Assembly: GCA_017410065.1 (NCBI GenBank)
Contig: JAFQRL010000041.1
Coordinates: 1-64,000 of the forward strand
Source: Clostridia bacterium
Lineage (GTDB): Bacteria; Bacillota; Clostridia; Oscillospirales; CAG-272
Direction of reading: 5' to 3'
Length of the DNA stretch: 64,000 bases
Position 1 is the stretch's first letter, and every line of letters begins with the position of its first letter. Under the pieces are notes generated by a model. It was not told the origin of the DNA. It searched no databases and saw only the letters and a program-made list of their open reading frames with translations. This document shows, piece by piece, positions 1-64,000 of the stretch. Position numbers and translations under genes: made by a program.

Positions 1-139
1 AAAAACTGACCAAGCGAGGCTTAGTCAGTCTTTCCGATTACTACCTAAAGGTAGCACATATTTAATTTGAATTGAACCGCCGTATGCCGAACGGCACGTA
101 CGGTGGTGTGAGAGGTGGATTAGTTTCTACCTACTCGAT
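1..139 (+). mobile_element. Group II intron, 3' end only
   Basis: The left edge is the tail of a group II self-splicing retroelement. Positions 74-107 fold as domain V: a long helix closed by GAAC, with the two-base bulge after the distal stem, and a CGC-type catalytic triad containing the expected G-U pair. Positions 109-136 fold as domain VI, in which A133 is bulged between a 7-bp helix (112-118 with 125-131) and a GAG/CTC base, the expected branch-point geometry about seven bases from the 3' end. The intron should end at about 139/140 after CGAT. A CGC triad is typical of class C introns but is not proof of class. The rest of the intron lies outside the window. Confidence 0.85.
3..65 (+). 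CDS. Group II intron maturase/reverse transcriptase, C-terminal tail (partial)
   Basis: The reading frame from position 3 gives 20 residues, including TKRGLVSLSDYY, and ends at TAA 63-65, nine bases before domain V. Group II intron-encoded reverse transcriptases commonly end with a similar motif (an RG-x-x-S-x-x-DYY type sequence) just upstream of domain V, and the placement is exactly as expected. The catalytic domains lie to the left of the window. Bases 6-28 in the same stretch also form an imperfect hairpin. Confidence 0.6.
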   Translation, partial: KLTKRGLVSLSDYYLKVAHI

Positions 140-232
140 TAAAATAAACAAAATTTGTAAATAAATAAAAAACGCAAAATTAAAAACAAAATATTAAGCA
201 GAAATTGAAAGTTTCTTACCAAAATTGATGAA

Positions 233-1069
233 TCATTCGCAGAGGACCTCCGCCTTTATGCAGATCATCTCGCCGCTTTTTGGGTGCGGAAGATCTATCT
301 CCACGCATCTTAAATAAAAATCATCACCGTCAACACCGTAAAGAAAATCTCCAACCAAGGGGTGCCCGATATGAGCCATATGCACTCTGATCTGGTGCGT
401 CCTTCCTGTGTGAAGTCTTATGCGGAGCTTGGCTCTGCCGCCCTCTGTGCTGATGGTTTTATATTCGGTCACAGCTCTTTTTCCATCCTCGTGGACTATC
501 CTTTTGATAGAGCCCTCGCTCTCCCTCATTATAGGCGCATCGATTACGCCCTCGGTGGGGCTCGGAATACCCTCAACAATACATTCGTAATATTTGCGAA
601 ACTCTCCGCGCTTCATACTTTCCGAGAGTGCTCCCGCGCTCATCTGATCCTTTGCAATTATCACAAGCCCCGAGGTGTCTCTGTCCAGCCTGTTCACCGA
701 CCTGAACACAAAATCTCCCCCGAAATAACCCATCACCGCATTTGCAAGAGTTGGGAGGCTATTGCCCTTGGATGGGTGAGTCGGCATATTCCGCGGCTTG
801 TCGACCGCAAGAAAATATTCGTCCTCGTATGCTATCCGCAAGGGAATATCCATTGGCGGTATACCCTCGCTTCGCTCCTTGGGTGCCGTGATCTTCAGCA
901 CGTCGCCCTCCTTCAGTATGGCTCGCACCGTCACCTCTGCTCCGTTCAGCATTATTCCGCCGTATTTGATTTTTTTGAGAAGCGTCACCGATATACCGCC
1001 GCGAAGCAAAAAGTCCTTAACGCTTCTGCCCACGTCATCAGCTCCGATATTGAATAATAGTTCTTTCAT
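233..1069 (-). CDS. RluA-family 23S rRNA pseudouridine synthase
   Basis: A cytoplasmic enzyme that converts uridine to pseudouridine in rRNA (RluA/RluC/RluD family). The N-terminal part (about residues 5-60) looks like an S4 RNA-binding domain. The catalytic domain carries the family signature VNRLDRDTSGLVI, whose Asp is the nucleophile, and the RLHTGRTHQIRVH motif. The start at 1069 (MKELLF...) is preferred over an in-frame upstream start because S4-domain proteins of this family begin there. Length, 278 residues, is normal. The exact uridine target cannot be told from sequence. It is convergent with the intron remnant and stands alone. Confidence 0.9.
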   Translation of the reverse strand: MKELLFNIGADDVGRSVKDFLLRGGISVTLLKKIKYGGIMLNGAEVTVRAILKEGDVLKITAPKERSEGIPPMDIPLRIAYEDEYFLAVDKPRNMPTHPSKGNSLPTLANAVMGYFGGDFVFRSVNRLDRDTSGLVIIAKDQMSAGALSESMKRGEFRKYYECIVEGIPSPTEGVIDAPIMRESEGSIKRIVHEDGKRAVTEYKTISTEGGRAKLRIRLHTGRTHQIRVHMAHIGHPLVGDFLYGVDGDDFYLRCVEIDLPHPKSGEMICIKAEVLCE

Positions 1070-1092
1070 AAACAAAATTATACAATACGCGA

Positions 1093-1173
1093 GGTGATTT
1101 GTCAACCCTTCATCGGGAAAGGCGATTTGTCAACCCTTCATCGGGCAAGGTGATTTGTCAACCCTTCGGGCAT
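1093..1173. repeat. Three tandem copies of a 28-bp repeat
   Basis: The core GATTTGTCAACCCTTCATCG recurs with 28-bp spacing starting at 1093, 1121 and 1149; the third copy lacks a few bases at its end. It sits between the divergent pseudouridine synthase and topoisomerase genes. It has no spacers, so it is not a CRISPR array. Function unknown. Confidence 0.9.
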
Positions 1174-1243
1174 CGCAGAGGTGCAAAAGAAAAAATTACC
1201 CTCGCCCAAAGTGCAAAAATAGCAAATGATATGTAATCCGAAC

Positions 1244-1272
1244 TTGACATTTTAAATATTTTATGTTAAAAT
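1244..1272 (+). promoter_or_regulatory. Sigma-A promoter for the topoisomerase gene
   Basis: TTGACA at 1244-1249, 17-bp spacer, TAAAAT at 1267-1272, with an extended -10 TG at 1264-1265. Transcription would start near 1279, leaving a 26-base leader that holds GGAGGGG at 1294-1300. Confidence 0.85.
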
Positions 1273-1304
1273 ATAATTTGTAATAAAATTTATGGAGGGG
1301 TATT

Positions 1305-3302
1305 GTGGCAACACGTGCAGCTACCAAAAGCAGCTACGGTGAGCAGAGCATCAAAAGCCTTAAGGGCGCGGACAGAGTCAGAAAAAGACCTGCCGTTATC
1401 TTCGGCTCGGATGATCTTGTCGGCTGTCAGCATTCCTTCATCGAGATACTTGCCAATTCTGTTGACGAGGCTCGTGAGGGCTACGGTGATAAAATAATCG
1501 TTAAAAAATATAAGGATCTTTCTATCGAGGTCGAGGACTTCGGGCGAGGTGTTCCTCTCGGATATAACGAGAAGGAAAAACGCTGGAACTGGGAGCTCGT
1601 TTTCTGCGAGCTTTATGCAGGCGGTAAATACGATAATAATAACGGTAACGCGGCATACGAGTTCTCGCTGGGTCTTAACGGCCTCGGCGCAACCGCAACT
1701 CAGTATTCATCCGAATATATGACGGTCGCATCCTATAACGGCAAGACCGAGTCCACCATCGGCTTCAAGGCGGGCAAGCCTGTCACAGAGCTGTCGGTTC
1801 TGCCCATAACGCAGGGAATGAAGCGTCGCGGCACGGTCATCAAGTGGCGTCCCGACCTTAAGGTCTTCAAGCAGATAGATATTCCCGTCACCTTCCTTGA
1901 GGAGACTCTCCGCCGTCAGGCGTTCGTCAATGCGGGAATAAAATTCATACTTGAGGTAGAGGGCGAGAAGGGCAAATTCACCCGCACCGAGTTCTACTAC
2001 GAGCACGGTGTCTCCGACTATATGAAGGAGATCACCGAGGGCATCTCCCTCACTCAGCCTGTGCTCTGGAGTATGGAGACCAAGGGTAAAGACAGGGAAG
2101 ACCTTCCCGAATATAAGGTAAAGGCCGAGATAGCCTTCTGCTTTGCAAAGTCGGGCCTCACCGAGTATTATCACAACGCCTCCTTCCTTGAGTACGGCGG
2201 CGCGCCCGATAAGGCGGTCAAGGCGGCGTTTGCCTTTGCTCTTGATAAGTATATCAAGGCGCAGAATAAATACACGAAAAACGAGTCAAAAATATCCTTT
2301 GCGGATATTGGAGATAATCTTTCCGTCATAGTCAACTCCGCATCGACCCAGACCTCCTATGAAAACCAAACGAAAAAGGCTATAACCAACTCCTTTATTC
2401 AGAAGTCTCTCACCGATTTCCTCAAAACAAATCTTGAGATATACTTCACAGAGAATAAGAGCGAAGCAAGCCTCATCGTTGCCACTGTGCTTGAAAATAA
2501 GCGCGCAAGAGAGGCGGCCGAAAAGACCAAAATAGATATTAAGAAAAAGCTCTCGGGCACTATCGACGTCTCCTCCAGGGTAGAGAAGTTCGTGCCCTGC
2601 GGCTCAAACGACCCCAAGCTCCGCGAGGTCTATATAGTTGAGGGAGATTCGGCAATGTCAAGCTGTAAGCTCGGCAGAAACGCCGACTTCCAGGCAATAA
2701 TGCCTGTCAGAGGTAAAACTCTTAACTGTATGAAGAGCTCCGAGGAAAAGATCTTCGCAAGCGATATCATCGTGGATCTTCTCAGGGTCATCGGCTGCGG
2801 CGTTGAGATAAAGTCAAGCAAAAATAAGGATATCGACCTCTTTGAGCCCGAAAAGCTCAAATGGAATAAGATCATTATCTGCACCGATGCAGACGAAGAC
2901 GGCTTCCAGATCAGAACGCTTCTTCTCACCCTGTTCTATAAGCTTCTTCCAAGCCTTATCGAAATGGGCAAGATCTATATTGCGGAGTCGCCCCTCTTTG
3001 AGATCACCTCGGGCGGCGAGACCTATTTTGCTTATAACGAGCAGGAAAAAGCGGAGATCATCTCCAAGCTCGGCAATAAAAAGTACACCATCCAGCGCTC
3101 AAAGGGACTTGGCGAAAACGAGCCCGATATGATGTGGCGCACCACCATGTGCCCCCAGACCCGCCGTCTTATCGCCGTCACCCCTGCGGATGCCGAGCAG
3201 ACCGCAAAAATGTTCGACGTTCTCCTCGGTGACGCTCTTCCCGAAAGAAAGCGCTTTATCACCGAGTTCGGCCATCTTTATATTAAGGACGCAGATATAT
3301 GA
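1305..3302 (+). CDS. Type IIA DNA topoisomerase subunit B (GyrB/ParE-like, divergent)
   Basis: ATPase subunit of a gyrase or topoisomerase IV. The GHKL ATPase fold shows N51 in NSVDEA, DFGRGVP near residue 79 and GLNGLGA. The TOPRIM domain has EGDSA near residue 446 and DADEDG near 528; the usual form is DADVDG. SKGLGENEPD near the C-terminus replaces the usual YKGLGEMNPE. It has 665 residues, close to the normal 640. The GTG start at 1305 follows GGAGGGG with correct spacing. The sequence is clearly off the main GyrB consensus and resembles the second, ParE-like copy found in many Clostridia. The partner A subunit normally follows directly; here gpmI follows instead, so the A subunit must lie elsewhere. 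Gyrase versus topo IV cannot be decided. Confidence 0.85.
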   Translation: MATRAATKSSYGEQSIKSLKGADRVRKRPAVIFGSDDLVGCQHSFIEILANSVDEAREGYGDKIIVKKYKDLSIEVEDFGRGVPLGYNEKEKRWNWELVFCELYAGGKYDNNNGNAAYEFSLGLNGLGATATQYSSEYMTVASYNGKTESTIGFKAGKPVTELSVLPITQGMKRRGTVIKWRPDLKVFKQIDIPVTFLEETLRRQAFVNAGIKFILEVEGEKGKFTRTEFYYEHGVSDYMKEITEGISLTQPVLWSMETKGKDREDLPEYKVKAEIAFCFAKSGLTEYYHNASFLEYGGAPDKAVKAAFAFALDKYIKAQNKYTKNESKISFADIGDNLSVIVNSASTQTSYENQTKKAITNSFIQKSLTDFLKTNLEIYFTENKSEASLIVATVLENKRAREAAEKTKIDIKKKLSGTIDVSSRVEKFVPCGSNDPKLREVYIVEGDSAMSSCKLGRNADFQAIMPVRGKTLNCMKSSEEKIFASDIIVDLLRVIGCGVEIKSSKNKDIDLFEPEKLKWNKIIICTDADEDGFQIRTLLLTLFYKLLPSLIEMGKIYIAESPLFEITSGGETYFAYNEQEKAEIISKLGNKKYTIQRSKGLGENEPDMMWRTTMCPQTRRLIAVTPADAEQTAKMFDVLLGDALPERKRFITEFGHLYIKDADI

Positions 3303-3398
3303 TATTAAATATCTCCCTTATTTTGGGAGATTCTTGCACCGAAGCTCGGTCGCATAAATTTAAAGCAAATAAAACCAAACACCAAGAAAGGCACTAAT

Positions 3399-5057
3399 AT
3401 GGCACAGCTCAAAAAATCAGAAAAATTTGCAGGCGTGAAGGGTCCCCTTCTCACAATAGTTATGGACGGAGTTGGTATTGCACCCGATAACGGCGCAAAC
3501 GCAGTTGCCGCGGCACATACCCCCACCCTTGATATGCTTATGAAAAATTATCCCACCCTCGCCATCAAGGCTCACGGCACAGCCGTCGGTCTCCCGGGTG
3601 ACGACGATATGGGTAACTCCGAGGTAGGTCACAACGCCCTCGGCTCGGGTCAGGTATTCGCTCAGGGCGCAAAGCTTGTTTCCCAGTCTATTGAAACAGG
3701 CAAGATATTCACCTCCGAGACCTGGAGGACTCTCATCGCAGGCGTTAAGAGCAATTCCTCCACCCTTCATTTTCTCGGTCTTTTCTCGGACGGTAACGTT
3801 CACTCTCATATAGACCACCTGAAGGCACTTATCTCCAAGGCGAAGGAGGAGGGTGTTTGCCGTGTTCGCGTCCACATCCTTCTTGACGGCCGTGACGTTG
3901 GCGAAACAAGCGCGCTTGATTACGTTCTCCCCTTCGAGGATTATCTCGCATCCCTTCGCTCGGCTGATTTCGATATCGCTATTGCATCGGGCGGCGGCAG
4001 AATGCAGATCACAATGGATAGATACGAAGCAAACTGGGGTATGGTCGAGCTCGGCTGGAAGACCCACGTTCTCGGAGAGGGAAGGCAGTTTGAATCCGCA
4101 GAGGCGGCTATAAACGCATACAGAGCCGAATATAAGGTGATAGACCAGGATCTTCCTCCCTTCGTTATCGCAAAGGACGGCAAGCCCGTTGGCACGGTTG
4201 AGGACGGCGACAGCGTTATCTTCTTCAACTTCCGCGGCGACCGCTCCATTGAGATCTCCAAGGCGTTTGAGGCGGGCGAGGACTTCGCTATGTTCGATCG
4301 CAAGAGATCTCCCAAGGTGCTCTATGCAGGTATGCTTGAATACGACGGCGACCTTCATATCCCCTCAAGATATCTCGTATCTCCTCCCGAGATCACAAAC
4401 ACTATGACCGAATATCTTGTCAGCGCGGGCATTCCCGAGCTTGCTATCTCCGAAACACAGAAGTACGGCCACGTAACCTATTTCTGGAACGGCAATAAGT
4501 CGGGTAAGTTCTCCGAGGAGCTTGAGACCTATATTGAGATCCCCTCCGACGTCGTGCCCTTCGAGCAGAGACCCTGGATGAAGTGCGCCGAGATCACCGA
4601 TAAGCTTATCGAGTGCCTGAGATCGGGCGAATATAAGTACCTCAGAGTTAATTTCCCCAACGGAGATATGGTCGGTCACACAGGCTCCTTCCTCGCAACA
4701 GAGTGCTCTATGGAGGCTCTTGACCTTCAGCTCGCAAGACTTCTCAAGGTAGTTGACGAGCTTGGTGGCGTCGCTCTCATCACCGCAGACCACGGAAACG
4801 CAGATGAAATGTATGAGATCGATAAGAAGACCAAGGCACCCAAAGCAGGCAAGGACGGCTCCTTCAAGGCAAAGACCAGCCACACCTTAAATCCCGTCCC
4901 CTTCATCATCTACGATAACTTCACAAGCGGCGAATATTCCGTGAAGCTGGGCAGAGAAGACTTCGGTCTTTCAAGCGTTGCGGCAACCACCGTAAACCTC
5001 CTCGGCTTCGAGGCTCCCGATATCTGGGACGAGTCTATGGTGGAGCTTGGAAAATAA
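3399..5057 (+). CDS. gpmI: 2,3-bisphosphoglycerate-independent phosphoglycerate mutase
   Basis: Glycolytic and gluconeogenic enzyme interconverting 3- and 2-phosphoglycerate through a phosphoserine intermediate. Alkaline-phosphatase-superfamily metal site begins at D23 in MDGVGI; the phosphorylated serine is in MGNSEVGHNALGSG near residue 74; the inserted phosphotransferase domain carries LDGRDVGETS and RMQITMDRYEANW; the second metal site is in ITADHGNADEM. At 552 residues it is slightly longer than the usual 510. The ATG at 3399 follows an AGAAAGG ribosome site. It lies 96 bases after the topoisomerase gene and may be co-transcribed or have its own promoter. Confidence 0.95.
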   Translation: MAQLKKSEKFAGVKGPLLTIVMDGVGIAPDNGANAVAAAHTPTLDMLMKNYPTLAIKAHGTAVGLPGDDDMGNSEVGHNALGSGQVFAQGAKLVSQSIETGKIFTSETWRTLIAGVKSNSSTLHFLGLFSDGNVHSHIDHLKALISKAKEEGVCRVRVHILLDGRDVGETSALDYVLPFEDYLASLRSADFDIAIASGGGRMQITMDRYEANWGMVELGWKTHVLGEGRQFESAEAAINAYRAEYKVIDQDLPPFVIAKDGKPVGTVEDGDSVIFFNFRGDRSIEISKAFEAGEDFAMFDRKRSPKVLYAGMLEYDGDLHIPSRYLVSPPEITNTMTEYLVSAGIPELAISETQKYGHVTYFWNGNKSGKFSEELETYIEIPSDVVPFEQRPWMKCAEITDKLIECLRSGEYKYLRVNFPNGDMVGHTGSFLATECSMEALDLQLARLLKVVDELGGVALITADHGNADEMYEIDKKTKAPKAGKDGSFKAKTSHTLNPVPFIIYDNFTSGEYSVKLGREDFGLSSVAATTVNLLGFEAPDIWDESMVELGK

Positions 5058-5190
5058 TAAAATTCCCCTTTTTATGACTTTTTGGTAGTTTTGTTAGTTT
5101 TTATCAATAATTGTAGATAATTATTTTCATTTTTTGTAAAAATAAATATAATATATACTATTTGTTCATACTATGGAAACATTTATCTGC

Positions 5191-5269
5191 TATAATAACC
5201 GACGCTTTATAAAGCGAACCGCAGAGCGGAGAAGTTAATATAATATATATTAACGGCTCTCGGGGGAGC
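5191..5269 (+). promoter_or_regulatory. Extended -10 promoter and leader of four consecutive hairpins
   Basis: TGCTATAAT at 5188-5196 is an extended -10 with no good -35. It is followed by four short hairpins: CGCTTTATAAAGCG (5203-5216), CCGC/GCGG (5219-5229), a perfect 9-bp stem 5234-5242 with 5246-5254, and GCTC/GAGC (5256-5269). The GGAGG for the next gene is at 5292. The hairpins fit no riboswitch class that I recognise. Confidence 0.55.
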
Positions 5270-5301
5270 TTTGAACGATTGATAAATGGGCGGAGGAAAT
5301 T

Positions 5302-5646
5302 ATGGTTTTCGAAAATCTCGAGGTCAAGCATAAGAAGTTTGGTGTCGGCACCGTCATTGCCTATAACGGCAAGTATATGACCGTTAAATTTGAGAGTGCG
5401 GAAAAGGTATTCGTTTATCCCGACGCATTTGAAAAATATCTCACTCTTGGAGACGGCACAGTCAGCGAGGAGATAGCGGAAGATATCAAGGCTTCAAATA
5501 TTGCAAAGCAAACGATAATAGATAAGAAGAATGCGGAGAACATCCACTCAATGCTTAAGGGCATTGTAATTCCGGGTAAGGAAAATACAGGTCACGAGGG
5601 CGAGGAGGAGGAAGGAAAGAACTCCGAGCAGGAAGAGCTTATCTGA
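5302..5646 (+). CDS. Small acidic protein with a DUF3553/UvrD-tail-like domain
   Basis: 114 residues. The first 50 (HKKFGVGTV, then a strand ending MTVKFES and a short helix with FVYPDAFEKYL) resemble the small beta-barrel found at the C-terminus of UvrD/PcrA helicases, which is also found alone and is thought to contact RNA polymerase or other proteins. The rest is helical and ends in a very acidic tail (EGEEEEGKNSEQEE). Ribosome site GGAGG at 5292. It is a monocistronic gene between an extended -10 promoter and a terminator. The exact role is unknown and the domain match is by eye. Confidence 0.6.
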   Translation: MVFENLEVKHKKFGVGTVIAYNGKYMTVKFESAEKVFVYPDAFEKYLTLGDGTVSEEIAEDIKASNIAKQTIIDKKNAENIHSMLKGIVIPGKENTGHEGEEEEGKNSEQEELI

Positions 5647-5650
5647 TACG

Positions 5651-5688
5651 AGACCGACACCGTGTTTTCACCGTGTCGGTCTTGCTTT
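5651..5688 (+). terminator. Terminator hairpin
   Basis: Perfect 10-bp stem 5651-5660 with 5673-5682, followed by a weak T-tract (TTGCTTTAAT). Confidence 0.75.
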
Positions 5689-5754
5689 AATCTCGCGCTT
5701 TTTGGAAGGTCCTTGCCGCCCGAGGTGCGGAAAAACTTTTGAAAGGAGAAGGAA

Positions 5755-7197
5755 ATGATAGCCAAGGGTTATATATTCAGCCTTTTATATGCTGTGCTTT
5801 GCGTGCTTTCGGGCACTTTGGCTCATAAGCTCGGTATGCCTCGCCGCTATTCGAGAAAGCTTGTGCATATAGCTGTCGGCGCGGAATGGCTTATACTGTA
5901 TCACTATATGGGCGTCAGCGTTCATTTCCTTGCGGTCTGCCTTATTTGCACCGTCGGCCTCCTTCTTGATTATATCTTCCACGTGATGCCCGCTATGGCA
6001 TCGGACGAGGAGAACGCACCGGGCACCGTGTATTACGGCGTTGCAATGTCTATCCTCGCCATCGCCTCTCTCATCGAGCCCGAGCTTATGATACCCTTTG
6101 GAATGGCGGTGTTCTGCACCTCCCTCGGCGACGGCGCGGCAGGCATCTTCGGCAGAATTAATAGATTTAACCCAAAGCTCCTCGGCAAAAAGACCGTTTT
6201 CGGCTTTGTATCAAATCTCCTCATCTCCTTTGGAGTCGTGTTCGCTATGTCGCGGATATTCAGCTTCCGTCTGTCGGTGATCTCCTGCATCATAATTGCG
6301 CTTCTTTCGGCGGTCGTGGAGCTCGTTTCAAGATTCGGTCTTGATAATATTCTCGTCACCCTTTCGGTAGCCGCAATGGCTTATATCCTTCACGCCTTTC
6401 CTTCCTTCGAGGAATATGCCCTGTTCTTTGCGCTTATTGCCGCCGTTGTTGGCGTTGTTTATGAGCACAGAGCATTAAGCAAATCGGGAATAGTGCTCGC
6501 TGTTGCCCTTGCGATAATATCAAATATTGCCCTTGGGAATATCGGCTTTGCGCTCTTGCTTATCTACTTTGCCGCATCCATTATCACGGACAAAGCAAAA
6601 AAACGCTCACAGCCAAACAGAGTATTCACACCCTACACCAAAAGAAAATCCAAAAGAAACGTTTTCCAGGTCGCCTCAAACGGTGCGCCTGCGGGTATCT
6701 CTGCGCTTCTGCTTATTATAACGGGTAATACGGCGTTTGCGGTTTGCTTCGTTGCCGCTCTTGCGGAGGCACTTGCAGACACAGCCGCCTCAGGTCTCGG
6801 AGCTCTCGCCAAAAAGACCTACGATCCCTTCCGCCGTCAGGTATGCGAGAAGGGACTAAGCGGCGGTATGTCCGTCCTCGGTACACTCTCATCCCTCGGC
6901 TTTGCTGCGGTATTCGTCACTATTGCCGCCCTTTTCGGCGCGGTAACACCCCTTGAAGCCGTGATCGCCTGCGCGGCGGCGTTTGTCGGAATGGTAGTGG
7001 ATAGCTTTATCGGCTCGGTGTTCCAGGCAAAATTCGTTTGCACAAGGTGCGGAAAAATGCTTGAAAAACCCACCTGCTGCAAAAAGCCCGCAAGGCTTGT
7101 GCGCGGCTTCGGCAAGATAAGAAACAGTACGGTAAATATTATTAGCAACGTTTTTTCCACCGTGCTCACTCTCGTTATCTGCCTTGCGATCGCATAA
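5755..7197 (+). CDS. Fusion of a phytol/dolichol-kinase-like domain with a DUF92 domain
   Basis: A 480-residue integral membrane protein with about a dozen hydrophobic segments. The N-terminal half (about 1-220) has RKLVHIAVG near residue 35 and GDGAAGIFGR...LGKKTVFG, the hallmarks of CTP-dependent lipid kinases of the dolichol kinase/VTE5/DGK1 group. The C-terminal half (about 295-480) has VFQVASNG, DTAASGLG, GGMSVLGT and a cysteine-rich end (CTRCGK...CCKK) typical of DUF92/TMEM19, the family of plant VTE6 phytyl-phosphate kinase. Together they could phosphorylate an isoprenoid alcohol twice to a diphosphate. That joint activity is inferred from family knowledge. Start ATG 5755 after AAAGGAGAAGG. 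Confidence 0.8.
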   Translation: MIAKGYIFSLLYAVLCVLSGTLAHKLGMPRRYSRKLVHIAVGAEWLILYHYMGVSVHFLAVCLICTVGLLLDYIFHVMPAMASDEENAPGTVYYGVAMSILAIASLIEPELMIPFGMAVFCTSLGDGAAGIFGRINRFNPKLLGKKTVFGFVSNLLISFGVVFAMSRIFSFRLSVISCIIIALLSAVVELVSRFGLDNILVTLSVAAMAYILHAFPSFEEYALFFALIAAVVGVVYEHRALSKSGIVLAVALAIISNIALGNIGFALLLIYFAASIITDKAKKRSQPNRVFTPYTKRKSKRNVFQVASNGAPAGISALLLIITGNTAFAVCFVAALAEALADTAASGLGALAKKTYDPFRRQVCEKGLSGGMSVLGTLSSLGFAAVFVTIAALFGAVTPLEAVIACAAAFVGMVVDSFIGSVFQAKFVCTRCGKMLEKPTCCKKPARLVRGFGKIRNSTVNIISNVFSTVLTLVICLAIA

Positions 7198-7274
7198 GGG
7201 CATAAAGCTTTTGCTTGAAAAATTTTTTCGCCCGCCCCTGTGGCGATAATATTTACCTTTATTAAATAAGTAAT

Positions 7275-7357
7275 AAAAAGAGAAAGAATAGCGGTTGTAT
7301 GCACCCACGGAAAATCCCGTGTGCTCGGTGCACGCCGATAATTCTTTCTCTTTTTTA
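7275..7357. terminator. Bidirectional terminator between convergent genes
   Basis: Perfect 15-bp stem 7275-7289 with 7341-7355, A-rich on the left and T-rich on the right, so it works on both strands. The 51-base loop contains further pairing (around 7301-7333), making it an unusually large terminator structure. Confidence 0.85.
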
Positions 7358-7381
7358 TTTTGTGGTTTTACTTTACGGCTA

Positions 7382-10300
7382 TTATTTTTTTGAGCCGATT
7401 ATGTTATATACTCCCAGTGAGTCGATATGAAGCTCAAGCTCCGCGCTCTTAAGCGAGTATAATCTGATTCCCGTGAGATTTGCGACCTTCGCCGCATCCG
7501 AATAATATGCCGAGGTGGATGCGCTGAACGTCTCGCCGCTTTGCTTAACGGTAATATCCGCGCGACCTTCATCGGGGTAGTATTCAATAAGAAGATCGAA
7601 TGCCGCCGTGCCGTCAATGCCGTCTATGAGCCTCTTGCCGATACCTGCCGAGGTGCGCTCGTTAAAGCTGATCTTGCCGCCCGACGAATAGTTTATATCA
7701 ATGGCAAAGCAATAGCCCTTTCCCGTGGTGAAGAACAGCTGTGTAACGGTAGTGCTGTTGGAGGCGACGTAGTGCATATTTACTTCAAGCACGTAGCAGG
7801 ACCTCTCGCCTATGCCGATAGATGGAGAGACTGTCGTGCTGTCTCCCGCTCCGCTGTGCGATACTATTTTATAATATCCGTCCTCGCCGTCCCTTGCAAC
7901 CGATGCACTTCCTCCGATGCCGATGGAATTCGTTATTCCCGAGGGCACGGTGCCCGCCGCATCGGAGTCAAAGTCGTATTTGTTGGGTGTCAGTTCGGGG
8001 ATGGTATCATAGCTTGCGCTCAGATGCACGTTATCCATCTTCAATTCAAGAGATGCCGCCATCAGGGTCGACGCGGTAAATGCGTTCACACTCTTCGCGG
8101 GCTCGGGAAGCGGCTCGCCGTCGATCTTGCTTCCGTAATAATTGGAGCTCACAGCACATAAGCTGCCGTTCAGATAAACGAGTATGCATACCGAGCTTGC
8201 GTCGCCAACGTAATATTCAACCCTGATATTGAACCACTCACCCGCAGGAACATAGACTCCAAGATTTGTGGTCTTGTTTCCCGTGCCTGTGGATGAGGAG
8301 TCGGTCAGCCTTAAGGTGTTGCTTGCTTTATCGTAAACGAAGGCGAGCATATACGCCGAGCCAAGCCTCATCTGCACAATGGTCGTCGTGCCGTTCCTTT
8401 CGGTGGGCAGCATTGATACGTCCGCAGAGAAGGCATAGCAGGTCGCCTCCTTCAAGGTGGCAGGGAATTTTATAGAGATATTGTCGTTTTTGCCCTTTTC
8501 GGCATTGAGAAGGATGACCCGACTCTCCTTGCCGCCCACGGTATCGCTTATCAAGGCGTAGCTTGCCCCCTCGCTCGCCGCCGCCACGCTCACGAATTTT
8601 GGAAGTCCCGTTGTGGGATCGATCTTTTCAAAATCAACCGTAAGATCGTTTACCGAAAGCTTTTCGGTCGGCTTTTGCGAATAGATAAGCTCTGCAAATT
8701 TTTCCGCATCCTCGGAGCTGTAATAAGCGGGAAGGGAAATGCCCATACAAGCGCAAAGCGACCTTATCGTGCCGTGCACAAGTCCCGTTCCGTTAACGTC
8801 GCCCTCGTTTGCTCCAAAGCACACGGGCTCGCCCTGGGAAAGTGACGGAGCACCTGTCGTGCTATACGAGAAGGAGCCGTCCGCCTTCTTGAATGTAAGG
8901 AGCTTTTTGTGAGTATTTTCAATAAGCTCCAAGGCGCGAGACTGCATCTCGTTTATAGCCGCCGCACGGATCTCGGCGGCATTCTCGGAGGTGCTGTAAT
9001 TCTTAAGATTTGAAAGAACGTTCGATAGGCCGGAGAGCGGATTGTAAACGTAAACGACCGCTGAAAGAGGCTCCTCGCTTGCCGCAATATCAATGCAGCT
9101 TCGCACCGCCTTGTCTGCATAAGGTATCTCCGCCTTAAGTGAATTGTAAAGTCCGCTTATCTTAAGAAGACCCGATGCGGTGCGGTAGTTTTTGTCCGCC
9201 TCCCAAAGGCCTGTGTCGGGGTTTTGCATAGCATTGAAATACTCTATGCACACCTTATCAAGCCCCGCCGCCTTGATCTGGCTCGCCTGTGAGGATACCG
9301 TATTTCCTATGGGATAGGAGTTGGGAACGATCTCTCCGCTCTCCGATGTTGTTGTTACGGTTGCGAAAAGATTGTCAAGATATTCAATGAACGCCTCCTC
9401 GCTTGCAAGATGAGGAGCCGTGGTCGTGGTCGATGCCAGCACCACCTTGGAAACCGCCACGTCCCTTGAGGTGCGAAGCGGAGCGGTTACGGGAAGGTAA
9501 GAGGTCGGAACAACACCGCCCTGCAAGCGGTCGAGAGCCGTGGGATAAAGGGGTACCGCTCCAAATCGGTTAAGCACGCCGATAGAGTTCCCGAGATCGC
9601 GGCCTCGCCTGCTTGGGCTGATATCCGTACCCCATTGAGGATGATAGAAATAGCCGTCGTCATCAGACTGAAGGCTCTGCACCCAGGCAACAACTCTTGC
9701 CTTCATATCATCCGTATAAATGTCTTTTACGTTTCCAAGACCAACGGCACCGATAAAGCTCATAGCCTGTGAGGTGCTCTCAATGTCGGGAAGAAAGCCC
9801 TCAAAGTCACGCGCGTCGTTGGAATAGTAGAAGCCTGCCGTTTCGGGATCGTAAAGCCTTGCAAGCCAGATGTAAACGTCCTCGTCAAAGATAGAGCAAA
9901 GCTCACGAAGCTCCGATGCCACCTCTTTTCCGAGCACAGCCTCGCAAACGAGGAAACGGTTTTCAAAATCCGAGTCTGCCGTGTCTCCGTGTATAATTCT
10001 TATCACGTCCTCGTCTGTGTCTGTATAGGTGTCGTCTGTGGAATAAACCGAAACGTTATCAAGATAAATGACAGCATCGGACGATATCAGCTGATAAAAT
10101 CTCACCGCGTCAAAGCTAGAGGAGATAGTCGTCTTTGCGCTGTTTTGGCTTATTGCGGTAAGAGTGTCGTTGAAATAGACCTTTGCATACTGTCCCGCCT
10201 CGGTCAGGTCCCCGGGGAAATATTCAACTCTCACTCTGATCCAATCCCCGAATTTTGAATAAGCACCGAGAAAATGAACCTCCGAGCCGTCGGTCTTCGC

Positions 10301-11122
10301 ATCGTTGAATAAAATGAAGTCCTGCGTTACAGAAAGCTGCAAGCGATAGCAGGAGCCCATATTGATCTGCAAGGGCACCGAGCAGGCGGTGGATTCAAAG
10401 CGAATGTCAAATTCAAGCACGAAGCAGCTCTTGCCGTCAGCCGTGTTTTTGAAATATACCGTCTCTCCCTTGGTCTTGTCAGTTTTCTCAAAGCGCAAGA
10501 CGTTGCCCGAGCCTCTTGGATCGCGAACCACCGTAACCTCGCTTGCGGAGGAGGACTGTGCGTGGTAGAAGGGAACACCGCCCGACTGCACCCGATCCTT
10601 GGTTATTTCCTCGCCAAGGCTCATATCGTCAAAGCTCGCCATAGGATAAGCCTCCGAATACATTGCCGTGTAGGTCTCCGTAACCGAGTCCATAGTAACC
10701 GTGAAGGTGAACGTAGCATCTGCCGAAACCACTTTGCCCGAGGAATCCACCCAAGCGATAAAGCCTATATCGCTGCTCGCCGTTATGCTAACGGTGTCGC
10801 CAAGGCTGAAGCTTCCGCTGTCTCCGCCGCCCGAAAGCGCGCCGCCGACAACGTAAACGTTGATATTGTTTTCTTCCTTTTCGTCGGGAGTGTCGGGTGT
10901 GTCGCCACCGCCGGGAGGATCAGGAGTGTCGCCACCGGGCGTATCGGGAGTGTCGCCACCACCGGGTGTGTCGGGAGTGTCGCCACCGCCGGAAGTGTCG
11001 GGTATTTCATCGGCTCCGCCTTCGCCGCTTGGGAGGTCTGTCCCTGTGTTGCAAGCAAAAAGCATTGAGGCGCAAAGCAAGAGCGCGACTGCCGAAAGAA
11101 GTATCTTCAATAAGATTTTCAT
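7382..11122 (-). CDS. Large surface lipoprotein: LamG-like modules around an alpha-toroid domain
   Basis: 1246 residues. The signal peptide ends in a lipobox (LFAC, Cys24), so it is anchored to the outer face of the membrane. Residues about 27-85 are a repetitive GGGDTPDTP linker. Next comes a short Ig/BIG-type domain (about 86-150). Three related beta-sandwich modules of LamG/concanavalin type follow at about 160-360, 850-1030 and 1050-1240; each has a YYPG/YYVG/YYPD-type edge and repeated D-x-V/S endings. Residues about 390-840 are helical with repeats such as GFYYSND and GLWEADKN, suggesting a helical toroid seen in polysaccharide lyases, GH88/GH105 or terpene-cyclase-like folds. Probably binds or degrades a polysaccharide; the substrate is unknown. 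Start at 11122 after GGAG. Confidence 0.7.
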   Translation of the reverse strand: MKILLKILLSAVALLLCASMLFACNTGTDLPSGEGGADEIPDTSGGGDTPDTPGGGDTPDTPGGDTPDPPGGGDTPDTPDEKEENNINVYVVGGALSGGGDSGSFSLGDTVSITASSDIGFIAWVDSSGKVVSADATFTFTVTMDSVTETYTAMYSEAYPMASFDDMSLGEEITKDRVQSGGVPFYHAQSSSASEVTVVRDPRGSGNVLRFEKTDKTKGETVYFKNTADGKSCFVLEFDIRFESTACSVPLQINMGSCYRLQLSVTQDFILFNDAKTDGSEVHFLGAYSKFGDWIRVRVEYFPGDLTEAGQYAKVYFNDTLTAISQNSAKTTISSSFDAVRFYQLISSDAVIYLDNVSVYSTDDTYTDTDEDVIRIIHGDTADSDFENRFLVCEAVLGKEVASELRELCSIFDEDVYIWLARLYDPETAGFYYSNDARDFEGFLPDIESTSQAMSFIGAVGLGNVKDIYTDDMKARVVAWVQSLQSDDDGYFYHPQWGTDISPSRRGRDLGNSIGVLNRFGAVPLYPTALDRLQGGVVPTSYLPVTAPLRTSRDVAVSKVVLASTTTTAPHLASEEAFIEYLDNLFATVTTTSESGEIVPNSYPIGNTVSSQASQIKAAGLDKVCIEYFNAMQNPDTGLWEADKNYRTASGLLKISGLYNSLKAEIPYADKAVRSCIDIAASEEPLSAVVYVYNPLSGLSNVLSNLKNYSTSENAAEIRAAAINEMQSRALELIENTHKKLLTFKKADGSFSYSTTGAPSLSQGEPVCFGANEGDVNGTGLVHGTIRSLCACMGISLPAYYSSEDAEKFAELIYSQKPTEKLSVNDLTVDFEKIDPTTGLPKFVSVAAASEGASYALISDTVGGKESRVILLNAEKGKNDNISIKFPATLKEATCYAFSADVSMLPTERNGTTTIVQMRLGSAYMLAFVYDKASNTLRLTDSSSTGTGNKTTNLGVYVPAGEWFNIRVEYYVGDASSVCILVYLNGSLCAVSSNYYGSKIDGEPLPEPAKSVNAFTASTLMAASLELKMDNVHLSASYDTIPELTPNKYDFDSDAAGTVPSGITNSIGIGGSASVARDGEDGYYKIVSHSGAGDSTTVSPSIGIGERSCYVLEVNMHYVASNSTTVTQLFFTTGKGYCFAIDINYSSGGKISFNERTSAGIGKRLIDGIDGTAAFDLLIEYYPDEGRADITVKQSGETFSASTSAYYSDAAKVANLTGIRLYSLKSAELELHIDSLGVYNIIGSKK
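10860..11040 (-). repeat. In-frame coding repeat for the Gly/Asp/Thr/Pro linker
   Basis: About 21-27-bp units encoding (P)GGGDTPDT repeat roughly six times within the lipoprotein gene. Such tracts vary in copy number between strains and form flexible wall-spanning stalks. Confidence 0.85.
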
Positions 11123-11437
11123 ATTATTCTCCGAATTTTAAATACAAAAAATCATACCTTTTAAGTATATTATAAAACAAAAAATAATAAGGGGCAAGAC
11201 CAAAACAAGCTTTTCTCCGTTATTTTTTACCAAATAGGAAAAAAGTGCACAAACAACGGCTTTTGTTTTTATTGATTGTGCCATCAAAAGGCGGTGTTCG
11301 TTTCGGTCGTCCGTGCTCTGAGTGATAAGACTTAAACACTTGCGGCTTCTACCACCCAAAGCGACCCTTGAGCGATAAATGTAAACTTTAGGTTGCAAAA
11401 TATCACTAAAATTCCAACAAGCCGGTAAGAAAAAATA
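11123..11437. other. 315-bp gap without a recognised gene
   Basis: Holds the ribosome site of the lipoprotein on the minus strand. An 86-codon open frame on the minus strand has no ribosome site or family resemblance, so I treat the gap as non-coding. The base composition changes here to the AT-richer block on the right. Confidence 0.6.
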
Positions 11438-12277
11438 TTACTTTTCTGTTTGGTTTTGTCTTAGACTGCTCGGTAGTATGTTGAATCTTGTTTGAAAGCA
11501 TTTTGCAAAATAAGATGGGGTATTAAAACCGCAGGTATACGCAATTTCGGAAATAGGACGGTCGGTTTGCATAATGAGATAACGAGCTCTAATCAATCTT
11601 GTTTCTAAGATATATCTGCCGGGAGTTTGTCCCAAATCATTTTTGAACAATTTAATAAAATAGTTTTTGTTGATATGCAGCCCATTTGCTATTTGTTCAA
11701 CGGTTATTTCTTTGTCGAAATTTTCACCTATAAAATCGCACGCACGCTTTACATAGTAGTTTAGATTGTAAACTTTTTCTTTTTGCTTTCTTGAATATCT
11801 AGCGGAATCGTGGAGCGCGAGCAACAAAAATTCTTTGATATACTGTTGTTGCTTATTCAGATCCACAACGCCGGGATATGAACACCGAGAAAGCTTTTCG
11901 AGCAATTCTTTTAATTCTTCGAAATGAAAAGGTGGAAACACTGCAGGAATTTCATTTAGATCATCAAAATCAAAAATAGGCTGTATATCTCCCACAACAT
12001 CACGGTACAAAGTTTTATCATTGGATACGCTGCCACTGAAGTCAAGGGTGAGGATATACATATTGTAATCACCTATGCCTTTTGTGTTTTGACCGGGTTT
12101 TCGAAAAATCAAACACCGACTTGTCTCTTCATAAGGGATGCCGTCTATACAAACGGTATGCTTACCGTCAAGATATAAATCAAATTCGTAATTCAGCACC
12201 GTCCTTTTGTGCTCCGAGGAGTTGCTTGCTTGGAAGTACATACATTCGAGTACCTTCGGAATAGGAAAATGTTTCAT
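11438..12277 (-). CDS. AraC-family transcriptional regulator
   Basis: 280 residues. The N-terminal half is an effector-binding region without clear cupin histidines. The C-terminal 100 residues contain two helix-turn-helix motifs; the second ends ISEIAYTCGFNTPSYFAKCFQ, the AraC/XylS signature. The start at 12277 is preferred because GGAG precedes it correctly; an upstream in-frame start would overlap the promoter. It is divergent from the kinase-nanE-GH42 operon, which it probably controls. Its own promoter carries a palindrome in the spacer (12311-12322). Base composition is AT-richer than the flanking regions. Confidence 0.9.
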   Translation of the reverse strand: MKHFPIPKVLECMYFQASNSSEHKRTVLNYEFDLYLDGKHTVCIDGIPYEETSRCLIFRKPGQNTKGIGDYNMYILTLDFSGSVSNDKTLYRDVVGDIQPIFDFDDLNEIPAVFPPFHFEELKELLEKLSRCSYPGVVDLNKQQQYIKEFLLLALHDSARYSRKQKEKVYNLNYYVKRACDFIGENFDKEITVEQIANGLHINKNYFIKLFKNDLGQTPGRYILETRLIRARYLIMQTDRPISEIAYTCGFNTPSYFAKCFQTRFNILPSSLRQNQTEK

Positions 12278-12299
12278 AAAAACTCCATTTTTTTCTAAA

Positions 12300-12328
12300 A
12301 TTATAACATATTTCACGTGAAAAATCAA
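12300..12328 (-). promoter_or_regulatory. Promoter of the AraC regulator with an embedded palindrome
   Basis: On the minus strand: TTGATT (12323-12328), 17-bp spacer, TATAAT (12300-12305). The spacer contains the perfect 12-bp palindrome TTTCACGTGAAA at 12311-12322, an ideal place for repression. Confidence 0.8.
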
Positions 12329-12345
12329 GTAAAAAGCGTATTTTG

Positions 12346-12400
12346 TTGCATTATTTGCGTAATATGTTTGTCGATAACGACAGTAATATTATGTTATAAT
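12346..12400 (+). promoter_or_regulatory. Operon promoter region with direct repeat, inverted repeat and extended -10
   Basis: TTGCATTAT and TTGCGTAAT (12346-12354, 12355-12363) are adjacent 9-bp direct repeats, the layout of AraC-type half sites. TGTCG-ATAA-CGACA (12369-12382) is an inverted repeat. The extended -10 TGTTATAAT lies at 12392-12400 and no good -35 is present, as expected for an activator-dependent promoter. Confidence 0.6.
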
Positions 12401-12442
12401 TAAGATGTAAAAAAGCAAAATTTGTATGGAGTGATGTTTAAA

Positions 12443-13363
12443 TTGAAAAACGACGCGTTTCTAACAATTGACTCCGGCGGCAGTAAAACAAATCTGTCAC
12501 TTTATAGTTCCGAGGGAACTTTAATAAAAAAAAGCACCTGTCAAGGCTTTGGAAAAACATTTGATACAAATGAAATCATCCCCGAATTATTATCGGTAAT
12601 TCAAAGACATTGCGACGGTTTTACGGTTGATACGATCGTTTGTAATCTTGGCGGCAGAAATAAAGGCGAGATTTTAAAGACGCTCAAGACCTTTTCTCCC
12701 TCGAGCGAGGTATTAGTGCTCAGAGAGTCTGAGGGTGACATTGGTCGAATGCTCTGCAAAATGTACAACGCTCAAGTAGCTTTATTGGCTGGAACCGGCA
12801 GTATAGCGATAGCCGATGTGGAAGACAACACTGTAATCTGCGGTGGTTGGGGCGCAAACATCGGTGACATGGGTTCGGGATATCAACTTGGACTTGAGGC
12901 AATTCAGCAGGTTCTTAAAGAGATAGACTGTTCGGAGCATTTTTCGCTTTTATCTAAAACAATACTTAAAGAAGAGTGTCCACCCAGGTTGAATTCTGCA
13001 AGTGAATATTGCAAATATCGCGATAGCATCAGAGAAAAATTATCTCCGTTTGATCGTTATCATATTGCGGAATACGCTAAGGTTGTTTATAAGTGTGCTG
13101 AAGAAGGCGACGATACTTCCTTATCTCTATATAAGAAGGTGGGAGAAGACTTGGCTGATATCGTTCTCTCCGCTATTGCTAAGATTGGCGTGAATGGTGT
13201 AGGAGTTGTTGTCAGTGGGGGTATGGTTAATGCAAAGCAATTTTGGAAAAATCATTTTGAAAACCGGTTGAGCACCCATACGGATCTAAAAAATATATCG
13301 TATATAGCAAACGGTGTTGATCAGGCACTGTCGGAAATTGCAAAAAAAGTGATAGAGAGGTAA
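12443..13363 (+). CDS. BadF/BcrA-type ATPase, probable N-acetylhexosamine kinase
   Basis: ASKHA-fold sugar kinase like N-acetylglucosamine kinases of the BadF/BadG/BcrA/BcrD family. Phosphate-1 motif DSGGSKTN lies at the N-terminus; LLAGTGSIA near residue 120, then GGWGANIGDMGSGYQLG and VVSGGMV near the C-terminus complete the nucleotide site. I place the start at the TTG at 12443, nine bases after GGAGTG; the ATG at 12434 is only two bases from that site and the in-frame TTG at 12422 precedes it. The stop is four bases before nanE, so the natural substrate is likely N-acetylmannosamine (NanK role) or GlcNAc. The specificity is inferred from context. Confidence 0.8.
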   Translation: MKNDAFLTIDSGGSKTNLSLYSSEGTLIKKSTCQGFGKTFDTNEIIPELLSVIQRHCDGFTVDTIVCNLGGRNKGEILKTLKTFSPSSEVLVLRESEGDIGRMLCKMYNAQVALLAGTGSIAIADVEDNTVICGGWGANIGDMGSGYQLGLEAIQQVLKEIDCSEHFSLLSKTILKEECPPRLNSASEYCKYRDSIREKLSPFDRYHIAEYAKVVYKCAEEGDDTSLSLYKKVGEDLADIVLSAIAKIGVNGVGVVVSGGMVNAKQFWKNHFENRLSTHTDLKNISYIANGVDQALSEIAKKVIER

Positions 13364-13367
13364 ATTT

Positions 13368-14054
13368 ATGTTTCCCAAAGGTTTAATTGTTTCTTCGCAG
13401 GCGTTGGAAGGTAATCCTCTGCGAAATTCAGAATATCTTGCCGTGATGGCAGAGGCAGCGGTTGTCGGAGGTGCAAAAGCAATACGCGCAAACGGTGTAG
13501 AAGACATAAAAGAAATGCGAGGGCGAATCTCTGTGCCTATTATAGGTATTGATAAGCGCAAAGATTCTTCCGGTAGAACCGTTATTACTCCCGATTTCGA
13601 AGGCGCAAAGCGGATAGCAGAAGCAGGTGCAACGATAATAGCGCTGGACGTTACCGATTACCCGAGTGATATAACGGAAGACCGAAAGACTTTGATCGAT
13701 AGAATACATAACGAGCTTGGGCTTCTGGTTATGGCTGATATTTCCACCGCAGCCGAAGCACAAAAAGCGGCAAAAATGGGTGTCGATGCAGTTTCAACAA
13801 CATTGGCGGGGTACGTTCCGGGCGCTCTGCACACCGAGGATGAGCTGTACACACCGAATTTAGAGCTCGTCAAAGAAATTGCGGCGATGCATTTACCTTG
13901 CGCTTTGGTTGTGGAAGGAAGACTTTGGGATAAAGAAGATTTGGCAAAAGCGTTTGAGCTCGGTGCTGATGCTGTGGTCATCGGCAAAGCTGTTACAAAT
14001 CCTATGGCAATAACGAAATATTTCTTATCAAAAGTACCGGAGAATTTGAGATGA
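13368..14054 (+). CDS. nanE: N-acetylmannosamine-6-phosphate 2-epimerase
   Basis: A TIM-barrel epimerase converting ManNAc-6-P to GlcNAc-6-P in sialic acid and ManNAc use. Family motifs are present: KGLIVSSQALEGNPL at the start, GAKAIRANG, PIIGIDKR (catalytic Lys region), IALDVT, MADIST, VSTTLAGY and VVEGR, then GADAVVIGKAVTNP. 228 residues is standard. The last four bases overlap the start of the next gene (ATGA), showing translational coupling. No NanA lyase or sialic acid transporter is visible in the window. Confidence 0.95.
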   Translation: MFPKGLIVSSQALEGNPLRNSEYLAVMAEAAVVGGAKAIRANGVEDIKEMRGRISVPIIGIDKRKDSSGRTVITPDFEGAKRIAEAGATIIALDVTDYPSDITEDRKTLIDRIHNELGLLVMADISTAAEAQKAAKMGVDAVSTTLAGYVPGALHTEDELYTPNLELVKEIAAMHLPCALVVEGRLWDKEDLAKAFELGADAVVIGKAVTNPMAITKYFLSKVPENLR

Positions 14055-16195
14055 AGAACAAATACATCGTCATAGACGATAAATTCTTGGTAGGTGCTAT
14101 GTATGCTCCGTTTTGCAGAACCAAGCATGCTCCTATAGAAGAATGGCAAAGAGATATGAATACCATGGCGGAGCTTGGTTATACGTGTTTACACGGCTTT
14201 GCAGAATGGCATGATATTGAATATGAAAAAGGAATCTTTGATTTTACAAAAATAGATTATTTCGTAGAATGCGCTCATAACGCAGGTCTTGTGGCGATAA
14301 TTAACGTTGCAACGCAAAACAGCGTTGGATTTTATTCTCCTCGCTGGCTAATGGAGGAATTGCGTGATTCGGAAGGCTATGTGGATGCTTACGGTAGGGT
14401 TCCTTATCACAGCGAGTATGTAGTTCCTTGTCTTGACGATCCCGTATATTCGGAATACGCAAAAAGATATCTCACCGAGTTAGCAAAGCATTTTGCGGGC
14501 GATGATAGAGTCGGAGGTTACGTTCTTTGGGGTGAGCCTACAATAAACAGCCCCATGTCGGGAGAACGTATATGTTACTGTAAACATACTCTACAAAAAT
14601 TCAGGAAATACCTCTCATTAAAATATAAGGACATAGCTAATCTTAATGAATTATGGGGTAGTGAGGGACCGTCCTGCTACCGTAGCTTTGAAGAAGTATA
14701 TCCTCCAACAGGATATAGCAGACAAAGGGGCGGATATCAGTCTTGGGATGATTTCTGTGAATTTATGGAGCAAAATCTTGCCGCCCACATTATCGAAGCA
14801 GACGGCATCTTTAAGAAAAACGGCGCAACGCAACCCACCGTTACCGAGATGCTTCCCGGAATAACAAATACCGTGGACTCTCACAAGCTCGCAAAAACCA
14901 CAGATATAGTTGGAATAAGCTTGTTTGGTAAAGCAACCAGACAAACCGCACTTTTTATGGCGGCTTCCGCAAGCCTTGCAAAGGCGGAGAACAAGAGCAG
15001 CTTTGTCATAGAAGCAGGCGGCGGATCTATAAAATTTGACAACCCTGCAGGATATGCACCGCAAGCATTCACACCGTCTGCCGAAGAGTTAAAGACAACA
15101 GTGCTCATGCGTGCAGGTTTTGGAACGCGCGGCGTTATGTTTTGGTGCTGGCGTCCGCGACTCAGCGATATGGAAGGCAACGATTTCGGTATGTGCCGTC
15201 CGGATGGCAAGCCTCTTAAACGAACGGTAGAATTAGGAAAACTTTCACGGCGTATGTATGAGCTGTCCGACGTTTACTTTTCTGCTACACGAAAGAGTGA
15301 TGTTGCGATATTTATGTCGCAAAAGATAAATCATCTTGCCAAAGCCGACCGTATGGACGGTGCTTATAAGGATGCGCTCATCGGAGCAAGCACTATGCTC
15401 ACCGATTTGCACATCAACTCGGATTTTATATCAGATGATGATATTCTTAAAGGAATGCTTTCCAATTACAAGGTACTTATTCTTCCTTGCAGTTACATAA
15501 TTTCGCCTGAATGCGCTGAAAAAATAGAAGAATTTGTCAGATGCGGCGGAAGAGTTATCGCAGATTATATACTCGCAGAAAAAATGCCGGGCGGATTTTG
15601 CTATACCTCGCTTCCGGGCGGTGGCTTAGACCGTGTCTTCGGAATAGAACGCGAAGACGTTCTATATATAGCGCATCCTACCATGTGCAAAGAAAATACT
15701 TACGGTATTGGAGTTGGCAGCTTTGTAGAGGAGATAATTACTGTCGATGCAAAATCAATTGATGGAGATTACGGAGAGAATTATCCGCTTCTTACAGAAA
15801 ACAAATATCATAACGGAATAGCTAATTACATAGCAACACAGTATTTTTCAAAGTATGCTCAAAATCCGACAAAGCTTCTTCGTGACAGAATACGCACACT
15901 CGTTATGGAAAGCGGAGTTAAGCCATATGCATCTTTTGTAAACGAGGATGAAAAAGACCTCGAATCTATAATAACCTCAGCGCTTATGGATGAACAAGGC
16001 GAAATAAAGGTTGTAACGGTAAGCAACATTGATTATACTCCGATTTGCGATACGATTCGTTTGCCCAAGGCTTCTTACGCTTCGGTTGAAGAAGGCGCAA
16101 AAGTAAGCATTGAAGAGTTCGAAGATTACGTTGAAGTGAAATTTGAGCTTTCTGCATTTGAATCGGTTGCACTTTATGTCGTCTTGAGACCTTAA
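14051..16195 (+). CDS. GH42-like glycoside hydrolase (beta-galactosidase type)
   Basis: 714 residues without a signal peptide, so cytoplasmic. Residues about 10-390 form a clan GH-A TIM barrel: the N-terminal YTCLHGFAEWHDIEYEKGIFDF motif resembles GH42, YVLWGEPT would hold the acid/base Glu, and SSFVIEAGGGS the nucleophile Glu. Residues about 410-560 look like the GH42 trimerisation domain (VLILPCSYIISPECAEKI). The acid/base motif (WGEPT rather than W-x-x-DNE) departs from classic GH42, so the true family and substrate are uncertain. It is co-transcribed with the kinase and nanE, so the product may contain an N-acetylated hexosamine. Confidence 0.7.
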   Translation: MKNKYIVIDDKFLVGAMYAPFCRTKHAPIEEWQRDMNTMAELGYTCLHGFAEWHDIEYEKGIFDFTKIDYFVECAHNAGLVAIINVATQNSVGFYSPRWLMEELRDSEGYVDAYGRVPYHSEYVVPCLDDPVYSEYAKRYLTELAKHFAGDDRVGGYVLWGEPTINSPMSGERICYCKHTLQKFRKYLSLKYKDIANLNELWGSEGPSCYRSFEEVYPPTGYSRQRGGYQSWDDFCEFMEQNLAAHIIEADGIFKKNGATQPTVTEMLPGITNTVDSHKLAKTTDIVGISLFGKATRQTALFMAASASLAKAENKSSFVIEAGGGSIKFDNPAGYAPQAFTPSAEELKTTVLMRAGFGTRGVMFWCWRPRLSDMEGNDFGMCRPDGKPLKRTVELGKLSRRMYELSDVYFSATRKSDVAIFMSQKINHLAKADRMDGAYKDALIGASTMLTDLHINSDFISDDDILKGMLSNYKVLILPCSYIISPECAEKIEEFVRCGGRVIADYILAEKMPGGFCYTSLPGGGLDRVFGIEREDVLYIAHPTMCKENTYGIGVGSFVEEIITVDAKSIDGDYGENYPLLTENKYHNGIANYIATQYFSKYAQNPTKLLRDRIRTLVMESGVKPYASFVNEDEKDLESIITSALMDEQGEIKVVTVSNIDYTPICDTIRLPKASYASVEEGAKVSIEEFEDYVEVKFELSAFESVALYVVLRP

Positions 16196-16231
16196 TATTA
16201 AAAATCACCCCCAAAAAATATTAAAAAGCCC

Positions 16232-16260
16232 TTGCTTTAACACCGTGTAAATAGTATAAT
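16232..16260 (+). promoter_or_regulatory. Sigma-A promoter
   Basis: TTGCTT (16232-16237), 17-bp spacer, TATAAT (16255-16260), upstream of the acyltransferase gene at 16348. Confidence 0.75.
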
Positions 16261-16347
16261 AAAATCAAGAAAACTACTTTTTCGTATTCTCGGTTTTTAA
16301 TCGGTCGATTTATTATTTAACACTATGTCAAATAAAAGGACGAAAAG

Positions 16348-17226
16348 ATGGATTATAATAGACTTATATCAAGCATAGGACTTTCGGCAGAGGGAGTTGA
16401 AATATTCAACACCATCCACTCAAAAATTGCCGATGAGTCGTTTAAGGCCGGAGTTATAGAGGCGTATGATGCATTTAAAAAGGGAAACGATGAATTCACC
16501 GAAAACGCGCTTTCCTTTGCGAAGAGCTGCGGTGAGCTGCCCGAGCATCTGCTGCTCTATCTACATATCATTTTTTCCGAGGCGGCATATAAGGAGCTTT
16601 CCTCTCGCGGTATAGGCGAAGAATATTTCTATTCTTCTCTCTTGGATCTTGATGAAAAATGCTCCCACAATAAAGAGGAAAACGGCATCTACGGTATACC
16701 CGCATTTGAAATCCCTTGGTTCAGATACGCAATGTGCGCAACCATCTTTAAGCTTGGCAGGCTTCAATTTCAGATAGCGAAAAGCGAATACGACGTAACC
16801 ATAGACGGCGTCAGCATCAGCAAGGGAGACACCTGCTACTTCGTCCACGTCCCAAGCGGCGAGCCCTTGACCGAGGAGGCGTGCCTTGCATCCTATAAAA
16901 CGGCACTTGAATTCTTCACAAAGTATTACGGCGTGGAGAATATGATGTGCTTCTGCTATTCCTGGCTCCTTCAGCCCTGGCTTGACGGCGTGCTTAAGCC
17001 CGACACCAATATTATCAAATTCAAAAACAGCTTCAAGCTGATCGAGACCATCCCAAGCATCCCTCACACCTTCCGCTTCATTTTTATGAAGCAGTATGAT
17101 AGCCTTGACGATTATCCCACGGATAACCCCTTAAGAAAAACCGCCGTGGAGCGCAGAAAAAGGGGAGATCTTATCGGCTACGGAGTCGGCGTACGGCTCA
17201 TAAATAAGGAGATCCTTGACCGATAA
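16348..17226 (+). CDS. GNAT-like acyltransferase-domain protein
   Basis: 292 residues, cytoplasmic. The layout, a helical N-terminal half, then KLGRLQFQI, a CYFVHVPSGEPLTEEAC strand-turn and a FFTKYYG helix, matches a two-domain family annotated as acyltransferase (helical N-terminal part plus a GNAT-like C-terminal part) in gut Firmicutes. No acetyl-CoA R/Q-x-x-G-x-G/A loop is obvious, so activity is uncertain. The following gene starts 28 bases later, probably in the same transcript. Confidence 0.5.
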   Translation: MDYNRLISSIGLSAEGVEIFNTIHSKIADESFKAGVIEAYDAFKKGNDEFTENALSFAKSCGELPEHLLLYLHIIFSEAAYKELSSRGIGEEYFYSSLLDLDEKCSHNKEENGIYGIPAFEIPWFRYAMCATIFKLGRLQFQIAKSEYDVTIDGVSISKGDTCYFVHVPSGEPLTEEACLASYKTALEFFTKYYGVENMMCFCYSWLLQPWLDGVLKPDTNIIKFKNSFKLIETIPSIPHTFRFIFMKQYDSLDDYPTDNPLRKTAVERRKRGDLIGYGVGVRLINKEILDR

Positions 17227-17254
17227 CAGCTTGAATTTCAGGAGATCTGATAAA

Positions 17255-18409
17255 ATGAAAAAGCTCTCGGGCGAATTGCTTTACAGCAACGTTATCCATA
17301 ATATTGAAAGAGATATTCAAGGCTCGGATATCGCGGGCGCGTCGGTGCTTGTTGCGCAAAGCGGCAAGGTCTTGCTTTCGGAGCAGAGAGGCTGCTCGGA
17401 CGTTGAATGTGGCAAGCCTCTTAAGGATGACACCGTATTCCGCCTTGCATCGATGACAAAGCCTGTGTCGGGCATAGCGGCACTTATTGCGGTGGAGCGG
17501 GGATGGTTTTCTCTTGACGACCGTATAACCGACTATTTCCCAAAATTTTCCGAGCTTTACGTCGGAAGGCTTGAGGGCGACCGCATAATCCCCGACCATA
17601 AGCCCCACGAAATACCGAAGCTGTATAATTTCCTCACACACACCTCGGGCTTTATGGCGGCAGGCGATATGTTTGAGCTATATGATAGCTCTATGCCGTG
17701 GTCGATCATTGAGTCAAACCAAGCCGCAGTGGACTATTGCCTGAATAATTGCTGCTTAACTCTTGAGCCTGTCTCTCGCGTCAACTATTGCCCATACCAT
17801 TCCTTTGACGTTATAGCCCTGCTTATTGAACGCTTTTCCGGAATGAAATATGCGGATTTTCTCCGTAAGGAGATATTCGAGCCCCTCGGTATGAAGGATA
17901 CCACCTACACCCCCACAGAGGATATTTGGGCAAGGATGGCAACAATGTGCAATAAGGTCGGAGACCGCCTTGTAAACGTGGATATGGGAAAACATACCTT
18001 TGAGCAGTTTTCACTCGGCTACACCTCCGCAGGCGCAGGACTTGTGGGAACCGTCTCTGATTATTATAAATTCGCGTCAATGCTTCTTTCCCGAGGCACT
18101 TATCGCGGAGTGGATATAGTCAAGCCCGAGACCTTCGAGCTTCTCGCCCGTCCCTACGTGCCCCAAAGCGTTATGGGCGAGGATGCTATAACCTCCTGGG
18201 GACTGGGCGTTTTGGTCTACCTGAAGGACGGCAACCGCCCTGCGGGCACCTACGGCTGGAGCGGTGCATACGGAACTCATTTCTGGATAGACCCCGAAAA
18301 CGAGATAATAGCCATCTATATGAAAAACACCAGATGGCACGATAGCCACGGTGCAGGGAAGACGGGAAGACAGTTTGAGCGCGACGTTTATTCCTCGTTG
18401 ATAGACTAG
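17255..18409 (+). CDS. Serine beta-lactamase-fold hydrolase (class C/esterase type)
   Basis: 384 residues. The SxxK motif SMTK lies near residue 70 in FRLASMTKPVSG, followed by ITDYFPKF, and the DTTYTPTEDIW and GWSGAYGTHFWIDP segments fit the beta-lactamase/penicillin-binding-like hydrolase family (PF00144). The usual YxN is not clear; YCPYHS occupies that place. No signal peptide, so a cytoplasmic esterase, amidase or D-aminopeptidase is more likely than antibiotic resistance. Start at 17255 because AGGAGAT precedes by eight bases; an upstream in-frame TTG overlaps the previous gene. Confidence 0.8.
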   Translation: MKKLSGELLYSNVIHNIERDIQGSDIAGASVLVAQSGKVLLSEQRGCSDVECGKPLKDDTVFRLASMTKPVSGIAALIAVERGWFSLDDRITDYFPKFSELYVGRLEGDRIIPDHKPHEIPKLYNFLTHTSGFMAAGDMFELYDSSMPWSIIESNQAAVDYCLNNCCLTLEPVSRVNYCPYHSFDVIALLIERFSGMKYADFLRKEIFEPLGMKDTTYTPTEDIWARMATMCNKVGDRLVNVDMGKHTFEQFSLGYTSAGAGLVGTVSDYYKFASMLLSRGTYRGVDIVKPETFELLARPYVPQSVMGEDAITSWGLGVLVYLKDGNRPAGTYGWSGAYGTHFWIDPENEIIAIYMKNTRWHDSHGAGKTGRQFERDVYSSLID

Positions 18410-18472
18410 CTTTAAATAAACTCGGTTCAACGATCCATTTACACAGATCGACCCCGCATAAAGGAGATTATT

Positions 18473-20587
18473 ATGAAAGCAACAATGTTTTCAACCGAAA
18501 AATACATACCGATGTGTCTTGTCGGCGGCAGAGATGCCGTGTATATTGGTTACGACGGATCGAATTTCGTCTCACATAACGGCCACGCACATATGGAAAC
18601 TCATCAGGGTGCCCAAACAGGCTGGTATAAGGCGGCGTCAAAGAGTGCTATGGACTTTATGCAACCCTCCGTTATGGCGGGAATACAGGTGAAGCTCTAC
18701 GGCGCATACGTTGTGCCAACCTCATACGAGCAGGAGTTCGTGCCCGAGGAAGCGACTCTATATACGACCCTCACCTTTCGTTGCGGCTTGAAGCTCAGGA
18801 TCACCGCTTACTTCACCTATGATAGCTGTATCTGGGGCGAGAGAGTTGAGATTTTGGAATGTCCCGAGAGCATTAGCCCCGAGATCGGCTTCAGAGTCTC
18901 AAAGCCTTTCTTATCCGAAAGGCTAGGCTTTCTCCGAAAAGCGGAATGTAGCTTTACCTCCGCCGAGGGAAATAGGATAGAGCTGAATTATATAACAGGT
19001 GATCACACAGGCAGAGGTGCTCTTTTCTCCTCACGCCCCTTTGATAAAACCGATATTTCCTCCTCCAAGTTTGCAGATCAATGCTATGCGGAGGGGCGTT
19101 ATATCGGATTGACCGCAGGCGACGTTATCTCGCGGACGATGGTGCTTCACGGCGATAACGAAGGTCATATCGGCTATGAGGAGCTTTGCTCTATTGCCGC
19201 TCGCGGCTTTGATGAAAATTTTGCCGAGCATAAAGCTCTTTGGCAAAGCTATTACTCAACCTCCGAGATCAGCCTCGGAGACGATGAGCTTGACTATGTA
19301 ATCAAGCTTTCCCGATATCTTATCAAGGCGTCACAGGGCGCAGATAGCGGTATCGTTACCCTTGGTATGCTCCCGTTTCATTGGAGAGGCGCGGCAAGCT
19401 GCTCCTGGGACGAGGAAATGGCACACGAGGCAATGCTTCTCGCGGGAAGCGTGAAGGAAAGCCGCCACTTTACCGCGCAGTATTTGAAGCAAGCGGAGGA
19501 CGGCTATAAAATACTGAAGAAGCTGGGTATGCCGGGGGTTGCCTTCTCGGGCTGGAATTCTATCCTCGGCGAGTTCTGCGGTCATAGACCCATCGAGGAG
19601 TGGCTCACCACCTTCAAGCCGATGTTCACAGTCTATTCCATCACCTCCATATATAATCAGTGGCGCTATGATAAGGCGTTTGATATAGAGCCTTATAAAG
19701 ATATAATTCGGGACGTGCTGAAATTCCTTCTTTACCGCCTCGTCAAAAAAGGCGAGGACGGGGAATACTACCTCATCGAGGTGAAGGACGGAAATGAAAC
19801 AGGCGTTATGGTTTCGGTGGATACCGTTACCACAATGAAATTTGCAGAGGCGTTTATCGATGCTTACAAAATGCTCGGTGACACCGAATATCTTATCATT
19901 GGCGAAAGTCTGCTTCGAAGCCTGGAGGGAAACCGCCGCGAGGACGGTGTGATAATGGCGGCAAGAAGCTCGCCGTATCAGAGCAGTACCGTTGAATATT
20001 TCAGAAAATACTACGGTGTTATTCCGCTTGATATTTCAGTGCTTGAGAAAAATCTCGCCGTGCTTAAAACACCCTTTGGCTACGATAGCCAGGTAGGCAC
20101 CGAGGAAAAGCGCCATTGGCCCTGGTACGATAGCTGGGCGGCAAGAGATTTTATTGTCGCAAAGCTTCCTGAGCGAGCGGCAGAGCATATCTCGCACCTC
20201 ACCTACGGATGCTCATCACTTGGCGCGCTCCCCGAGTTTATAAGGCTCGACGGAGTCGGCATCGGCTACTATTACACCACCCCTCACGGCTCGCTTGTCA
20301 GTGCTGCATACGAGGCTGCGTGCGCAGTCAGCAACAAGGACGAGATCCTACTCTGCTACGGTTTATCTGGCGAAAATATAAATATTCAAGCCCGCGGAGT
20401 CCATCTTCCTCACGGCATCGTCGTTGACGTCCGCGTGGAAAATTCGAAGCTTTTATATCTTCGAATAAAGAACGAAGGAGCCGATATCCACCGTATGCCC
20501 CTGAGCCTTAATCCCCACGTCAAGGGTGTCGCCCTCGCCGAGAGCATCAGCCTCTCCCACGGAGAGGAATACGTCTATAATACCTGA
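18473..20587 (+). CDS. (alpha/alpha)6-barrel glycosidase-like protein
   Basis: 704 residues, no signal peptide. About 1-260 is mostly beta (an N-terminal sandwich); about 270-620 is helical with the acid-rich motif SCSWDEEMAHEAML, then FSGWNSILGEFCGHRPIEEW and HWPWYDSWAARDF, the sort of arrangement seen in GH15/GH63/GH65/GH95-type barrels. The C-terminal 80 residues are again beta. I cannot assign a CAZy family. Strong AAGGAG ribosome site at 18461. It follows the serine hydrolase by 63 bases. Confidence 0.55.
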   Translation: MKATMFSTEKYIPMCLVGGRDAVYIGYDGSNFVSHNGHAHMETHQGAQTGWYKAASKSAMDFMQPSVMAGIQVKLYGAYVVPTSYEQEFVPEEATLYTTLTFRCGLKLRITAYFTYDSCIWGERVEILECPESISPEIGFRVSKPFLSERLGFLRKAECSFTSAEGNRIELNYITGDHTGRGALFSSRPFDKTDISSSKFADQCYAEGRYIGLTAGDVISRTMVLHGDNEGHIGYEELCSIAARGFDENFAEHKALWQSYYSTSEISLGDDELDYVIKLSRYLIKASQGADSGIVTLGMLPFHWRGAASCSWDEEMAHEAMLLAGSVKESRHFTAQYLKQAEDGYKILKKLGMPGVAFSGWNSILGEFCGHRPIEEWLTTFKPMFTVYSITSIYNQWRYDKAFDIEPYKDIIRDVLKFLLYRLVKKGEDGEYYLIEVKDGNETGVMVSVDTVTTMKFAEAFIDAYKMLGDTEYLIIGESLLRSLEGNRREDGVIMAARSSPYQSSTVEYFRKYYGVIPLDISVLEKNLAVLKTPFGYDSQVGTEEKRHWPWYDSWAARDFIVAKLPERAAEHISHLTYGCSSLGALPEFIRLDGVGIGYYYTTPHGSLVSAAYEAACAVSNKDEILLCYGLSGENINIQARGVHLPHGIVVDVRVENSKLLYLRIKNEGADIHRMPLSLNPHVKGVALAESISLSHGEEYVYNT

Positions 20588-20636
20588 TCAAAATAGCGAG
20601 ATCAATGCGACACCACGGTCTCCCAAATAATAAAAA

Positions 20637-20672
20637 CTCCCGCCAAGTCAACATGGCGGGAGCAAACTTTTT
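20637..20672. terminator. Bidirectional terminator
   Basis: Perfect 9-bp GC-rich stem 20637-20645 with 20654-20662, flanked by A-rich sequence on the left and CAAACTTTTT on the right. It serves both the glycosidase gene and the convergent spore-protein gene. Confidence 0.85.
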
Positions 20673-20719
20673 ATAGTTTGGTTTCAGGAAAGGAAGTTAA
20701 AAATGGTTAACGGTAAAAA

Positions 20720-20908
20720 TTAGCCGTTAGTCTTGATAGAGTTCTCATAAGACTCTACCATCTTCTTAACCATCTGACCACCGATGCTACCGGCCTGCTT
20801 GGAGGTAAGATCACCGTTGTAACCCTGCTTGAGGTTTACACCAACCTCATTCGCTGCCTGCATCTTGAAGTTTTCAAGAGCTGCCTTCTTCTCGTTATTC
20901 TTAGCCAT
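20720..20908 (-). CDS. Alpha/beta-type small acid-soluble spore protein
   Basis: 62 residues. Binds and protects DNA in the dormant spore. Recognised by AALENFKMQAANEVGV, NLKQGYNGDLTSKQAGSIGGQMVKKMVESYE, the conserved SASP core including the germination-protease region. It is transcribed alone towards the shared terminator; expression is expected from forespore sigma-G, though I did not confirm a promoter. It shows that this lineage forms endospores. Confidence 0.95.
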   Translation of the reverse strand: MAKNNEKKAALENFKMQAANEVGVNLKQGYNGDLTSKQAGSIGGQMVKKMVESYENSIKTNG

Positions 20909-21082
20909 AAGAATTTAATCTCCGTTTCAGTTTTTAAATCTATATTATCGAGCCCGAAAGGACCCATCCCCATCGGGCTCCGTAGTCCTTTGTGCTCTGT
21001 TAGTATTGTGCCTCGCCGTGAGATTTATATTACAGGCAATTTCTGCCACAGATCGCACTGCTTTTGCGAGGTACGCTTTTAT

Positions 21083-21173
21083 TATTTTACCGTTTTTCGC
21101 TTTTATACGGGGTAGATCGCAAGATTTTAAAAATGCTTGCAATTTTGCTCGGTTAATGATAAAATATATGTAG
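21083..21173 (+). repeat. Promoter-bearing 91-bp repeat, copy 1
   Basis: About 85% identical, without gaps, to 26563-26653 (14 differences by eye). It includes a TACCGTTTTTCGC block and a full promoter. Confidence 0.9.
21137..21165 (+). promoter_or_regulatory. Sigma-A promoter of the AraC regulator
   Basis: TTGCAA (21137-21142), 17-bp spacer, TAAAAT (21160-21165) preceded by TGA. It lies inside the repeat and leaves a leader of only about 20 bases. Confidence 0.8.
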
Positions 21174-21193
21174 GAAAGGAGATGATTTCCGAA

Positions 21194-22048
21194 ATGCAAA
21201 GCTATAAGGCAGACGAGGTGTTTGGCGCAGGCGAGGGGATCTGCGTGCGAAAAGAACGAGCAAGAGACAAATCTCCCCATACTCATGAGTTTATAGAGCT
21301 CATCTACATTTCATCCGGAGAGGGAACCGAAATAGTTGGTGGAGTAGAGCTTACCGTACGGAAGGGCGATCTGCTGTTTATCAATTTCGGTGAATCTCAC
21401 GCATTCTCGAAGTCGGATATGAATTTCGTCAATATCTTGATCCGACCTGAATTTATCAGTGAGGTTCTTGTCAATTCGGAGAACATTCTCGATATTTTTG
21501 CCTTGCCGCAATTCTCGACTATTTCGGGTGAGTTTTCCAAAGAGTGTATAGTTTCATTCTCCGGAGACGAGCTTGTAAAGATGTCCGATATTGTAAACAC
21601 GATGCTATGCGAATTTGAAGAGAAGCGTCCGGGATATATAATGCTTTTGCACGCATACACTCAGATCCTGTTTACTATGCTCATAAGGCGACTCAAGGGA
21701 GACTCAGGCTATAAGGAAAAGATCACCTCGAATATATTGAGTTATATTGACGAGCATATCTCCGAAAAGCTTACCTTGTCGGATATTGCCGAGAACTGCT
21801 TTTATAACCCGTCTTATTTTTCCCGGAAGTTCAAAAACGTGTACGGTAAAAGGCTCGTTGAGTATATAAAGGAAAGGCGCCTTGATAAAGCGGCGGAGAT
21901 GCTTGCTGACGGTGAGCATACGGTCGATGCCGTGATCGATGCAGTTGCATTTCCCGGAAAAACTCAGTTTTACAAGGATTTCAGAAAGCGTTTTTCAATG
22001 ACACCGAACGAGTACAGAAAATGTAAGAAAACAAGTACTAATATGTAA
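21194..22048 (+). CDS. AraC-family regulator with cupin sensor
   Basis: 284 residues. The N-terminal cupin has SPHTHEFIELIYISSGEGTE and GDLLFINFGESHAF, a sugar-sensing layout. The C-terminal 100 residues are two helix-turn-helix motifs (LSDIAENCFYNPSYFSRKFK; FPGKTQFYKDFRKRF). An upstream TTG frame is excluded because it would lie in the promoter. AAGGAG at 21176 gives 12-base spacing to ATG 21194; ATG 21182 touches the ribosome site. It probably regulates the GH127-GH38 pair 65 bases downstream. Confidence 0.9.
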   Translation: MQSYKADEVFGAGEGICVRKERARDKSPHTHEFIELIYISSGEGTEIVGGVELTVRKGDLLFINFGESHAFSKSDMNFVNILIRPEFISEVLVNSENILDIFALPQFSTISGEFSKECIVSFSGDELVKMSDIVNTMLCEFEEKRPGYIMLLHAYTQILFTMLIRRLKGDSGYKEKITSNILSYIDEHISEKLTLSDIAENCFYNPSYFSRKFKNVYGKRLVEYIKERRLDKAAEMLADGEHTVDAVIDAVAFPGKTQFYKDFRKRFSMTPNEYRKCKKTSTNM

Positions 22049-22112
22049 AAAATCCGCATTGAAATGAAATACCCTCTATGCTAAAATAAAATCAGCAAGG
22101 GGGTATTTTATA

Positions 22113-24050
22113 ATGGTTAAATACAAGGTAGATTACAAAATTAAAAATATGCTTTCTCCTGTGCAGCTTGATTCTGTACAGCTCGGAGGCTACGTAGGAA
22201 AGCTCTTCGACACCTTCTTTCAAGGCAGAGTGCTTTCTCAATATGCACAAAACGTAGTGTATAAGGAGGCAGAGGATGCTTTCCTTCATCAGGTAGATGA
22301 CGAGAATATCTCGGCGATCTGGCAGGGTGAATATTGGGGAAAATGGATGATCGGCGCCGCACGGGTCGCACGATATACTCACTCGGAGGAGCTTCGCAGC
22401 TTCATCAGGAGGGGTGCGGAAAGGATGCTCGCCTACCAAAGGGATGACGGATATCTCGGCACGTATAAAAATTCTGCCTACTTCAAGATGCCCACACCCG
22501 AGGAGGCAGGAACGGACAAAATAGGAGAACGTTATAACTGGAATATCTGGTGCAGAAAATATACTCTCTGGGGGATGCTCGAATGTTATATGCTCCTTGG
22601 GGATGAGAAATTTTTGAGTTCATCGGTGCGTATGGCGGATCAGCTTATAAGCGATCTTGAAAGAACCGATACCCATATCACCGAGACCGGAATGTTCTCG
22701 GGTATTGCGAGCTGCTCGATACTGAAGCCGCTCCTTATCCTGTACCGACTTACCGGTAACGAAAGGTATCTTGAATTTGCGACCGACTTCGTGTCGAGAT
22801 GGGAGGACCCCGAGAATATGCCGGGGCTTGTGGCAAACTCGATCAGCGGAAGGCCTGTGAGCGAATGGTTCCCGGAATGTGAAATATGGGCAAAGGCATA
22901 CGAGACTATGTCCTGCTTTGACGGAATAGTTGAGCTTTATCGCATCACGGGTAACGAGACGTATCTGAATGCATCAAAAGCCTTCTTCGATATTATCGTA
23001 AAGCGCGAGAGCAATCTTCTTTTCAGCGTGGGCTTTAACGATCATTTTTGCGACGCCGCATACGATCTGAATTGCTCCTCGGAGCCCTGCGACGTCATAC
23101 ATTATATGCGCCTTGCCTACGAGCTGTTCCTGCTGACAGGCGACGCGGAATATATGAATAAGTTTGAGCTTGCGGCATCAACTCCCTTGCTTGCTTCGGC
23201 GTTTAAGGACGGGCTTTGGGGCGCAAGGGCTCTTCGCGGGCAGGGCAGACATCAGGTAGCGCGAATGCAAGCAAGGCTCTCTCATAACCATTGCTGCGTC
23301 AACAATATGCCGCGAGGTCTGCTGAACATGGCTGAAGCCGCTCTGATGACCGACGGCGAGGCGCTGTATGTGAATCTGTATAACGAGCTTGATGCAGAGA
23401 TCACGGTTGGCGCAACGCGTGTCAGAGTTTGCGTCTCGGGCGACTACCTCGCAAGCAGCGAGGCTTCCGTTTCACTTCACTTTGAGGGAGCAAGTGTACC
23501 TGTTAAGCTACATATACCGTCGTACAGTAAGCATTCGGAGGTCGAGATCGGCGGTGTGATCAAGACCGCTCGGGCAGGGTACTTTACGGTTTACCCGAAC
23601 TCAGAGAGCGAGACCGTCAACGTACGATTTGATAACAGTGTAGAGCTCTTGGCGGTAAGCTCTGAAAATGAGCGCGGTAATATTGATTGGAAGATAGATC
23701 ATTGGGTATGTAGATCCTTTGGAACCGCAGGCGCAAATGTGGATTACGTATCATCCGACCCCGACCTGTATATCTCTGGGAAGGCTACCGTCTTGCGAAA
23801 GGGCGCGATTCTTTTGTGCCGTTCGAAGCTTATCGGCAGCACCGAGGAGGAGATGTTCGGCGAACGTAGATTGGATGAAACCTATAAATGCATTGATTGC
23901 AAGCGCATACACACTGCGGAAAACGTAAATATAGAGTTTATGCTTACCTTCTCAAACGGAAAGGATACTTTGAAATACCACGTCGCGGATTATGCCTCAG
24001 CAACAAATATGATGACCGAGGATAAGCGCTTCTTCAGTATATATTTCTGA
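22113..24050 (+). CDS. GH127-type beta-L-arabinofuranosidase-like enzyme (DUF1680)
   Basis: 645 residues, cytoplasmic. Helical barrel plus C-terminal beta domains of the GH127/GH146 type. The Zn/cysteine active site of this family, Glu-x-Cys plus a Cys-Cys pair, is visible as SSEPCD near residue 325 and HNHCCVNNMPRG near 393, so the catalytic cysteine is intact. Family members release beta-L-arabinofuranose from plant glycans; other specificities exist. Ribosome site AAGGGGG precedes ATG 22113. Next gene is a GH38 mannosidase 34 bases on, so the two likely act on one mixed glycan. Confidence 0.85.
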   Translation: MVKYKVDYKIKNMLSPVQLDSVQLGGYVGKLFDTFFQGRVLSQYAQNVVYKEAEDAFLHQVDDENISAIWQGEYWGKWMIGAARVARYTHSEELRSFIRRGAERMLAYQRDDGYLGTYKNSAYFKMPTPEEAGTDKIGERYNWNIWCRKYTLWGMLECYMLLGDEKFLSSSVRMADQLISDLERTDTHITETGMFSGIASCSILKPLLILYRLTGNERYLEFATDFVSRWEDPENMPGLVANSISGRPVSEWFPECEIWAKAYETMSCFDGIVELYRITGNETYLNASKAFFDIIVKRESNLLFSVGFNDHFCDAAYDLNCSSEPCDVIHYMRLAYELFLLTGDAEYMNKFELAASTPLLASAFKDGLWGARALRGQGRHQVARMQARLSHNHCCVNNMPRGLLNMAEAALMTDGEALYVNLYNELDAEITVGATRVRVCVSGDYLASSEASVSLHFEGASVPVKLHIPSYSKHSEVEIGGVIKTARAGYFTVYPNSESETVNVRFDNSVELLAVSSENERGNIDWKIDHWVCRSFGTAGANVDYVSSDPDLYISGKATVLRKGAILLCRSKLIGSTEEEMFGERRLDETYKCIDCKRIHTAENVNIEFMLTFSNGKDTLKYHVADYASATNMMTEDKRFFSIYF

Positions 24051-24084
24051 GGCGTTCAAAAAATCTTTATCAAGGGGAAACTGT

Positions 24085-26481
24085 ATGAAGAAATTGCATT
24101 TGATCTGTAACGCCCACCTGGATCCGATCTGGCAATGGACGTGGGACGAGGGAATAGCGGCAGCGATATCTACCTTTAGGAGTGCGGCAGATCTGGCAGA
24201 TGATTTTGATTATATTTTTTGCCACAACGAAGCTTTACTCTACGAGGCTGTTGAAAAATACGCGCCCGATTTGTTTGCTGATATTCAGCGCCTTGTAAGA
24301 TCGGGGAAATGGGCGATCACGGGCGGTTGGTATTTGCAGCCCGACTGTAATCTGCCCTGCGGAGAGGGATTCGTTCGTCAGATAAAGGCGGGTCAAAAAT
24401 ACTTCCTTGAAAAATTCGGTGCAAAGCCAACGGTAGCAACTAATTACGACTCTTTTGGGCATAGCTTGGGCTTGGTGCAAATTATGAAAAAGTGCGGGTA
24501 TCGAGGATATCTTATCTGCCGTCCAAAGACTGTCACACAGTTTGACTATCCCTCGCGCTTTTTTGAATGGATATCGCCCGACGGCAGCAGTATCGTGGTA
24601 TCAAACGGTGGCTCGTATATGTCCTCGCTCGGAAAAGCAACCGAAAAGATAAAAAAGGTTGCGGACGGCCTATACGTTGGTATGATCGGTGCCGAAAACG
24701 ACGTAGAAGGAAAGCACAGAACGGATGAGGTCGACTACGTGCTATGGGGTGTCGGCAATCACGGGGGCGGACCGTCAAGAAAGGATCTTGGCGATATAGA
24801 GAGCTTATCTATGGACGGAGCAGAGATCTTCCACAGTACGCCTGAAAGGTTATTTAAGGACGGTATTCACGTAGGCGGAGAGGTCCGTCGATCGCTTGAA
24901 AACTGTATGCCGGGCTGTTATTCGTCAATGGCACGGGTGAAGCAAGCTTACCGCGAGGCGGAAAACAAATTCTTTGCTACGGAAAAGCTTTTGGCAGTGG
25001 CAAAAATGCAGGGCTACAAGGTTGAGCTTAACGATTTCGCCGCCTCTGAAAAGAAGCTTTTGCTGGCACAATTTCACGATATTTTGCCCGGCACGCTCGT
25101 TGAAGATGCGGAAAAGGACGCGCTTGACATACTTGGTATGGTAAAAAACACGGTCAATGATTATCGCACAGGTGCATTCTTATATCTTGCATTGCAAACG
25201 GGAAAGGCGAAAGAGGGCGAATATCCCGTTTGCGTGTTTAACTATATGCCGTACACCGTAAAGACGCCGGTGGAAGTCGAATTTATGCTCGCGGATAAAA
25301 ATTTTTCCGAGGATATGATATACACACCTCACGTCTTTCTTGACGGAAAAGAGGTTCACGGCCAGCAGATAAAGGAAGCATCTACTATAAATCTTGATTG
25401 GCGAAAGCGTATAGTATTCGAGGCGGAATTAAAGCCGCTTGGCATAACTCGATTCAACGTTTACTTTGAAAAGGAAAAGGTGAGAAGGTGTTGCTCGCAT
25501 AATGACTTGAGCCTGCAACGCTATACAAGACTTTTAAAAGGACAAGCTAAGCTTGAGATATACGAAGATTCCGCCGATCCTTGGGCAATGAGTGATGAAG
25601 AATTAAAGTGCCTTGGCAAAAATCCAAAGGAATTTCGTCTTATGACGGCAAAGCAAGCGGCAAGCTTTTGCAGGATAGACGGAGAAATATCCCCGATCCA
25701 TACGGTTGAGGACGGAGATGTTTTTGTTGCGGTTGAAGCGCTTTATACGGCTGGTAAAACGAACGGGGTGATAGAATACCGCTTCTACAAGAACCAAACG
25801 TTCGTCGATCTTAAGGTGACACTTGAGTTCTCGGATAAAAATAAGCTGGTTCGCTTGAGGATCCCGGCACCAAACGGAATACCGCTCGGTGACGGACCGT
25901 ATATAACCGAGGAAAAGAGTGCTGACGGAAAAGAGGTCGTGTTCCAAAAATGGTTTGGAGTAAAAGAGGACTCGGGTGAGATATTCGCCGTAATTAACGA
26001 CGGGGTATATTCGGGCAAATTCGAAAACGGGTATATCTACCTGACCTTGCTCCGCGGCTGCGGATATTGCTTCCACCCGATAGGCGACAGGGAATTATAT
26101 CCGCAGGATAGATATTTACCGAGAATTGAAAACGGCAGATACGTTTATAATTTTAGAATATATCGCGGAAATCTCACAGAGGTAAGCGCGCAGGCAGAGC
26201 TGTTTAATCAGAAGCCCTATGCCGTAAATGTTTTTCCGACAAAATCCGTAGAATACAAGCAAACGTTAAAAACCGACCGCGAGGTCGTGATGCCCGTGTT
26301 GAAGATCGGTTCAAATGATGGCTACGTCGCAAGAATTTATAACCCAGAAGCCGATGCAAGAACCTTCTCTTTTGAAATATTCGGCAATGAACGCGCAATA
26401 AAGATCGCACCCCACGAGGTACTCACGGCAAAAATCATTGATGAAGATATAATATTGATAAGAGACGATATGCCAATTTAA
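24085..26481 (+). CDS. GH38 alpha-mannosidase
   Basis: 798 residues, no signal peptide. Zn-dependent retaining alpha-mannosidase: ICNAHLDPIWQWTWDEG at the N-terminus holds the first metal His-Asp pair; the nucleophile Asp is in TNYDSFGHSLGL near residue 119 (usual form DPFGHS, here DSFGHS); AQFHDILPGT near residue 330 supplies another conserved His-Asp. The C-terminal half is the beta-sandwich region. Bacterial GH38 enzymes trim alpha-mannosides from N-glycans or yeast mannan imported as oligosaccharides. It is the last gene of the AraC-GH127-GH38 unit. Confidence 0.9.
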   Translation: MKKLHLICNAHLDPIWQWTWDEGIAAAISTFRSAADLADDFDYIFCHNEALLYEAVEKYAPDLFADIQRLVRSGKWAITGGWYLQPDCNLPCGEGFVRQIKAGQKYFLEKFGAKPTVATNYDSFGHSLGLVQIMKKCGYRGYLICRPKTVTQFDYPSRFFEWISPDGSSIVVSNGGSYMSSLGKATEKIKKVADGLYVGMIGAENDVEGKHRTDEVDYVLWGVGNHGGGPSRKDLGDIESLSMDGAEIFHSTPERLFKDGIHVGGEVRRSLENCMPGCYSSMARVKQAYREAENKFFATEKLLAVAKMQGYKVELNDFAASEKKLLLAQFHDILPGTLVEDAEKDALDILGMVKNTVNDYRTGAFLYLALQTGKAKEGEYPVCVFNYMPYTVKTPVEVEFMLADKNFSEDMIYTPHVFLDGKEVHGQQIKEASTINLDWRKRIVFEAELKPLGITRFNVYFEKEKVRRCCSHNDLSLQRYTRLLKGQAKLEIYEDSADPWAMSDEELKCLGKNPKEFRLMTAKQAASFCRIDGEISPIHTVEDGDVFVAVEALYTAGKTNGVIEYRFYKNQTFVDLKVTLEFSDKNKLVRLRIPAPNGIPLGDGPYITEEKSADGKEVVFQKWFGVKEDSGEIFAVINDGVYSGKFENGYIYLTLLRGCGYCFHPIGDRELYPQDRYLPRIENGRYVYNFRIYRGNLTEVSAQAELFNQKPYAVNVFPTKSVEYKQTLKTDREVVMPVLKIGSNDGYVARIYNPEADARTFSFEIFGNERAIKIAPHEVLTAKIIDEDIILIRDDMPI

Positions 26482-26495
26482 TTGAAATTTGTAGG

Positions 26496-26533
26496 ATCAA
26501 GGGATGTGCCGTTTTGAGCATCCCTTGATTTCT
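26496..26533 (+). terminator. Terminator hairpin
   Basis: Perfect 11-bp stem 26496-26506 with 26519-26529 followed by TTCTGCTTG; a weak T-tract, so termination may be partial. Confidence 0.7.
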
Positions 26534-26562
26534 GCTTGAGCAGGTATCTTCACGAAGCGTCG

Positions 26563-26653
26563 TATTTTACCGTTTTTCGCTTCTATACGGAGTAAGTCAT
26601 AACATTTTTAAAAGGCTTGCAATTTCGGTCGGGTAATGTTAAAATATATATAG
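26563..26653 (+). repeat. Promoter-bearing 91-bp repeat, copy 2
   Basis: Ungapped match to 21083-21173 at a distance of exactly 5480 bp. Together the two copies bracket the AraC-GH127-GH38 unit. Confidence 0.9.
26617..26645 (+). promoter_or_regulatory. Sigma-A promoter of the GNAT gene
   Basis: TTGCAA (26617-26622), 17-bp spacer, TAAAAT (26640-26645), inside the second repeat copy. Confidence 0.8.
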
Positions 26654-26691
26654 TAAAACAATACGATAATGTAACAACGAAGGACGAAGCT

Positions 26692-27192
26692 ATGCTTATA
26701 TTCAGAGAAGCTGTCGCCGAGGACGCAGAGGCGCTGCTTGCGCATCTTCGGGCTGTCGGCGGCGAGACCGACAACCTTACCTTCGGCTCGGAGGGCTTTC
26801 AGATATCTGCCGAGCGCGAGGCGAGATTTATAAACAGATTTATAAAAAATGAGGATGAGCTGATGCTCGTCGCTACGGACGGCGAGCTTATCGTGGCAAA
26901 CGGCGTTATTGAGCGAGAGCGCATACCGCGCCTTTCTCACCGCGCCAGACTCACCCTCACAGTCCTCCGCGACTATTGGGGGCGGGGAATAGGCTCAAGG
27001 CTTATGGAAATGATGGTGGATTTTTGCCGAGAGAGTGGTGCTCAGGTCGTGACTTTAGAGGTTAGAGCGGATAACGATAGGGCGGTCTCGCTTTATAAGA
27101 AGTTCGGTTTTGGGACCGTCGGCAGAATGGAAAAGTATTTTCGTATAGGCGAAGAATATCACGCGGCATATCTTATGGAGCTCATTCTTTAA
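26692..27192 (+). CDS. GNAT-family N-acetyltransferase
   Basis: 166 residues. Acetyl-CoA-dependent transferase with the motif A loop as RDYWGRGIGSRLMEMM (Q/R-x-x-G-x-G/A form) and the C-terminal LEVRADNDRAVSLYKKFGF block that is typical of this family; substrate unknown. Start ATG 26692 follows AAGGAC with six-base spacing; an upstream in-frame start would lie in the promoter. Confidence 0.9.
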   Translation: MLIFREAVAEDAEALLAHLRAVGGETDNLTFGSEGFQISAEREARFINRFIKNEDELMLVATDGELIVANGVIERERIPRLSHRARLTLTVLRDYWGRGIGSRLMEMMVDFCRESGAQVVTLEVRADNDRAVSLYKKFGFGTVGRMEKYFRIGEEYHAAYLMELIL

Positions 27193-27280
27193 AATGCGAA
27201 TTAATTTCGAATTAATTTGAGCAAAGCTCTTGAAAAATCAATTATTCTGTGATAAACTGTTAAATATAAAAGGAATAAAC

Positions 27281-27425
27281 GCAGGGCATCAGGCGGGAGA
27301 CCGCCGTTGTCGGATAATATTATTATTCGGGGATAAGGAAATCGCGGTGCAAATCCGCGGCAACAGCCATTACCGTAACTGAGTCACGATCGGCTCTCAA
27401 GTCGGAATGCTTATCGCCTTGCGAG
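27281..27425 (+). ncRNA. Cobalamin riboswitch
   Basis: The core AAGGAAATCGCGGTGCAAAT, the GCGGCAACAGCC region and the ACCGTAACTG stretch (27335-27380), then AAGTCGGAATGC (27399-27410), match the conserved core of cobalamin riboswitches (GGAA..GGTG.AAATCC..; ..AGCCAGAATAC). A GGCGGGAGACCGCC hairpin lies on the 5' side (27292-27305). It precedes a strong terminator and two vitamin-uptake-type genes. Whether it binds adenosyl-, aquo- or methylcobalamin cannot be told. Confidence 0.85.
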
Positions 27426-27467
27426 CTGTAAAGGATCTCTTGGGCAAACGGAGAGATGCGAAGCTTT

Positions 27468-27508
27468 GGATACTTGCCGAGCTCGGCAGAGCAGAGTATC
27501 CGTTTTTT
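27468..27508 (+). terminator. Riboswitch expression-platform terminator
   Basis: GGATACT (27468-27474) pairs with AGTATCC (27495-27501) around a self-complementary TGCCGAGCTCGGCA, followed by six Ts (27503-27508). Placed between the aptamer and the first gene, it can shut off transcription when cobalamin is bound. Confidence 0.9.
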
Positions 27509-27576
27509 CGCGCTCCGTGGAGGGCGCTTTTATTTTATTCTTTTGAACGCTTTTGCGAAAAAAGAAAGGTAGAAAA

Positions 27577-27981
27577 ATGAAAAAAACATTATCGATCGTC
27601 GCGCTGGTCCTTGCCGTTATCATCTCCCTCGTCTCCTGTGGCGAGGAGCCAACGTCGGCTAGTCTTTGGGACAGCGCAACCTACACTGAAAACACGACTG
27701 TCGGCGAGGGTGCGATCACCTTCAAGGTAAAGATCGAGGCAGAGGGCAAAACGGTAACTCTCACGGTGAACACCGACGAAAAGATCCTCGGAAATGCGCT
27801 TTATGAGCTCGGCTTGATCAACGATCCCACCTTCTTCAATAAGATCAACGGAATGACCCTTGATTGGGATAAGACTCACGCATATTGGGGCTTCTACGTT
27901 GGAGACACAATGGCTGATCACGGCGTTGGTGACGAGCCCATAAAGGGCGGAGAAGTATACCGCATAGCATACACGAAATAA
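27577..27981 (+). CDS. DUF4430 lipoprotein, probable cobalamin-binding
   Basis: 134 residues with a signal peptide and lipobox (LVSC near residue 21), so surface-anchored. The mature part (ITFKVKIEAEGKTVTLTVNTDEKILGNALYELGLI ... AYWGFYVG ... GGEVYRIAYT, quoted in pieces) is a single DUF4430 domain, the family of the transcobalamin C-terminal domain. Control by the cobalamin riboswitch and the ECF S component three bases downstream suggest that it captures a corrinoid outside the cell. Start 27577 follows AAAGGTAG; the upstream in-frame ATG lacks a site. Confidence 0.85.
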   Translation: MKKTLSIVALVLAVIISLVSCGEEPTSASLWDSATYTENTTVGEGAITFKVKIEAEGKTVTLTVNTDEKILGNALYELGLINDPTFFNKINGMTLDWDKTHAYWGFYVGDTMADHGVGDEPIKGGEVYRIAYTK

Positions 27982-27984
27982 CCC

Positions 27985-28509
27985 GTGAAAAAGGAAAAGC
28001 TACGGCAGTATATCATATTCGCTTTCTTCGGTACATTGATGTTCTGCTCAAAATTAATTATGGAATTTTTGCCAAACGTCCATCTGCTCGGGATGTTCAC
28101 CATACTGCTCACAGTGGTCTATCGGTGGCGCGCTTTAATTCCGATTTATATCTACGTTATCCTTAACGGACTCTTTTCGGGCTTCTCTCTTTGGTGGTTT
28201 CCATACACCTATATTTGGACCATCCTATGGGCACTCTCTATGCTCATTCCGAGAAGGACTCCAACCGCGCTGAAGGCGGTGATCTATCCCACCCTTTGCG
28301 CTCTCCACGGCTTTGCCTTCGGCGTGCTTTACGCACCCGCGCAGGCTATAATGTTCAAGCTTTCCTTCGATCAGATGCTCGTTTGGATAGCCGCGGGAAT
28401 ACCCTTTGATATTATTCACGGTATAAGCAATTTCGTTGCAGGACTTCTCGTTCTCCCTCTCTCTCACCTTTTGTTCAGATTGGAGAGGAAAAGCCGCAAG
28501 GCTCTATAA
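27985..28509 (+). CDS. ECF transporter S component, probably corrinoid-specific
   Basis: 174 residues with about six hydrophobic segments and a basic C-terminus (FRLERKSRKAL), typical of ECF substrate-binding membrane components. GTG start at 27985, three bases after the DUF4430 stop, without a strong ribosome site of its own, so translation is probably coupled. The riboswitch predicts cobalamin or a precursor as substrate. The shared EcfA/EcfT energising module is not in the window. Confidence 0.75.
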   Translation: MKKEKLRQYIIFAFFGTLMFCSKLIMEFLPNVHLLGMFTILLTVVYRWRALIPIYIYVILNGLFSGFSLWWFPYTYIWTILWALSMLIPRRTPTALKAVIYPTLCALHGFAFGVLYAPAQAIMFKLSFDQMLVWIAAGIPFDIIHGISNFVAGLLVLPLSHLLFRLERKSRKAL

Positions 28510-28518
28510 GGATCATTG

Positions 28519-28549
28519 ATTCGGGTGCTCTCGGGTGCCCGAATTTTCT
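28519..28549 (+). terminator. Terminator hairpin
   Basis: ATTCGGG (28519-28525) pairs with CCCGAAT (28538-28544), followed by TTTC; ends the cobalamin operon. Confidence 0.65.
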
Positions 28550-28550
28550 A

Positions 28551-28579
28551 TTGACAAGTGTGCGCGCCTGTGCTAAAAT
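28551..28579 (+). promoter_or_regulatory. Sigma-A promoter
   Basis: TTGACA (28551-28556), 17-bp spacer, TAAAAT (28574-28579) with extended TGC, directly after the preceding terminator. Confidence 0.85.
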
Positions 28580-28606
28580 ATTATTGAATTTAATTGGGAG
28601 ATAAAA

Positions 28607-29314
28607 ATGATAAAAGCTGTACTTTTCGATCTTGATGCCACACTTCTTCTGATGGATCAGGACACCTTTTTAAAAACCTATATCGGCGCACTTTCAAAGA
28701 AAATGTCCGCCCACGGCTACGACCCCGCCGACTTTGCAGACGCGCTTTGGAAGGGTAGCTATGCTATGATCAAAAACGACGGCAAGCGCAAAAACTGCGA
28801 CGTCTTCTGGGAGTATTTCGTCAGCCGCTTCGGTGAGCGCGCCATCAGCGATCAGATATATTTTGAGGAATTTTATAATAAAGAATTCAAGGACGTCAAG
28901 GGTATTTGCGATTTCAGCCCCGCCTCTCGCCGCGTGGTGGAGAGAATAAGAGAAAAGGGACTTAAGACCGCCCTTGCCACAAGCCCCGTCTTTCCCGCCG
29001 TCGCCACAAACGAGCGCATCAGATGGGCAGGACTTGAGCCCGAGCACTTCGAGCTCGTCACTACCTACGAAAATATGAGCTACTCAAAGCCAAATCCAAA
29101 ATACTATATAGCCGTTGCAGAGATGCTCGGAGTTGCTCCCGATGAATGTCTGATGGTTGGCAACGACGTAGACGACGATATGTCCGCAGAGGCGGCAGGT
29201 ATGCAGGTATTCCTCATCACCGACTACCTCGTTAACCGTCAGAATAAGGATATTTCGGTATATCAGGGCGGCAGCTTTGCCGATTTTGAAAAATTTGTTG
29301 AAGAAAAGCTGTAA
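28607..29314 (+). CDS. HAD-superfamily phosphatase
   Basis: 235 residues. Motif I FDLDATLLL supplies the nucleophile Asp and the acid/base Asp; LATSPV is motif II, SKPNPKYY carries the motif III Lys, and VGNDVDDDMSAE is the Mg-binding motif IV. The helical cap between motifs I and II is typical of phosphoglycolate-phosphatase-like enzymes. Substrate unknown. The next gene starts 11 bases after its stop and is likely in the same transcript. Confidence 0.9.
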   Translation: MIKAVLFDLDATLLLMDQDTFLKTYIGALSKKMSAHGYDPADFADALWKGSYAMIKNDGKRKNCDVFWEYFVSRFGERAISDQIYFEEFYNKEFKDVKGICDFSPASRRVVERIREKGLKTALATSPVFPAVATNERIRWAGLEPEHFELVTTYENMSYSKPNPKYYIAVAEMLGVAPDECLMVGNDVDDDMSAEAAGMQVFLITDYLVNRQNKDISVYQGGSFADFEKFVEEKL

Positions 29315-29325
29315 GGAGAATAGCT

Positions 29326-29670
29326 ATGAAAGAAAGAAGAAACGCAAAATACGTTCTAGCCGGCGAGCCTGTCCTTGAGGATCTTGGCGGCGGAGTTTCA
29401 AGAAAGATATTGGCATACGGCGACGACCTTATGCAGGTTATGGTGTTTTTCGAAAAAGGTGGAGTCGGTGCTATGCACAGCCATCCTCACACCCAGCTCA
29501 CCCACGTGCTTGAAGGCTCGTTTGAGTTCGTGATAGACGGTGAAAAAAGAATAGTCACCAAAGGTGACACCCTCTATAAAACCCCAAATATCCCCCACGG
29601 CTGTGTGTGCCTGGAGAAGGGAATTCTCCTGGATACCTTCACCCCCTGCCGCGAGGATTTTATTAAGTAA
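29326..29670 (+). CDS. Single-domain cupin
   Basis: 114 residues. Cupin motif 1 reads MHSHPHTQLTHVLEG, with metal-binding histidines, and motif 2 reads DTLYKTPNIPHGC with a final His. Small cupins of this type bind a metal and may be pectin-degradation or sugar-isomerase relatives; the actual role is unknown. Ribosome site AAGGAG at 29312. Confidence 0.85.
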   Translation: MKERRNAKYVLAGEPVLEDLGGGVSRKILAYGDDLMQVMVFFEKGGVGAMHSHPHTQLTHVLEGSFEFVIDGEKRIVTKGDTLYKTPNIPHGCVCLEKGILLDTFTPCREDFIK

Positions 29671-29688
29671 TATCTTAAAGCTATATGA

Positions 29689-29731
29689 AAACCGCCCGAA
29701 CGGCAAGCCCCGTCCGAGCGGTTTGTTTTTT
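29689..29731 (+). terminator. Strong terminator
   Basis: AAACCGC (29689-29695) pairs with GCGGTTT (29718-29724), with inner CGAACGG/CCGTCCG pairing, followed by GTTTTTTA. Confidence 0.9.
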
Positions 29732-29749
29732 ATATGAGGTGTCGCAGAA

Positions 29750-30736
29750 TTATTTCATTCCAACGTAACCCGATTCGCTGATAATATATTGCCCCTCATC
29801 CGAAAGCATCCAATTAACAAAAAGATCAACGTTAGGATTTGTGTTCCCCTCGTAGGTCACGGCATACACAGGCGCAATAAGAGGATACGTCCTGTTTTGA
29901 ATATTCTCCACAGTCGGTGCAACACCGCTCACAGAGATCATCTTAATGTCGGGATGGCAAACAATACTCTCAATATAATAGCGGAAGGAGTAACCGATAG
30001 AGGATGTTTGGTTTTTATAATCCGCAACCTCCTCGATTATACCGCCCATACCCTGAATGACCTCAATATCGGGTGCGATCATCTCAACGCCGCCCATAAA
30101 GCGAAGCATCATAGTCTGACTGCCGCTACCCTCGTCTCGCTGAAACGGCAGGATCTCCTCGTCAAGCCCGCCAAGCTCGCTCCAGTTCGTTATCTCGCCC
30201 GAATAAATTCCCCTGATCTCATCAGCCGTGAGGGAAGTGATAGGATTATCCTTGTGAACGAAGAACACGAACGCCTCCCAGCCGAGCTGAGTATATTTGA
30301 AGGTGGTGCCGCATTCCTCTGCATATTTTTTCTGCTCAGCCGAGGGTGCCGCTCCAATGAAAATATCTGTGTTGCGCTCGGCAAGCTCAATATAACCGCC
30401 CGTGGTAGTGTTATATTCAAAGGTGCCGTCCCAAAGCTCTGTGGTGCTGGGGTACACCGCATTAACGAATGCGGAGTAAACAGGGAATGCCGCAGTCGCA
30501 CCGTCAATGATCGGAAGATTTTCGGTCAGCTTCAAGGTCTTGCTGTCGTATTTCACGATCTTGCTATCTTCTCGAAAGGGAAGATACTCGTAAACGTTTA
30601 TCGCAGGGTCGGTCTCAATACTCTCGGCCCCCTCGTCGGGAGTCCACCTCGTGCCGAAAAGCAATTCCAATACCGTGCACGACGAAAGCGAAAGCAAACT
30701 TGCAAGCACTAATAAAAATGACAAAAGTTTTCTCAT
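29750..30736 (-). CDS. PstS-like phosphate-binding lipoprotein
   Basis: 328 residues. Signal peptide with lipobox LSSC (Cys20). Periplasmic-binding-protein type 2 fold with DGATAAFPVYSAFVNAVYP near the start of the mature part and FQRDEGSGSQTMM, the Arg/Ser-Gly-Ser phosphate-binding loop. It resembles PstS, but no pstC, pstA or pstB is next to it, so it may be an accessory or sensory binding protein. Ribosome site AGGAGG precedes ATG 30736. Convergent with the cupin gene. Confidence 0.85.
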   Translation of the reverse strand: MRKLLSFLLVLASLLSLSSCTVLELLFGTRWTPDEGAESIETDPAINVYEYLPFREDSKIVKYDSKTLKLTENLPIIDGATAAFPVYSAFVNAVYPSTTELWDGTFEYNTTTGGYIELAERNTDIFIGAAPSAEQKKYAEECGTTFKYTQLGWEAFVFFVHKDNPITSLTADEIRGIYSGEITNWSELGGLDEEILPFQRDEGSGSQTMMLRFMGGVEMIAPDIEVIQGMGGIIEEVADYKNQTSSIGYSFRYYIESIVCHPDIKMISVSGVAPTVENIQNRTYPLIAPVYAVTYEGNTNPNVDLFVNWMLSDEGQYIISESGYVGMK

Positions 30737-30792
30737 TCCGTAAACCTCCTCTTAAAGTCCAAACAAAACCTCAAATTACATTTGTTGCTTTT

Positions 30793-30821
30793 ATTATATC
30801 ACATAATCAGACCCTTTTCAA
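30793..30821 (-). promoter_or_regulatory. Promoter of the PstS-like gene
   Basis: On the minus strand: TTGAAA (30816-30821), 17-bp spacer, TATAAT (30793-30798). Confidence 0.8.
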
Positions 30822-30874
30822 GTAAACTTATAATAATTCATACTTTTTCATATCTAGTTTTTATAGAAATGTAC

Positions 30875-30903
30875 TTGAGATTTAAGTCGTTTTATGTTAT
30901 AAT
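30875..30903 (+). promoter_or_regulatory. Promoter of the zinc-ribbon nuclease gene
   Basis: TTGAGA (30875-30880), 17-bp spacer, TATAAT (30898-30903) with extended TGT. Transcription should start near 30910, right at the ribosome site AAGAAGG, giving a leader of under 20 bases. Confidence 0.85.
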
Positions 30904-30927
30904 TTTTTAGGAAAGAAGGTGAGCGTT

Positions 30928-33495
30928 TTGGCTGAAACTAAAGAAAAAAGATATGTGAGCGATAACGCTCAACTTATGGCTGAATGGGATTTTGATAAAA
31001 ATTCTCTACTTGGATACGAACCGCAAACAATAACATATGGTTCTGCTATTAAAGTTTGGTGGATATGTCAACAAGGACACAAATGGGAGGCATCACCAAA
31101 TCATAGAAGCAGAGGTAGAGGATGTCCTGAGTGTGCAAAAATTCAGAGCTTTATAACGAAAAGAAGAAATATTGTTGCTCGTCGCGGTTCGCTTTCGAGT
31201 AACAATCCCGATTTAGCTCTTCAATGGCATCCAACAAAAAACGCACCTCTAACCCCTAACGACATTTCAGTTAATTCAGCTGAGCGTGTTTGGTGGCTAT
31301 GTAAAAAAGGTCACGAATGGGATGCTCCTATCAACAGTAGAAATAGTGGCGTAGGTTGTCCTGTCTGCTCTGGGCATAAAATCGTTGTTGGAGTTAATGA
31401 TTTAGCAACCGTAAGACCAGACCTCGCGTTACAATGGCACCCGACCAAAAACGGAGAATTAAAACCAAGCGCGGTTACTGTTGGAAATGACAAAAAAGTT
31501 TGGTGGAAATGCGAAAAGGGGCATCAATGGCAAAGCCAAATCAACAACAGAACATCTGGATGCGGTTGCCCTTTTTGTTCGGGCAAGAAGGTTCTTGTGG
31601 GATACAATGATATTTCAACAATTATGCCGCAACTTGTAGCTGAATGGCATCCAAGTAAAAATGGAGATTTGATTCCGCAAAACTTTACAGTAGGATCTAA
31701 TAAAAAGGTTTGGTGGATGTGCAAAAAGGGGCACGAGTGGCAGGCTGCTATTTCGCATAGAACCAAAGGAAGAAGATGCCCCGTTTGTTTTGGAGAATCA
31801 AGAACAAGCTTTCCGGAGCAAGCTATATATTATTATCTTCGCCAGGTAACGACCGCTTTAAACCGATACAAGTTGAATTCACGCACAGAGATAGATATAT
31901 ATTTGCCTGATTATAAAATCGGCGTAGAATATGACGGTTTGTTTTTCCATAGTAGTGAAAAATCAGCAGAACGTGAAAAACGTAAACAAGATAAGTTGGA
32001 TAATTGCGGAATAACGTTGTTTCGAGTAAAAGAAAGCAATATTTTTTGCAATGGAATGGTAAGGGGGAGAGTTGTGTATGCAAAACCCGGAGCCAACGAT
32101 ATTGAGCTGGGTCTTGTTATGGAATCGCTGCTTGCGTGCATTAGTACCGAAACACCTTATTCGTTTGATATAAGCATTGATATTGCTAGAGATAGAAATC
32201 AAATATACGAGCAATACGTTCAAGGCGAAAAAGAAAAATCATTAGCAGTAGTTAATCCCAAACTAGCATCCGAGTGGCATCCAACAAATAACGGCAACCT
32301 GTTGCCTGATTATGTATCGGTTTTTTCAAACAAAAAAGTTTGGTGGCTATGTGATGAAGGTCACGAATGGCAAGCGGTCATAAATAGTAGACGTAACGGT
32401 GCAGGGTGCCCTTTTTGTTCAGGTCAACGAGCAATTGTTGGAATAAATGATTTGGCAACCGTAAATCCCGATTTAGCTTCGCAGTGGCACCCCAGTAAAA
32501 ACGGACAATTATCTCCGCAAAACGTAAAGGCAAGTTCGAATAGATTCGTTTGGTGGCTTTGCGAAGAAGGGCACGAATGGAAAGCGATGATTTATGATAG
32601 AAGTAACGGTTGCGGTTGTCCTATTTGTTCGGGGCACAAGGTGCTTGTAGGGTATAATGATTTAGCAACAACTATGCCAGCTCTTGCAAAGGAGTGGCAC
32701 CCAACAAAAAACGGCACCTTAACTTCGCGTGATATTACATCCGGATCGAGTAAAAGAGTTTGGTGGATATGCTCTGAAGGACACGAATGGCAAGCTGTTA
32801 TATCGAGTCGAAAATCCGGATATGGATGCCCCTATTGTGCAGGACAAAAGGCAATCACAGGATACAACGATTTAGCGACCGTTAACCCAATTCTCGCTTC
32901 CGAATGGCATCCAAATAAAAACGGAGCGATTTCGCCATCAAACATATCGGCAGGTACAAATAAAAAAGTTTGGTGGCTTGGAAAATGCGGTCACGAATGG
33001 GAAGCATCTATCGGTAGTAGAAATGCTGGCAACGGCTGTCCATATTGTGCAAGTCAAAAAATATTGGTTGGCTTTAACGATTTAGAAACGCTTAACCCTT
33101 CTCTTGCACGTGAATGGCACTCAACCTATAATGGAGCTGTAACGCCTCGTGATGTTATGCCAGGTTCTAATAGGAAAGTCTGGTGGCAATGCAGAAATGG
33201 TCACGAATGGCAAAATTCTGTTAACACTAGAAATCGCGGAAACGGTTGTCCTTATTGCGCTAATCAACTTGTCTTGATGGGGTATAACGATTTGCAAACA
33301 TTAAATCCTGAACTTGCACGACAATGGCATCCAACAAAGAATGGCGAGTTAACACCGCGTGATGTTATGCCTGGGTCTAACAAAAAAGCTTGGTGGATTT
33401 GCGAAAAAGGACACGAATGGGAGGCAGTTATTTCAAGCAGAAACAAAGGGGCAGGGTGTATGTTATGCTACCGTCAGTCCAGAAAAAAACATTAA
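30928..33495 (+). CDS. Ten zinc-ribbon modules with an internal PD-(D/E)XK nuclease
   Basis: 855 residues. Ten copies of a 65-70-residue module, four before and six after a nuclease domain. Each module has W-HP-T-K-NG, then K-VWW-x-C-x3-H-EW, then a basic S-R-x-x-G stretch and GCP-x-C, so one zinc per module is expected (Cys, His, Cys, Cys); this is the DUF4379-type zinc ribbon. Module 8 has WLGKCGH, so its first Cys is displaced. The middle domain (about residues 295-440) has SFPEQ, then EIDIYLPDYKIGVEYDG and a Lys-rich helix, like Vsr/DUF559-type nucleases. TTG 30928 is chosen because the GTG at 30919 overlaps the ribosome site. AT-rich compared with neighbours, suggesting transfer. Likely sequence- or structure-specific nucleic acid cutting; target unknown. 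Confidence 0.8.
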   Translation: MAETKEKRYVSDNAQLMAEWDFDKNSLLGYEPQTITYGSAIKVWWICQQGHKWEASPNHRSRGRGCPECAKIQSFITKRRNIVARRGSLSSNNPDLALQWHPTKNAPLTPNDISVNSAERVWWLCKKGHEWDAPINSRNSGVGCPVCSGHKIVVGVNDLATVRPDLALQWHPTKNGELKPSAVTVGNDKKVWWKCEKGHQWQSQINNRTSGCGCPFCSGKKVLVGYNDISTIMPQLVAEWHPSKNGDLIPQNFTVGSNKKVWWMCKKGHEWQAAISHRTKGRRCPVCFGESRTSFPEQAIYYYLRQVTTALNRYKLNSRTEIDIYLPDYKIGVEYDGLFFHSSEKSAEREKRKQDKLDNCGITLFRVKESNIFCNGMVRGRVVYAKPGANDIELGLVMESLLACISTETPYSFDISIDIARDRNQIYEQYVQGEKEKSLAVVNPKLASEWHPTNNGNLLPDYVSVFSNKKVWWLCDEGHEWQAVINSRRNGAGCPFCSGQRAIVGINDLATVNPDLASQWHPSKNGQLSPQNVKASSNRFVWWLCEEGHEWKAMIYDRSNGCGCPICSGHKVLVGYNDLATTMPALAKEWHPTKNGTLTSRDITSGSSKRVWWICSEGHEWQAVISSRKSGYGCPYCAGQKAITGYNDLATVNPILASEWHPNKNGAISPSNISAGTNKKVWWLGKCGHEWEASIGSRNAGNGCPYCASQKILVGFNDLETLNPSLAREWHSTYNGAVTPRDVMPGSNRKVWWQCRNGHEWQNSVNTRNRGNGCPYCANQLVLMGYNDLQTLNPELARQWHPTKNGELTPRDVMPGSNKKAWWICEKGHEWEAVISSRNKGAGCMLCYRQSRKKH

Positions 33496-33505
33496 TATCC
33501 AAACG

Positions 33506-33532
33506 GGCGAGCTGTAAAAAGCTCGCCTTTAA
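33506..33532 (+). terminator. Terminator hairpin
   Basis: GGCGAGCT (33506-33513) pairs with AGCTCGCC (33520-33527), then TTTAAAT. It ends the nuclease gene and also lies just past the tRNA-like tail on the minus strand. Confidence 0.75.
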
Positions 33533-33556
33533 ATTTACGTAAATAGTTTCACCGAG

Positions 33557-33685
33557 TGGTGCGGGAGGGGTATTCACCTACGGTGAAGATACTCACACTC
33601 TACGCCTGACAAGCGAGCTTGTCGATCTCCGAGTGGAGTATGCGAACCCCGCGACATTCGTCGCAGTGTCCGCTCCGACCGACTA
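33557..33685 (-). repeat. tRNA 3'-end fragment with a structured cassette in its T-loop (copy e)
   Basis: On the minus strand the segment ends in CCCC-TCCCGC-A-CCA (33557-33569), like a tRNA acceptor end with encoded CCA. The T-stem GGGG and TTCG lie at 33644-33651. Between them is a cassette of about 75 bases in which stem ATACTC-CACTC pairs with GAGTG-T-GAGTAT, a GACAAGC/GCTTGTC hairpin is apical, and TTCACC/GGTGAA forms a third. Upstream, GCGAC-GAAT-GTCGC forms another hairpin. There is no anticodon arm, so it is not a working tRNA. Confidence 0.75.
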
Positions 33686-33689
33686 CGTA

Positions 33690-33727
33690 AAAAATGCAGT
33701 TGCACCGAGCGGTGCAACTGCATTTTT
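33690..33727 (-). terminator. tRNA-Ser terminator
   Basis: Perfect 17-bp stem 33690-33706 with 33711-33727 and a four-base loop, flanked by A and T runs, immediately after the tRNA CCA. Confidence 0.9.
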
Positions 33728-33817
33728 GGCGCAGAGGGAGGGATTCGAACCCTCGTGTGGTGTTATCCACAAACTGATTTCGAGTCAGCCCCGTTATGAC
33801 CGCTTCGATACCTCTGC
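33727..33817 (-). tRNA. tRNA-Ser (anticodon CGA)
   Basis: 91 bases with encoded CCA. Acceptor stem GCAGAGG (5' at 33817) pairs with CCTCTGC; anticodon loop CTCGAAA gives CGA, which reads UCG; a long variable arm, as expected for class II tRNA, precedes the T-arm GAGGG-TTCGAAT-CCCTC; discriminator G. Its promoter lies about 280 bases upstream, past repeats. Confidence 0.95.
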
Positions 33818-34080
33818 ATAAATATGATGCAACAGAGTGCATCATATTTATGCAGAGCCCTGTGAGAAGTGGCTCAAGAGCTCTGCTCTTGGATCCGCTT
33901 CGCATATCCCACCCGAAGTTCGACAAGCTCGCTTGTCAGGCGCAGGGTGTGGATATATTCGCTGTGGCGAAATAACTCTGCTTGATGCAAACTGAAACAT
34001 TTAAAGATATGATGCAATAGTTTGCATCATAAATGCAGAGCCCTGTGAGAAGTGGCTCAAGAGCATTGCTTGATGCAAAC
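33818..34080 (+). repeat. Upstream tRNA-Ser repeats: 5'-half duplicates and cassette copy f
   Basis: The 20 bases next to the tRNA 5' end are repeated inverted across six bases (33812-33857). On the plus strand a 30-base segment starting GCAGAG and ending CAAGAGC, like the acceptor 5' strand and D-arm of tRNA-Ser, occurs identically at 33853-33882 and 34036-34065. The first is followed by a hairpin AAGAGC-TCT-GCTCTT and by the cassette at 33900-33973, and ends in CTCTGC (33977-33982), which pairs with its GCAGAG. The second lacks the cassette, as if deleted. TGATGCAAAC ends both. Confidence 0.8.
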
Positions 34081-34099
34081 CGTACATAATTACTTTGAT

Positions 34100-34128
34100 A
34101 TTATAGCATAAGTTTTTGAAAAAATCAA
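34100..34128 (-). promoter_or_regulatory. Promoter for the tRNA-Ser transcript
   Basis: On the minus strand: TTGATT (34123-34128), 17-bp spacer, TATAAT (34100-34105) with extended TGC. Transcription would start near 34093 and run through the repeats before the tRNA. Confidence 0.8.
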
Positions 34129-34333
34129 TAGGTAAAGCAAGATTTTTTATTATTTTGTGGCACAAGATTTTTTGTTATTTTGTAGGCTTCCATTATTGGG
34201 TATTAACAAAAGCATTAATAAAAAATAAATAAACTATTGCTTTTATTTTCGCGGTATGGTATAATAAAATATCATTTTGTATTTTTTGACGACATTCGAC
34301 AGTTTTCTATGGACAGATAAGAAGGTTTGATTG

Positions 34334-36262
34334 ATGAAATTAAACAATATACACGGATTTAAAACGGTTGATGAATATGTTAAAGCGAAGCTTTCCGAGT
34401 ATTCCGCAGAGGAAAAGAGCTTTGAGACTCTTTTTCGATTTATGTTTTCCGAGGAGGAAAACGTTATGGCGGAGCTTTCGGAGGGCTATCGTATAAAGAA
34501 GATAACCTACGGCGAATTTAAGGCACGTATTTTGGCAATTGCACCTACTCTTGCAGATAAGCTTTCGGAGCTCGGGCACAATTCGATCGTTGGTATTTAT
34601 ATGTCCAACTCTGTTGAATGGCTGGAGATCTTCTGGGCGACCCTCATATCGGGCTACCGCCCCCTGCTTATGAACACAAGGCTTCCCGATGAAGCCCTTG
34701 AAAGGTTGCTTTCCGATCACGCCGTCGGCGCGGTAATATCTGACGGCAAGAAATTCTCGGTCAAGACCCTTGATAAAACCGAGGTCGCGATCCCCTCGCA
34801 GCTGCCGCCACTCTCGCGCCCATTTGGCACAGAGGTCATTTTTATGTCCTCGGGTACTACCGAAAGCATAAAGCTCTGTGCATACACAGGCGAAAATTTC
34901 TATTATCAGATCTGCGATAGCATTAATATCATCGAGCGTTGCCCGAAGATCAAGGAGCATTGCGACGGCGAATTAAAGCAGCTTGCGCTTTTGCCATTTT
35001 ATCACGTATTCGGCTTTATTGCCGTTTATCTGTGGTTTGGCTTTTTCTCACGAACCTTTGTTTTCCCAAAGGATCTAAATCCCATCACTATTCAGAACAC
35101 CGTTAAAGCGCACAGAGTAACCCACATATTTGCCGTGCCGATGGTTTGGGAGTCCGTCCATAAGGCGGTAGTATCCAAGGTCAAGGCAAGGGGAGCCGGG
35201 ACCTACCGTAAGCTTCAGGTAATGATAGGCCTTGTGAATAAATTGGGCGGTTTTGGAGATAAGCTTGCACGTCGATTCCTATCCGAGGTGCGAGAGGGAC
35301 TGTTCGGAGACAGCATTCGCTTCCTTATCACAGGCGGCAGCCATATTGCCCCCGAGACTCTCAGCTTCTTCAACGGCATCGGCTACCACCTTGCCAACGG
35401 CTACGGTATGACCGAGATAGGTATTACCTCGGTTGAATTTTCATCAAACAAAAAAATGCTCAATAGCGCGACCATAGGTGCACCCTTCGGCAACACCGAA
35501 TATTCGGTGAAGGAGGACGGCACGCTTCTTGTACGAGGTAAAACTATGGCGTCAAGAATAACCGTCGGCAAAGACGAGCACCTCACGGATTTTTCCGCTT
35601 GGTTTGAGACCAAGGACCTTGCAAGATGCGAGGGCGGCAGATATTTCATAGAGGGCAGGGCAGACGATCTTATCGTTTGCGAAAGCGGCGAAAATCTTAA
35701 TCCCACCCTTGCGGAGAACGCTCTTTCAATCAACGGTGTTGACAGACTTTGCATCCTCCGCGGAAAAAGATCTCCCGTGCTTCTTTTAAGCACGCCGAGA
35801 GCCTTCTTGCCCAAGGCTATTGAGCAGTTATACAGAAATACTCTGAAAGCCCTCCGAGAGTCAAAGCTTGAGGGGGTCATCCAGGAAATATACTTCACCC
35901 CCGAGCCGCTTATTTCGGGAAATGAATTTAAGGTCAGCCGCCGCAAAATAGCAAAGAGATTTGCGGAAGGCACCCTTCGTATAATCGATCCGAAAAACCT
36001 TGAAGCTCACGTGGACGAGCTCCTCTCGGGACTTGAAGCCGAGATCAGAGCCTGCTTTGCCGAGGCTCTCGAATGTGATCCCGACAGGATCGGCTCCGAG
36101 GATAACTTCTTTGCTGACCTTGGCGGCTCCAGCCTCGATTATTTTGCCCTGCTCGGAAGGCTTAAGAGTAAATTCGGCTTTGAGCTCCCATCCGACGAAA
36201 GCCAAAGACTCGCAACTGTTAAGGAAATATACGAGCATATAAACAAAGGAGAGACTGTATGA
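34334..36262 (+). CDS. AMP-dependent acyl synthetase fused to an acyl carrier protein domain
   Basis: 642 residues. The adenylating domain has FMSSGTTESIKL (P-loop-like A3; the usual Lys context is altered), LPFYHVFGF, NGYGMTEIG (A5) and WFETKDLA...YFIEGRADDLI (A7/A8), and the C-terminal Lys region FKVSRRK. Residues about 560-642 form an ACP domain with DLGGSSLDYFALL, whose first Ser takes the phosphopantetheine. The enzyme could therefore activate a fatty acid and load it onto its own arm. Start ATG 34334 follows AAGAAGG; the TTG three bases upstream is an alternative. Its stop overlaps the MFS gene by four bases, and two acyltransferases follow. Confidence 0.85.
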   Translation: MKLNNIHGFKTVDEYVKAKLSEYSAEEKSFETLFRFMFSEEENVMAELSEGYRIKKITYGEFKARILAIAPTLADKLSELGHNSIVGIYMSNSVEWLEIFWATLISGYRPLLMNTRLPDEALERLLSDHAVGAVISDGKKFSVKTLDKTEVAIPSQLPPLSRPFGTEVIFMSSGTTESIKLCAYTGENFYYQICDSINIIERCPKIKEHCDGELKQLALLPFYHVFGFIAVYLWFGFFSRTFVFPKDLNPITIQNTVKAHRVTHIFAVPMVWESVHKAVVSKVKARGAGTYRKLQVMIGLVNKLGGFGDKLARRFLSEVREGLFGDSIRFLITGGSHIAPETLSFFNGIGYHLANGYGMTEIGITSVEFSSNKKMLNSATIGAPFGNTEYSVKEDGTLLVRGKTMASRITVGKDEHLTDFSAWFETKDLARCEGGRYFIEGRADDLIVCESGENLNPTLAENALSINGVDRLCILRGKRSPVLLLSTPRAFLPKAIEQLYRNTLKALRESKLEGVIQEIYFTPEPLISGNEFKVSRRKIAKRFAEGTLRIIDPKNLEAHVDELLSGLEAEIRACFAEALECDPDRIGSEDNFFADLGGSSLDYFALLGRLKSKFGFELPSDESQRLATVKEIYEHINKGETV

Positions 36263-38151
36263 TAAGATCTCTTGATAAAAAATGGAAGGAATTCCTCTTT
36301 GCATTTTCGGCATTCGGTCCGAATTTTCTTATGATCCTGATGGGCTCCTATTATTCGGACGCCCTGAATCCCGCAGCCCTTGAGGCGGGCGAGCAGTTCC
36401 AGACTATTATGCCCGGTATCTGCTTTATTCTGCCCGCGCTTTTCCCCATACTTTCGGCTATCGGCAAGGTGTTTGACGGTATAATAGATATCCCCTTTGC
36501 GCATATCACAGACACCCTTTCCACAAAATGGGGAAGACGCAGACCCGCTATCGCGGTTTGCCTCGTTCCTATGACGATAAGCTTCGCTCTTTCGTGGATA
36601 CCTGTCGGCGGTGCGGATAATCCCCTCTTTAACACCATTTGGGTGACTGTTTGGAACATAGTATTCTTCGCCACCTACACGATGAGCCTTATAGCCTTCT
36701 ATGGCTCGCTCTCCACAGTCTGCACGGATGAGCCTCAAAGGCTTCGTGTCTCGGGCTATAAATCCTTCTTTGACACTATTATCTATTGCATAGTATATGC
36801 CCTCGTGCCCGTTATTTTGAGCTCCGCAAAAATGCAGATAAATACCTTTGTATTTATGATGCTTCCTCTTATGCTCACGATGCTGATCCCCCTGTTCCTT
36901 ATCAAGGAGGGCGAAAAATACGGATACCCCGAAAACCGCGGACTCTCTCCCGAAAAGGTAACTATCGGCGAGAGCATCTCGCTCACCTTCAGAAATAAGA
37001 TCTTCCGCCGTTGGCTCTACGTCAACTGCTGTACCTTCTTCGGGCTTCAGATGTTCCTTGCCGCAATGAACGGAATGATCATCGGCGGAATGGGTATGAA
37101 CGGAGCGCAGATGTCAATTCTCAATTCGTCAGCCTTTGCGCCCGTGCCGATTATGCTTTATCTCTTTAATAAAGCAAAAGCAAAGCGCGGTGTGAGAGTT
37201 GCATATCAGAGCTGTCTTATTGCCTTTGCGGTCTCCATAATGTCCTTCTTCATCGGCTCAAGATTTATTATGGGAGAGGGAAATCTGACGGCGAAGATTG
37301 TCGTCGGCATCATCGGCGGTATATGCTCCAGCTGGTCCATCGGCGTATTCTTTATGATGCCGTACCTTGCCCCCGCCCAGATATCAAGCGTTGAGGAAAG
37401 GCTCACGGGCAAGAACCATTCCGCAATGTATTTTGCAGGCAACGCGGTTGCGACCTCCATCGTCGGCGCGATCTCGGGCTCGCTCATTTACGAATACATA
37501 AAGAGCATATATATAACCAAGGATTTCAGATTTGCCTTTAACGTAACAAGCCCCAAGGAGGCATACGAAAAGCTGTTTTCCGTGGATATTTCGGGTGCGC
37601 TTACGGCAGAGCAGTCGGCAGAGGTGTTCAACTTCGGCAACCTTATCGTGCCCTTCATAGTTTCCATAACCTGTATTATCGGCTTCTTCCTCGCCTTCAA
37701 GCTGCCGAAGGACTTCACTCCCGCCATCCTTGCAAGAGAATTCAAGGAGCTTGATCCCTCACTGGATATCAGCGAGATCGAGGCAGAGGAGCCCCGCAGG
37801 GAGCGCGGTGAGATCCTGTTCGTTCAGATCGGTCTTTCCGTTCTTTCGGGCTTCATATTCGGATTTGTGTGGCTCGGAATGCTTCTTAAGTCGCTTAAGC
37901 GAGAGGGCGCAAGGCTTAAGGGCGTGCTGCTTTATCTCATAGCTGCTCTCGTGCCCTTCGCTTCTATATGGGCGCTCCTTAAAATGCGCGGAGAGCTCAT
38001 AAGGGTCGCAGAGTCAAAGGGCATATCGCTTAAGATAAGCCGAGCACTCATCATCGCTCCCGCGGTGATATTCTGCATCCTTCCCCTGAACGTTATTTCT
38101 CTTTCCGTCCTTCAGCATAATCTCAATAAGCTCTATAAGGCAGAGGGATGA
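36259..38151 (+). CDS. MFS/GPH-family transporter
   Basis: 630 residues with twelve or more hydrophobic segments. FDGIIDIPFAHITDTLSTKWGRRRP near residue 75 is the loop 2-3 motif of the GPH (MelB-like) branch of the major facilitator superfamily (the motif quoted here in part: DTLSTKWGRRRP). It is longer than the usual 450-480 residues because of an extra hydrophobic C-terminal segment (about 520-630). Its neighbours suggest a lipid or lysolipid cargo, like LplT beside Aas in enterobacteria, but GPH members usually carry sugars. Overlaps both neighbours by four bases. Confidence 0.75.
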   Translation: MIRSLDKKWKEFLFAFSAFGPNFLMILMGSYYSDALNPAALEAGEQFQTIMPGICFILPALFPILSAIGKVFDGIIDIPFAHITDTLSTKWGRRRPAIAVCLVPMTISFALSWIPVGGADNPLFNTIWVTVWNIVFFATYTMSLIAFYGSLSTVCTDEPQRLRVSGYKSFFDTIIYCIVYALVPVILSSAKMQINTFVFMMLPLMLTMLIPLFLIKEGEKYGYPENRGLSPEKVTIGESISLTFRNKIFRRWLYVNCCTFFGLQMFLAAMNGMIIGGMGMNGAQMSILNSSAFAPVPIMLYLFNKAKAKRGVRVAYQSCLIAFAVSIMSFFIGSRFIMGEGNLTAKIVVGIIGGICSSWSIGVFFMMPYLAPAQISSVEERLTGKNHSAMYFAGNAVATSIVGAISGSLIYEYIKSIYITKDFRFAFNVTSPKEAYEKLFSVDISGALTAEQSAEVFNFGNLIVPFIVSITCIIGFFLAFKLPKDFTPAILAREFKELDPSLDISEIEAEEPRRERGEILFVQIGLSVLSGFIFGFVWLGMLLKSLKREGARLKGVLLYLIAALVPFASIWALLKMRGELIRVAESKGISLKISRALIIAPAVIFCILPLNVISLSVLQHNLNKLYKAEG

Positions 38152-38816
38152 TTATGGCGTTTTTACTCGGTTGGTTCGTGAAGCTGACCTCTTGGCTGCC
38201 TCAGCTTTTCGTATTCAAAATAAAGGTGCACTACGAGGATAAGTCGGTGCAAAGCAAAAGAGTGCGCGGAAAGGCTATCATCGCATCAAATCACAGGTCT
38301 GTCTGGGATTTCGGCATAATGATGTTCGTGTTCTTCGGAAGGACTTTAAGATGCGTTGTTGCAGAGGTGATCTTTGCAAGGAATTTCATTCTTAAGCTTT
38401 TCCTTATGGGCTTGGGTGCTATCAGGGTCGACCGCAGCTCTCACGATTTTTCGTTCATCGGTAAGTGCAAAAGGGTGCTCGATCGGGGTGGGGTCGTGGA
38501 AATATATCCCGAATCAAGATTGCCAAGGGCAGGGGAGCAGACACCCCTTGAATTCAAGCCGAGCACGGTCTATCTTGCCCTTGAATCGGGCGCGCCGATC
38601 ATTCCCGTTTATCATAACGGGAAGCATTTTTCGAAGGAACGCACCCGCGTTATCATCGGCAAGCCCATATATGCCCGCGAGCTTTACGACCAAGCTCTCT
38701 CCGAAAAGGAAAATATCCAAAGCATAACTAATTATTTAAGAGGACGTATCATTGAGCTCGGAAAAGAACTTGAAAGACAGGAAAAGGAAGAAGGGCGGCC
38801 CGATCAACGCTCTTAA
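38148..38816 (+). CDS. PlsC-type acyltransferase 1
   Basis: 222 residues. Membrane-associated glycerolipid acyltransferase fold: catalytic NHRSVWD (H-x4-D) near residue 48, and YPESRLPR in place of the usual PEGTR substrate block. An N-terminal hydrophobic stretch would anchor it. Overlaps the transporter gene by four bases (ATGA) and the next acyltransferase by 65 bases. The altered PES motif may indicate an unusual acceptor. Confidence 0.85.
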   Translation: MIMAFLLGWFVKLTSWLPQLFVFKIKVHYEDKSVQSKRVRGKAIIASNHRSVWDFGIMMFVFFGRTLRCVVAEVIFARNFILKLFLMGLGAIRVDRSSHDFSFIGKCKRVLDRGGVVEIYPESRLPRAGEQTPLEFKPSTVYLALESGAPIIPVYHNGKHFSKERTRVIIGKPIYARELYDQALSEKENIQSITNYLRGRIIELGKELERQEKEEGRPDQRS

Positions 38817-39462
38817 CGATTTCATTAAGATAACCGCCGCCATACCTGTCGGTTTATGGATGAGAACGAAAAAATACTATCCCTTCGGAAAGGAAAAGCT
38901 GAAGGGCGGGGTGCTCATATCCGCAAACCATCGCAGTATGCTTGATCCCGTTATTCTTCTCAGCACCTTCCCATTCAGGCGACTTCACAGCCTCGCCACA
39001 AAGGAGCTCTTTAAATCCCGCTTCAGCGAATTTCTCTTTAAGCGCGGCTTTCTTTGCGTGCCCGTGGATAAGGATAACTTCAGTATGGACACCTTCCGCC
39101 AGGTGGTCGAACGTCTCTCGGACGGTAAGGCGGTGTTCATTTTCCCCGAAGGGCGACTTAATAACGATGACGATAAGCCTCTCTTAAGCTTTAAATCGGG
39201 CGCAATACTTATGGCGTACCGAAGCGGCGCTCCCATTCTTCCCGTGTATATAGTCAAGCGCAAAAGGCTTATTGAAAGGCAAAGAGTGGTTATAGGTAAG
39301 CCTGTTGATATAAAGGCTATCGTCGGTCCGTCGCCAACTATGACGGAAATGAATAAGGCAAGCGAATATCTCCGAGAGCGAGAGCTTGAGCTTCGGGAGT
39401 ATTACGAAAACAATATTTTGAAAAAACGGAAAGAAGAAAAAATAAGTGCCGAAAAGGGCTGA
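38752..39462 (+). CDS. PlsC-type acyltransferase 2
   Basis: 236 residues. 1-acyl-glycerol-phosphate acyltransferase-like: NHRSMLDP (H-x4-D), FPEGRLN and the C-terminal PVYIVKR block are intact. I take the TTG at 38752 as start because AGAGGA lies eight bases upstream, although this overlaps the previous gene by 65 bases; a downstream ATG near residue 36 is possible. The last gene of the operon that begins with the acyl synthetase. Confidence 0.85.
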   Translation: MSSEKNLKDRKRKKGGPINALNDFIKITAAIPVGLWMRTKKYYPFGKEKLKGGVLISANHRSMLDPVILLSTFPFRRLHSLATKELFKSRFSEFLFKRGFLCVPVDKDNFSMDTFRQVVERLSDGKAVFIFPEGRLNNDDDKPLLSFKSGAILMAYRSGAPILPVYIVKRKRLIERQRVVIGKPVDIKAIVGPSPTMTEMNKASEYLRERELELREYYENNILKKRKEEKISAEKG

Positions 39463-39522
39463 TAAGACCTTTGGCAAATAAAAAAGTAAAAAAATAATAA
39501 TATTACATAAAGGAGAAAAAAT

Positions 39523-40044
39523 ATGTATTGTTCAAAATGCGGTAAGCAGATCGATTATGAATCCACCGTCTGCGCTGAATGTGTTGCCAAAATGGCAAAT
39601 AAAGCAGGGGAGAGTGCACCCTCTGCGGATGTGGCTCCCGTAGTAGCCGCGGCACCCGAGGTCACTCACGTTATAGCCGCGTCGGCTCCTCAGGCAAACA
39701 CGCGAATGCTCGGCTTCGGCAAGGCTCTTGCATCAACCATTTTAAGCTTTGCTTCCATCTTCCTTTTTATCTTCTCGCTTGTGTCGATCGCAACTTTTTT
39801 GTTTGGTCTTGGAATTTTTCTTTTGCTTGCATCCATCGCCGCTATCGTTATATCGATCATCTTCGGCATTAAGTCTATAAAGACCTTCATAGTTGCCAAA
39901 AAGGCAGGCACAGGCACTCCCGTCGCAACCCTTGTCCTTGGAATAAACGGAATTGTAACCGCCGCCTTCAGTGCTCTTTACGTAATAATTTTCGGCTTTG
40001 CCGTAGTTGTTACGACCATAGCACTTTTGGGCTCGGGAGTATAA
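39523..40044 (+). CDS. Zinc-ribbon membrane protein
   Basis: 173 residues. The N-terminus has a CSKC...CAEC zinc ribbon (residues 3-22), followed by an Ala/Pro-rich linker (30-60) and three hydrophobic segments (about 70-170). This is a common architecture of unknown function in Firmicutes. AAAGGAG ribosome site. Monocistronic and closed by a strong terminator. Confidence 0.75.
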   Translation: MYCSKCGKQIDYESTVCAECVAKMANKAGESAPSADVAPVVAAAPEVTHVIAASAPQANTRMLGFGKALASTILSFASIFLFIFSLVSIATFLFGLGIFLLLASIAAIVISIIFGIKSIKTFIVAKKAGTGTPVATLVLGINGIVTAAFSALYVIIFGFAVVVTTIALLGSGV

Positions 40045-40061
40045 TTTACAGTAAAAGCAAA

Positions 40062-40102
40062 GCAAGCGGAGAGGCTTTTGCACTCTCCGCTTGCAATTTT
40101 TT
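40062..40102. terminator. Strong terminator between convergent genes
   Basis: Perfect 12-bp stem 40062-40073 with 40083-40094, then AATTTTTTA on the plus strand. Confidence 0.9.
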
Positions 40103-40130
40103 ATTGAAAGATCATACCAAAATATTTCGG

Positions 40131-41189
40131 TCAGATAAAGGGCCTTCTGTTCAGAACGAGGCGTAGCGGCTTTTCGGTTACGATCACCCCGGGCAGAGCC
40201 TCCTGAAGCTCCGCAATAGCACAAACTGCGCCGAATAGCATATGAAGATCGTTGAATCTCTCGTGAGTTCTGTATTCACCGCTTTCGGCAAGCCCAAGAA
40301 GATAGCTTGTGAAGATTTGTGCAAAATCTGCGATCGCCGCCTTGACCTCCTCAAATCTATGGGGAGTCTGTCTCGAAGCGCGATTAATGCAATACACCCA
40401 ATCCACCTCAAGAAAGCCGATATTCCTGCCGAAATCGGCTCGCATTCCGCCCTCGCGATAGAGCTTCAGGCAGGTGTCGATTATTCTTTCGGGATATCTG
40501 AGAGGACGCCTTGCGTATTCGTGGTTGAACATATAGTGGAAGCCTCCCGCCATATAGGTATACATCGCGGTCGGCTCGCCCTTGCCGAATTGATTGTCGC
40601 AATAAGTGTAGGGAGCTTTGTTCGCATAGCCGCTTCTCCAGAAGCCCGATTCGGGGTCTGCGTTATCCCAAAGCCACTCAAAATAGTTATCCTCTATCTC
40701 GCGGGTCATCTCTCCCGAATTAACAAGTGCCGCATATATTCCCGCGCCCTTGTGAGATTCGGGCCAGGGACTGGACCAATCAATGCTCTCCATAAAGGCG
40801 GCAAGTGTCTCCTTCGACGCAACGTGCGGATGCAGAGCTTTAATAGGGCACTCTGGTCTCACGTCCATAAGCTCAAGAGCCGCGGTACAATGGGCGGTGG
40901 TGTGTATGGTGTTGTGAGTTGCCTCAACGTACATTCCGCTTTCCTTATTCTGCATAGACCGAAGGGCGGCGATCCTGGCAAGCCTCGTCTTCTCGTCGCA
41001 ACCGAATTCGTCTATCGTATAAAGAATGTTAAGCGCATCAGCGCAGCCGTATTCATTCAAGCCAAGCTTGCGCGTTCCCTCGGGGTTTTGCCATCTCCAG
41101 CGGCAATAAGACCCAAGCTCCGAAAGCTCGTGATTTTTAACGGTTTCGTGTACTGCTGCAATAACGGCTCTCATATCAATTTTTTTCAT
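40131..41189 (-). CDS. Alpha-toroid (prenyltransferase/terpene-cyclase-like) protein
   Basis: 352 residues, cytoplasmic, no signal peptide. The sequence is mostly helical with repeats of an aromatic turn such as ESGMYVEATHNTIHTT and ESGFWRSGYANK (quoted in part), typical of alpha-alpha toroids. No terpene-cyclase DDxD catalytic motif is visible, so it is not called as a cyclase. It may act on sugars, as some toroid lyases do. Ribosome site GGAGAA precedes ATG 41189. It lies 23 bases after the amidotransferase gene and is likely co-transcribed with it. Confidence 0.5.
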   Translation of the reverse strand: MKKIDMRAVIAAVHETVKNHELSELGSYCRWRWQNPEGTRKLGLNEYGCADALNILYTIDEFGCDEKTRLARIAALRSMQNKESGMYVEATHNTIHTTAHCTAALELMDVRPECPIKALHPHVASKETLAAFMESIDWSSPWPESHKGAGIYAALVNSGEMTREIEDNYFEWLWDNADPESGFWRSGYANKAPYTYCDNQFGKGEPTAMYTYMAGGFHYMFNHEYARRPLRYPERIIDTCLKLYREGGMRADFGRNIGFLEVDWVYCINRASRQTPHRFEEVKAAIADFAQIFTSYLLGLAESGEYRTHERFNDLHMLFGAVCAIAELQEALPGVIVTEKPLRLVLNRRPFI

Positions 41190-41212
41190 AGCTATTCTCC
41201 AAGCTGAAATCG

Positions 41213-42256
41213 TTAATTATCTATCCACATATAGTATCGTTTTTTCTCGCCGAGCATTTTCTCGCACCTTTGTAGCTTGCCCTCTTTGTGAAGCCTGTAT
41301 AGCACTCTGTATACGAGCATTCCGTCCTGCATAATAGCTTTATTCTTTGGGAAAAGGTCTTTCATATTATTGTAGACCTCGGTTTCCAGATCGTCAAAGG
41401 TGAGGGGAGAGGACGCCTTGCCGAGAAGCAATGCGGAAAGTCTTGCATAGCACGCCGAGAATGTCGCATCCGTGATCTCGTCAATTTCCTCGACTCCCTG
41501 CATCTTAACAGGGGAAACCGATGCGCCGCATCGACCTATCCTCACAGGATGCATAAGAGGGAGAGGCTCCGCCTTGTCGCCAAGCCCATCGGGGAATGCA
41601 AATTGACAGCTTGCTGCGTAGGTGCCGTCGCCGTCGGATACAGCAAACGCAGGTCTCGTCGTCCTCAAAATATAGAAGGAGTCGGGAGTGTCAAGCGAAA
41701 GAATACCAAGCACACCGTCCGTGTAGCACTCGGAGGCAACTCTCGCCATAGCCGTGGGAATATCGTAGCCTCTGCCAACGTAATAGCTCACGAGATTCAC
41801 TCTCGTCTCAACACAGCTTACGTAATTGCCGTTTTTGAGCCTGGGGAAGGAGCAGCTGTCAAGTGCAGTACCGCCGAAGAATTCATATCCGTTTTCCTGG
41901 AGAAAATCGGTTGCGCGCTGTGCCGCCTCGGTGTAGCCGACGCCCCTCGTCGTTCCGTTCGTGATTCCAGCAAATCTGCCGCCCTCGGCAATAAAGGGGT
42001 GCGCAAAGTTGTAGGTCCTCGCATCTCCGCCTGGGCGCGTGTGAGCAATTCCAACGTTGCCGGGAAGATAAAGCGCATCGGTGTGTTTTATAAGCGTGTC
42101 AACGTCGCCAACTATCTTGCGACAGTAAAGCCTGCCCTCGTGTATAGTAACTATACCGCACGAAGCACCACCGTCAAAAGCCTCCTGCCTTTTAAGCATC
42201 TCAAGCAGTATGGGCGCCGCTTGCTTGTTACCCGAATATCCTGCGATATTGCACAT
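41213..42256 (-). CDS. Class II glutamine amidotransferase-like protein
   Basis: 347 residues. The N-terminal Ntn-hydrolase domain begins MCNIAGYSG, so Cys2 would be the nucleophile, and contains GIAHTRPGGDAR and GITNGTTRG, as in the glutaminase half of GlmS/PurF. No sugar isomerase or phosphoribosyl domain follows; the C-terminal 100 residues are of unknown fold. It could supply ammonia to an unidentified partner or act as an amidase. Co-transcribed with the toroid protein. Confidence 0.8.
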   Translation of the reverse strand: MCNIAGYSGNKQAAPILLEMLKRQEAFDGGASCGIVTIHEGRLYCRKIVGDVDTLIKHTDALYLPGNVGIAHTRPGGDARTYNFAHPFIAEGGRFAGITNGTTRGVGYTEAAQRATDFLQENGYEFFGGTALDSCSFPRLKNGNYVSCVETRVNLVSYYVGRGYDIPTAMARVASECYTDGVLGILSLDTPDSFYILRTTRPAFAVSDGDGTYAASCQFAFPDGLGDKAEPLPLMHPVRIGRCGASVSPVKMQGVEEIDEITDATFSACYARLSALLLGKASSPLTFDDLETEVYNNMKDLFPKNKAIMQDGMLVYRVLYRLHKEGKLQRCEKMLGEKKRYYMWIDN

Positions 42257-42373
42257 TGTAAGCTCCTCCGAACTTGATTTAAATTATTTCGAGGTCATTA
42301 TACCATAATGCAAAAGGGTTTTCAAGATAGTAGAGTAAAAATATAGAATTATTATAAAATATTGCAAAAATTA

Positions 42374-42402
42374 TTGACAAAACACAGATAGACAGGTATA
42401 AT
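42374..42402 (+). promoter_or_regulatory. Consensus promoter of the beta-helix surface protein
   Basis: TTGACA (42374-42379), 17-bp spacer, TATAAT (42397-42402), with AAGGAGG at about 42449 before the ATG. Confidence 0.9.
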
Positions 42403-42463
42403 AATAATGAACGTATGTATTTTTGCAAGACGTAAATAAAAACTATTTAAGGAGGTCATAAAA

Positions 42464-44842
42464 ATGACGAAAAAGTGTTCAACCAAAAAAGCGTTGATCG
42501 CAAGCTTGCTCTCTCTTGTGATTTGCGTATCAATGCTGGTCGGAACGACGTTCGCTTGGTTTACAGACTCTGTCACCTCGGCAAATAACATTATTGCCTC
42601 AGGTAATCTTGACGTCGAGCTGTACTATCAGGTTGAAGGTCAGTCCGATTGGACGAAAGTAACCGATAATACCAACGTATTCAAAGAGGATACGCTTTGG
42701 GAGCCCGGTCACACAGAGGTCGTAAAGCTTAAGGTTGTTAACGAGGGAACTCTTGCTCTTAAGTATCAGCTTGGTGTAAACGTGGCAAGTGAGGTTGGTT
42801 CTGTCAACGTTAACGATGTAGAATTCAAGCTTTCCGACTTTATCAAGTTCGGCATTGTTGACGGCGCACAGAGCTACACTCGCGATCAGGCAATTGCCGC
42901 CGCAGAGGCAAACGGCGCCACCGCACTGAAGACCGCGTACAATTCTACCGTTACCGCTCTTGCTCCCCAGAACGAGAAGATCGTAACGATGGTAGTTTAT
43001 ATGCCCACCACCGTTGGCAACGAAGCAGACGCAAAGGCGGGCGCTGCCGTTCCCACCATTAACCTCGGCATCAACCTGTTTGCAACGCAGATGACTGCGG
43101 AGAGCGATAGCTTCAACGACCAGTACGATAAGAATGCTATCATCGTAACCAATGCTGCAGAGGCGCAGGCAGCTCTCGACAGTGCAGAAGCCGGCGCTAC
43201 CATTAAGCTTGCTCCCGGTGTAAACTACGGTACGCTTCTCCTTCGCCCCGTAGATGGAAATGCCAATACCACTACGAGCCTGAACGAAGCTGATGGCGAG
43301 GGCCTCACCGTTTATAGAAATGAGTATATTCGTAAGGTTGAAAATCTTACCATTATCGGTGCTCCCGGCGCAACGGTTGACGCGATCAAGGTTGAATCCG
43401 GTTATATCAGCGGCTCCTCCTGCAATCTCGTTGATGTCAAGGGGCTCGTGATCGACTCGGTCGAATTCACCGATAAAGCCGATTGTGCACCTCATACCTA
43501 CTCCGCTCCTATTTTCTTCAATCTCACTTGGACGGATGTTGACGGTCTTACTGTTAAGAACTGTAAGCTGATCGGTAACGACGACAAGGTTAATTTCGTG
43601 TACTTCACGATTGACGGTTCAGGTGCGTTCGATGGCGTAGCGTCCAATGTAACCATTACCGGCAATACAGTTGACGGTATCGCAAGACTTTGTGAGCTCC
43701 GTCAGACCGAGAACGTTACCATCACCGATAACGTAATCAAAAATACCGTTCTGCACGGTATGCTCCTTACCGTTCACAACGGCGTTTACGCCGGCAACGT
43801 AACCATCATCGGTAACACCGCTTACGGTATTGGTGATCGTTTCGTAAGAATGGCAGGCGCAGGCGATGCGAACGTTGTAATTAAGGATAATACTAACCTC
43901 AACTATGAGGGTGATGAAGCTGATTACATCAAAGTTACCGATTCTAACGGAACTCCCGTGATTGAGAACAACGTTATTGGCAGAAGTGTTTACGGTCTGA
44001 CTCTCATTCCCGATGGCGTTAACTCCAAAATCATTGTCAGCGATAAAGAAGGATTATTGAACCTTACCAAGCTGTTCGCTGACTGGACTGCACTGTTCAC
44101 AGACGGAAATGGAACCACTTATACCAACTATGCAAACGGTGCGGGTGCTGATTACTATTACAGCGGCAGATGGACTGTGAACCTTGGTGCTAATATCGAT
44201 CTTGGCAACGATACCATCGATCCTATTATCCTTAAGCACCCTGTGTCAACCGGCAATCTTGCATTCAACGGCAATAATTATACAATCAGCAATGCAAAGA
44301 TCGTAACAGATGCGACTACCGAGAACGAAGCAGGCTTGTTCAATGCAAATTACGTAGCATTCAAGAACTTGAAGCTCGATAACATCCACGTTGTCGGTAG
44401 CAATAAAGGCAATTCCACCGCAGGTATTTTGTCCGGCTCTGCAAACGTTGATCAAGGCATAGAGAATATCGCCATCTCCAACTCCTCCGTTACAGGCGGT
44501 AAGTACACAGGCGGCGTTGTCGGTTACGGTTACACCGACGTTGCAAATTGCACGTTGACTAACGTTACCGTTAAGGGCGGATATAAGCTCGGCGGTATTA
44601 TAGGTTACATTTGCGCAAGCGGCGGTACCGGTGATGTTACAGGCAACACCCTCATTGATTGCACCGTTGACGGCATCGGCAACAACATCTTTGCAGGCGG
44701 CAAGGATAAGTATGTAATTGGTCAGGTAGTTGGTAACTACAACTGCAACGGTACTTGCAACAACAATACCATCACTAACATAACCACTTCTGCTGCCGAA
44801 ATTATCGGTGAGATCGAAGCAGGAAAGACCGTTACTCAGTAA
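42464..44842 (+). CDS. Secreted parallel beta-helix surface protein with SipW-type leader
   Basis: 792 residues. The leader (ALIASLLSLVICVSMLVG, then TTFAWFTDS) matches the TasA/CalY-type signal processed by SipW. Residues about 45-215 resemble the TasA/camelysin-like beta-sandwich (SANNIIASGNLDVELYY). From about 240 onward come repeated strand-turns such as NVTITGNTVDG and NVTIIGNTAYG, the pattern of a right-handed parallel beta-helix like a pectate lyase or adhesin. No lyase catalytic residues are clear. Asn/Gly-rich throughout. Strong promoter and AAGGAGG indicate a high level of expression. No SipW gene is in the window. Confidence 0.75.
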   Translation: MTKKCSTKKALIASLLSLVICVSMLVGTTFAWFTDSVTSANNIIASGNLDVELYYQVEGQSDWTKVTDNTNVFKEDTLWEPGHTEVVKLKVVNEGTLALKYQLGVNVASEVGSVNVNDVEFKLSDFIKFGIVDGAQSYTRDQAIAAAEANGATALKTAYNSTVTALAPQNEKIVTMVVYMPTTVGNEADAKAGAAVPTINLGINLFATQMTAESDSFNDQYDKNAIIVTNAAEAQAALDSAEAGATIKLAPGVNYGTLLLRPVDGNANTTTSLNEADGEGLTVYRNEYIRKVENLTIIGAPGATVDAIKVESGYISGSSCNLVDVKGLVIDSVEFTDKADCAPHTYSAPIFFNLTWTDVDGLTVKNCKLIGNDDKVNFVYFTIDGSGAFDGVASNVTITGNTVDGIARLCELRQTENVTITDNVIKNTVLHGMLLTVHNGVYAGNVTIIGNTAYGIGDRFVRMAGAGDANVVIKDNTNLNYEGDEADYIKVTDSNGTPVIENNVIGRSVYGLTLIPDGVNSKIIVSDKEGLLNLTKLFADWTALFTDGNGTTYTNYANGAGADYYYSGRWTVNLGANIDLGNDTIDPIILKHPVSTGNLAFNGNNYTISNAKIVTDATTENEAGLFNANYVAFKNLKLDNIHVVGSNKGNSTAGILSGSANVDQGIENIAISNSSVTGGKYTGGVVGYGYTDVANCTLTNVTVKGGYKLGGIIGYICASGGTGDVTGNTLIDCTVDGIGNNIFAGGKDKYVIGQVVGNYNCNGTCNNNTITNITTSAAEIIGEIEAGKTVTQ

Positions 44843-44920
44843 CTTTTCGAAAGCGCTATCTAAATAACGAAGCCCACTCTATCTCTTCTCGTGAGGGATA
44901 GGGTGGCTAACAAAAGACGG

Positions 44921-44957
44921 AATCGGTGAGCAAATTTTGCTCACCGATTTATTTTAT
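44921..44957 (+). terminator. Strong terminator
   Basis: AATCGGTGAGCA (44921-44932) pairs with TGCTCACCGATT (44938-44949), then TATTTTATTT. A weaker hairpin precedes it at about 44876-44906. Confidence 0.85.
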
Positions 44958-45030
44958 TTAGCTCTACCGCGCGTTGCTCGTTTAATCGATTATATCAAAA
45001 AGCCCCATATAATTTATCTGTAAAACTCAA

Positions 45031-45065
45031 ATCTTTAGCCTATCTTTAGCGAGCCGTGATATAAT
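45031..45065 (+). promoter_or_regulatory. Activator-type promoter with 11-bp direct repeats
   Basis: ATCTTTAGC at 45031-45039 and again at 45042-45050 (11-bp period), followed by TATAAT at 45060-45065 preceded by TGA. No -35 is present. This is the layout of OmpR-family response-regulator sites. Confidence 0.75.
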
Positions 45066-45096
45066 CCCCTTATAAAATGGGAAAGTAGGATTTCAT

Positions 45097-45849
45097 ATGG
45101 CGTTTCAAACGGTGTTCAAGCGGTACGAACTAAAATATATGCTGACTCTCGAACAAAAGGAAAAGATACTTGAAGCGATGTCGCCGTATATGCAGCTTGA
45201 CAAATACGGACGGACAACGATACGGAATATCTACTTCGATACCGACAATTATAGGTTGATACGGCGTTCTATTGAAAAGCCTGCCTATAAGGAAAAAATA
45301 CGAATACGCAGCTACGCTCAGGCAACTGCCGACAGCACGGTATTCGTGGAACTGAAAAAGAAATACGAGAAGGTAGTCTATAAGCGCAGACTTCCCCTGT
45401 GCGAAGCAGATGCTATGGCGTGGGTATGCCGTGAAAATCCGTGTCCCGTGAACACGCAGATCTCCCGAGAGATCGATTATTTTATCGATTTTTACAGAAA
45501 ACTAAATCCGACGGTGTTTCTCTCCTATGAGCGAGAAGCCTACTACGATAAGGACGGCGGAGATTTTCGTGTGACCTTTGACGATAACATTTTGTGCCGT
45601 CAAACTGACGTGAATCTTTGCTCGTCCGTGTACGGCACACCGATCCTGCCAGAAGGAAAGGTGCTGATGGAGCTGAAATGCTCGGGCGGGATTCCGCTTT
45701 GGATGGTCGAGGTGCTTTCCCGTGAGCGTATCTATAAAACCTCATTTTCAAAATACGGAACAGCGTACTCTACGTTGATATTTCCCGAAATCTATTTACC
45801 AAATTCGATAAAACATAAGGAGATCATAACAAATGGATGCAATATTTAA
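45097..45849 (+). CDS. VTC-domain polyphosphate-polymerase-like protein
   Basis: 250 residues, cytoplasmic. The VTC tunnel-barrel domain (PF09359) shows KRYELKYMLT at the N-terminus, RNIYFDT, EKIRIRSY (basic tunnel), VFVELKKKYEKVVYKRR, SYEREAYY and LMELKCSGG (metal Glu). Fungal VTC makes polyphosphate from ATP; bacterial homologues next to DUF4956 have not been assigned a firm role, so activity is inferred. It overlaps the next gene by 17 bases. Confidence 0.85.
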   Translation: MAFQTVFKRYELKYMLTLEQKEKILEAMSPYMQLDKYGRTTIRNIYFDTDNYRLIRRSIEKPAYKEKIRIRSYAQATADSTVFVELKKKYEKVVYKRRLPLCEADAMAWVCRENPCPVNTQISREIDYFIDFYRKLNPTVFLSYEREAYYDKDGGDFRVTFDDNILCRQTDVNLCSSVYGTPILPEGKVLMELKCSGGIPLWMVEVLSRERIYKTSFSKYGTAYSTLIFPEIYLPNSIKHKEIITNGCNI

Positions 45850-46522
45850 GGGCGTTTTTGATAACGAGCTGACACAGGTGATTGAGGTGGGAGATTTTCT
45901 GCTTTGCCTTGGCGTGTCGCTCGTGCTTGGACTCATTATGGCGGCGGCATATATGTGGAGAAACGAGCATACCAAGAGCTTTCTTGTCACACTCGCGCTC
46001 CTGCCTGCCGTTGTGTGCGTTGTCATTATGATGGTAAACGGCAATATCGGCGCGGGCGTTGCGGTGGCAGGTGCGTTCAGCCTTGTTCGCTTCCGTAGCG
46101 CACCCGGCTCGGCAAAGGAGATCGTTACCATCTTTCTTGCAATGGGTGCAGGGCTGATCGCAGGTATGGGATACCTTGGCTTTGCCGCACTCTTTACCGT
46201 TATTATGTGCTTGATGTTCCTTATCTACAATGCCGTGGCAGGCAACTCTAAGAGCGAGGCTGTCAACAAAACCATTAAAATCACCATTCCCGAGGATCTT
46301 GACTATTCGGGTGCGTTTGACGATATCTTTGCCGAGTACACTAAAAAGAACGAGCTTGTTAAGGTCAAGACCACCAATATGGGCAGTATGTTCCGCCTTA
46401 CATACAACGTAACGCTCAAGGATGCGACCAAGGAAAAAGAGATGATCGACCGCATCCGTGAGCGCAACGGAAATCTTGAAATTATGGTGTCAAAGCAGGA
46501 AACGCGCGTAGCGGAGCTTTGA
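45833..46522 (+). CDS. DUF4956 membrane protein
   Basis: 229 residues. Four hydrophobic segments in the first 130 residues, including GAGVAVAGAFSLVRFRSAPG, the most conserved DUF4956 block, then a soluble alpha/beta domain (about 145-229). This family lies next to VTC-domain and CotH- or Cthe_2159-like proteins in many Firmicutes. Function unknown; a transport or anchoring role is plausible. AAGGAG ribosome site. Confidence 0.85.
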   Translation: MDAIFKGVFDNELTQVIEVGDFLLCLGVSLVLGLIMAAAYMWRNEHTKSFLVTLALLPAVVCVVIMMVNGNIGAGVAVAGAFSLVRFRSAPGSAKEIVTIFLAMGAGLIAGMGYLGFAALFTVIMCLMFLIYNAVAGNSKSEAVNKTIKITIPEDLDYSGAFDDIFAEYTKKNELVKVKTTNMGSMFRLTYNVTLKDATKEKEMIDRIRERNGNLEIMVSKQETRVAEL

Positions 46523-46538
46523 TGATAAGGAGAACGCT

Positions 46539-48656
46539 ATGAAAACAAAAATATTTGTACTTTTACTGTGTCTTGTTCTGCTTCTTACGGGATGCGGAAA
46601 GAAGGATAAGAACGAGGGCTACCAAAATCCCGAGGAGCAAGGAACAACGGCAGATCTCGGTGACGATAACAAGAGCTTTGGAGAATCGCTTGACTCACTC
46701 GGCGCGTATGACGGTTATTTTGAGGGCGAGTCCACCGATATTGTAGTCGAATGTGTTTCGGGAACGCAGGGTGCTTATAAGCTCGAAGGCACGACGCTGA
46801 CCTTTACCGGGGTATGTGAAGAAAGCGTATATTCCATTTCGGGTAAGCTGCGCGGCAATATCGTCATTGACGTTGGTGATAGCTATAAATTCGATCTGGA
46901 GCTTTGCGGACTTTCTATTGTCTGCAATTCTACCAATCCCATTACCGTAATAAGCGGTGATGAGGTTGCTATCCAAGCAAAAAAGGATACAAAGAACTAT
47001 ATTTACGATATGCGTTCTACCATTGACTCTACCGATGAAACGCTCTATTCGGGTGCAATTCACTCCGACGTTGACCTTGAGATCGGAGGCAAGGGGGAGC
47101 TGACCGTGGTTTCCGAGAACAACAACGGTATTCACTCAAAGGACGATTTGCAGGTCAAGAACCTCACTCTCCTTGTGGCTTGTATTGACAATTCGCTCAA
47201 AGGCAACGATGGCGTAGAAATTGAGGGGGGCAGTACCACGCTCATTGCATCGGGTGGTGATTGCATCAAGACCTCGAATAGCGACATATCCGAGAAAGGC
47301 AATCAGCGCGGTAGCATCAGCATTGTTGGCGGTACGCATAATCTTTACGCCGCCTGCGACGGAATCGATGCGGCGTACAATGCGACGGTTGATGACAGCA
47401 CCACCGCGCTGAATATTTACACCGATAAATACTCCAACTATTCAAAGGAAGTAACGGCGACCTCGTCAGATACCAACTATATCCGTTTTACGAGCAATGC
47501 ATATTATTATTCTGTCAAATATTATAATTCCGATACCGACTACGTTTGGGTGAATGCCGAGTATCACTCTAAGGTGTCGGGCAGCAGAAGCAATTATTAC
47601 TACTATTCCTATCCTAAGATGCCCGATTATGCAAAGGTACAGTTCTTTATTTACGAAACCGAATCACAGCGCGGTCAGGACTCGGAATACCTTGTTGCTT
47701 CTGATTATCTGTCACAGAATAGTGCTTGCGATACTTTCGCCTTGACACAATCCTATAACGGACTTTATTACGAGTGGACGAATTACACCACAACGATCCA
47801 AGAGGGTGGATTTGGCGGCCCAGGAGGAATGGGAGGTCCCGGCGGTATGGACGGTGGTAACACCGATAAAGGCGAGTATTCCACCAAGGGAATCAAAGCG
47901 GCGAACGAGATCGTTATAAACAACGGAACGGTAAACATCAAGTCCTACGACGATGCCATTCACGCAAACAACGATGGAAGTCTTGAAAACGGCGCGACAC
48001 CACTTGGAAATGTCACAATAAACGGCGGCACGATCACCGCATACTCCAACGATGACGGACTGCACGCAGACGGTGCGCTTTCGGTAAGGGCGGGAACGGT
48101 CAGTGTTACCAACTCCTACGAGGGCGTTGAAGGTACGACCGTCAATATCTCGGGCGGTTACGTTTCGGTGATTGCTAAGGATGACGGAATCAACGCTACC
48201 GCAACCTCGGGCGTGGCAATCGCTATCAGTGGCGGTACAGTATATATTTACTGTACGGGTGACGGCATCGACTCCAATAGCCGTACCTCGTATCAAGGAA
48301 TTGTATTCTCCGGAGGTAATACCGTTGTGATCTCCAATTCAAACGGCAACTCGGCTATTGACACCGAGCAGGGCTATGCTTATGAGGGCGGTGCGGTAAT
48401 CGCTATTATGCCTCGTGGCGGTATGTCAAGCGAAGCAACGCACTGTCAGAGCTTCTCAAGCGTTGGAAAATCCACTCAAATGTCCTTGACAAAGGATAAC
48501 TACCTTGTAGCAGAGATCGGCGGTGGCACGGCAACCGTAAAAATGCCTGCGTCGATCAATGCGCTCGTTATTACACTTGGAGATAGCTCACCGAGCATCA
48601 CCACAGAGACTTCTGTAAGTGTCACCCTTGACGAAAACGGCGTAGCTTGGAATTAA
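46539..48656 (+). CDS. Cthe_2159-type carbohydrate-binding lipoprotein
   Basis: 705 residues. Signal peptide with lipobox LTGC (Cys19). The main part is a right-handed beta-helix with repeated turns such as NNNGIHSKDDLQV, GGDCIKTSN, CDGIDAAYN, DDAIHANND, DDGLHADGALSV and DDGINATA: the Asp-Gly-Ile turns of the Cthe_2159 family, whose founder binds acidic polysaccharides with calcium. A GGPGGMGGPGGM loop lies near residue 425. Third gene of the VTC-DUF4956 unit, 16 bases downstream. Substrate unknown. Confidence 0.8.
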   Translation: MKTKIFVLLLCLVLLLTGCGKKDKNEGYQNPEEQGTTADLGDDNKSFGESLDSLGAYDGYFEGESTDIVVECVSGTQGAYKLEGTTLTFTGVCEESVYSISGKLRGNIVIDVGDSYKFDLELCGLSIVCNSTNPITVISGDEVAIQAKKDTKNYIYDMRSTIDSTDETLYSGAIHSDVDLEIGGKGELTVVSENNNGIHSKDDLQVKNLTLLVACIDNSLKGNDGVEIEGGSTTLIASGGDCIKTSNSDISEKGNQRGSISIVGGTHNLYAACDGIDAAYNATVDDSTTALNIYTDKYSNYSKEVTATSSDTNYIRFTSNAYYYSVKYYNSDTDYVWVNAEYHSKVSGSRSNYYYYSYPKMPDYAKVQFFIYETESQRGQDSEYLVASDYLSQNSACDTFALTQSYNGLYYEWTNYTTTIQEGGFGGPGGMGGPGGMDGGNTDKGEYSTKGIKAANEIVINNGTVNIKSYDDAIHANNDGSLENGATPLGNVTINGGTITAYSNDDGLHADGALSVRAGTVSVTNSYEGVEGTTVNISGGYVSVIAKDDGINATATSGVAIAISGGTVYIYCTGDGIDSNSRTSYQGIVFSGGNTVVISNSNGNSAIDTEQGYAYEGGAVIAIMPRGGMSSEATHCQSFSSVGKSTQMSLTKDNYLVAEIGGGTATVKMPASINALVITLGDSSPSITTETSVSVTLDENGVAWN

Positions 48657-48671
48657 GTTTACAATATCACC

Positions 48672-48700
48672 TTGATATAAAAAGCAAAAAATGATATAAT
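48672..48700 (+). promoter_or_regulatory. Promoter of the two-component system
   Basis: TTGATA (48672-48677), 17-bp spacer, TATAAT (48695-48700). Confidence 0.8.
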
Positions 48701-48732
48701 CAGTATTAGAAATGACGAAAGGAGGCGCAAAT

Positions 48733-49407
48733 ATGCGGATTTTAATTGCTGAGGACGATCCCAAGCTGCTCAAAAGCCTTGTGCATATATTCGAGATGAA
48801 TCACTATGCCGTGGACGGCGTGGATAACGGTGTCGATGCATTCGATTTTGCGTCCTCGGATGAATACGACGGTCTTGTACTTGACATTATGATGCCCGGT
48901 ATGGACGGCGTGACTTTACTCAAAAAGCTCCGCGCAAACGGAATCACAACGCCTGCGCTCTTTCTGACCGCCAAGACCGAAACCTACCAAAAGATCGAGG
49001 GGCTTGATGCAGGGGCTGACGATTATCTCCCCAAGCCATTCTCAACAGGAGAGCTTCTTGCCCGTGTCCGTGCGATGCTTCGCAGAAAGGACAATTTCAC
49101 GCCCGATCTGCTCACGTTTGAAAAGCTGACACTCAACCGATCCACCTATGAGCTTGTTTATGACGGCAAAACGCAAGCTCTCAGCGGAAAAGAATTTCAG
49201 GTGATGGAGATGATGATGCAAAATCGTGGTATCATCGTGACCGCCGAGCAGCTGATCACACACATTTGGGGCTGGAATACCGACGTGGATATGAGCGTAG
49301 TGTACGTTCACGTTTCCAACATCCGCAAAAAGCTCGATGCGCTTTCCGCTCCCGTAGCAATCAAGTTCGTCAAGGGCGCAGGCTATACCTTGGAGGCGAC
49401 GGTATGA
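48733..49407 (+). CDS. OmpR-family response regulator
   Basis: 224 residues. Receiver domain with MRILIAEDDPKLL (acidic pocket), LVLDIMMPGMDG (phosphorylated Asp) and LFLTAK / DDYLPKPF (switch Thr and Lys). C-terminal winged helix ends VYVHVSNIRKKL...VKGAGYTLE. Start at 48733 because AAAGGAGG precedes it; the ATG at 48712 would place this site inside the gene. Overlaps the kinase gene by four bases. Likely regulates the VTC operon just upstream, whose promoter has 11-bp direct repeats. Confidence 0.92.
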   Translation: MRILIAEDDPKLLKSLVHIFEMNHYAVDGVDNGVDAFDFASSDEYDGLVLDIMMPGMDGVTLLKKLRANGITTPALFLTAKTETYQKIEGLDAGADDYLPKPFSTGELLARVRAMLRRKDNFTPDLLTFEKLTLNRSTYELVYDGKTQALSGKEFQVMEMMMQNRGIIVTAEQLITHIWGWNTDVDMSVVYVHVSNIRKKLDALSAPVAIKFVKGAGYTLEATV

Positions 49408-50642
49408 TTTACAGACTTCAAAGGAAATTCATTTTGATATGTACAGTGTCGGTGCTGACGGTCATTGCATTGGTGTTTGGCGTTATCCTTGTACTCAATA
49501 TATCCTCAATGAACAGAAATATGGATATGCTGGCAGACCGAGTATCAGAGGGCGGCGGAAGTTTTCCCGGATCTATGGAGGAAAAGCCCGAGCCCGATAA
49601 GATGCCTCCACCTAATGCTCAGGACTTTGAGTTTATCACCCCCGAAACACCGTTCTCCACGCGCCATTTTACCGTATTCTTTGATAAACAGGGCGAGGTT
49701 GCGAGAACCAATACCGAGTCCATCTATTCTATCACGGAAGAAGCGGCCATCGAGTATGCAGAAAGTGTGCTTGACGATGAAGATACAAGGGGTTGGATAG
49801 ACAACTATCGGTATAAGGTCTTTGCATCGGAAATGGGAACAGGCGTTGTGTTCGTCGATGGAAGTATGAGCCGTTCGTCGCTTATGCAGTCGATGACGAT
49901 CGCGGGCTTCGTTCTGCTCGGATGCGCCGCGCTCGTGCTGATTCTTATATTCCTGCTCTCGAAAAAGGCGGTAAATCCCATTGCCGAGAGCTACGAAAAG
50001 CAGAAGCAGTTCATTACCGATGCAAATCACGAGCTGAAAACTCCGCTGACCTTAATTCTCGCAAATCTCGATATTGCCGAAGCCGAGCTTGGCAAAAACG
50101 AATGGCTTGACGATATCCGCTCCGAAGGACATAGAATGACAGAGCTTGTGAATCAGCTCGTCGCGCTCTCCCGTATGGACGAGGAAGGACAGCCTCTAAA
50201 TATGACCGATGTCGCTCTTGGAGAGCTTGTTGCCAATACCGCCCGCGAGTTTGAACCGCTTGCAAAGGAGCGAGGCAAAGCAATCACATCAAGCATTGAC
50301 AAAGAAATTTCTTATCTTGGTGACGAAGCGCTCCTTCACCGACTTGTCGGTATCTTGATGGATAATGCTATTAAGTATTGCGATCAGGGCGGTGAGATCA
50401 CCGTAAATCTTCACAGAGGAAGAAGAACTATTCTCACCGTGGAAAACACCTATGCAGCCGTTGGAGAGATCGAGCTTGACCGCTTGTTCGACCGCTTCTA
50501 CCGCGCAGACAAGGCGAGAAAATTTACGGGTGGTTACGGCGTAGGACTTTCTATGGCGAAAGCAATTGTCGAGAAGCACAAGGGCGAGATCACGGCGTAC
50601 AAAAAAGATGCAGCACATATTGGATTTAAGATTGTATTGTAA
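49404..50642 (+). CDS. Sensor histidine kinase
   Basis: 412 residues. Two transmembrane segments (about 10-32 and 155-180) flank an extracellular sensor of some 120 residues containing a Pro-rich EEKPEPDKMPPP stretch. The phosphoacceptor motif ITDANHELKTPLTL lies near residue 212; ATPase motifs are MDNAIKYC (N box), FDRFYRADKAR (F box) and GYGVGLSMAKAIVEKH (G box). No clear HAMP. Start ATG 49404 overlaps the regulator stop (ATGA). Signal unknown; the genetic context suggests an envelope or polysaccharide cue. Confidence 0.92.
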   Translation: MIYRLQRKFILICTVSVLTVIALVFGVILVLNISSMNRNMDMLADRVSEGGGSFPGSMEEKPEPDKMPPPNAQDFEFITPETPFSTRHFTVFFDKQGEVARTNTESIYSITEEAAIEYAESVLDDEDTRGWIDNYRYKVFASEMGTGVVFVDGSMSRSSLMQSMTIAGFVLLGCAALVLILIFLLSKKAVNPIAESYEKQKQFITDANHELKTPLTLILANLDIAEAELGKNEWLDDIRSEGHRMTELVNQLVALSRMDEEGQPLNMTDVALGELVANTAREFEPLAKERGKAITSSIDKEISYLGDEALLHRLVGILMDNAIKYCDQGGEITVNLHRGRRTILTVENTYAAVGEIELDRLFDRFYRADKARKFTGGYGVGLSMAKAIVEKHKGEITAYKKDAAHIGFKIVL

Positions 50643-50696
50643 AAATAGCAGAGGGCCATTCGCTTAATTATAAGCTTTTGACTCAGCCCCTTTTTT

Positions 50697-50800
50697 GGTC
50701 GGAATGACAGGGTATGCTTCACTACGTTACGCAGATACCGCAAGCGGTATGCGAACCTGCATTTTGCTATGCAAAACAGAACCAAATTGACACACCAAGC
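50697..50800 (-). repeat. tRNA-Pro 3'-end fragment with short cassette (copy a)
   Basis: TGGTCGGAATGACAGG (50697-50712) is identical, as the reverse complement, to the last 16 bases of tRNA-Pro including CCA. CCTG of the T-stem resumes at 50757. Between them, on the minus strand, ATACCGC-TT-GCGGTAT and CTGCG-TAA-CGTAG form two hairpins, a shortened form of the cassette. A TTTTGC-ATA-GCAAAA hairpin (50763-50777) precedes the T-stem. No anticodon arm. Confidence 0.75.
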
Positions 50801-50803
50801 AAA

Positions 50804-50840
50804 AAAGAGAAAACAACCACTAGGGCTATTTTCTCTTTTA
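50804..50840 (-). terminator. Terminator after tRNA-like copy b
   Basis: 11-bp stem 50804-50814 with 50830-50840, directly past CCA of copy b on the minus strand. Confidence 0.75.
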
Positions 50841-50841
50841 T

Positions 50842-50973
50842 GGTCGGAATGACAGGATATTCGACTGTGGCGAAGATTCACACGCTCTGCGCCTTGAAAG
50901 CAAGCTTTCAGATCTTTGAGCGGCGAATGCGAACCTGCATCCGCTTCGCGAACAGGCTCGAATCGACAAACCA
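50842..50973 (-). repeat. tRNA-Pro 3'-end fragment with full cassette (copy b)
   Basis: TGGTCGGAATGACAGG (50842-50857) again matches the tRNA-Pro 3' end. On the minus strand GCAGG-TTCG (50930-50938) is followed by the cassette: ATTCGC-CGCTC pairs with GAGCG-T-GTGAAT, TGAAAGC-TT-GCTTTCA is the apical hairpin, and TTCG/CGAA the third. TTCGC-GAA-GCGGA forms a hairpin upstream. Homologous to copies e and f with many compensatory changes. Confidence 0.8.
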
Positions 50974-50983
50974 AACCCAAAGA

Positions 50984-51014
50984 AGAAGACCATCACAAGG
51001 ATGGTCTTCTTTTT
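50984..51014 (-). terminator. tRNA-Pro terminator
   Basis: 12-bp stem 50984-50995 with 51001-51012, right after the CCA of tRNA-Pro on the minus strand. Confidence 0.85.
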
Positions 51015-51090
51015 TGGTCGGAATGACAGGATTCGAACCTGCGACATCGTGCTCCCAAAGCACGCGCGCTACCAACTGCGCTACATCCCG
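51015..51090 (-). tRNA. tRNA-Pro (anticodon TGG)
   Basis: 76 bases with encoded CCA. Acceptor CGGGATG (5' at 51090) pairs with CATTCCG (one G-U); D-arm GCGCAGTTGGTAGCGC; anticodon loop CTTTGGGAG gives TGG, reading CCN codons; T-arm GCAGG-TTCGAAT-CCTGT; discriminator A. Confidence 0.97.
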
Positions 51091-51575
51091 AAATTATTTT
51101 ATTGATTAGTAAATATTGGTTAGTAAGAAGTGCGCTTTGTCCGCCCCGTCCCGTCACATAGTCGTTTCGCGTCGCTCGGTACGCTCGCTTCTAAAACTCC
51201 TTGTTTTGGGGACTTCGCTTCGCATAAACGGTTATCAACCGTTTCTCGCTCGCTCACCCAAAGCACCGCGCTACAGGCTGCGCTACATCCCGAAATTATT
51301 TTATTGGTTAGTAAATATTGGTTAGTAAGAAGTGTGCTTTGTCCGCCCCGTCCCGTCACATAGTCGTTTCGCGTCGCTCGGTACACACGCTTCTAAAACT
51401 CCTTGTTTTGGGGACTTCGCTTCGCATAAACGGTTATCAACCGTTTCTCGCTCGCTCACCCAAAGCACCGCGCTACGGGCTGCGCTACATACCGAAATTA
51501 TTTTATTGATTAGTTAATATTGGTTAGTAAGAAGTGCGCTTTGTCCGCCCCGTCCCGTCACATAGTCGTTTCTCG
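51090..51575 (-). repeat. 202-bp tandem repeat carrying tRNA-Pro 5' halves
   Basis: About 2.4 units with an exact 202-bp period (anchors at 51090, 51292, 51494). Each complete unit ends, on the minus strand, with a near copy of tRNA-Pro bases 1-36, from CGGGATG through the anticodon (51257-51292 and 51459-51494), then departs into unrelated hairpin-rich sequence (AAACGGTT-GAT-AACCGTTT). The repeats lie between the promoter at 51629-51657 and the intact tRNA. Several open frames cross them, but they shift between copies and are not genes. Confidence 0.88.
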
Positions 51576-51628
51576 TCGCTCGGGAGACCGGATCTAGAAA
51601 GGTGGAGTAGATGAAATTTAGCCCTATT

Positions 51629-51657
51629 ATTATATCAAAGCTTTTTCGATTTGTCAA
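51629..51657 (-). promoter_or_regulatory. Consensus promoter for the tRNA-Pro transcript
   Basis: On the minus strand: TTGACA (51652-51657), 17-bp spacer, TATAAT (51629-51634). The leader before the intact tRNA is about 530 bases and contains both 5' halves. Confidence 0.88.
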
Positions 51658-51811
51658 GCCCTGCATTCCAAAATAATTGATAATGCATTCCAAAATAATT
51701 GATAATTGTCTTTGTTTAGGTCCACGTACTAAAATATAGCACCAAAAAATTATAATTATGAGTAGTTTTTAGTTTATTTTATATAAAAATATTAAAAGAA
51801 TAAAAAACATC

Positions 51812-51853
51812 TTGACAAAGCAGGGAAATAGTATTATAATTTAGTATGCTAAA
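51812..51853 (+). promoter_or_regulatory. Histidine operon promoter and probable operator
   Basis: TTGACA (51812-51817), 17-bp spacer, TATAAT (51835-51840). The inverted repeat TTTAG-TATG-CTAAA (51840-51853) overlaps the last base of the -10 and the start site, fitting repression by the TrpR-like protein encoded first in the operon. Confidence 0.8.
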
Positions 51854-51878
51854 GTGAAAAGGACGGGAGGAACTTCCT

Positions 51879-52169
51879 ATGGAGAAATTATATAACGATG
51901 ACGTGCGCGGACTGTTTGAGGCAATTCTATCCCTTGAAAACCTTGATGAGTGCTATAACTTTTTCACAGATGCACTCACAACAAAGGAAATTCAGGACAT
52001 CGCGCAGAGGCTCAAGGCGGCAAAAATGCTTTCTGCGGGCAGAAGCTATCTTGACGTTGGAATAGAGACGGGAATGAGCACCGCAACTATCAGCCGCGTC
52101 AGCAAGGCTTTGGAGCACGGCGCAGGCGGCTACAAAACCGTTCTTGCAAGGCTTAACAATAAAAAATAA
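51879..52169 (+). CDS. YerC/TrpR-like regulator, probable repressor of the his operon
   Basis: 96 residues. TrpR-superfamily DNA-binding protein of the YerC/YecD group: TTKEIQDIAQRLKAAKMLSAG and SYLDVGIETGMSTATISRVSKAL form the helix-turn-helix region. Placed first in the his operon, 12 bases before hisZ; in Firmicutes such proteins (HisR) have been proposed as histidine-responsive repressors. Ribosome site GGGAGG. Autoregulation is suggested by the palindrome at 51840-51853. Confidence 0.88.
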   Translation: MEKLYNDDVRGLFEAILSLENLDECYNFFTDALTTKEIQDIAQRLKAAKMLSAGRSYLDVGIETGMSTATISRVSKALEHGAGGYKTVLARLNNKK

Positions 52170-52181
52170 CCGAGGTGCATA

Positions 52182-53273
52182 ATGCTTCCCGAAAATCTTC
52201 TTAAAAATGACGAGCGCGCTATGCTTGCTCTGCGCTCCCTTTATAATAGCTACGGCTACCGCCCGTTCAAAATGAGCAAGTTTGAGGAGTACGAGCTTTA
52301 CGTTCGCAATAAAGATTTCCTCGTTTCGGATAGAGTTATAACCTTTAACGATACCGACGGCAGGCTTCTCGCCTTAAAGCCCGACGTAACTCTTTCCATA
52401 ATCAAGAACACACGCGCAGGCGCATACGATAAGCATAAGGTCTATTACAACGAGAACGTATACAGGGTCTCGGGTACAACAGGGCAGTTCAAGGAAATTA
52501 TGCAAATGGGACTTGAATGTATCGGCGATATAGACACCACCGATGTTTTTGAGGTGGTCTCCCTGGCGGCAAAGAGCCTTGCAACCGTTTCCTCGGATTA
52601 CGTTCTTGATATCTCCCATATGGGAATAATCTCGGCATTTATAGCCGAATGTGAGCGCGGCTCGAATTTTACCCGCAAGATGACCGCTCTTATCTCCGAG
52701 AAGAATTCTCACGAGGTATACACGCTCTGCGAGCAGTACGGCGTACCCTCCGAGAAGGCGGATATGCTTGCAAGCCTTATCGGCATCTACGGAGAGAGAA
52801 GCTCGGCTCTTAAAAGGCTTGAGCCGCTTTGCACCTCGGAGGATGCTAAAGCTGCACTATGCGAGCTTGCATCTCTTGATAAGCTTCTCACCGAGCACGG
52901 TATTACAGATAAGGTGCGCTTCGATTTCTCGGTGGTTAATAATATGAATTATTATAACGGCATCGTTTTCAAGGGCTTCCTCGCAGGTATCTCCGAGGGC
53001 GTGCTTGCAGGCGGAGCATACGATAATCTTCTTCGCACAATGAAGCAGGATAGGCGAGGCATCGGCTTCGCGCTCTATCTCGATCTTCTTGAGGAGCTTG
53101 AGGAGGAGGGCGACGGATACGACGTTGACGTGCTTCTTGTTTACGACAGCAAAGCGCAAGCCTCGTCTGTCGCCGCGAAAAAGGATGAGCTCATATCTCA
53201 GGGTCTTTCGGTCTATTCGGCAACCAACGTGCCCGAAAAGATAAGATATAAGAAAATTGTTAAGGTAAACTGA
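52182..53273 (+). CDS. hisZ: ATP phosphoribosyltransferase regulatory subunit
   Basis: 363 residues. A HisRS-like paralogue that lacks aminoacylation and instead forms the complex with short HisG. Class II synthetase-like core: KPDVTLSIIKN, YYNENVYRVS, QMGLECIGD, and the AGGAYDNL block. The C-terminal Rossmann-like part is degenerate, as usual for HisZ. Presence next to a 209-residue HisG fits the two-subunit enzyme. Ribosome site GAGGTG. Confidence 0.93.
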   Translation: MLPENLLKNDERAMLALRSLYNSYGYRPFKMSKFEEYELYVRNKDFLVSDRVITFNDTDGRLLALKPDVTLSIIKNTRAGAYDKHKVYYNENVYRVSGTTGQFKEIMQMGLECIGDIDTTDVFEVVSLAAKSLATVSSDYVLDISHMGIISAFIAECERGSNFTRKMTALISEKNSHEVYTLCEQYGVPSEKADMLASLIGIYGERSSALKRLEPLCTSEDAKAALCELASLDKLLTEHGITDKVRFDFSVVNNMNYYNGIVFKGFLAGISEGVLAGGAYDNLLRTMKQDRRGIGFALYLDLLEELEEEGDGYDVDVLLVYDSKAQASSVAAKKDELISQGLSVYSATNVPEKIRYKKIVKVN

Positions 53274-53285
53274 AAGGAGGAGCTT

Positions 53286-53915
53286 ATGTTAAATATAGCA
53301 TTGCCCAAGGGCAGGCTTGGCGAAAAGGTCTACGATATGCTTGAGCGCGCGGGATATCCCTGCGAGGCTATCAAGGAAAACGGCAGAAAGCTGATCTTTG
53401 AAAATGCTGAGCTGGGTGTCAGATATTTCTGGGTCAAGCCCTCCGACGTTTCTATCTACGTTGAGCGAGGTGCCGCCGATATAGGTATTGCGGGAAAGGA
53501 TATCCTTCTCGAATATTCGCCCGACGTATACGAGCTTCTCGATCTTAATATAGGCAAGTGCAGAATGGCTGTGGCGGGTAAAAAGACCTTCCGCGACGAT
53601 GGCAAGCGCACCCTTAAGGTCGCAACCAAATTCGTCAATATCGCAAAGGCGCATTACGCCTCCGTATCAAGAGATATAGACATAATCAAGCTTAACGGAT
53701 CCATAGAGATAGCCCCCATCCTCGGACTTTCGGACGTTATAGTGGATATCGTTGAAACAGGCACGACCCTGAAGGAAAACGACCTTGCCGTTATCGAAAC
53801 GATAGTTCCCATCAGCGCAAGGCTTATTTCCAACAAGGCGAGCTTTAAGTTCAAAACCGCAGAAATCGAAAAATTAGTTGAAGGCATAAGAGCGCAGGTT
53901 AAAAAAGATGATTAA
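53286..53915 (+). CDS. hisG: ATP phosphoribosyltransferase, short form
   Basis: 209 residues: the short type without the C-terminal regulatory domain. Catalyses the first committed step, ATP + PRPP to phosphoribosyl-ATP. Motifs: LNIALPKGRLGEKV, GAADIGIAGKDILLE, and IVETGTTLKENDL (PRPP loop). AAAGGAGG ribosome site. Overlaps hisD by eight bases. Confidence 0.95.
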   Translation: MLNIALPKGRLGEKVYDMLERAGYPCEAIKENGRKLIFENAELGVRYFWVKPSDVSIYVERGAADIGIAGKDILLEYSPDVYELLDLNIGKCRMAVAGKKTFRDDGKRTLKVATKFVNIAKAHYASVSRDIDIIKLNGSIEIAPILGLSDVIVDIVETGTTLKENDLAVIETIVPISARLISNKASFKFKTAEIEKLVEGIRAQVKKDD

Positions 53916-55188
53916 GATTTATAAATACGGGGAAGTGCCCGCAAGCGAAATATTCGCAAGAGAAAATCCCACCGCAAACGTTTCCGAAATCGTAACCGAT
54001 ATCATTTCCAACGTTGTAAACCGCGGTGACGAGGCGATATTCGAATATTCAAAAAGGTTTGATAAAGCAGAGCTTTCCGCTCTTGAGGTAACGGAGGATG
54101 AGATAGACGAAGCCTTCTCGGCGGTCGATCCCGAGTTTATCGGAATACTCAAGGAGGCTCTTATAAATATCACCGACTTCCATTCCCGTCAGTGGCGCGG
54201 AAGCTTCATAATTAATGAAAAAGACGGAGTTATAACAGGGCAGAAAGTAATTCCTATGCAAAAGGTAGGACTTTACGTTCCGGGCGGAACAGCCGCTTAC
54301 CCCTCCACCGTGCTTATGGATTCGGTCCCCGCGAAGATCGCGGGCTGCGAGGAGATCGTTATGGTAACGCCTCCGCAGGCAAACGGAAAGGTCAACCCCG
54401 TAATTCTCGCCGCGGCAAAGATCGCGGGAGTAAACAGGATATTCAAGGTTGGCGGAGCACAGGCGATAGCCGCTCTCGCATACGGTACGGAATCTATCCC
54501 GAAGGTGGATAAGATCGTAGGACCCGGTAATGCCTTTGTTGCAGAGGCAAAAAAGCAGGTGTTCGGCAAGGTGTCCATCGATATGATCGCGGGCCCCTCC
54601 GAGATACTTGTCGTTGCCGATTCGAAGAGTAATGCAAAATTCGTTGCCGCAGACCTTCTTTCACAGGCGGAGCACGATAAGCTGGCAAGTGCCGTTCTCG
54701 TTACCGATAGCTATGAATTTGCCGAGGCGGTATCAGCAGAGCTTGAGCTTCAGATCCCCGCTCTCCCGAGAGCCGAGATAGCAAGAGCCTCTATTGATAA
54801 CCACGGCAAGATCATCGTTGCAGAGGGCGACCTTATGCTCGCCATAGATATTGCAAACGAGATCGCGCCCGAGCACCTTGAGCTTTGCGTCGATAATCCC
54901 TTTGATTATCTTGATAAGATCAAGCACGCAGGCTCCGTATTTATGGGCAGATATTGCCCCGAGGCTCTCGGCGACTATTTCGCGGGACCCAACCACACTC
55001 TCCCCACCTCGGGCACCGCAAGATTTTCCTCACCCTTAAGCGTTGAGGACTTCATAAAAACCACCCAGTTCACCTATTTCACGAAGGAAGCGCTGGGCAG
55101 AGTTGCAAATAAGGTGGCATATTTCGCAAATAAGGAAGGACTTGACGCACACGCAAGAAGTGCAACAGTCCGTTTTGAAGAAAAATGA
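53908..55188 (+). CDS. hisD: Histidinol dehydrogenase
   Basis: 426 residues. Zn- and NAD-dependent oxidation of histidinol to histidine, the last two steps. Motifs: VGLYVPGGTAAYPSTVLM, KVGGAQAIAALAYGT, DKIVGPGN, DMIAGPSEILV, and SQAEHDK and GPNHTLPTSGTARF with the Zn-binding residues and catalytic Glu/His. Standard length. Overlaps hisC by four bases. Confidence 0.97.
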   Translation: MIKIYKYGEVPASEIFARENPTANVSEIVTDIISNVVNRGDEAIFEYSKRFDKAELSALEVTEDEIDEAFSAVDPEFIGILKEALINITDFHSRQWRGSFIINEKDGVITGQKVIPMQKVGLYVPGGTAAYPSTVLMDSVPAKIAGCEEIVMVTPPQANGKVNPVILAAAKIAGVNRIFKVGGAQAIAALAYGTESIPKVDKIVGPGNAFVAEAKKQVFGKVSIDMIAGPSEILVVADSKSNAKFVAADLLSQAEHDKLASAVLVTDSYEFAEAVSAELELQIPALPRAEIARASIDNHGKIIVAEGDLMLAIDIANEIAPEHLELCVDNPFDYLDKIKHAGSVFMGRYCPEALGDYFAGPNHTLPTSGTARFSSPLSVEDFIKTTQFTYFTKEALGRVANKVAYFANKEGLDAHARSATVRFEEK

Positions 55189-56252
55189 GCAGATTTTTTA
55201 CAGAAAGACTTTCTTCCCTTGAGGCATACGTTCCAGGTGAGCAGCCGAAGGATATGAAATATATCAAGCTGAATACTAACGAGTCTCCTTTCCCTCCGTC
55301 ACCCTCCGTTATCGAGGCGGCGAAGGAGGAGGCGGGCAGACTTCAGCTTTATTCGGATCCCGAATGTACGCCCCTCGTTGAAAAATTTGCCGAGCTTTAC
55401 GGCATACAAAAGGATCGGGTGATCTTCTCAAACGGCTCGGACGAGGTGTTGAACTTCGCCTTTATGGCGTTCTTCGACGAAAATCGCCCCGCAGCCTTTC
55501 CCGATATAAGCTACGGCTTTTATCCTGTTTTCGCAAGGCTGAACAGGATCGCCTACGAGGAAATACCCCTCAGAGAGGATTTCTCCGTGAATTATAAGGA
55601 TTACGTTGGGATCGGAAAAAACGTGGTTATAGCAAACCCCAACGCGCCCACAGGACTTTCGCTCACTCTCACAGAGGTCGAAGAGATCGTGAAGTCAAAC
55701 CCCGATAACATAGTTATCATTGACGAAGCATACGTTGATTTCGGCGGCGTGAGCGCAATTCCGCTCACCTATAAATACGGTAATCTTATTGTCACGGGCA
55801 CCTTTTCCAAGTCACGCTCGCTTGCGGGCGCAAGGCTTGGCTTCGGCGTTGCTTGCCCCGAGCTTATAAGAGATCTTAACACGATCAAATATTCCACAAA
55901 CCCCTATAACGTTAACCGTATGACTATGATGGCAGGCTATCGCGCCCTTTGCGATAACGGCTATTATATGGATAACTGCAAAACGGTTATGGAAAACAGG
56001 GAATACACGAAGCACGCACTCCGTGCCCTCGGCTTTACCGTTACAGACTCTATGGCAAACTTCCTCTTTGCCGCACATCCGAGGCTTGACGGCGAGGAAT
56101 ATTATTCCGAGCTGCGCAAAAGAGGAATTCTCGTTCGCCATTTCTCAAAGGAACGGATCAAGCAATATAACAGAATAACCGTTGGCACAAGAGAGGAAAT
56201 GGACGCGCTCCTCCGCGCCACAGAAGAAATTATTAAGGAGAAATCAAAATGA
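55185..56252 (+). CDS. hisC: Histidinol-phosphate aminotransferase
   Basis: 355 residues. PLP fold type I enzyme making histidinol phosphate from imidazole-acetol phosphate. LNTNESPFPPSP near the start, FSNGSDEVL, NPNAPTG, DEAYVDF and the PLP lysine in TFSKSRSLAGARLGF (near residue 208) are all present. Overlaps hisB by four bases (ATGA). Confidence 0.95.
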   Translation: MSRFFTERLSSLEAYVPGEQPKDMKYIKLNTNESPFPPSPSVIEAAKEEAGRLQLYSDPECTPLVEKFAELYGIQKDRVIFSNGSDEVLNFAFMAFFDENRPAAFPDISYGFYPVFARLNRIAYEEIPLREDFSVNYKDYVGIGKNVVIANPNAPTGLSLTLTEVEEIVKSNPDNIVIIDEAYVDFGGVSAIPLTYKYGNLIVTGTFSKSRSLAGARLGFGVACPELIRDLNTIKYSTNPYNVNRMTMMAGYRALCDNGYYMDNCKTVMENREYTKHALRALGFTVTDSMANFLFAAHPRLDGEEYYSELRKRGILVRHFSKERIKQYNRITVGTREEMDALLRATEEIIKEKSK

Positions 56253-56836
56253 GAACCTCCGAGATCAGAAGAACCACGAAAGAAACCGATATAGTCCTCG
56301 CGCTGGATCTTGACGGCACGGGAGCCTCCGAGATAAACAGCGGGTGCGGATTTCTTGACCATATGCTCACTCTCTTTTCAAAGCACGCACATTACGACCT
56401 CAAGGTCATCTGCCGCGGAGACGTAGAGGTGGACTACCATCACACGGTGGAGGATATAGGCATCTGCCTCGGTAAGGCGTTCCTTGAAGCCCTCGGGGAA
56501 AAGAGGGGAATAGCCCGCTACGGCGACATTATCCTTCCTATGGACGAGTCCCTCATACTTTGCGCCGTTGATATCTCGGGCAGAGACTATCTTGGCTACG
56601 CCCTTGATATTCCCACCCCCAAGGTAGGCGACTTCGACACCGAGCTCTGCGAGGAATTTATGCTTGCGTTTGTACGTGAGGCAAAGCTCACCCTCCATCT
56701 CCGACAGCTTGCGGGCAAGAATTCTCACCACATAATCGAGGGCTCCTTCAAGGCTCTCGGCAGAGCACTTGCGAAGGCGACCGCCATTCAGGAAAAATAT
56801 CTCAATGAGATCCCCTCAACCAAAGGAGTGATCTGA
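56249..56836 (+). CDS. hisB: Imidazoleglycerol-phosphate dehydratase
   Basis: 195 residues; the monofunctional form without a phosphatase domain. Mn-binding motifs GFLDHMLTLFSKHAHYDL, DYHHTVEDIGICLG, and HLRQLAGKNSHHIIEGSFKA are intact. Because HisB lacks a phosphatase and no HisK/HisN is in the operon, the histidinol phosphatase must be encoded elsewhere. One base separates it from hisH. Confidence 0.97.
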   Translation: MRTSEIRRTTKETDIVLALDLDGTGASEINSGCGFLDHMLTLFSKHAHYDLKVICRGDVEVDYHHTVEDIGICLGKAFLEALGEKRGIARYGDIILPMDESLILCAVDISGRDYLGYALDIPTPKVGDFDTELCEEFMLAFVREAKLTLHLRQLAGKNSHHIIEGSFKALGRALAKATAIQEKYLNEIPSTKGVI

Positions 56837-56837
56837 T

Positions 56838-57446
56838 ATGATAGCCATTGTTGATTACGGAGTCGGAAACCTGTTTTCGCTTTGTTGCTCCTTTGATGCA
56901 ATAGGTGCACAAACGGTTGTAACGGGAGATCCCGAGATCATAAGACGCGCGGATAAGATCCTTCTGCCCGGCGTTGGAGCATTTGAGGATGCAAGGCGCA
57001 AGCTTCGGGAGAGCGGGCTTGATAAGGTGGTTATCGAGGAAGCGAAAAAGGGCAAAAAGCTTATGGGTATATGCCTCGGTATGCAAATGCTCTTTGAGAA
57101 AAGCTACGAATACGGAGAGCACGAGGGTCTCGGCTTGCTTCGCGGCTCGGTTATCGGTATGGAGGGAACCCTCCCCGCGGAGCTGAAGATCCCCCAAATC
57201 GGCTGGAACGCATTGCATATCACTAACGCTCACCCCATATTCAAGTATCTTAAGGAGGGCGATTTCGTTTATTTCGTCCATTCCTATTACGCCTCGGGCT
57301 GTGAGGACAGCCTGCTCGCCACCTGCGAGTACGGAAAGGATATATGCGCCGCCGTTGCAAAAGAGAATGTTTGCGGCACTCAATTCCACCCCGAAAAAAG
57401 CGGAGAGGTCGGTCTTTCCATTCTTCGCGCCTTTGCCGAGTGGTAA
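56838..57446 (+). CDS. hisH: Imidazole glycerol phosphate synthase, glutaminase subunit
   Basis: 202 residues. Class I glutamine amidotransferase: IVDYGVGNLFSL, LLPGVGAFEDA, GICLGMQMLFE with the nucleophile Cys near residue 80, and CGTQFHPEKSGEVGL with the His-Glu pair. Delivers ammonia to HisF. In many operons hisA follows directly; here 118 bases with a short open frame intervene. Confidence 0.96.
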   Translation: MIAIVDYGVGNLFSLCCSFDAIGAQTVVTGDPEIIRRADKILLPGVGAFEDARRKLRESGLDKVVIEEAKKGKKLMGICLGMQMLFEKSYEYGEHEGLGLLRGSVIGMEGTLPAELKIPQIGWNALHITNAHPIFKYLKEGDFVYFVHSYYASGCEDSLLATCEYGKDICAAVAKENVCGTQFHPEKSGEVGLSILRAFAEW

Positions 57447-57456
57447 GGGTAATTTA

Positions 57457-57546
57457 ATGCTTCGCTTTTCATCAGGCACAAAGACCATAAAGCCTTTAGG
57501 CGGTGAGCCACAAATGACAGGCAAGAGAACAGAACAGCAAAACTAA
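57457..57546 (+). CDS. Possible 29-residue micropeptide between hisH and hisA
   Basis: ATG 57457, with AAGGGT five bases upstream, opens a 29-codon frame ending at TAA 57544-57546. The peptide is basic and polar with TKTIKPLGGEP and a C-terminal KRTEQQN. It is in the position where hisH and hisA normally abut, and its ribosome site is well placed. I recognise no family. It may be a real small protein or a leader that couples translation to hisA. Confidence 0.4.
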   Translation: MLRFSSGTKTIKPLGGEPQMTGKRTEQQN

Positions 57547-57564
57547 AACGATTGAGAGAACTAT

Positions 57565-58287
57565 ATGAAAATCTTTCCCGCAATTGATCTTTTTGACGGC
57601 AAAGCCGTCAGGTTATATAAGGGCAATTACGCCGAAATGACCGTTTATAGCGACCATCCCGACAAGATCGCCGAAAAATTCAAGGCGGCAGGTGCATCCA
57701 ATATCCACCTTGTCGATCTTGAGGGTGCAAAGGACGGCACCACACCGAATATTGATATTATCAAACGGATCGCAAGCGATTCGGGGCTTTTTGTTGAGGT
57801 CGGCGGCGGCATCCGCACGATGGAAACTCTTGATAAGTATATCGAAGCAGGGGTCGGCAGAGCAATTCTCGGCACGGCGGCTGTTACCGACGAGGCATTC
57901 CTTTCTGCGGCGGTGCAAAAGTACGGCGAGCGAATTGCAGTCGGCGTTGATCTTAAGGACGGCTACGTTGCCATTAAGGGCTGGACGGAGAAATCCGCAT
58001 ACACCGCAGAGGAGTTTTTTGCAAAGCTTGAAGGGCTCGGTATAAAGACGGTCATCTGTACGGATATATCCCGAGACGGCGCAATGAAGGGCACGAATCT
58101 TGAGCTTTATTCGCATCTTTCGGGAAGATATTCCATTGATATAGTTGCCTCAGGCGGCGTTTCCTCAATGGAGGATATTGTCGCACTTCGCAAAATGAAG
58201 CTTTACGGCGCAATAATCGGAAAGGCGTATTACACAGGCGCAATTGATCTTGCCGAGGCAATACGGATTGGCGAAAATGATAACTAA
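57565..58287 (+). CDS. hisA: Phosphoribosylformimino-5-aminoimidazole carboxamide ribotide isomerase
   Basis: 240 residues. TIM-barrel isomerase: IFPAIDLFDGKAVRL at the start (catalytic Asp), FVEVGGGIRTMETL, VGVDLKDGYVAIKGW, CTDISRDGAMKG (second catalytic Asp) and ASGGVSSMEDI. Overlaps hisF by 11 bases. Confidence 0.96.
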   Translation: MKIFPAIDLFDGKAVRLYKGNYAEMTVYSDHPDKIAEKFKAAGASNIHLVDLEGAKDGTTPNIDIIKRIASDSGLFVEVGGGIRTMETLDKYIEAGVGRAILGTAAVTDEAFLSAAVQKYGERIAVGVDLKDGYVAIKGWTEKSAYTAEEFFAKLEGLGIKTVICTDISRDGAMKGTNLELYSHLSGRYSIDIVASGGVSSMEDIVALRKMKLYGAIIGKAYYTGAIDLAEAIRIGENDN

Positions 58288-59035
58288 AAGAATTATCCCT
58301 TGCCTGGACGTTAAGGACGGAAGGGTAGTCAAGGGTACGAATTTTAAAGGACTCTCGGACGTCTCCTCTCCCGTGGAGCTTGCAAAGCTCTATTCGGATA
58401 GCGGAGCAGACGAGCTTGTATTCTACGATATAACCGCATCAAGCGAGGGCAGAGCGATCTTCACGGATATCCTCGCAGAAGCGGCAAGAAACGTTTTTAT
58501 CCCCCTCACGGTTGGCGGCGGCATCAATACGGTCGCGGATTTTGATAGGGTATTGAAGTGCGGCGCAGACAAGGTCAGCGTTAATTCGGGAGCTATAAGA
58601 AATCCCTCTCTCATAGAGGAGGCGGCAAAGCTCTACGGCGATCAATGCGTCGTTATCTCAGCCGATATCAAAAGAGTGGACGGCGGCTTCCGCGTGTTTG
58701 CCAAGGGTGGCAGAGAGGACACTGGAATGGAGGCTATCTCCTGGATAAAGCGGTGTGTTGATATGGGAGCGGGTGAGGTCGTTGTTAATTCCATAGACAC
58801 AGACGGCGTTAAGGGCGGCTTCGATATTGAGCTTCTGAAGCTTGTCACGGAGGCTGTAAGAGTTCCCGTTATCGCATCGGGAGGTGCTGGATGCTGTGAG
58901 CATTTCGTTGAGCTTTTCAGGGAAATACCCGATATCGATGCAGGCCTCGCCGCTTCTATCTTCCATTTCGGAACGGTGAAGATAGACGAGCTGAAGGCGC
59001 ACCTGAGGGCAAACGGCATAAACGTAAGAATTTAG
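58277..59035 (+). CDS. hisF: Imidazole glycerol phosphate synthase, cyclase subunit
   Basis: 252 residues. KRIIPCLDVKDGRVVKG (catalytic Asp), TVGGGINTVADF, KVSVNSGAI, VISADIKRVDGGF, NSIDTDGVKGG (second catalytic Asp) and IASGGAG. Start 58277 (MITKRIIPCLD), 11 bases inside hisA; a longer upstream start would extend past the family N-terminus. Works with HisH. Confidence 0.96.
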   Translation: MITKRIIPCLDVKDGRVVKGTNFKGLSDVSSPVELAKLYSDSGADELVFYDITASSEGRAIFTDILAEAARNVFIPLTVGGGINTVADFDRVLKCGADKVSVNSGAIRNPSLIEEAAKLYGDQCVVISADIKRVDGGFRVFAKGGREDTGMEAISWIKRCVDMGAGEVVVNSIDTDGVKGGFDIELLKLVTEAVRVPVIASGGAGCCEHFVELFREIPDIDAGLAASIFHFGTVKIDELKAHLRANGINVRI

Positions 59036-59102
59036 CCATAAATTGTGAAAATATTAAAATACTAACGAAAATTTAAGGCAGAAATAAAGGAGTAAGCAAT
59101 TA

Positions 59103-59750
59103 ATGTTTAATATAGACGAGCTTAAATTTGATAAGGACGGACTTATTCCCGCCGTCGTTGTAGACAGTATTTCAAAGAAGGTTCTCACGGTTGCGTATAT
59201 GAATCGCGAGAGCCTTAAGATATCTATGGAAAAGGGGCTCACCTGCTTTTTCAGCCGCTCAAGGCAGGAGCTTTGGCTGAAGGGCGAGACCAGCGGAAAT
59301 TATCAGCATATCGTTTCCATCACCGCAGACTGTGATATGGATGCTCTCACGGTAGTTGTTGAAAAGGACGGACCCGCCTGCCATAAGGGCACAGACTCCT
59401 GCTTCAATACTCCCGTATATCAAAGCGACGAGCTCTCCGAGTTCTCTCTTGAGGGGCTATACCAGCTTCTCGTCGGCAGAAAGAAGGATAAGCCCGAGGG
59501 CTCCTACACCACCTATCTCTTTGAAAAGGGCATTGATAAAATACTCAAAAAGGTAGGCGAGGAGGCAACCGAGGTCATCATCGGCGGCAAGGCGGGAGAC
59601 AAGGCAGAGACGGTCTATGAGATCGCAGACCTTGCATATCACCTTATGGTGCTTATGGTCGAGATGGGCATTTCCGTTGAGGATATCCACCGTGAGCTTG
59701 CTTCTCGTCACGTTATCGATCACAAGGTAAAGCAGGAGAAGATGAAATAA
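59103..59750 (+). CDS. hisI: Phosphoribosyl-AMP cyclohydrolase / phosphoribosyl-ATP pyrophosphatase
   Basis: 215 residues; the bifunctional HisIE fusion. Cyclohydrolase half: [49 protein letters not shown] and the Zn Cys in CHKGTDSCF. Pyrophosphatase half (from about residue 115): [15 protein letters not shown] and [13 protein letters not shown], with the Glu/Asp metal ligands. AAAGGAG ribosome site. Last gene of the operon; 67 bases after hisF. Confidence 0.95.
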
Positions 59751-59814
59751 TTGCTTATAGCGAAAATTCCCGAAAAAAGCTTTTATTTTCTATTTCTTTT
59801 CGTCATTTTTCGTC

Positions 59815-59843
59815 TTGACACAAGGCCTCGCTTATGGTATAAT
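59815..59843 (+). promoter_or_regulatory. Consensus promoter of the HPr-like gene
   Basis: TTGACA (59815-59820), 17-bp spacer, TATAAT (59838-59843) with an extended TGG. Confidence 0.88.
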
Positions 59844-59891
59844 ATTTCACGAAAGTAGGGACACCCCGAAAATAGAAAGGAGAACGTAAAA

Positions 59892-60122
59892 ATGAAGGAA
59901 ATGATGATCACTCTCACAAACGTTCAGGATATCCGCGAGTTTGTAAACGTGGTTATTCTCACAGATTATGAGGTTGACCTTGTTCAGGGCAGATACACCA
60001 TCGATGCAAAGTCCATTATGGGTATTTTCTCTCTTGACCTTCTCTCGCCCATCAAGCTTGTCGCTCATTCGAACGACACCGCAGTGCTCTTTGAGAAGAT
60101 CGCAAAGTTTGCCGTTAAGTAA
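59892..60122 (+). CDS. HPr/Crh-like protein without the phosphorylatable histidine
   Basis: 76 residues with the HPr fold: a DAKSIMGIFSLDL block holds a serine at the place of HPr Ser46, the HPr kinase site. The N-terminal His15 region of HPr is replaced by LTNVQDIREFVNVV with no His, so it cannot carry phosphate for PTS transport. This is the pattern of Crh, a catabolite-repression cofactor. Strong promoter and AAAGGAG site. Ser46 phosphorylation is inferred. Confidence 0.8.
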   Translation: MKEMMITLTNVQDIREFVNVVILTDYEVDLVQGRYTIDAKSIMGIFSLDLLSPIKLVAHSNDTAVLFEKIAKFAVK

Positions 60123-60214
60123 TTCGGCAAGCAAAAGAGCCCCTAAAGCTCTTTCTTAATTTAACCGATCGGTCAGGTCGGCATTCTGCCGCCCCGACAT
60201 AACATATCTCATAT

Positions 60215-60257
60215 AAAACGACGGCAAGCCGCAGCATTGGGCTTGCCGTCGTTTTTT
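60215..60257. terminator. Strong bidirectional terminator
   Basis: 16-bp stem 60215-60230 with 60240-60255, A-rich on the left and TTTTTT on the right; serves the HPr-like gene and the convergent TraX-like gene. Confidence 0.9.
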
Positions 60258-60312
60258 GTTATCCGATCTGAAAAACTTATTCAGGTAAATATTTAAAGCT
60301 TTTGCAGGATCA

Positions 60313-61083
60313 TCAGCGCGAAAGAATACGAATAAGAATATATAGCCCCTCAAGCAGCGCAAGGTGCAGGGGATAAAAGATATAAAAGAAATATTTAAGC
60401 GAATATCTTCCGCGCCTCTCCGAATACATAAGCAAGGGAATAAGTGCCAGAAGCGCGAACCATTGCAAAGGGCTGATGCTGACCATAGAAATAAGAGCAA
60501 CACCCATCACGGCAACCCTGACGTTAAGTTTGTCAAGCCGCTTTACCGAATCGGGCGCATCGATCCCCCGATAGTCAAATAGGGAGGCGGCAACAGGGAG
60601 CATAGCACCAACGAAGCCACCGTCGTAATCAAGCCTCAAAACCTTATCAAAGAAGGGAAGATAATCAAGAAGTGCCGCCGCGGTTACCAAGAGAAGAAAT
60701 ACGAAAAGGGATATAAGCTTCACAGAAAGACCGCAGCTCCTTGAATAAAGGCAGACCTTGAACCATCTTAGCGCATATATAAGCAAAACGGAAATGGAAA
60801 AGGTAACCAGCACGCAAAGATAAAGGCTTCCGCCCGAAAAGAGATAAAATACCAAGGAGCAAATAAGAGCCACCGAGAAAATCGTGAAAAAGTACCTTAT
60901 TTTGTTTTTCGTGTACCTTGTTCCCTCAGAGATCATAAAGGCAAAGATAGGGAAAGCAAGCCTTCCGATTATGCGGAAGATCAGAATATTCGGAAAGAAT
61001 ATAACGCCGATATGGTCTATCAGCATACAAATGGCGGCAAAAAGCTTCAGCTGCGTGCCGCTAAAAATACGAAATCTTGCCAT
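60313..61083 (-). CDS. TraX-family membrane protein
   Basis: 256 residues with seven or eight hydrophobic segments. LKLFAAICMLIDHIGVIFFP and GRLAFPIFAFMISEGTRYT (quoted in part) are TraX family hallmarks; plasmid F TraX acetylates pilin, and chromosomal homologues in Firmicutes are common, possibly cell-surface acyltransferases. Ribosome site GGAG before ATG 61083. Confidence 0.85.
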   Translation of the reverse strand: MARFRIFSGTQLKLFAAICMLIDHIGVIFFPNILIFRIIGRLAFPIFAFMISEGTRYTKNKIRYFFTIFSVALICSLVFYLFSGGSLYLCVLVTFSISVLLIYALRWFKVCLYSRSCGLSVKLISLFVFLLLVTAAALLDYLPFFDKVLRLDYDGGFVGAMLPVAASLFDYRGIDAPDSVKRLDKLNVRVAVMGVALISMVSISPLQWFALLALIPLLMYSERRGRYSLKYFFYIFYPLHLALLEGLYILIRILSR

Positions 61084-61192
61084 AAGTGCTCCATTAAATT
61101 TACTACCTTTTTATTCTATAACAAAACCGAGGCTTTGTCAATACCCGAGCATCGCAGAAAAATATAACACGGTTTAAAAATAAGAAAACCTA

Positions 61193-61249
61193 TTGACAAA
61201 AAAACAGCTCGGTGATATAATAATATCAAACGGTTGAACAACCATTCAA
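61193..61249 (+). promoter_or_regulatory. Metal-efflux promoter and ArsR/SmtB-type operator
   Basis: TTGACA (61193-61198), 17-bp spacer, TATAAT (61216-61221). The inverted repeat TTGAACAACCATTCAA (61234-61249) matches the ArsR/CadC operator core TGAACA-n-TTCA, just past the start site. Confidence 0.88.
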
Positions 61250-61274
61250 CTATTATAAGCGAAAGGAAGCAAAA

Positions 61275-61640
61275 ATGATCAAGCACGAAAGCACCGTTCC
61301 GTCCTGTGAATGTGAGGAGCTCCACGCAGAGCTTATTGAAAAGAACAGGGCAACAATGCCCGACGAGAGCACGATATACGACCTTGCGGATTTCTTCAAG
61401 ATCTTCGGAGACTCCACGAGAATGAGCATACTTTTCGCAATAGACGGCGCGCCGATGTGCGTTTGCGATATCGCCGCACTTCTTGGTATGACCAAATCGG
61501 CGGTTTCCCATCAGCTGAAAATCCTTCGCCAAAGCGACCTTATCACCTATAAAAAGGTTGGAAAAAACGTTTTCTACACCCTCTCGGACGACCACGTGAG
61601 AGATATTATAGAAAAGGCTCTTGAGCATATAAAGGAGTAA
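61275..61640 (+). CDS. ArsR/SmtB-family metal sensor (CadC-like)
   Basis: 121 residues. Winged-helix repressor released by a toxic or excess metal. The N-terminal CEC (residues 11-13) and the CVCDIA motif in the alpha-3 helix are the cysteine ligands of CadC-type Cd/Pb/Zn sensors. SKSAVSHQLKILRQSDLI-type recognition helix (here TKSAVSHQLKIL). It controls its own operon: HMA protein and P-type ATPase follow. Confidence 0.92.
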   Translation: MIKHESTVPSCECEELHAELIEKNRATMPDESTIYDLADFFKIFGDSTRMSILFAIDGAPMCVCDIAALLGMTKSAVSHQLKILRQSDLITYKKVGKNVFYTLSDDHVRDIIEKALEHIKE

Positions 61641-61687
61641 TTTTTATTCTGTAATTATAAATAAATCAAGACGACAGGAGAATTATT

Positions 61688-61903
61688 ATGAAGCTTAAAT
61701 TTTTTATCACAGGACTTGATTGCCCCACCTGCGCCGCAAAGCTGGCGTCGGATATGAACGCCTTGGAGGGCATCGAGACCGCAAAGATCAATTTCCTCAC
61801 CGAGAAGCTCACGGTAGAAACAGAGCTTGCCGAGGCGGATGCCCTCGCACTTCTCAATAAGGCGGCTTACGCCTTTTCGCGCGACGTTAAAGTAACAAAA
61901 TGA
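61688..61903 (+). CDS. Free-standing heavy-metal-associated (HMA) domain
   Basis: 71 residues with the GLDCPTCAAKLA metal-binding motif (CxxC) and the beta-alpha-beta ferredoxin-like pattern. It corresponds to the N-terminal domain of CadA-type ATPases, here encoded separately; it may hand metal to the ATPase or sense it. Overlaps the ATPase start by four bases. Confidence 0.9.
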   Translation: MKLKFFITGLDCPTCAAKLASDMNALEGIETAKINFLTEKLTVETELAEADALALLNKAAYAFSRDVKVTK

Positions 61904-63768
61904 AAAAGCTTATAAGTCTATATAATAACGACCTTTTCAGAATAATCTCGGGATCAGGGCTCTTTCTTTCGGCTATCATTTTAGAGCTTGCAGGCGCAAG
62001 ATGGGTAGCACTCGGCTTTTATATCGCCGCTCTCATTATATCGGGCGGCAGAGTGTTTTTCGACGCCGTGCGCGGATTGATCCGCCGCGACCTTCTTGAC
62101 GAAAAGTTTTTAATGTCCATAGCTTCTATCGGCGCATTTGTTATCGGCGAATGGAGCGAGGGCGTTGCGGTTATGATATTCTTCCTGGTCGGCGAGGCGT
62201 TTGAGCATCACGCCGTCAGAAGATCAAGAAGCTCTATCCGCTCGCTGATGAGCATTCGCCCCGACGAAGCTTCTGTGCTTATCGATGGCGAGGAGGAGCT
62301 TATGGATGCCGATGACGTTGAGGTGGGATCAACCATCGTTATCCGCCCGGGTGAGAGAGTACCTCTTGACTGTACGGTGATCTCGGGCTCTGCCGATATA
62401 GATACCTCCGCTATGACAGGCGAGGCCCTTCCAAGACCCGCCCGCATTGGCGATAGCCTTGATAGCGGCGTTATAGTGTTAAGCGGATTGCTCCATTGCA
62501 GGACCGACCGCACGGCAGACGATTCCGCCGCATCAAGAATACTTGAGCTTGTGGAAAACGCAACCGAGAATAAATCCAAGGAGGAGAGCTTTATCACCGC
62601 ATTTTCAAGGGTATATACTCCAATCGTGGTGATATGCGCCGTCCTTTTGGCGGTGCTTTTGCCTGTGCTCGGCTTAAGCTCCGTGGAGGATTCGATATAC
62701 CGAGCCTTGATGTTCCTCGTTATATCCTGTCCCTGTGCGCTCGTTATCTCGGTGCCGATGGCATTCTTCGGAGGCATAGGAGGTGCGGCGTCGCGCGGTA
62801 TTCTCTTTAAAGGCGGAAATATTTTCACGCGCCTTGCAAGAGCAGACGTTATAGCTCTTGATAAAACAGGTACTCTCACCTCGGGTAGCTTCACCGTTCG
62901 TGAGATCATACCATACGGTATAAGCCAAGAAGAGCTCTCTCTTTTGGTCGCATCGGCAGAAAGCGGCTCAAATCACCCCATAGCCGCATCTCTTGCGGCG
63001 CTTCACGGCTCTCCAACACCGCCAACCGAGCTTGACGAGCTTGCAGGCGAGGGAATTGTTGCCACGGTTTGCGGCGAGAGGGTCGCGGTCGGAAACGAAC
63101 GGCTTATGGCAAGGCTCGCGGTGGATATCTCCGCGGCTTGTCGCGGCGGCTTGCTCGTTTCAAGGGATGGCGTGCTTGTCGGTGAGCTGATTATTTCCGA
63201 CAAGGTTAAGCCCGAGGCGGCAGAGGCTATCGAGTCTCTTTCAAGTGCGGGAATACGCCGTGCCGTGATGATAACGGGAGATAAGCGCAAAAACGCAGAG
63301 GCTGTGGCGGAGGCTGTCGGTATCGGCGAGGTCCTCTCCGAGCTTTCCCCCGAGGAAAAATACAAGGCGGTTGAAGCTCTTATAGCAGAGTCCAGGGCTA
63401 CCGTTTACGTTGGAGACGGCATCAACGACGCGCCCGCTCTTGCGGCGGCAGACGTTGGCGTTGCTATGGGCGGAATAGGGCAGGACAGTGCTATCGAGAC
63501 GGCAGACCTGGTTATAATGACAGACGATCTTATGAGGATAGCCGAGGCTCGCAGAATTGCCGAGCGCACCCTTTCGATAGCCCGCTTCAATATCGTCTTC
63601 GCCCTTGCCGTTAAGCTTTCTATTATGGTGCTTGGCGCGTTTGGTATTGCAAATATGTGGCTTGCGGTCTTTGCCGACGTTGGAGTTGCCGTCCTTGCAA
63701 TACTTAATTCGATGAGGACGCTTCTTGTCTCAAGGCGAGGCTTGGGACGGCGTGCGGCGAAAAAGTAA
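61900..63768 (+). CDS. P1B-type metal-transporting ATPase (Zn/Cd/Pb type)
   Basis: 622 residues. Membrane pump exporting divalent metals. CPC in SCPCALVIS (near residue 276) in the sixth helix region is the metal gate; DKTGTLTSG holds the phosphorylated Asp; AMTGEALPRP is the actuator TGE; SGSNHPIA the HP nucleotide motif; MITGDKRKNAE and VGDGINDAPALAAADVGVAMG follow. No cytoplasmic HMA domain remains in it: that domain is the separate 71-residue gene upstream. CadC-type sensor and CPC favour Zn/Cd/Pb. Confidence 0.92.
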   Translation: MKKLISLYNNDLFRIISGSGLFLSAIILELAGARWVALGFYIAALIISGGRVFFDAVRGLIRRDLLDEKFLMSIASIGAFVIGEWSEGVAVMIFFLVGEAFEHHAVRRSRSSIRSLMSIRPDEASVLIDGEEELMDADDVEVGSTIVIRPGERVPLDCTVISGSADIDTSAMTGEALPRPARIGDSLDSGVIVLSGLLHCRTDRTADDSAASRILELVENATENKSKEESFITAFSRVYTPIVVICAVLLAVLLPVLGLSSVEDSIYRALMFLVISCPCALVISVPMAFFGGIGGAASRGILFKGGNIFTRLARADVIALDKTGTLTSGSFTVREIIPYGISQEELSLLVASAESGSNHPIAASLAALHGSPTPPTELDELAGEGIVATVCGERVAVGNERLMARLAVDISAACRGGLLVSRDGVLVGELIISDKVKPEAAEAIESLSSAGIRRAVMITGDKRKNAEAVAEAVGIGEVLSELSPEEKYKAVEALIAESRATVYVGDGINDAPALAAADVGVAMGGIGQDSAIETADLVIMTDDLMRIAEARRIAERTLSIARFNIVFALAVKLSIMVLGAFGIANMWLAVFADVGVAVLAILNSMRTLLVSRRGLGRRAAKK

Positions 63769-63792
63769 TAAAACCCCGAAAAAATAAAAGAA

Positions 63793-63832
63793 AAACGAGC
63801 CTTGGCGGGTCTGTCTCACCAAGGCTCGTTTA
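63793..63832. terminator. Bidirectional terminator
   Basis: 13-bp stem 63793-63805 with 63819-63831, A-rich on the left and TTTAAAT on the right, between the ATPase gene and a convergent partial gene. Confidence 0.85.
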
Positions 63833-63837
63833 AATAT

Positions 63838-63886
63838 GGTTCTATAATAAATATTGGTTCTATAATAAATGGGTTCTATAATAAAT
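63838..63886. repeat. Three close copies of a TATAAT-bearing 15-mer
   Basis: GGTTCTATAATAAAT occurs at 63838-63852, 63856-63870 and 63872-63886. Each copy contains a perfect -10 hexamer but no -35 and no plus-strand gene is seen downstream. Confidence 0.85.
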
Positions 63887-63922
63887 GTTGCGGTAATGCT
63901 CAACAAAAATTATAAATGAATA

Positions 63923-64000
63923 TCAGTCAAGCTTCACGGCGTGACCGTCGCACTTTCCGTCAAACATTCCCGTCATATCGGAAAAATATTCGCCCTCCAG
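63923..64000 (-). CDS. C-terminal end of an unidentified gene (partial)
   Basis: An open frame enters from the right edge and ends at TGA (63923-63925), giving 25 residues ending CDGHAVKLD. It is convergent with the ATPase. Too short to identify. Confidence 0.5.
   Translation of the reverse strand: MEGEYFSDMTGMFDGKCDGHAVKLD

What the first reader, a model, noticed from the sequence alone, without database searches (positions are those of the whole stretch)
33557..33982. Structured cassette inside tRNA T-loops, kept by compensatory changes
Copies e (33568-33651, minus), f (33900-33973, plus) and b (50856-50938, minus) share TTCGCAT, a long stem with a bulged T, an apical hairpin, and a third hairpin. 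Paired bases change together: the long stem is ATACTC-CACTC/GAGTG-GAGTAT in e, ATATCC-CACCC/GGGTG-GGATAT in f, and ATTCGC-CGCTC/GAGCG-GTGAAT in b. The apical stem is GACAAGC/GCTTGTC in e and f but TGAAAGC/GCTTTCA in b. In e and b, the flanks are the two halves of a tRNA T-arm plus acceptor end and CCA. This is covariation of the kind that marks a selected fold. It could be a mobile element targeting T-loops, an attC-like recombination site, or a tRNA-processing decoy.
Basis: seen in the sequence. Interest (0 to 1): 0.88.

Follow-up and report, generated by a model that had tools for sequence, protein, structure and literature searches.

The report
DNA hairpin repeats behind tRNA genes
In a genus of uncultured ruminant-gut Clostridia, many tRNA genes and at least one tmRNA gene are followed by a spare copy of their own T-arm whose loop has been replaced by the same elaborate hairpin; its paired bases evolve together in a way that points to folded DNA rather than RNA, and the repeat is not in Rfam and turned up in no paper we could search.

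Summary
A covariance model finds the cassette in 57 of 69 genomes of the window's genus, but in only 6 of 197 sampled genomes of the order, the window's own included. No IMG/VR contig matches a strict pattern. It never breaks the working tRNA. It lies in a duplicated T-arm 75-150 nt behind an intact tRNA (17 anticodons) or tmRNA, past that gene's own terminator, singly or in tandem (mostly 160-200 bp). Pairing is real: 94% of cells paired against 75% shuffled. But within the cassette G.T (36) and A.C (35) mismatches are equally rare, while tRNA stems from the same loci show 67 against 3. So it is kept as DNA structure, not as an RNA fold. Unpaired bases and a one-base bulge are conserved, which suggests recognition. 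The decoy T-stem tracks its own species' tRNA (219 of 262 differing positions), implying local conversion or template switching. Neither Y1 transposase nor the one array-linked integrase is conserved with the repeats. Best reading: a new family of palindromic DNA repeats resident in tRNA tails, resembling attC or REP hairpins but failing their membership tests. A recombination site for an unidentified enzyme is not excluded.

The parts
33564..33651 (-). cassette copy e inside the decoy T-arm of the tRNA-Ser tail
   Evidence: R1 match 99.4 bits
33727..33817 (-). intact tRNA-Ser (CGA) gene that precedes copy e
   Evidence: ARAGORN and Rfam RF00005
33689..33726 (-). terminator hairpin of tRNA-Ser (AAAATGCAGTTGCACCGCTCGGTGCAACTGCATTTTTT)
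   Evidence: read in sequence; part of inverted repeat I2
33652..33688 (-). degenerate inverted T-arm plus spacer hairpin (GCGACGAATGTCGC) ending in the decoy T-stem 5' strand
   Evidence: read in sequence and compared with other tails
33536..33563 (-). displaced tRNA-Ser 3' fragment fused by deletion to the terminator 3' arm (source of the apparent CCA)
   Evidence: sequence comparison
33894..33980 (+). cassette copy f inside an inverted pseudo-tRNA-Ser, divergent from tRNA-Ser
   Evidence: R1 match 78.0 bits; about ten such divergent copies at tRNA-Ser genes elsewhere
33812..33857 (.). 20-bp perfect inverted repeat joining the tRNA-Ser 5' end to its inverted pseudo-copy
   Evidence: the repeat finder I4
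50851..50938 (-). cassette copy b inside the decoy T-arm of the tRNA-Pro tail
   Evidence: R1 match 93.5 bits
51015..51090 (-). intact tRNA-Pro (TGG) gene that precedes copy b
   Evidence: ARAGORN and Rfam RF00005
50976..51014 (-). terminator hairpin of tRNA-Pro
   Evidence: inverted repeat I2
50939..50975 (-). inverted T-arm and spacer hairpin of the tRNA-Pro tail
   Evidence: read in sequence
50841..50856 (-). direct copy of tRNA-Pro T-stem 3' strand, acceptor and CCA after copy b
   Evidence: direct repeat D2; 16/16 match
50696..50760 (-). third tRNA-Pro tail unit: decoy T-arm with a short hairpin insert (CATACCGCTTGCGGTATC) and acceptor + CCA
   Evidence: direct repeats D2 and D4, sequence

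Best explanation
A family of palindromic DNA repeats resident in tRNA and tmRNA tails. Each unit (mostly 160-200 bp) consists of the tRNA's terminator hairpin, a degenerate inverted T-arm, a spacer hairpin, and a decoy T-arm whose loop is replaced by an ~80-nt cassette; tails may hold several units in tandem. SHOWN: position, anatomy, genus-wide distribution, Watson-Crick covariation with no excess of G.T over A.C, conserved unpaired bases and bulge, tracking of the tRNA's own T-stem, clustering of copies by tRNA gene across species. INFERRED: the pairing matters when the DNA is single-stranded or extruded (replication past a highly transcribed tRNA gene); hairpin-templated template switching and local conversion copy changes from arm to arm and from tRNA to decoy T-arm; the conserved unpaired bases and bulge are a recognition site for an unidentified DNA-binding or hairpin-processing protein, which would account for persistence over the genus. 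New tails arise by duplication of T-arm-to-terminator segments, so the working tRNA always stays intact.
For: 57/69 genus genomes. 93 of 136 non-redundant copies are same-strand downstream of a tRNA with 17 anticodons; most of the rest lie at contig ends, behind missed or truncated tRNA-like genes, or diverge from tRNA-Ser; one is behind a called tmRNA. Cassette GT 36 v AC 35; tRNA control 67 v 3, Fisher p 5e-10; the covariance-model alignment would if anything favour GT. Bulge base present in 131/133 with free identity (mostly T/C/A), unpaired columns such as C8, A25, C31, C38, T39, G41, A139, G145 at least 93% identical while stems vary widely. Two adjacent pairs changed on both sides between otherwise near-identical tandem copies (L132), and one such pair in L126. 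Decoy T-stem equals own species' tRNA at 219/262 positions where orthologues differ, 22 equal the other species. Inserts cluster by tRNA gene: 51 changes v 77.8 shuffled, 0/200. Template switching is a documented source of instantaneous compensatory changes (PMC8794818).
Against: No binding protein or enzyme was identified. Between the closest tandem copies one-sided changes outnumber two-sided ones, so ordinary point mutation followed by selection also fits part of the data. Template switching alone would tend to erase the bulge and internal loops, so some selection is needed and its target is unknown. No transcription or ssDNA data.
Confidence: 0.55

Rival explanations
1. A single-stranded-DNA recombination or transposition site: a tyrosine or HUH recombinase recognises the folded cassette (extrahelical base, conserved loops) and the palindromic T-arm TTCGAA, and moves the cassette, or tail cassettes, between T-arms of tRNA and tmRNA genes.
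For: Copies lie between TTCG and AAT of a T-arm-like sequence, behind tRNAs of 17 anticodons and a tmRNA; structure kept as DNA with a conserved bulge; similar cassettes occur in tails of different tRNAs in one genome; a tyrosine integrase gene lies about 0.35 kb beyond the tRNA-Glu array of G000.
Against: No attC core (0/142) and almost no REP foot (2/142). Y1 transposase is absent from G000 and found above cut-off in 15/60 genus genomes, without obvious tracking of copy number. The array-linked integrase has relatives in only 8/69 genomes. Copies group by tRNA gene across species, i.e. little recent movement. No clean empty site was found.
Confidence: 0.2
2. Functionless by-products of replication at tRNA genes: template switching and slippage at palindromic terminators repeatedly duplicate tRNA 3' ends and correct the hairpins; nothing is selected.
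For: Palindromes pervade these tails (terminator, inverted T-arm, spacer hairpin); a sister genus has tRNA 3'-end copies with unrelated inserts; mismatch symmetry; two-sided adjacent changes.
Against: Many unpaired bases are conserved to 93-99% while stems vary widely, and the bulge is kept in 131/133 copies; neutral loops should vary at least as fast.
Confidence: 0.13
3. Scars of phage or ICE integration at tRNA T-loops: displaced attR 3' ends left after loss of the element, with the cassette as a remnant of the attP region.
For: Direct copies of tRNA 3' ends behind an intact tRNA are what such integration leaves (PMC9897764); tRNA and tmRNA are classical targets; distal acceptors are truncated.
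Against: One cassette at 17 anticodons and tmRNA with locus-specific terminators; no viral contig matches a strict pattern of it and no phage record matches the 33540-33990 region; regions between neighbouring arrays that were read hold ordinary host genes.
Confidence: 0.07
4. A structured non-coding RNA or tRNA-processing decoy transcribed by read-through from the tRNA.
For: Stable predicted RNA fold; terminators often follow units; covariation.
Against: No wobble tolerance on either strand; a terminator separates it from the tRNA; acceptor + CCA kept in only 5/68; no Rfam match.
Confidence: 0.05

Closest known systems
E. coli tyrT distal 178-bp repeats / rtT RNA (recalled from memory; no paper on it was found in the library)
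   Same: tandem units of similar length behind a tRNA gene, each containing a copy of the tRNA 3' end
   Different: one locus in E. coli and described as an RNA; here many tRNA genes across a genus, cassette inside the decoy T-loop, pairing not kept as RNA; no Rfam match in the window
Integron attC sites (PMC3053210)
   Same: imperfect palindrome of similar size (57-141 bp) functioning as folded DNA with extrahelical bases
   Different: no RYYYAAC/GTTRRRY cores, no gene cassettes, fixed in T-arm copies
REP/REPIN elements and TnpA-REP (RAYT) (PMC6006769, PMC8266576)
   Same: short dispersed DNA hairpins, long-stem type with bulge, many copies per genome, non-coding
   Different: no GTAG foot in nearly all copies, no RAYT in the genome, location tied to tRNA/tmRNA T-arm copies
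Partial tRNA genes left by integrative elements (PMC9897764)
   Same: truncated direct copy of the tRNA 3' end near an intact tRNA
   Different: no integrated element between the copies; conserved structured cassette in the loop
Template-switch-maintained hairpins (PMC8794818)
   Same: multi-base Watson-Crick compensatory changes apparently in single events
   Different: reported for RNA genes; here the structure itself shows no sign of RNA-level selection

Membership tests
Integron attC site | RYYYAAC and GTTRRRY core sites | tested here: not met
   0 of 142 copies with GTTRRRY, 1 with RYYYAAC
Integron attC site | folded single strand with extrahelical bases | tested here: inconclusive
   a bulged base is conserved in 131/133, but attC has two on one side (PMC3053210) and no folding assay was possible
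Integron attC site | integron integrase in the genome | not tested
   only the general Phage_integrase family was searched in G000 (8 matches)
REP / REPIN | GTAG or GTGG 5' of the hairpin | tested here: not met
   GTAG near the 5' foot in 2 of 142; GTGG not counted separately
REP / REPIN | RAYT (Y1_Tnp) in the host genome | tested here: not met
   none in G000, above cut-off in 15/60 of genus
rtT / tyrT repeats | tandem units of ~178 bp each carrying the tRNA 3' end behind a tRNA | tested here: met
   tandem spacings 119-311 bp, mostly 162-201; decoy T-stem 3' strands; feature list from memory
rtT / tyrT repeats | match to a known Rfam RNA family | tested here: not met
   no relevant Rfam match but tRNA at the gathering threshold, none meaningful at E<=5 around e and f
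Functional structured RNA | G.U pairs tolerated over A.C in stems | tested here: not met
   36 v 35 in cassette, 67 v 3 in tRNAs
Functional structured RNA | transcription | not testable with these tools
   no expression data
Integrative-element att scar | direct copy of tRNA 3' end behind intact tRNA | tested here: met
Integrative-element att scar | integrase or element linked to the repeats | tested here: not met
   integrase beside one array in G000, relatives in 8/69 genomes; host genes between arrays
Ordinary tRNA terminator | G+C hairpin followed by T run directly after CCA | tested here: not met
   each cassette lies beyond a separate terminator and is itself followed by T-stem sequence, not a T run

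The most novel reading that the evidence does not exclude
A previously undescribed ssDNA-hairpin recombination system that uses the universal T-arm of tRNA and tmRNA genes as its landing site: the cassette is the folded recognition site, and tails are captured tRNA 3' ends that keep the gene intact after each insertion.
Probability: 0.15. Interest if true: 0.85.

Novelty: new variant of a known kind. Interest (0 to 1): 0.62.

Why it matters
It is a well-replicated case in which textbook covariation, normally taken as strong evidence of a functional RNA, carries no sign of RNA-level selection; the G.T versus A.C count is a simple test that would filter such DNA hairpins out of RNA-discovery screens. 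It also shows a genus-wide repeat tied to tRNA and tmRNA T-arms and co-evolving with each tRNA, which offers a natural laboratory for template switching next to highly transcribed genes and a lead to a possible unknown DNA-hairpin-binding protein.

Tried and rejected
Insertion into the functional tRNA: rejected, intact tRNA upstream. Known RNA family: none in Rfam. Phage or viral origin: no match in phage records at blastn sensitivity nor to a strict pattern in viral contigs. Y1 transposase as mover: no link. Dedicated integrase: the one beside the tRNA-Glu array is sporadic. Gene cargo between arrays: ordinary host genes in two regions read. attC and REP motifs: absent or nearly so. Literature searches for tRNA-tail repeats found no prior description in the held library. 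Hits outside the genus (6 of 197 order genomes including G000) lie mostly on short contigs and may be binning errors; L106, L107, L109 and L112 do show a tRNA nearby.

Full report
What is there. In the window they are 33564-33651 (-), 33894-33980 (+) and 50851-50938 (-). The cassette runs from TTCGCAT to about GCGAAT(A): a long stem with a one-base bulge, an internal-loop region, an apical hairpin with the loop CTYG, and a third hairpin; T-stem strands close the whole as a three-way junction.

It is a family. blastn finds ten good copies in the window's own genome and, among the 40 genomes searched with it, copies in 17, all of the same genus. A covariance model (R1) finds it in 57 of 69 genus genomes, up to 18 copies each, and in 6 of 197 sampled genomes of the order including G000.

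Where it sits. Of 136 non-redundant copies, 93 lie on the same strand behind a tRNA gene of one of 17 anticodons; the first unit usually begins 75-150 nt after the CCA and further units follow mostly at 160-200 bp. About ten copies, like f, are in an inverted pseudo-tRNA upstream of tRNA-Ser. Most of the rest are at contig ends or behind tRNA-like 3' ends that ARAGORN missed; one is behind a called tmRNA (L082). Two (L098, L156) have no visible tRNA.

Anatomy of a tail: tRNA T-arm and CCA; terminator hairpin, whose stem in some loci continues through an inverted copy of the acceptor and T-stem; degenerate inverted T-arm; a spacer hairpin whose base is inverted T-stem / T-stem; then the decoy T-arm, TTCG[cassette]AAT, T-stem 3' strand, and usually a truncated acceptor fused to the next terminator. 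Acceptor and CCA survive in 5 of 68 first units. One genome without R1 hits (G008) has a tRNA-Thr tail of the same plan with only short perfect hairpins in the loop, and a sister genus (G088) has tRNA 3'-end copies with unrelated inserts, so tail duplication is wider than this cassette.

RNA or DNA? Covariation is overwhelming. But among cassette helices there are 36 G.T and 35 A.C cells against about 2,940 Watson-Crick ones. In tRNA acceptor and T stems from the same loci the figures are 67 and 3 (Fisher p 5e-10), and in the tRNA-derived T-stem closing the cassette 47 and 6. The MAFFT alignment of 24 copies, not fitted to the model, also shows no G.T excess. An A.C cell is a G.T cell on the other strand, so neither strand shows RNA-like tolerance. 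The structure is therefore most likely kept as DNA. Cells count sequences, not independent events, so the p-value is indicative.

Selection or mutation? Both seem needed. Near-identical tandem copies can differ by two adjacent pairs changed on both sides (L132) or by one such pair (L126), as hairpin-templated template switching would produce (mechanism in PMC8794818); but one-sided changes are commoner at the shortest distances. Unpaired bases, which no partner can template, are among the best conserved, and the bulge is kept in 131 of 133 copies with free identity. That argues for recognition by something.

Local co-evolution. The decoy T-stem 5' strand matches its own tRNA at 4.2 of 5 positions (2.4 for other tRNAs). 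Where the same tRNA differs between species the decoy follows its own species at 219 of 262 positions and the other species at 22 (pairs of species are not independent). Cassettes cluster by tRNA gene across species (51 changes against 77.8, 0/200 shuffles), so they are mainly inherited in place, with occasional exchange between loci.

Who could act on it? No Y1 transposase in G000 and no obvious tracking in the genus. A tyrosine integrase lies beside the tRNA-Glu array of G000 but has relatives in only 8 of 69 genomes. attC cores are absent and the REP foot nearly so. The enzyme or binding protein, if any, is unknown.

Verdict. A real family of DNA-level palindromic repeats tied to tRNA/tmRNA T-arm copies, undescribed as far as Rfam and the held literature show; not kept as an RNA, not inside working tRNAs. 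It works somewhat like attC or REP hairpins but is not a member of either by the tests made.

Noticed in passing
window 51065-51670: Three 202-bp tandem repeats just upstream of tRNA-Pro, each holding promoter-side sequence and the 5' half of tRNA-Pro broken in the anticodon loop by a palindromic insert; a 5' counterpart of the tail repeats.
   Followed up: partly
L018-L043 and L333-L362, tails of other tRNA genes: Other tRNA terminators are followed by a different palindromic array: hairpins separated by motifs such as GTGAAAT, GATGAAAT, AACATCATT or TATATCATC.
   Followed up: no
L006:1642-1801 and the tRNA-Thr tail in L019: A second dispersed palindromic repeat (GGTAGCGAAGCGGCACGAAGG...CCGAGCCGAAGCGAGAA) is nested in the apical part of a cassette and in a tRNA-Thr tail.
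   Followed up: no
L347, L353, L355, L362 (sister genus): Direct copies of tRNA 3' ends behind tRNAs with unrelated ~100-nt inserts; L353 shares GGGAGCAAC...GCGAGTCGCA with L357.
   Followed up: partly
window 30919-33495 (+): 858-aa ORF made largely of ten DUF4379 treble-clef zinc fingers, next to the tRNA-Ser tail.
   Followed up: no
window 75-139 (+): Match to group II intron (RF00029) near the edge of the window.
   Followed up: no
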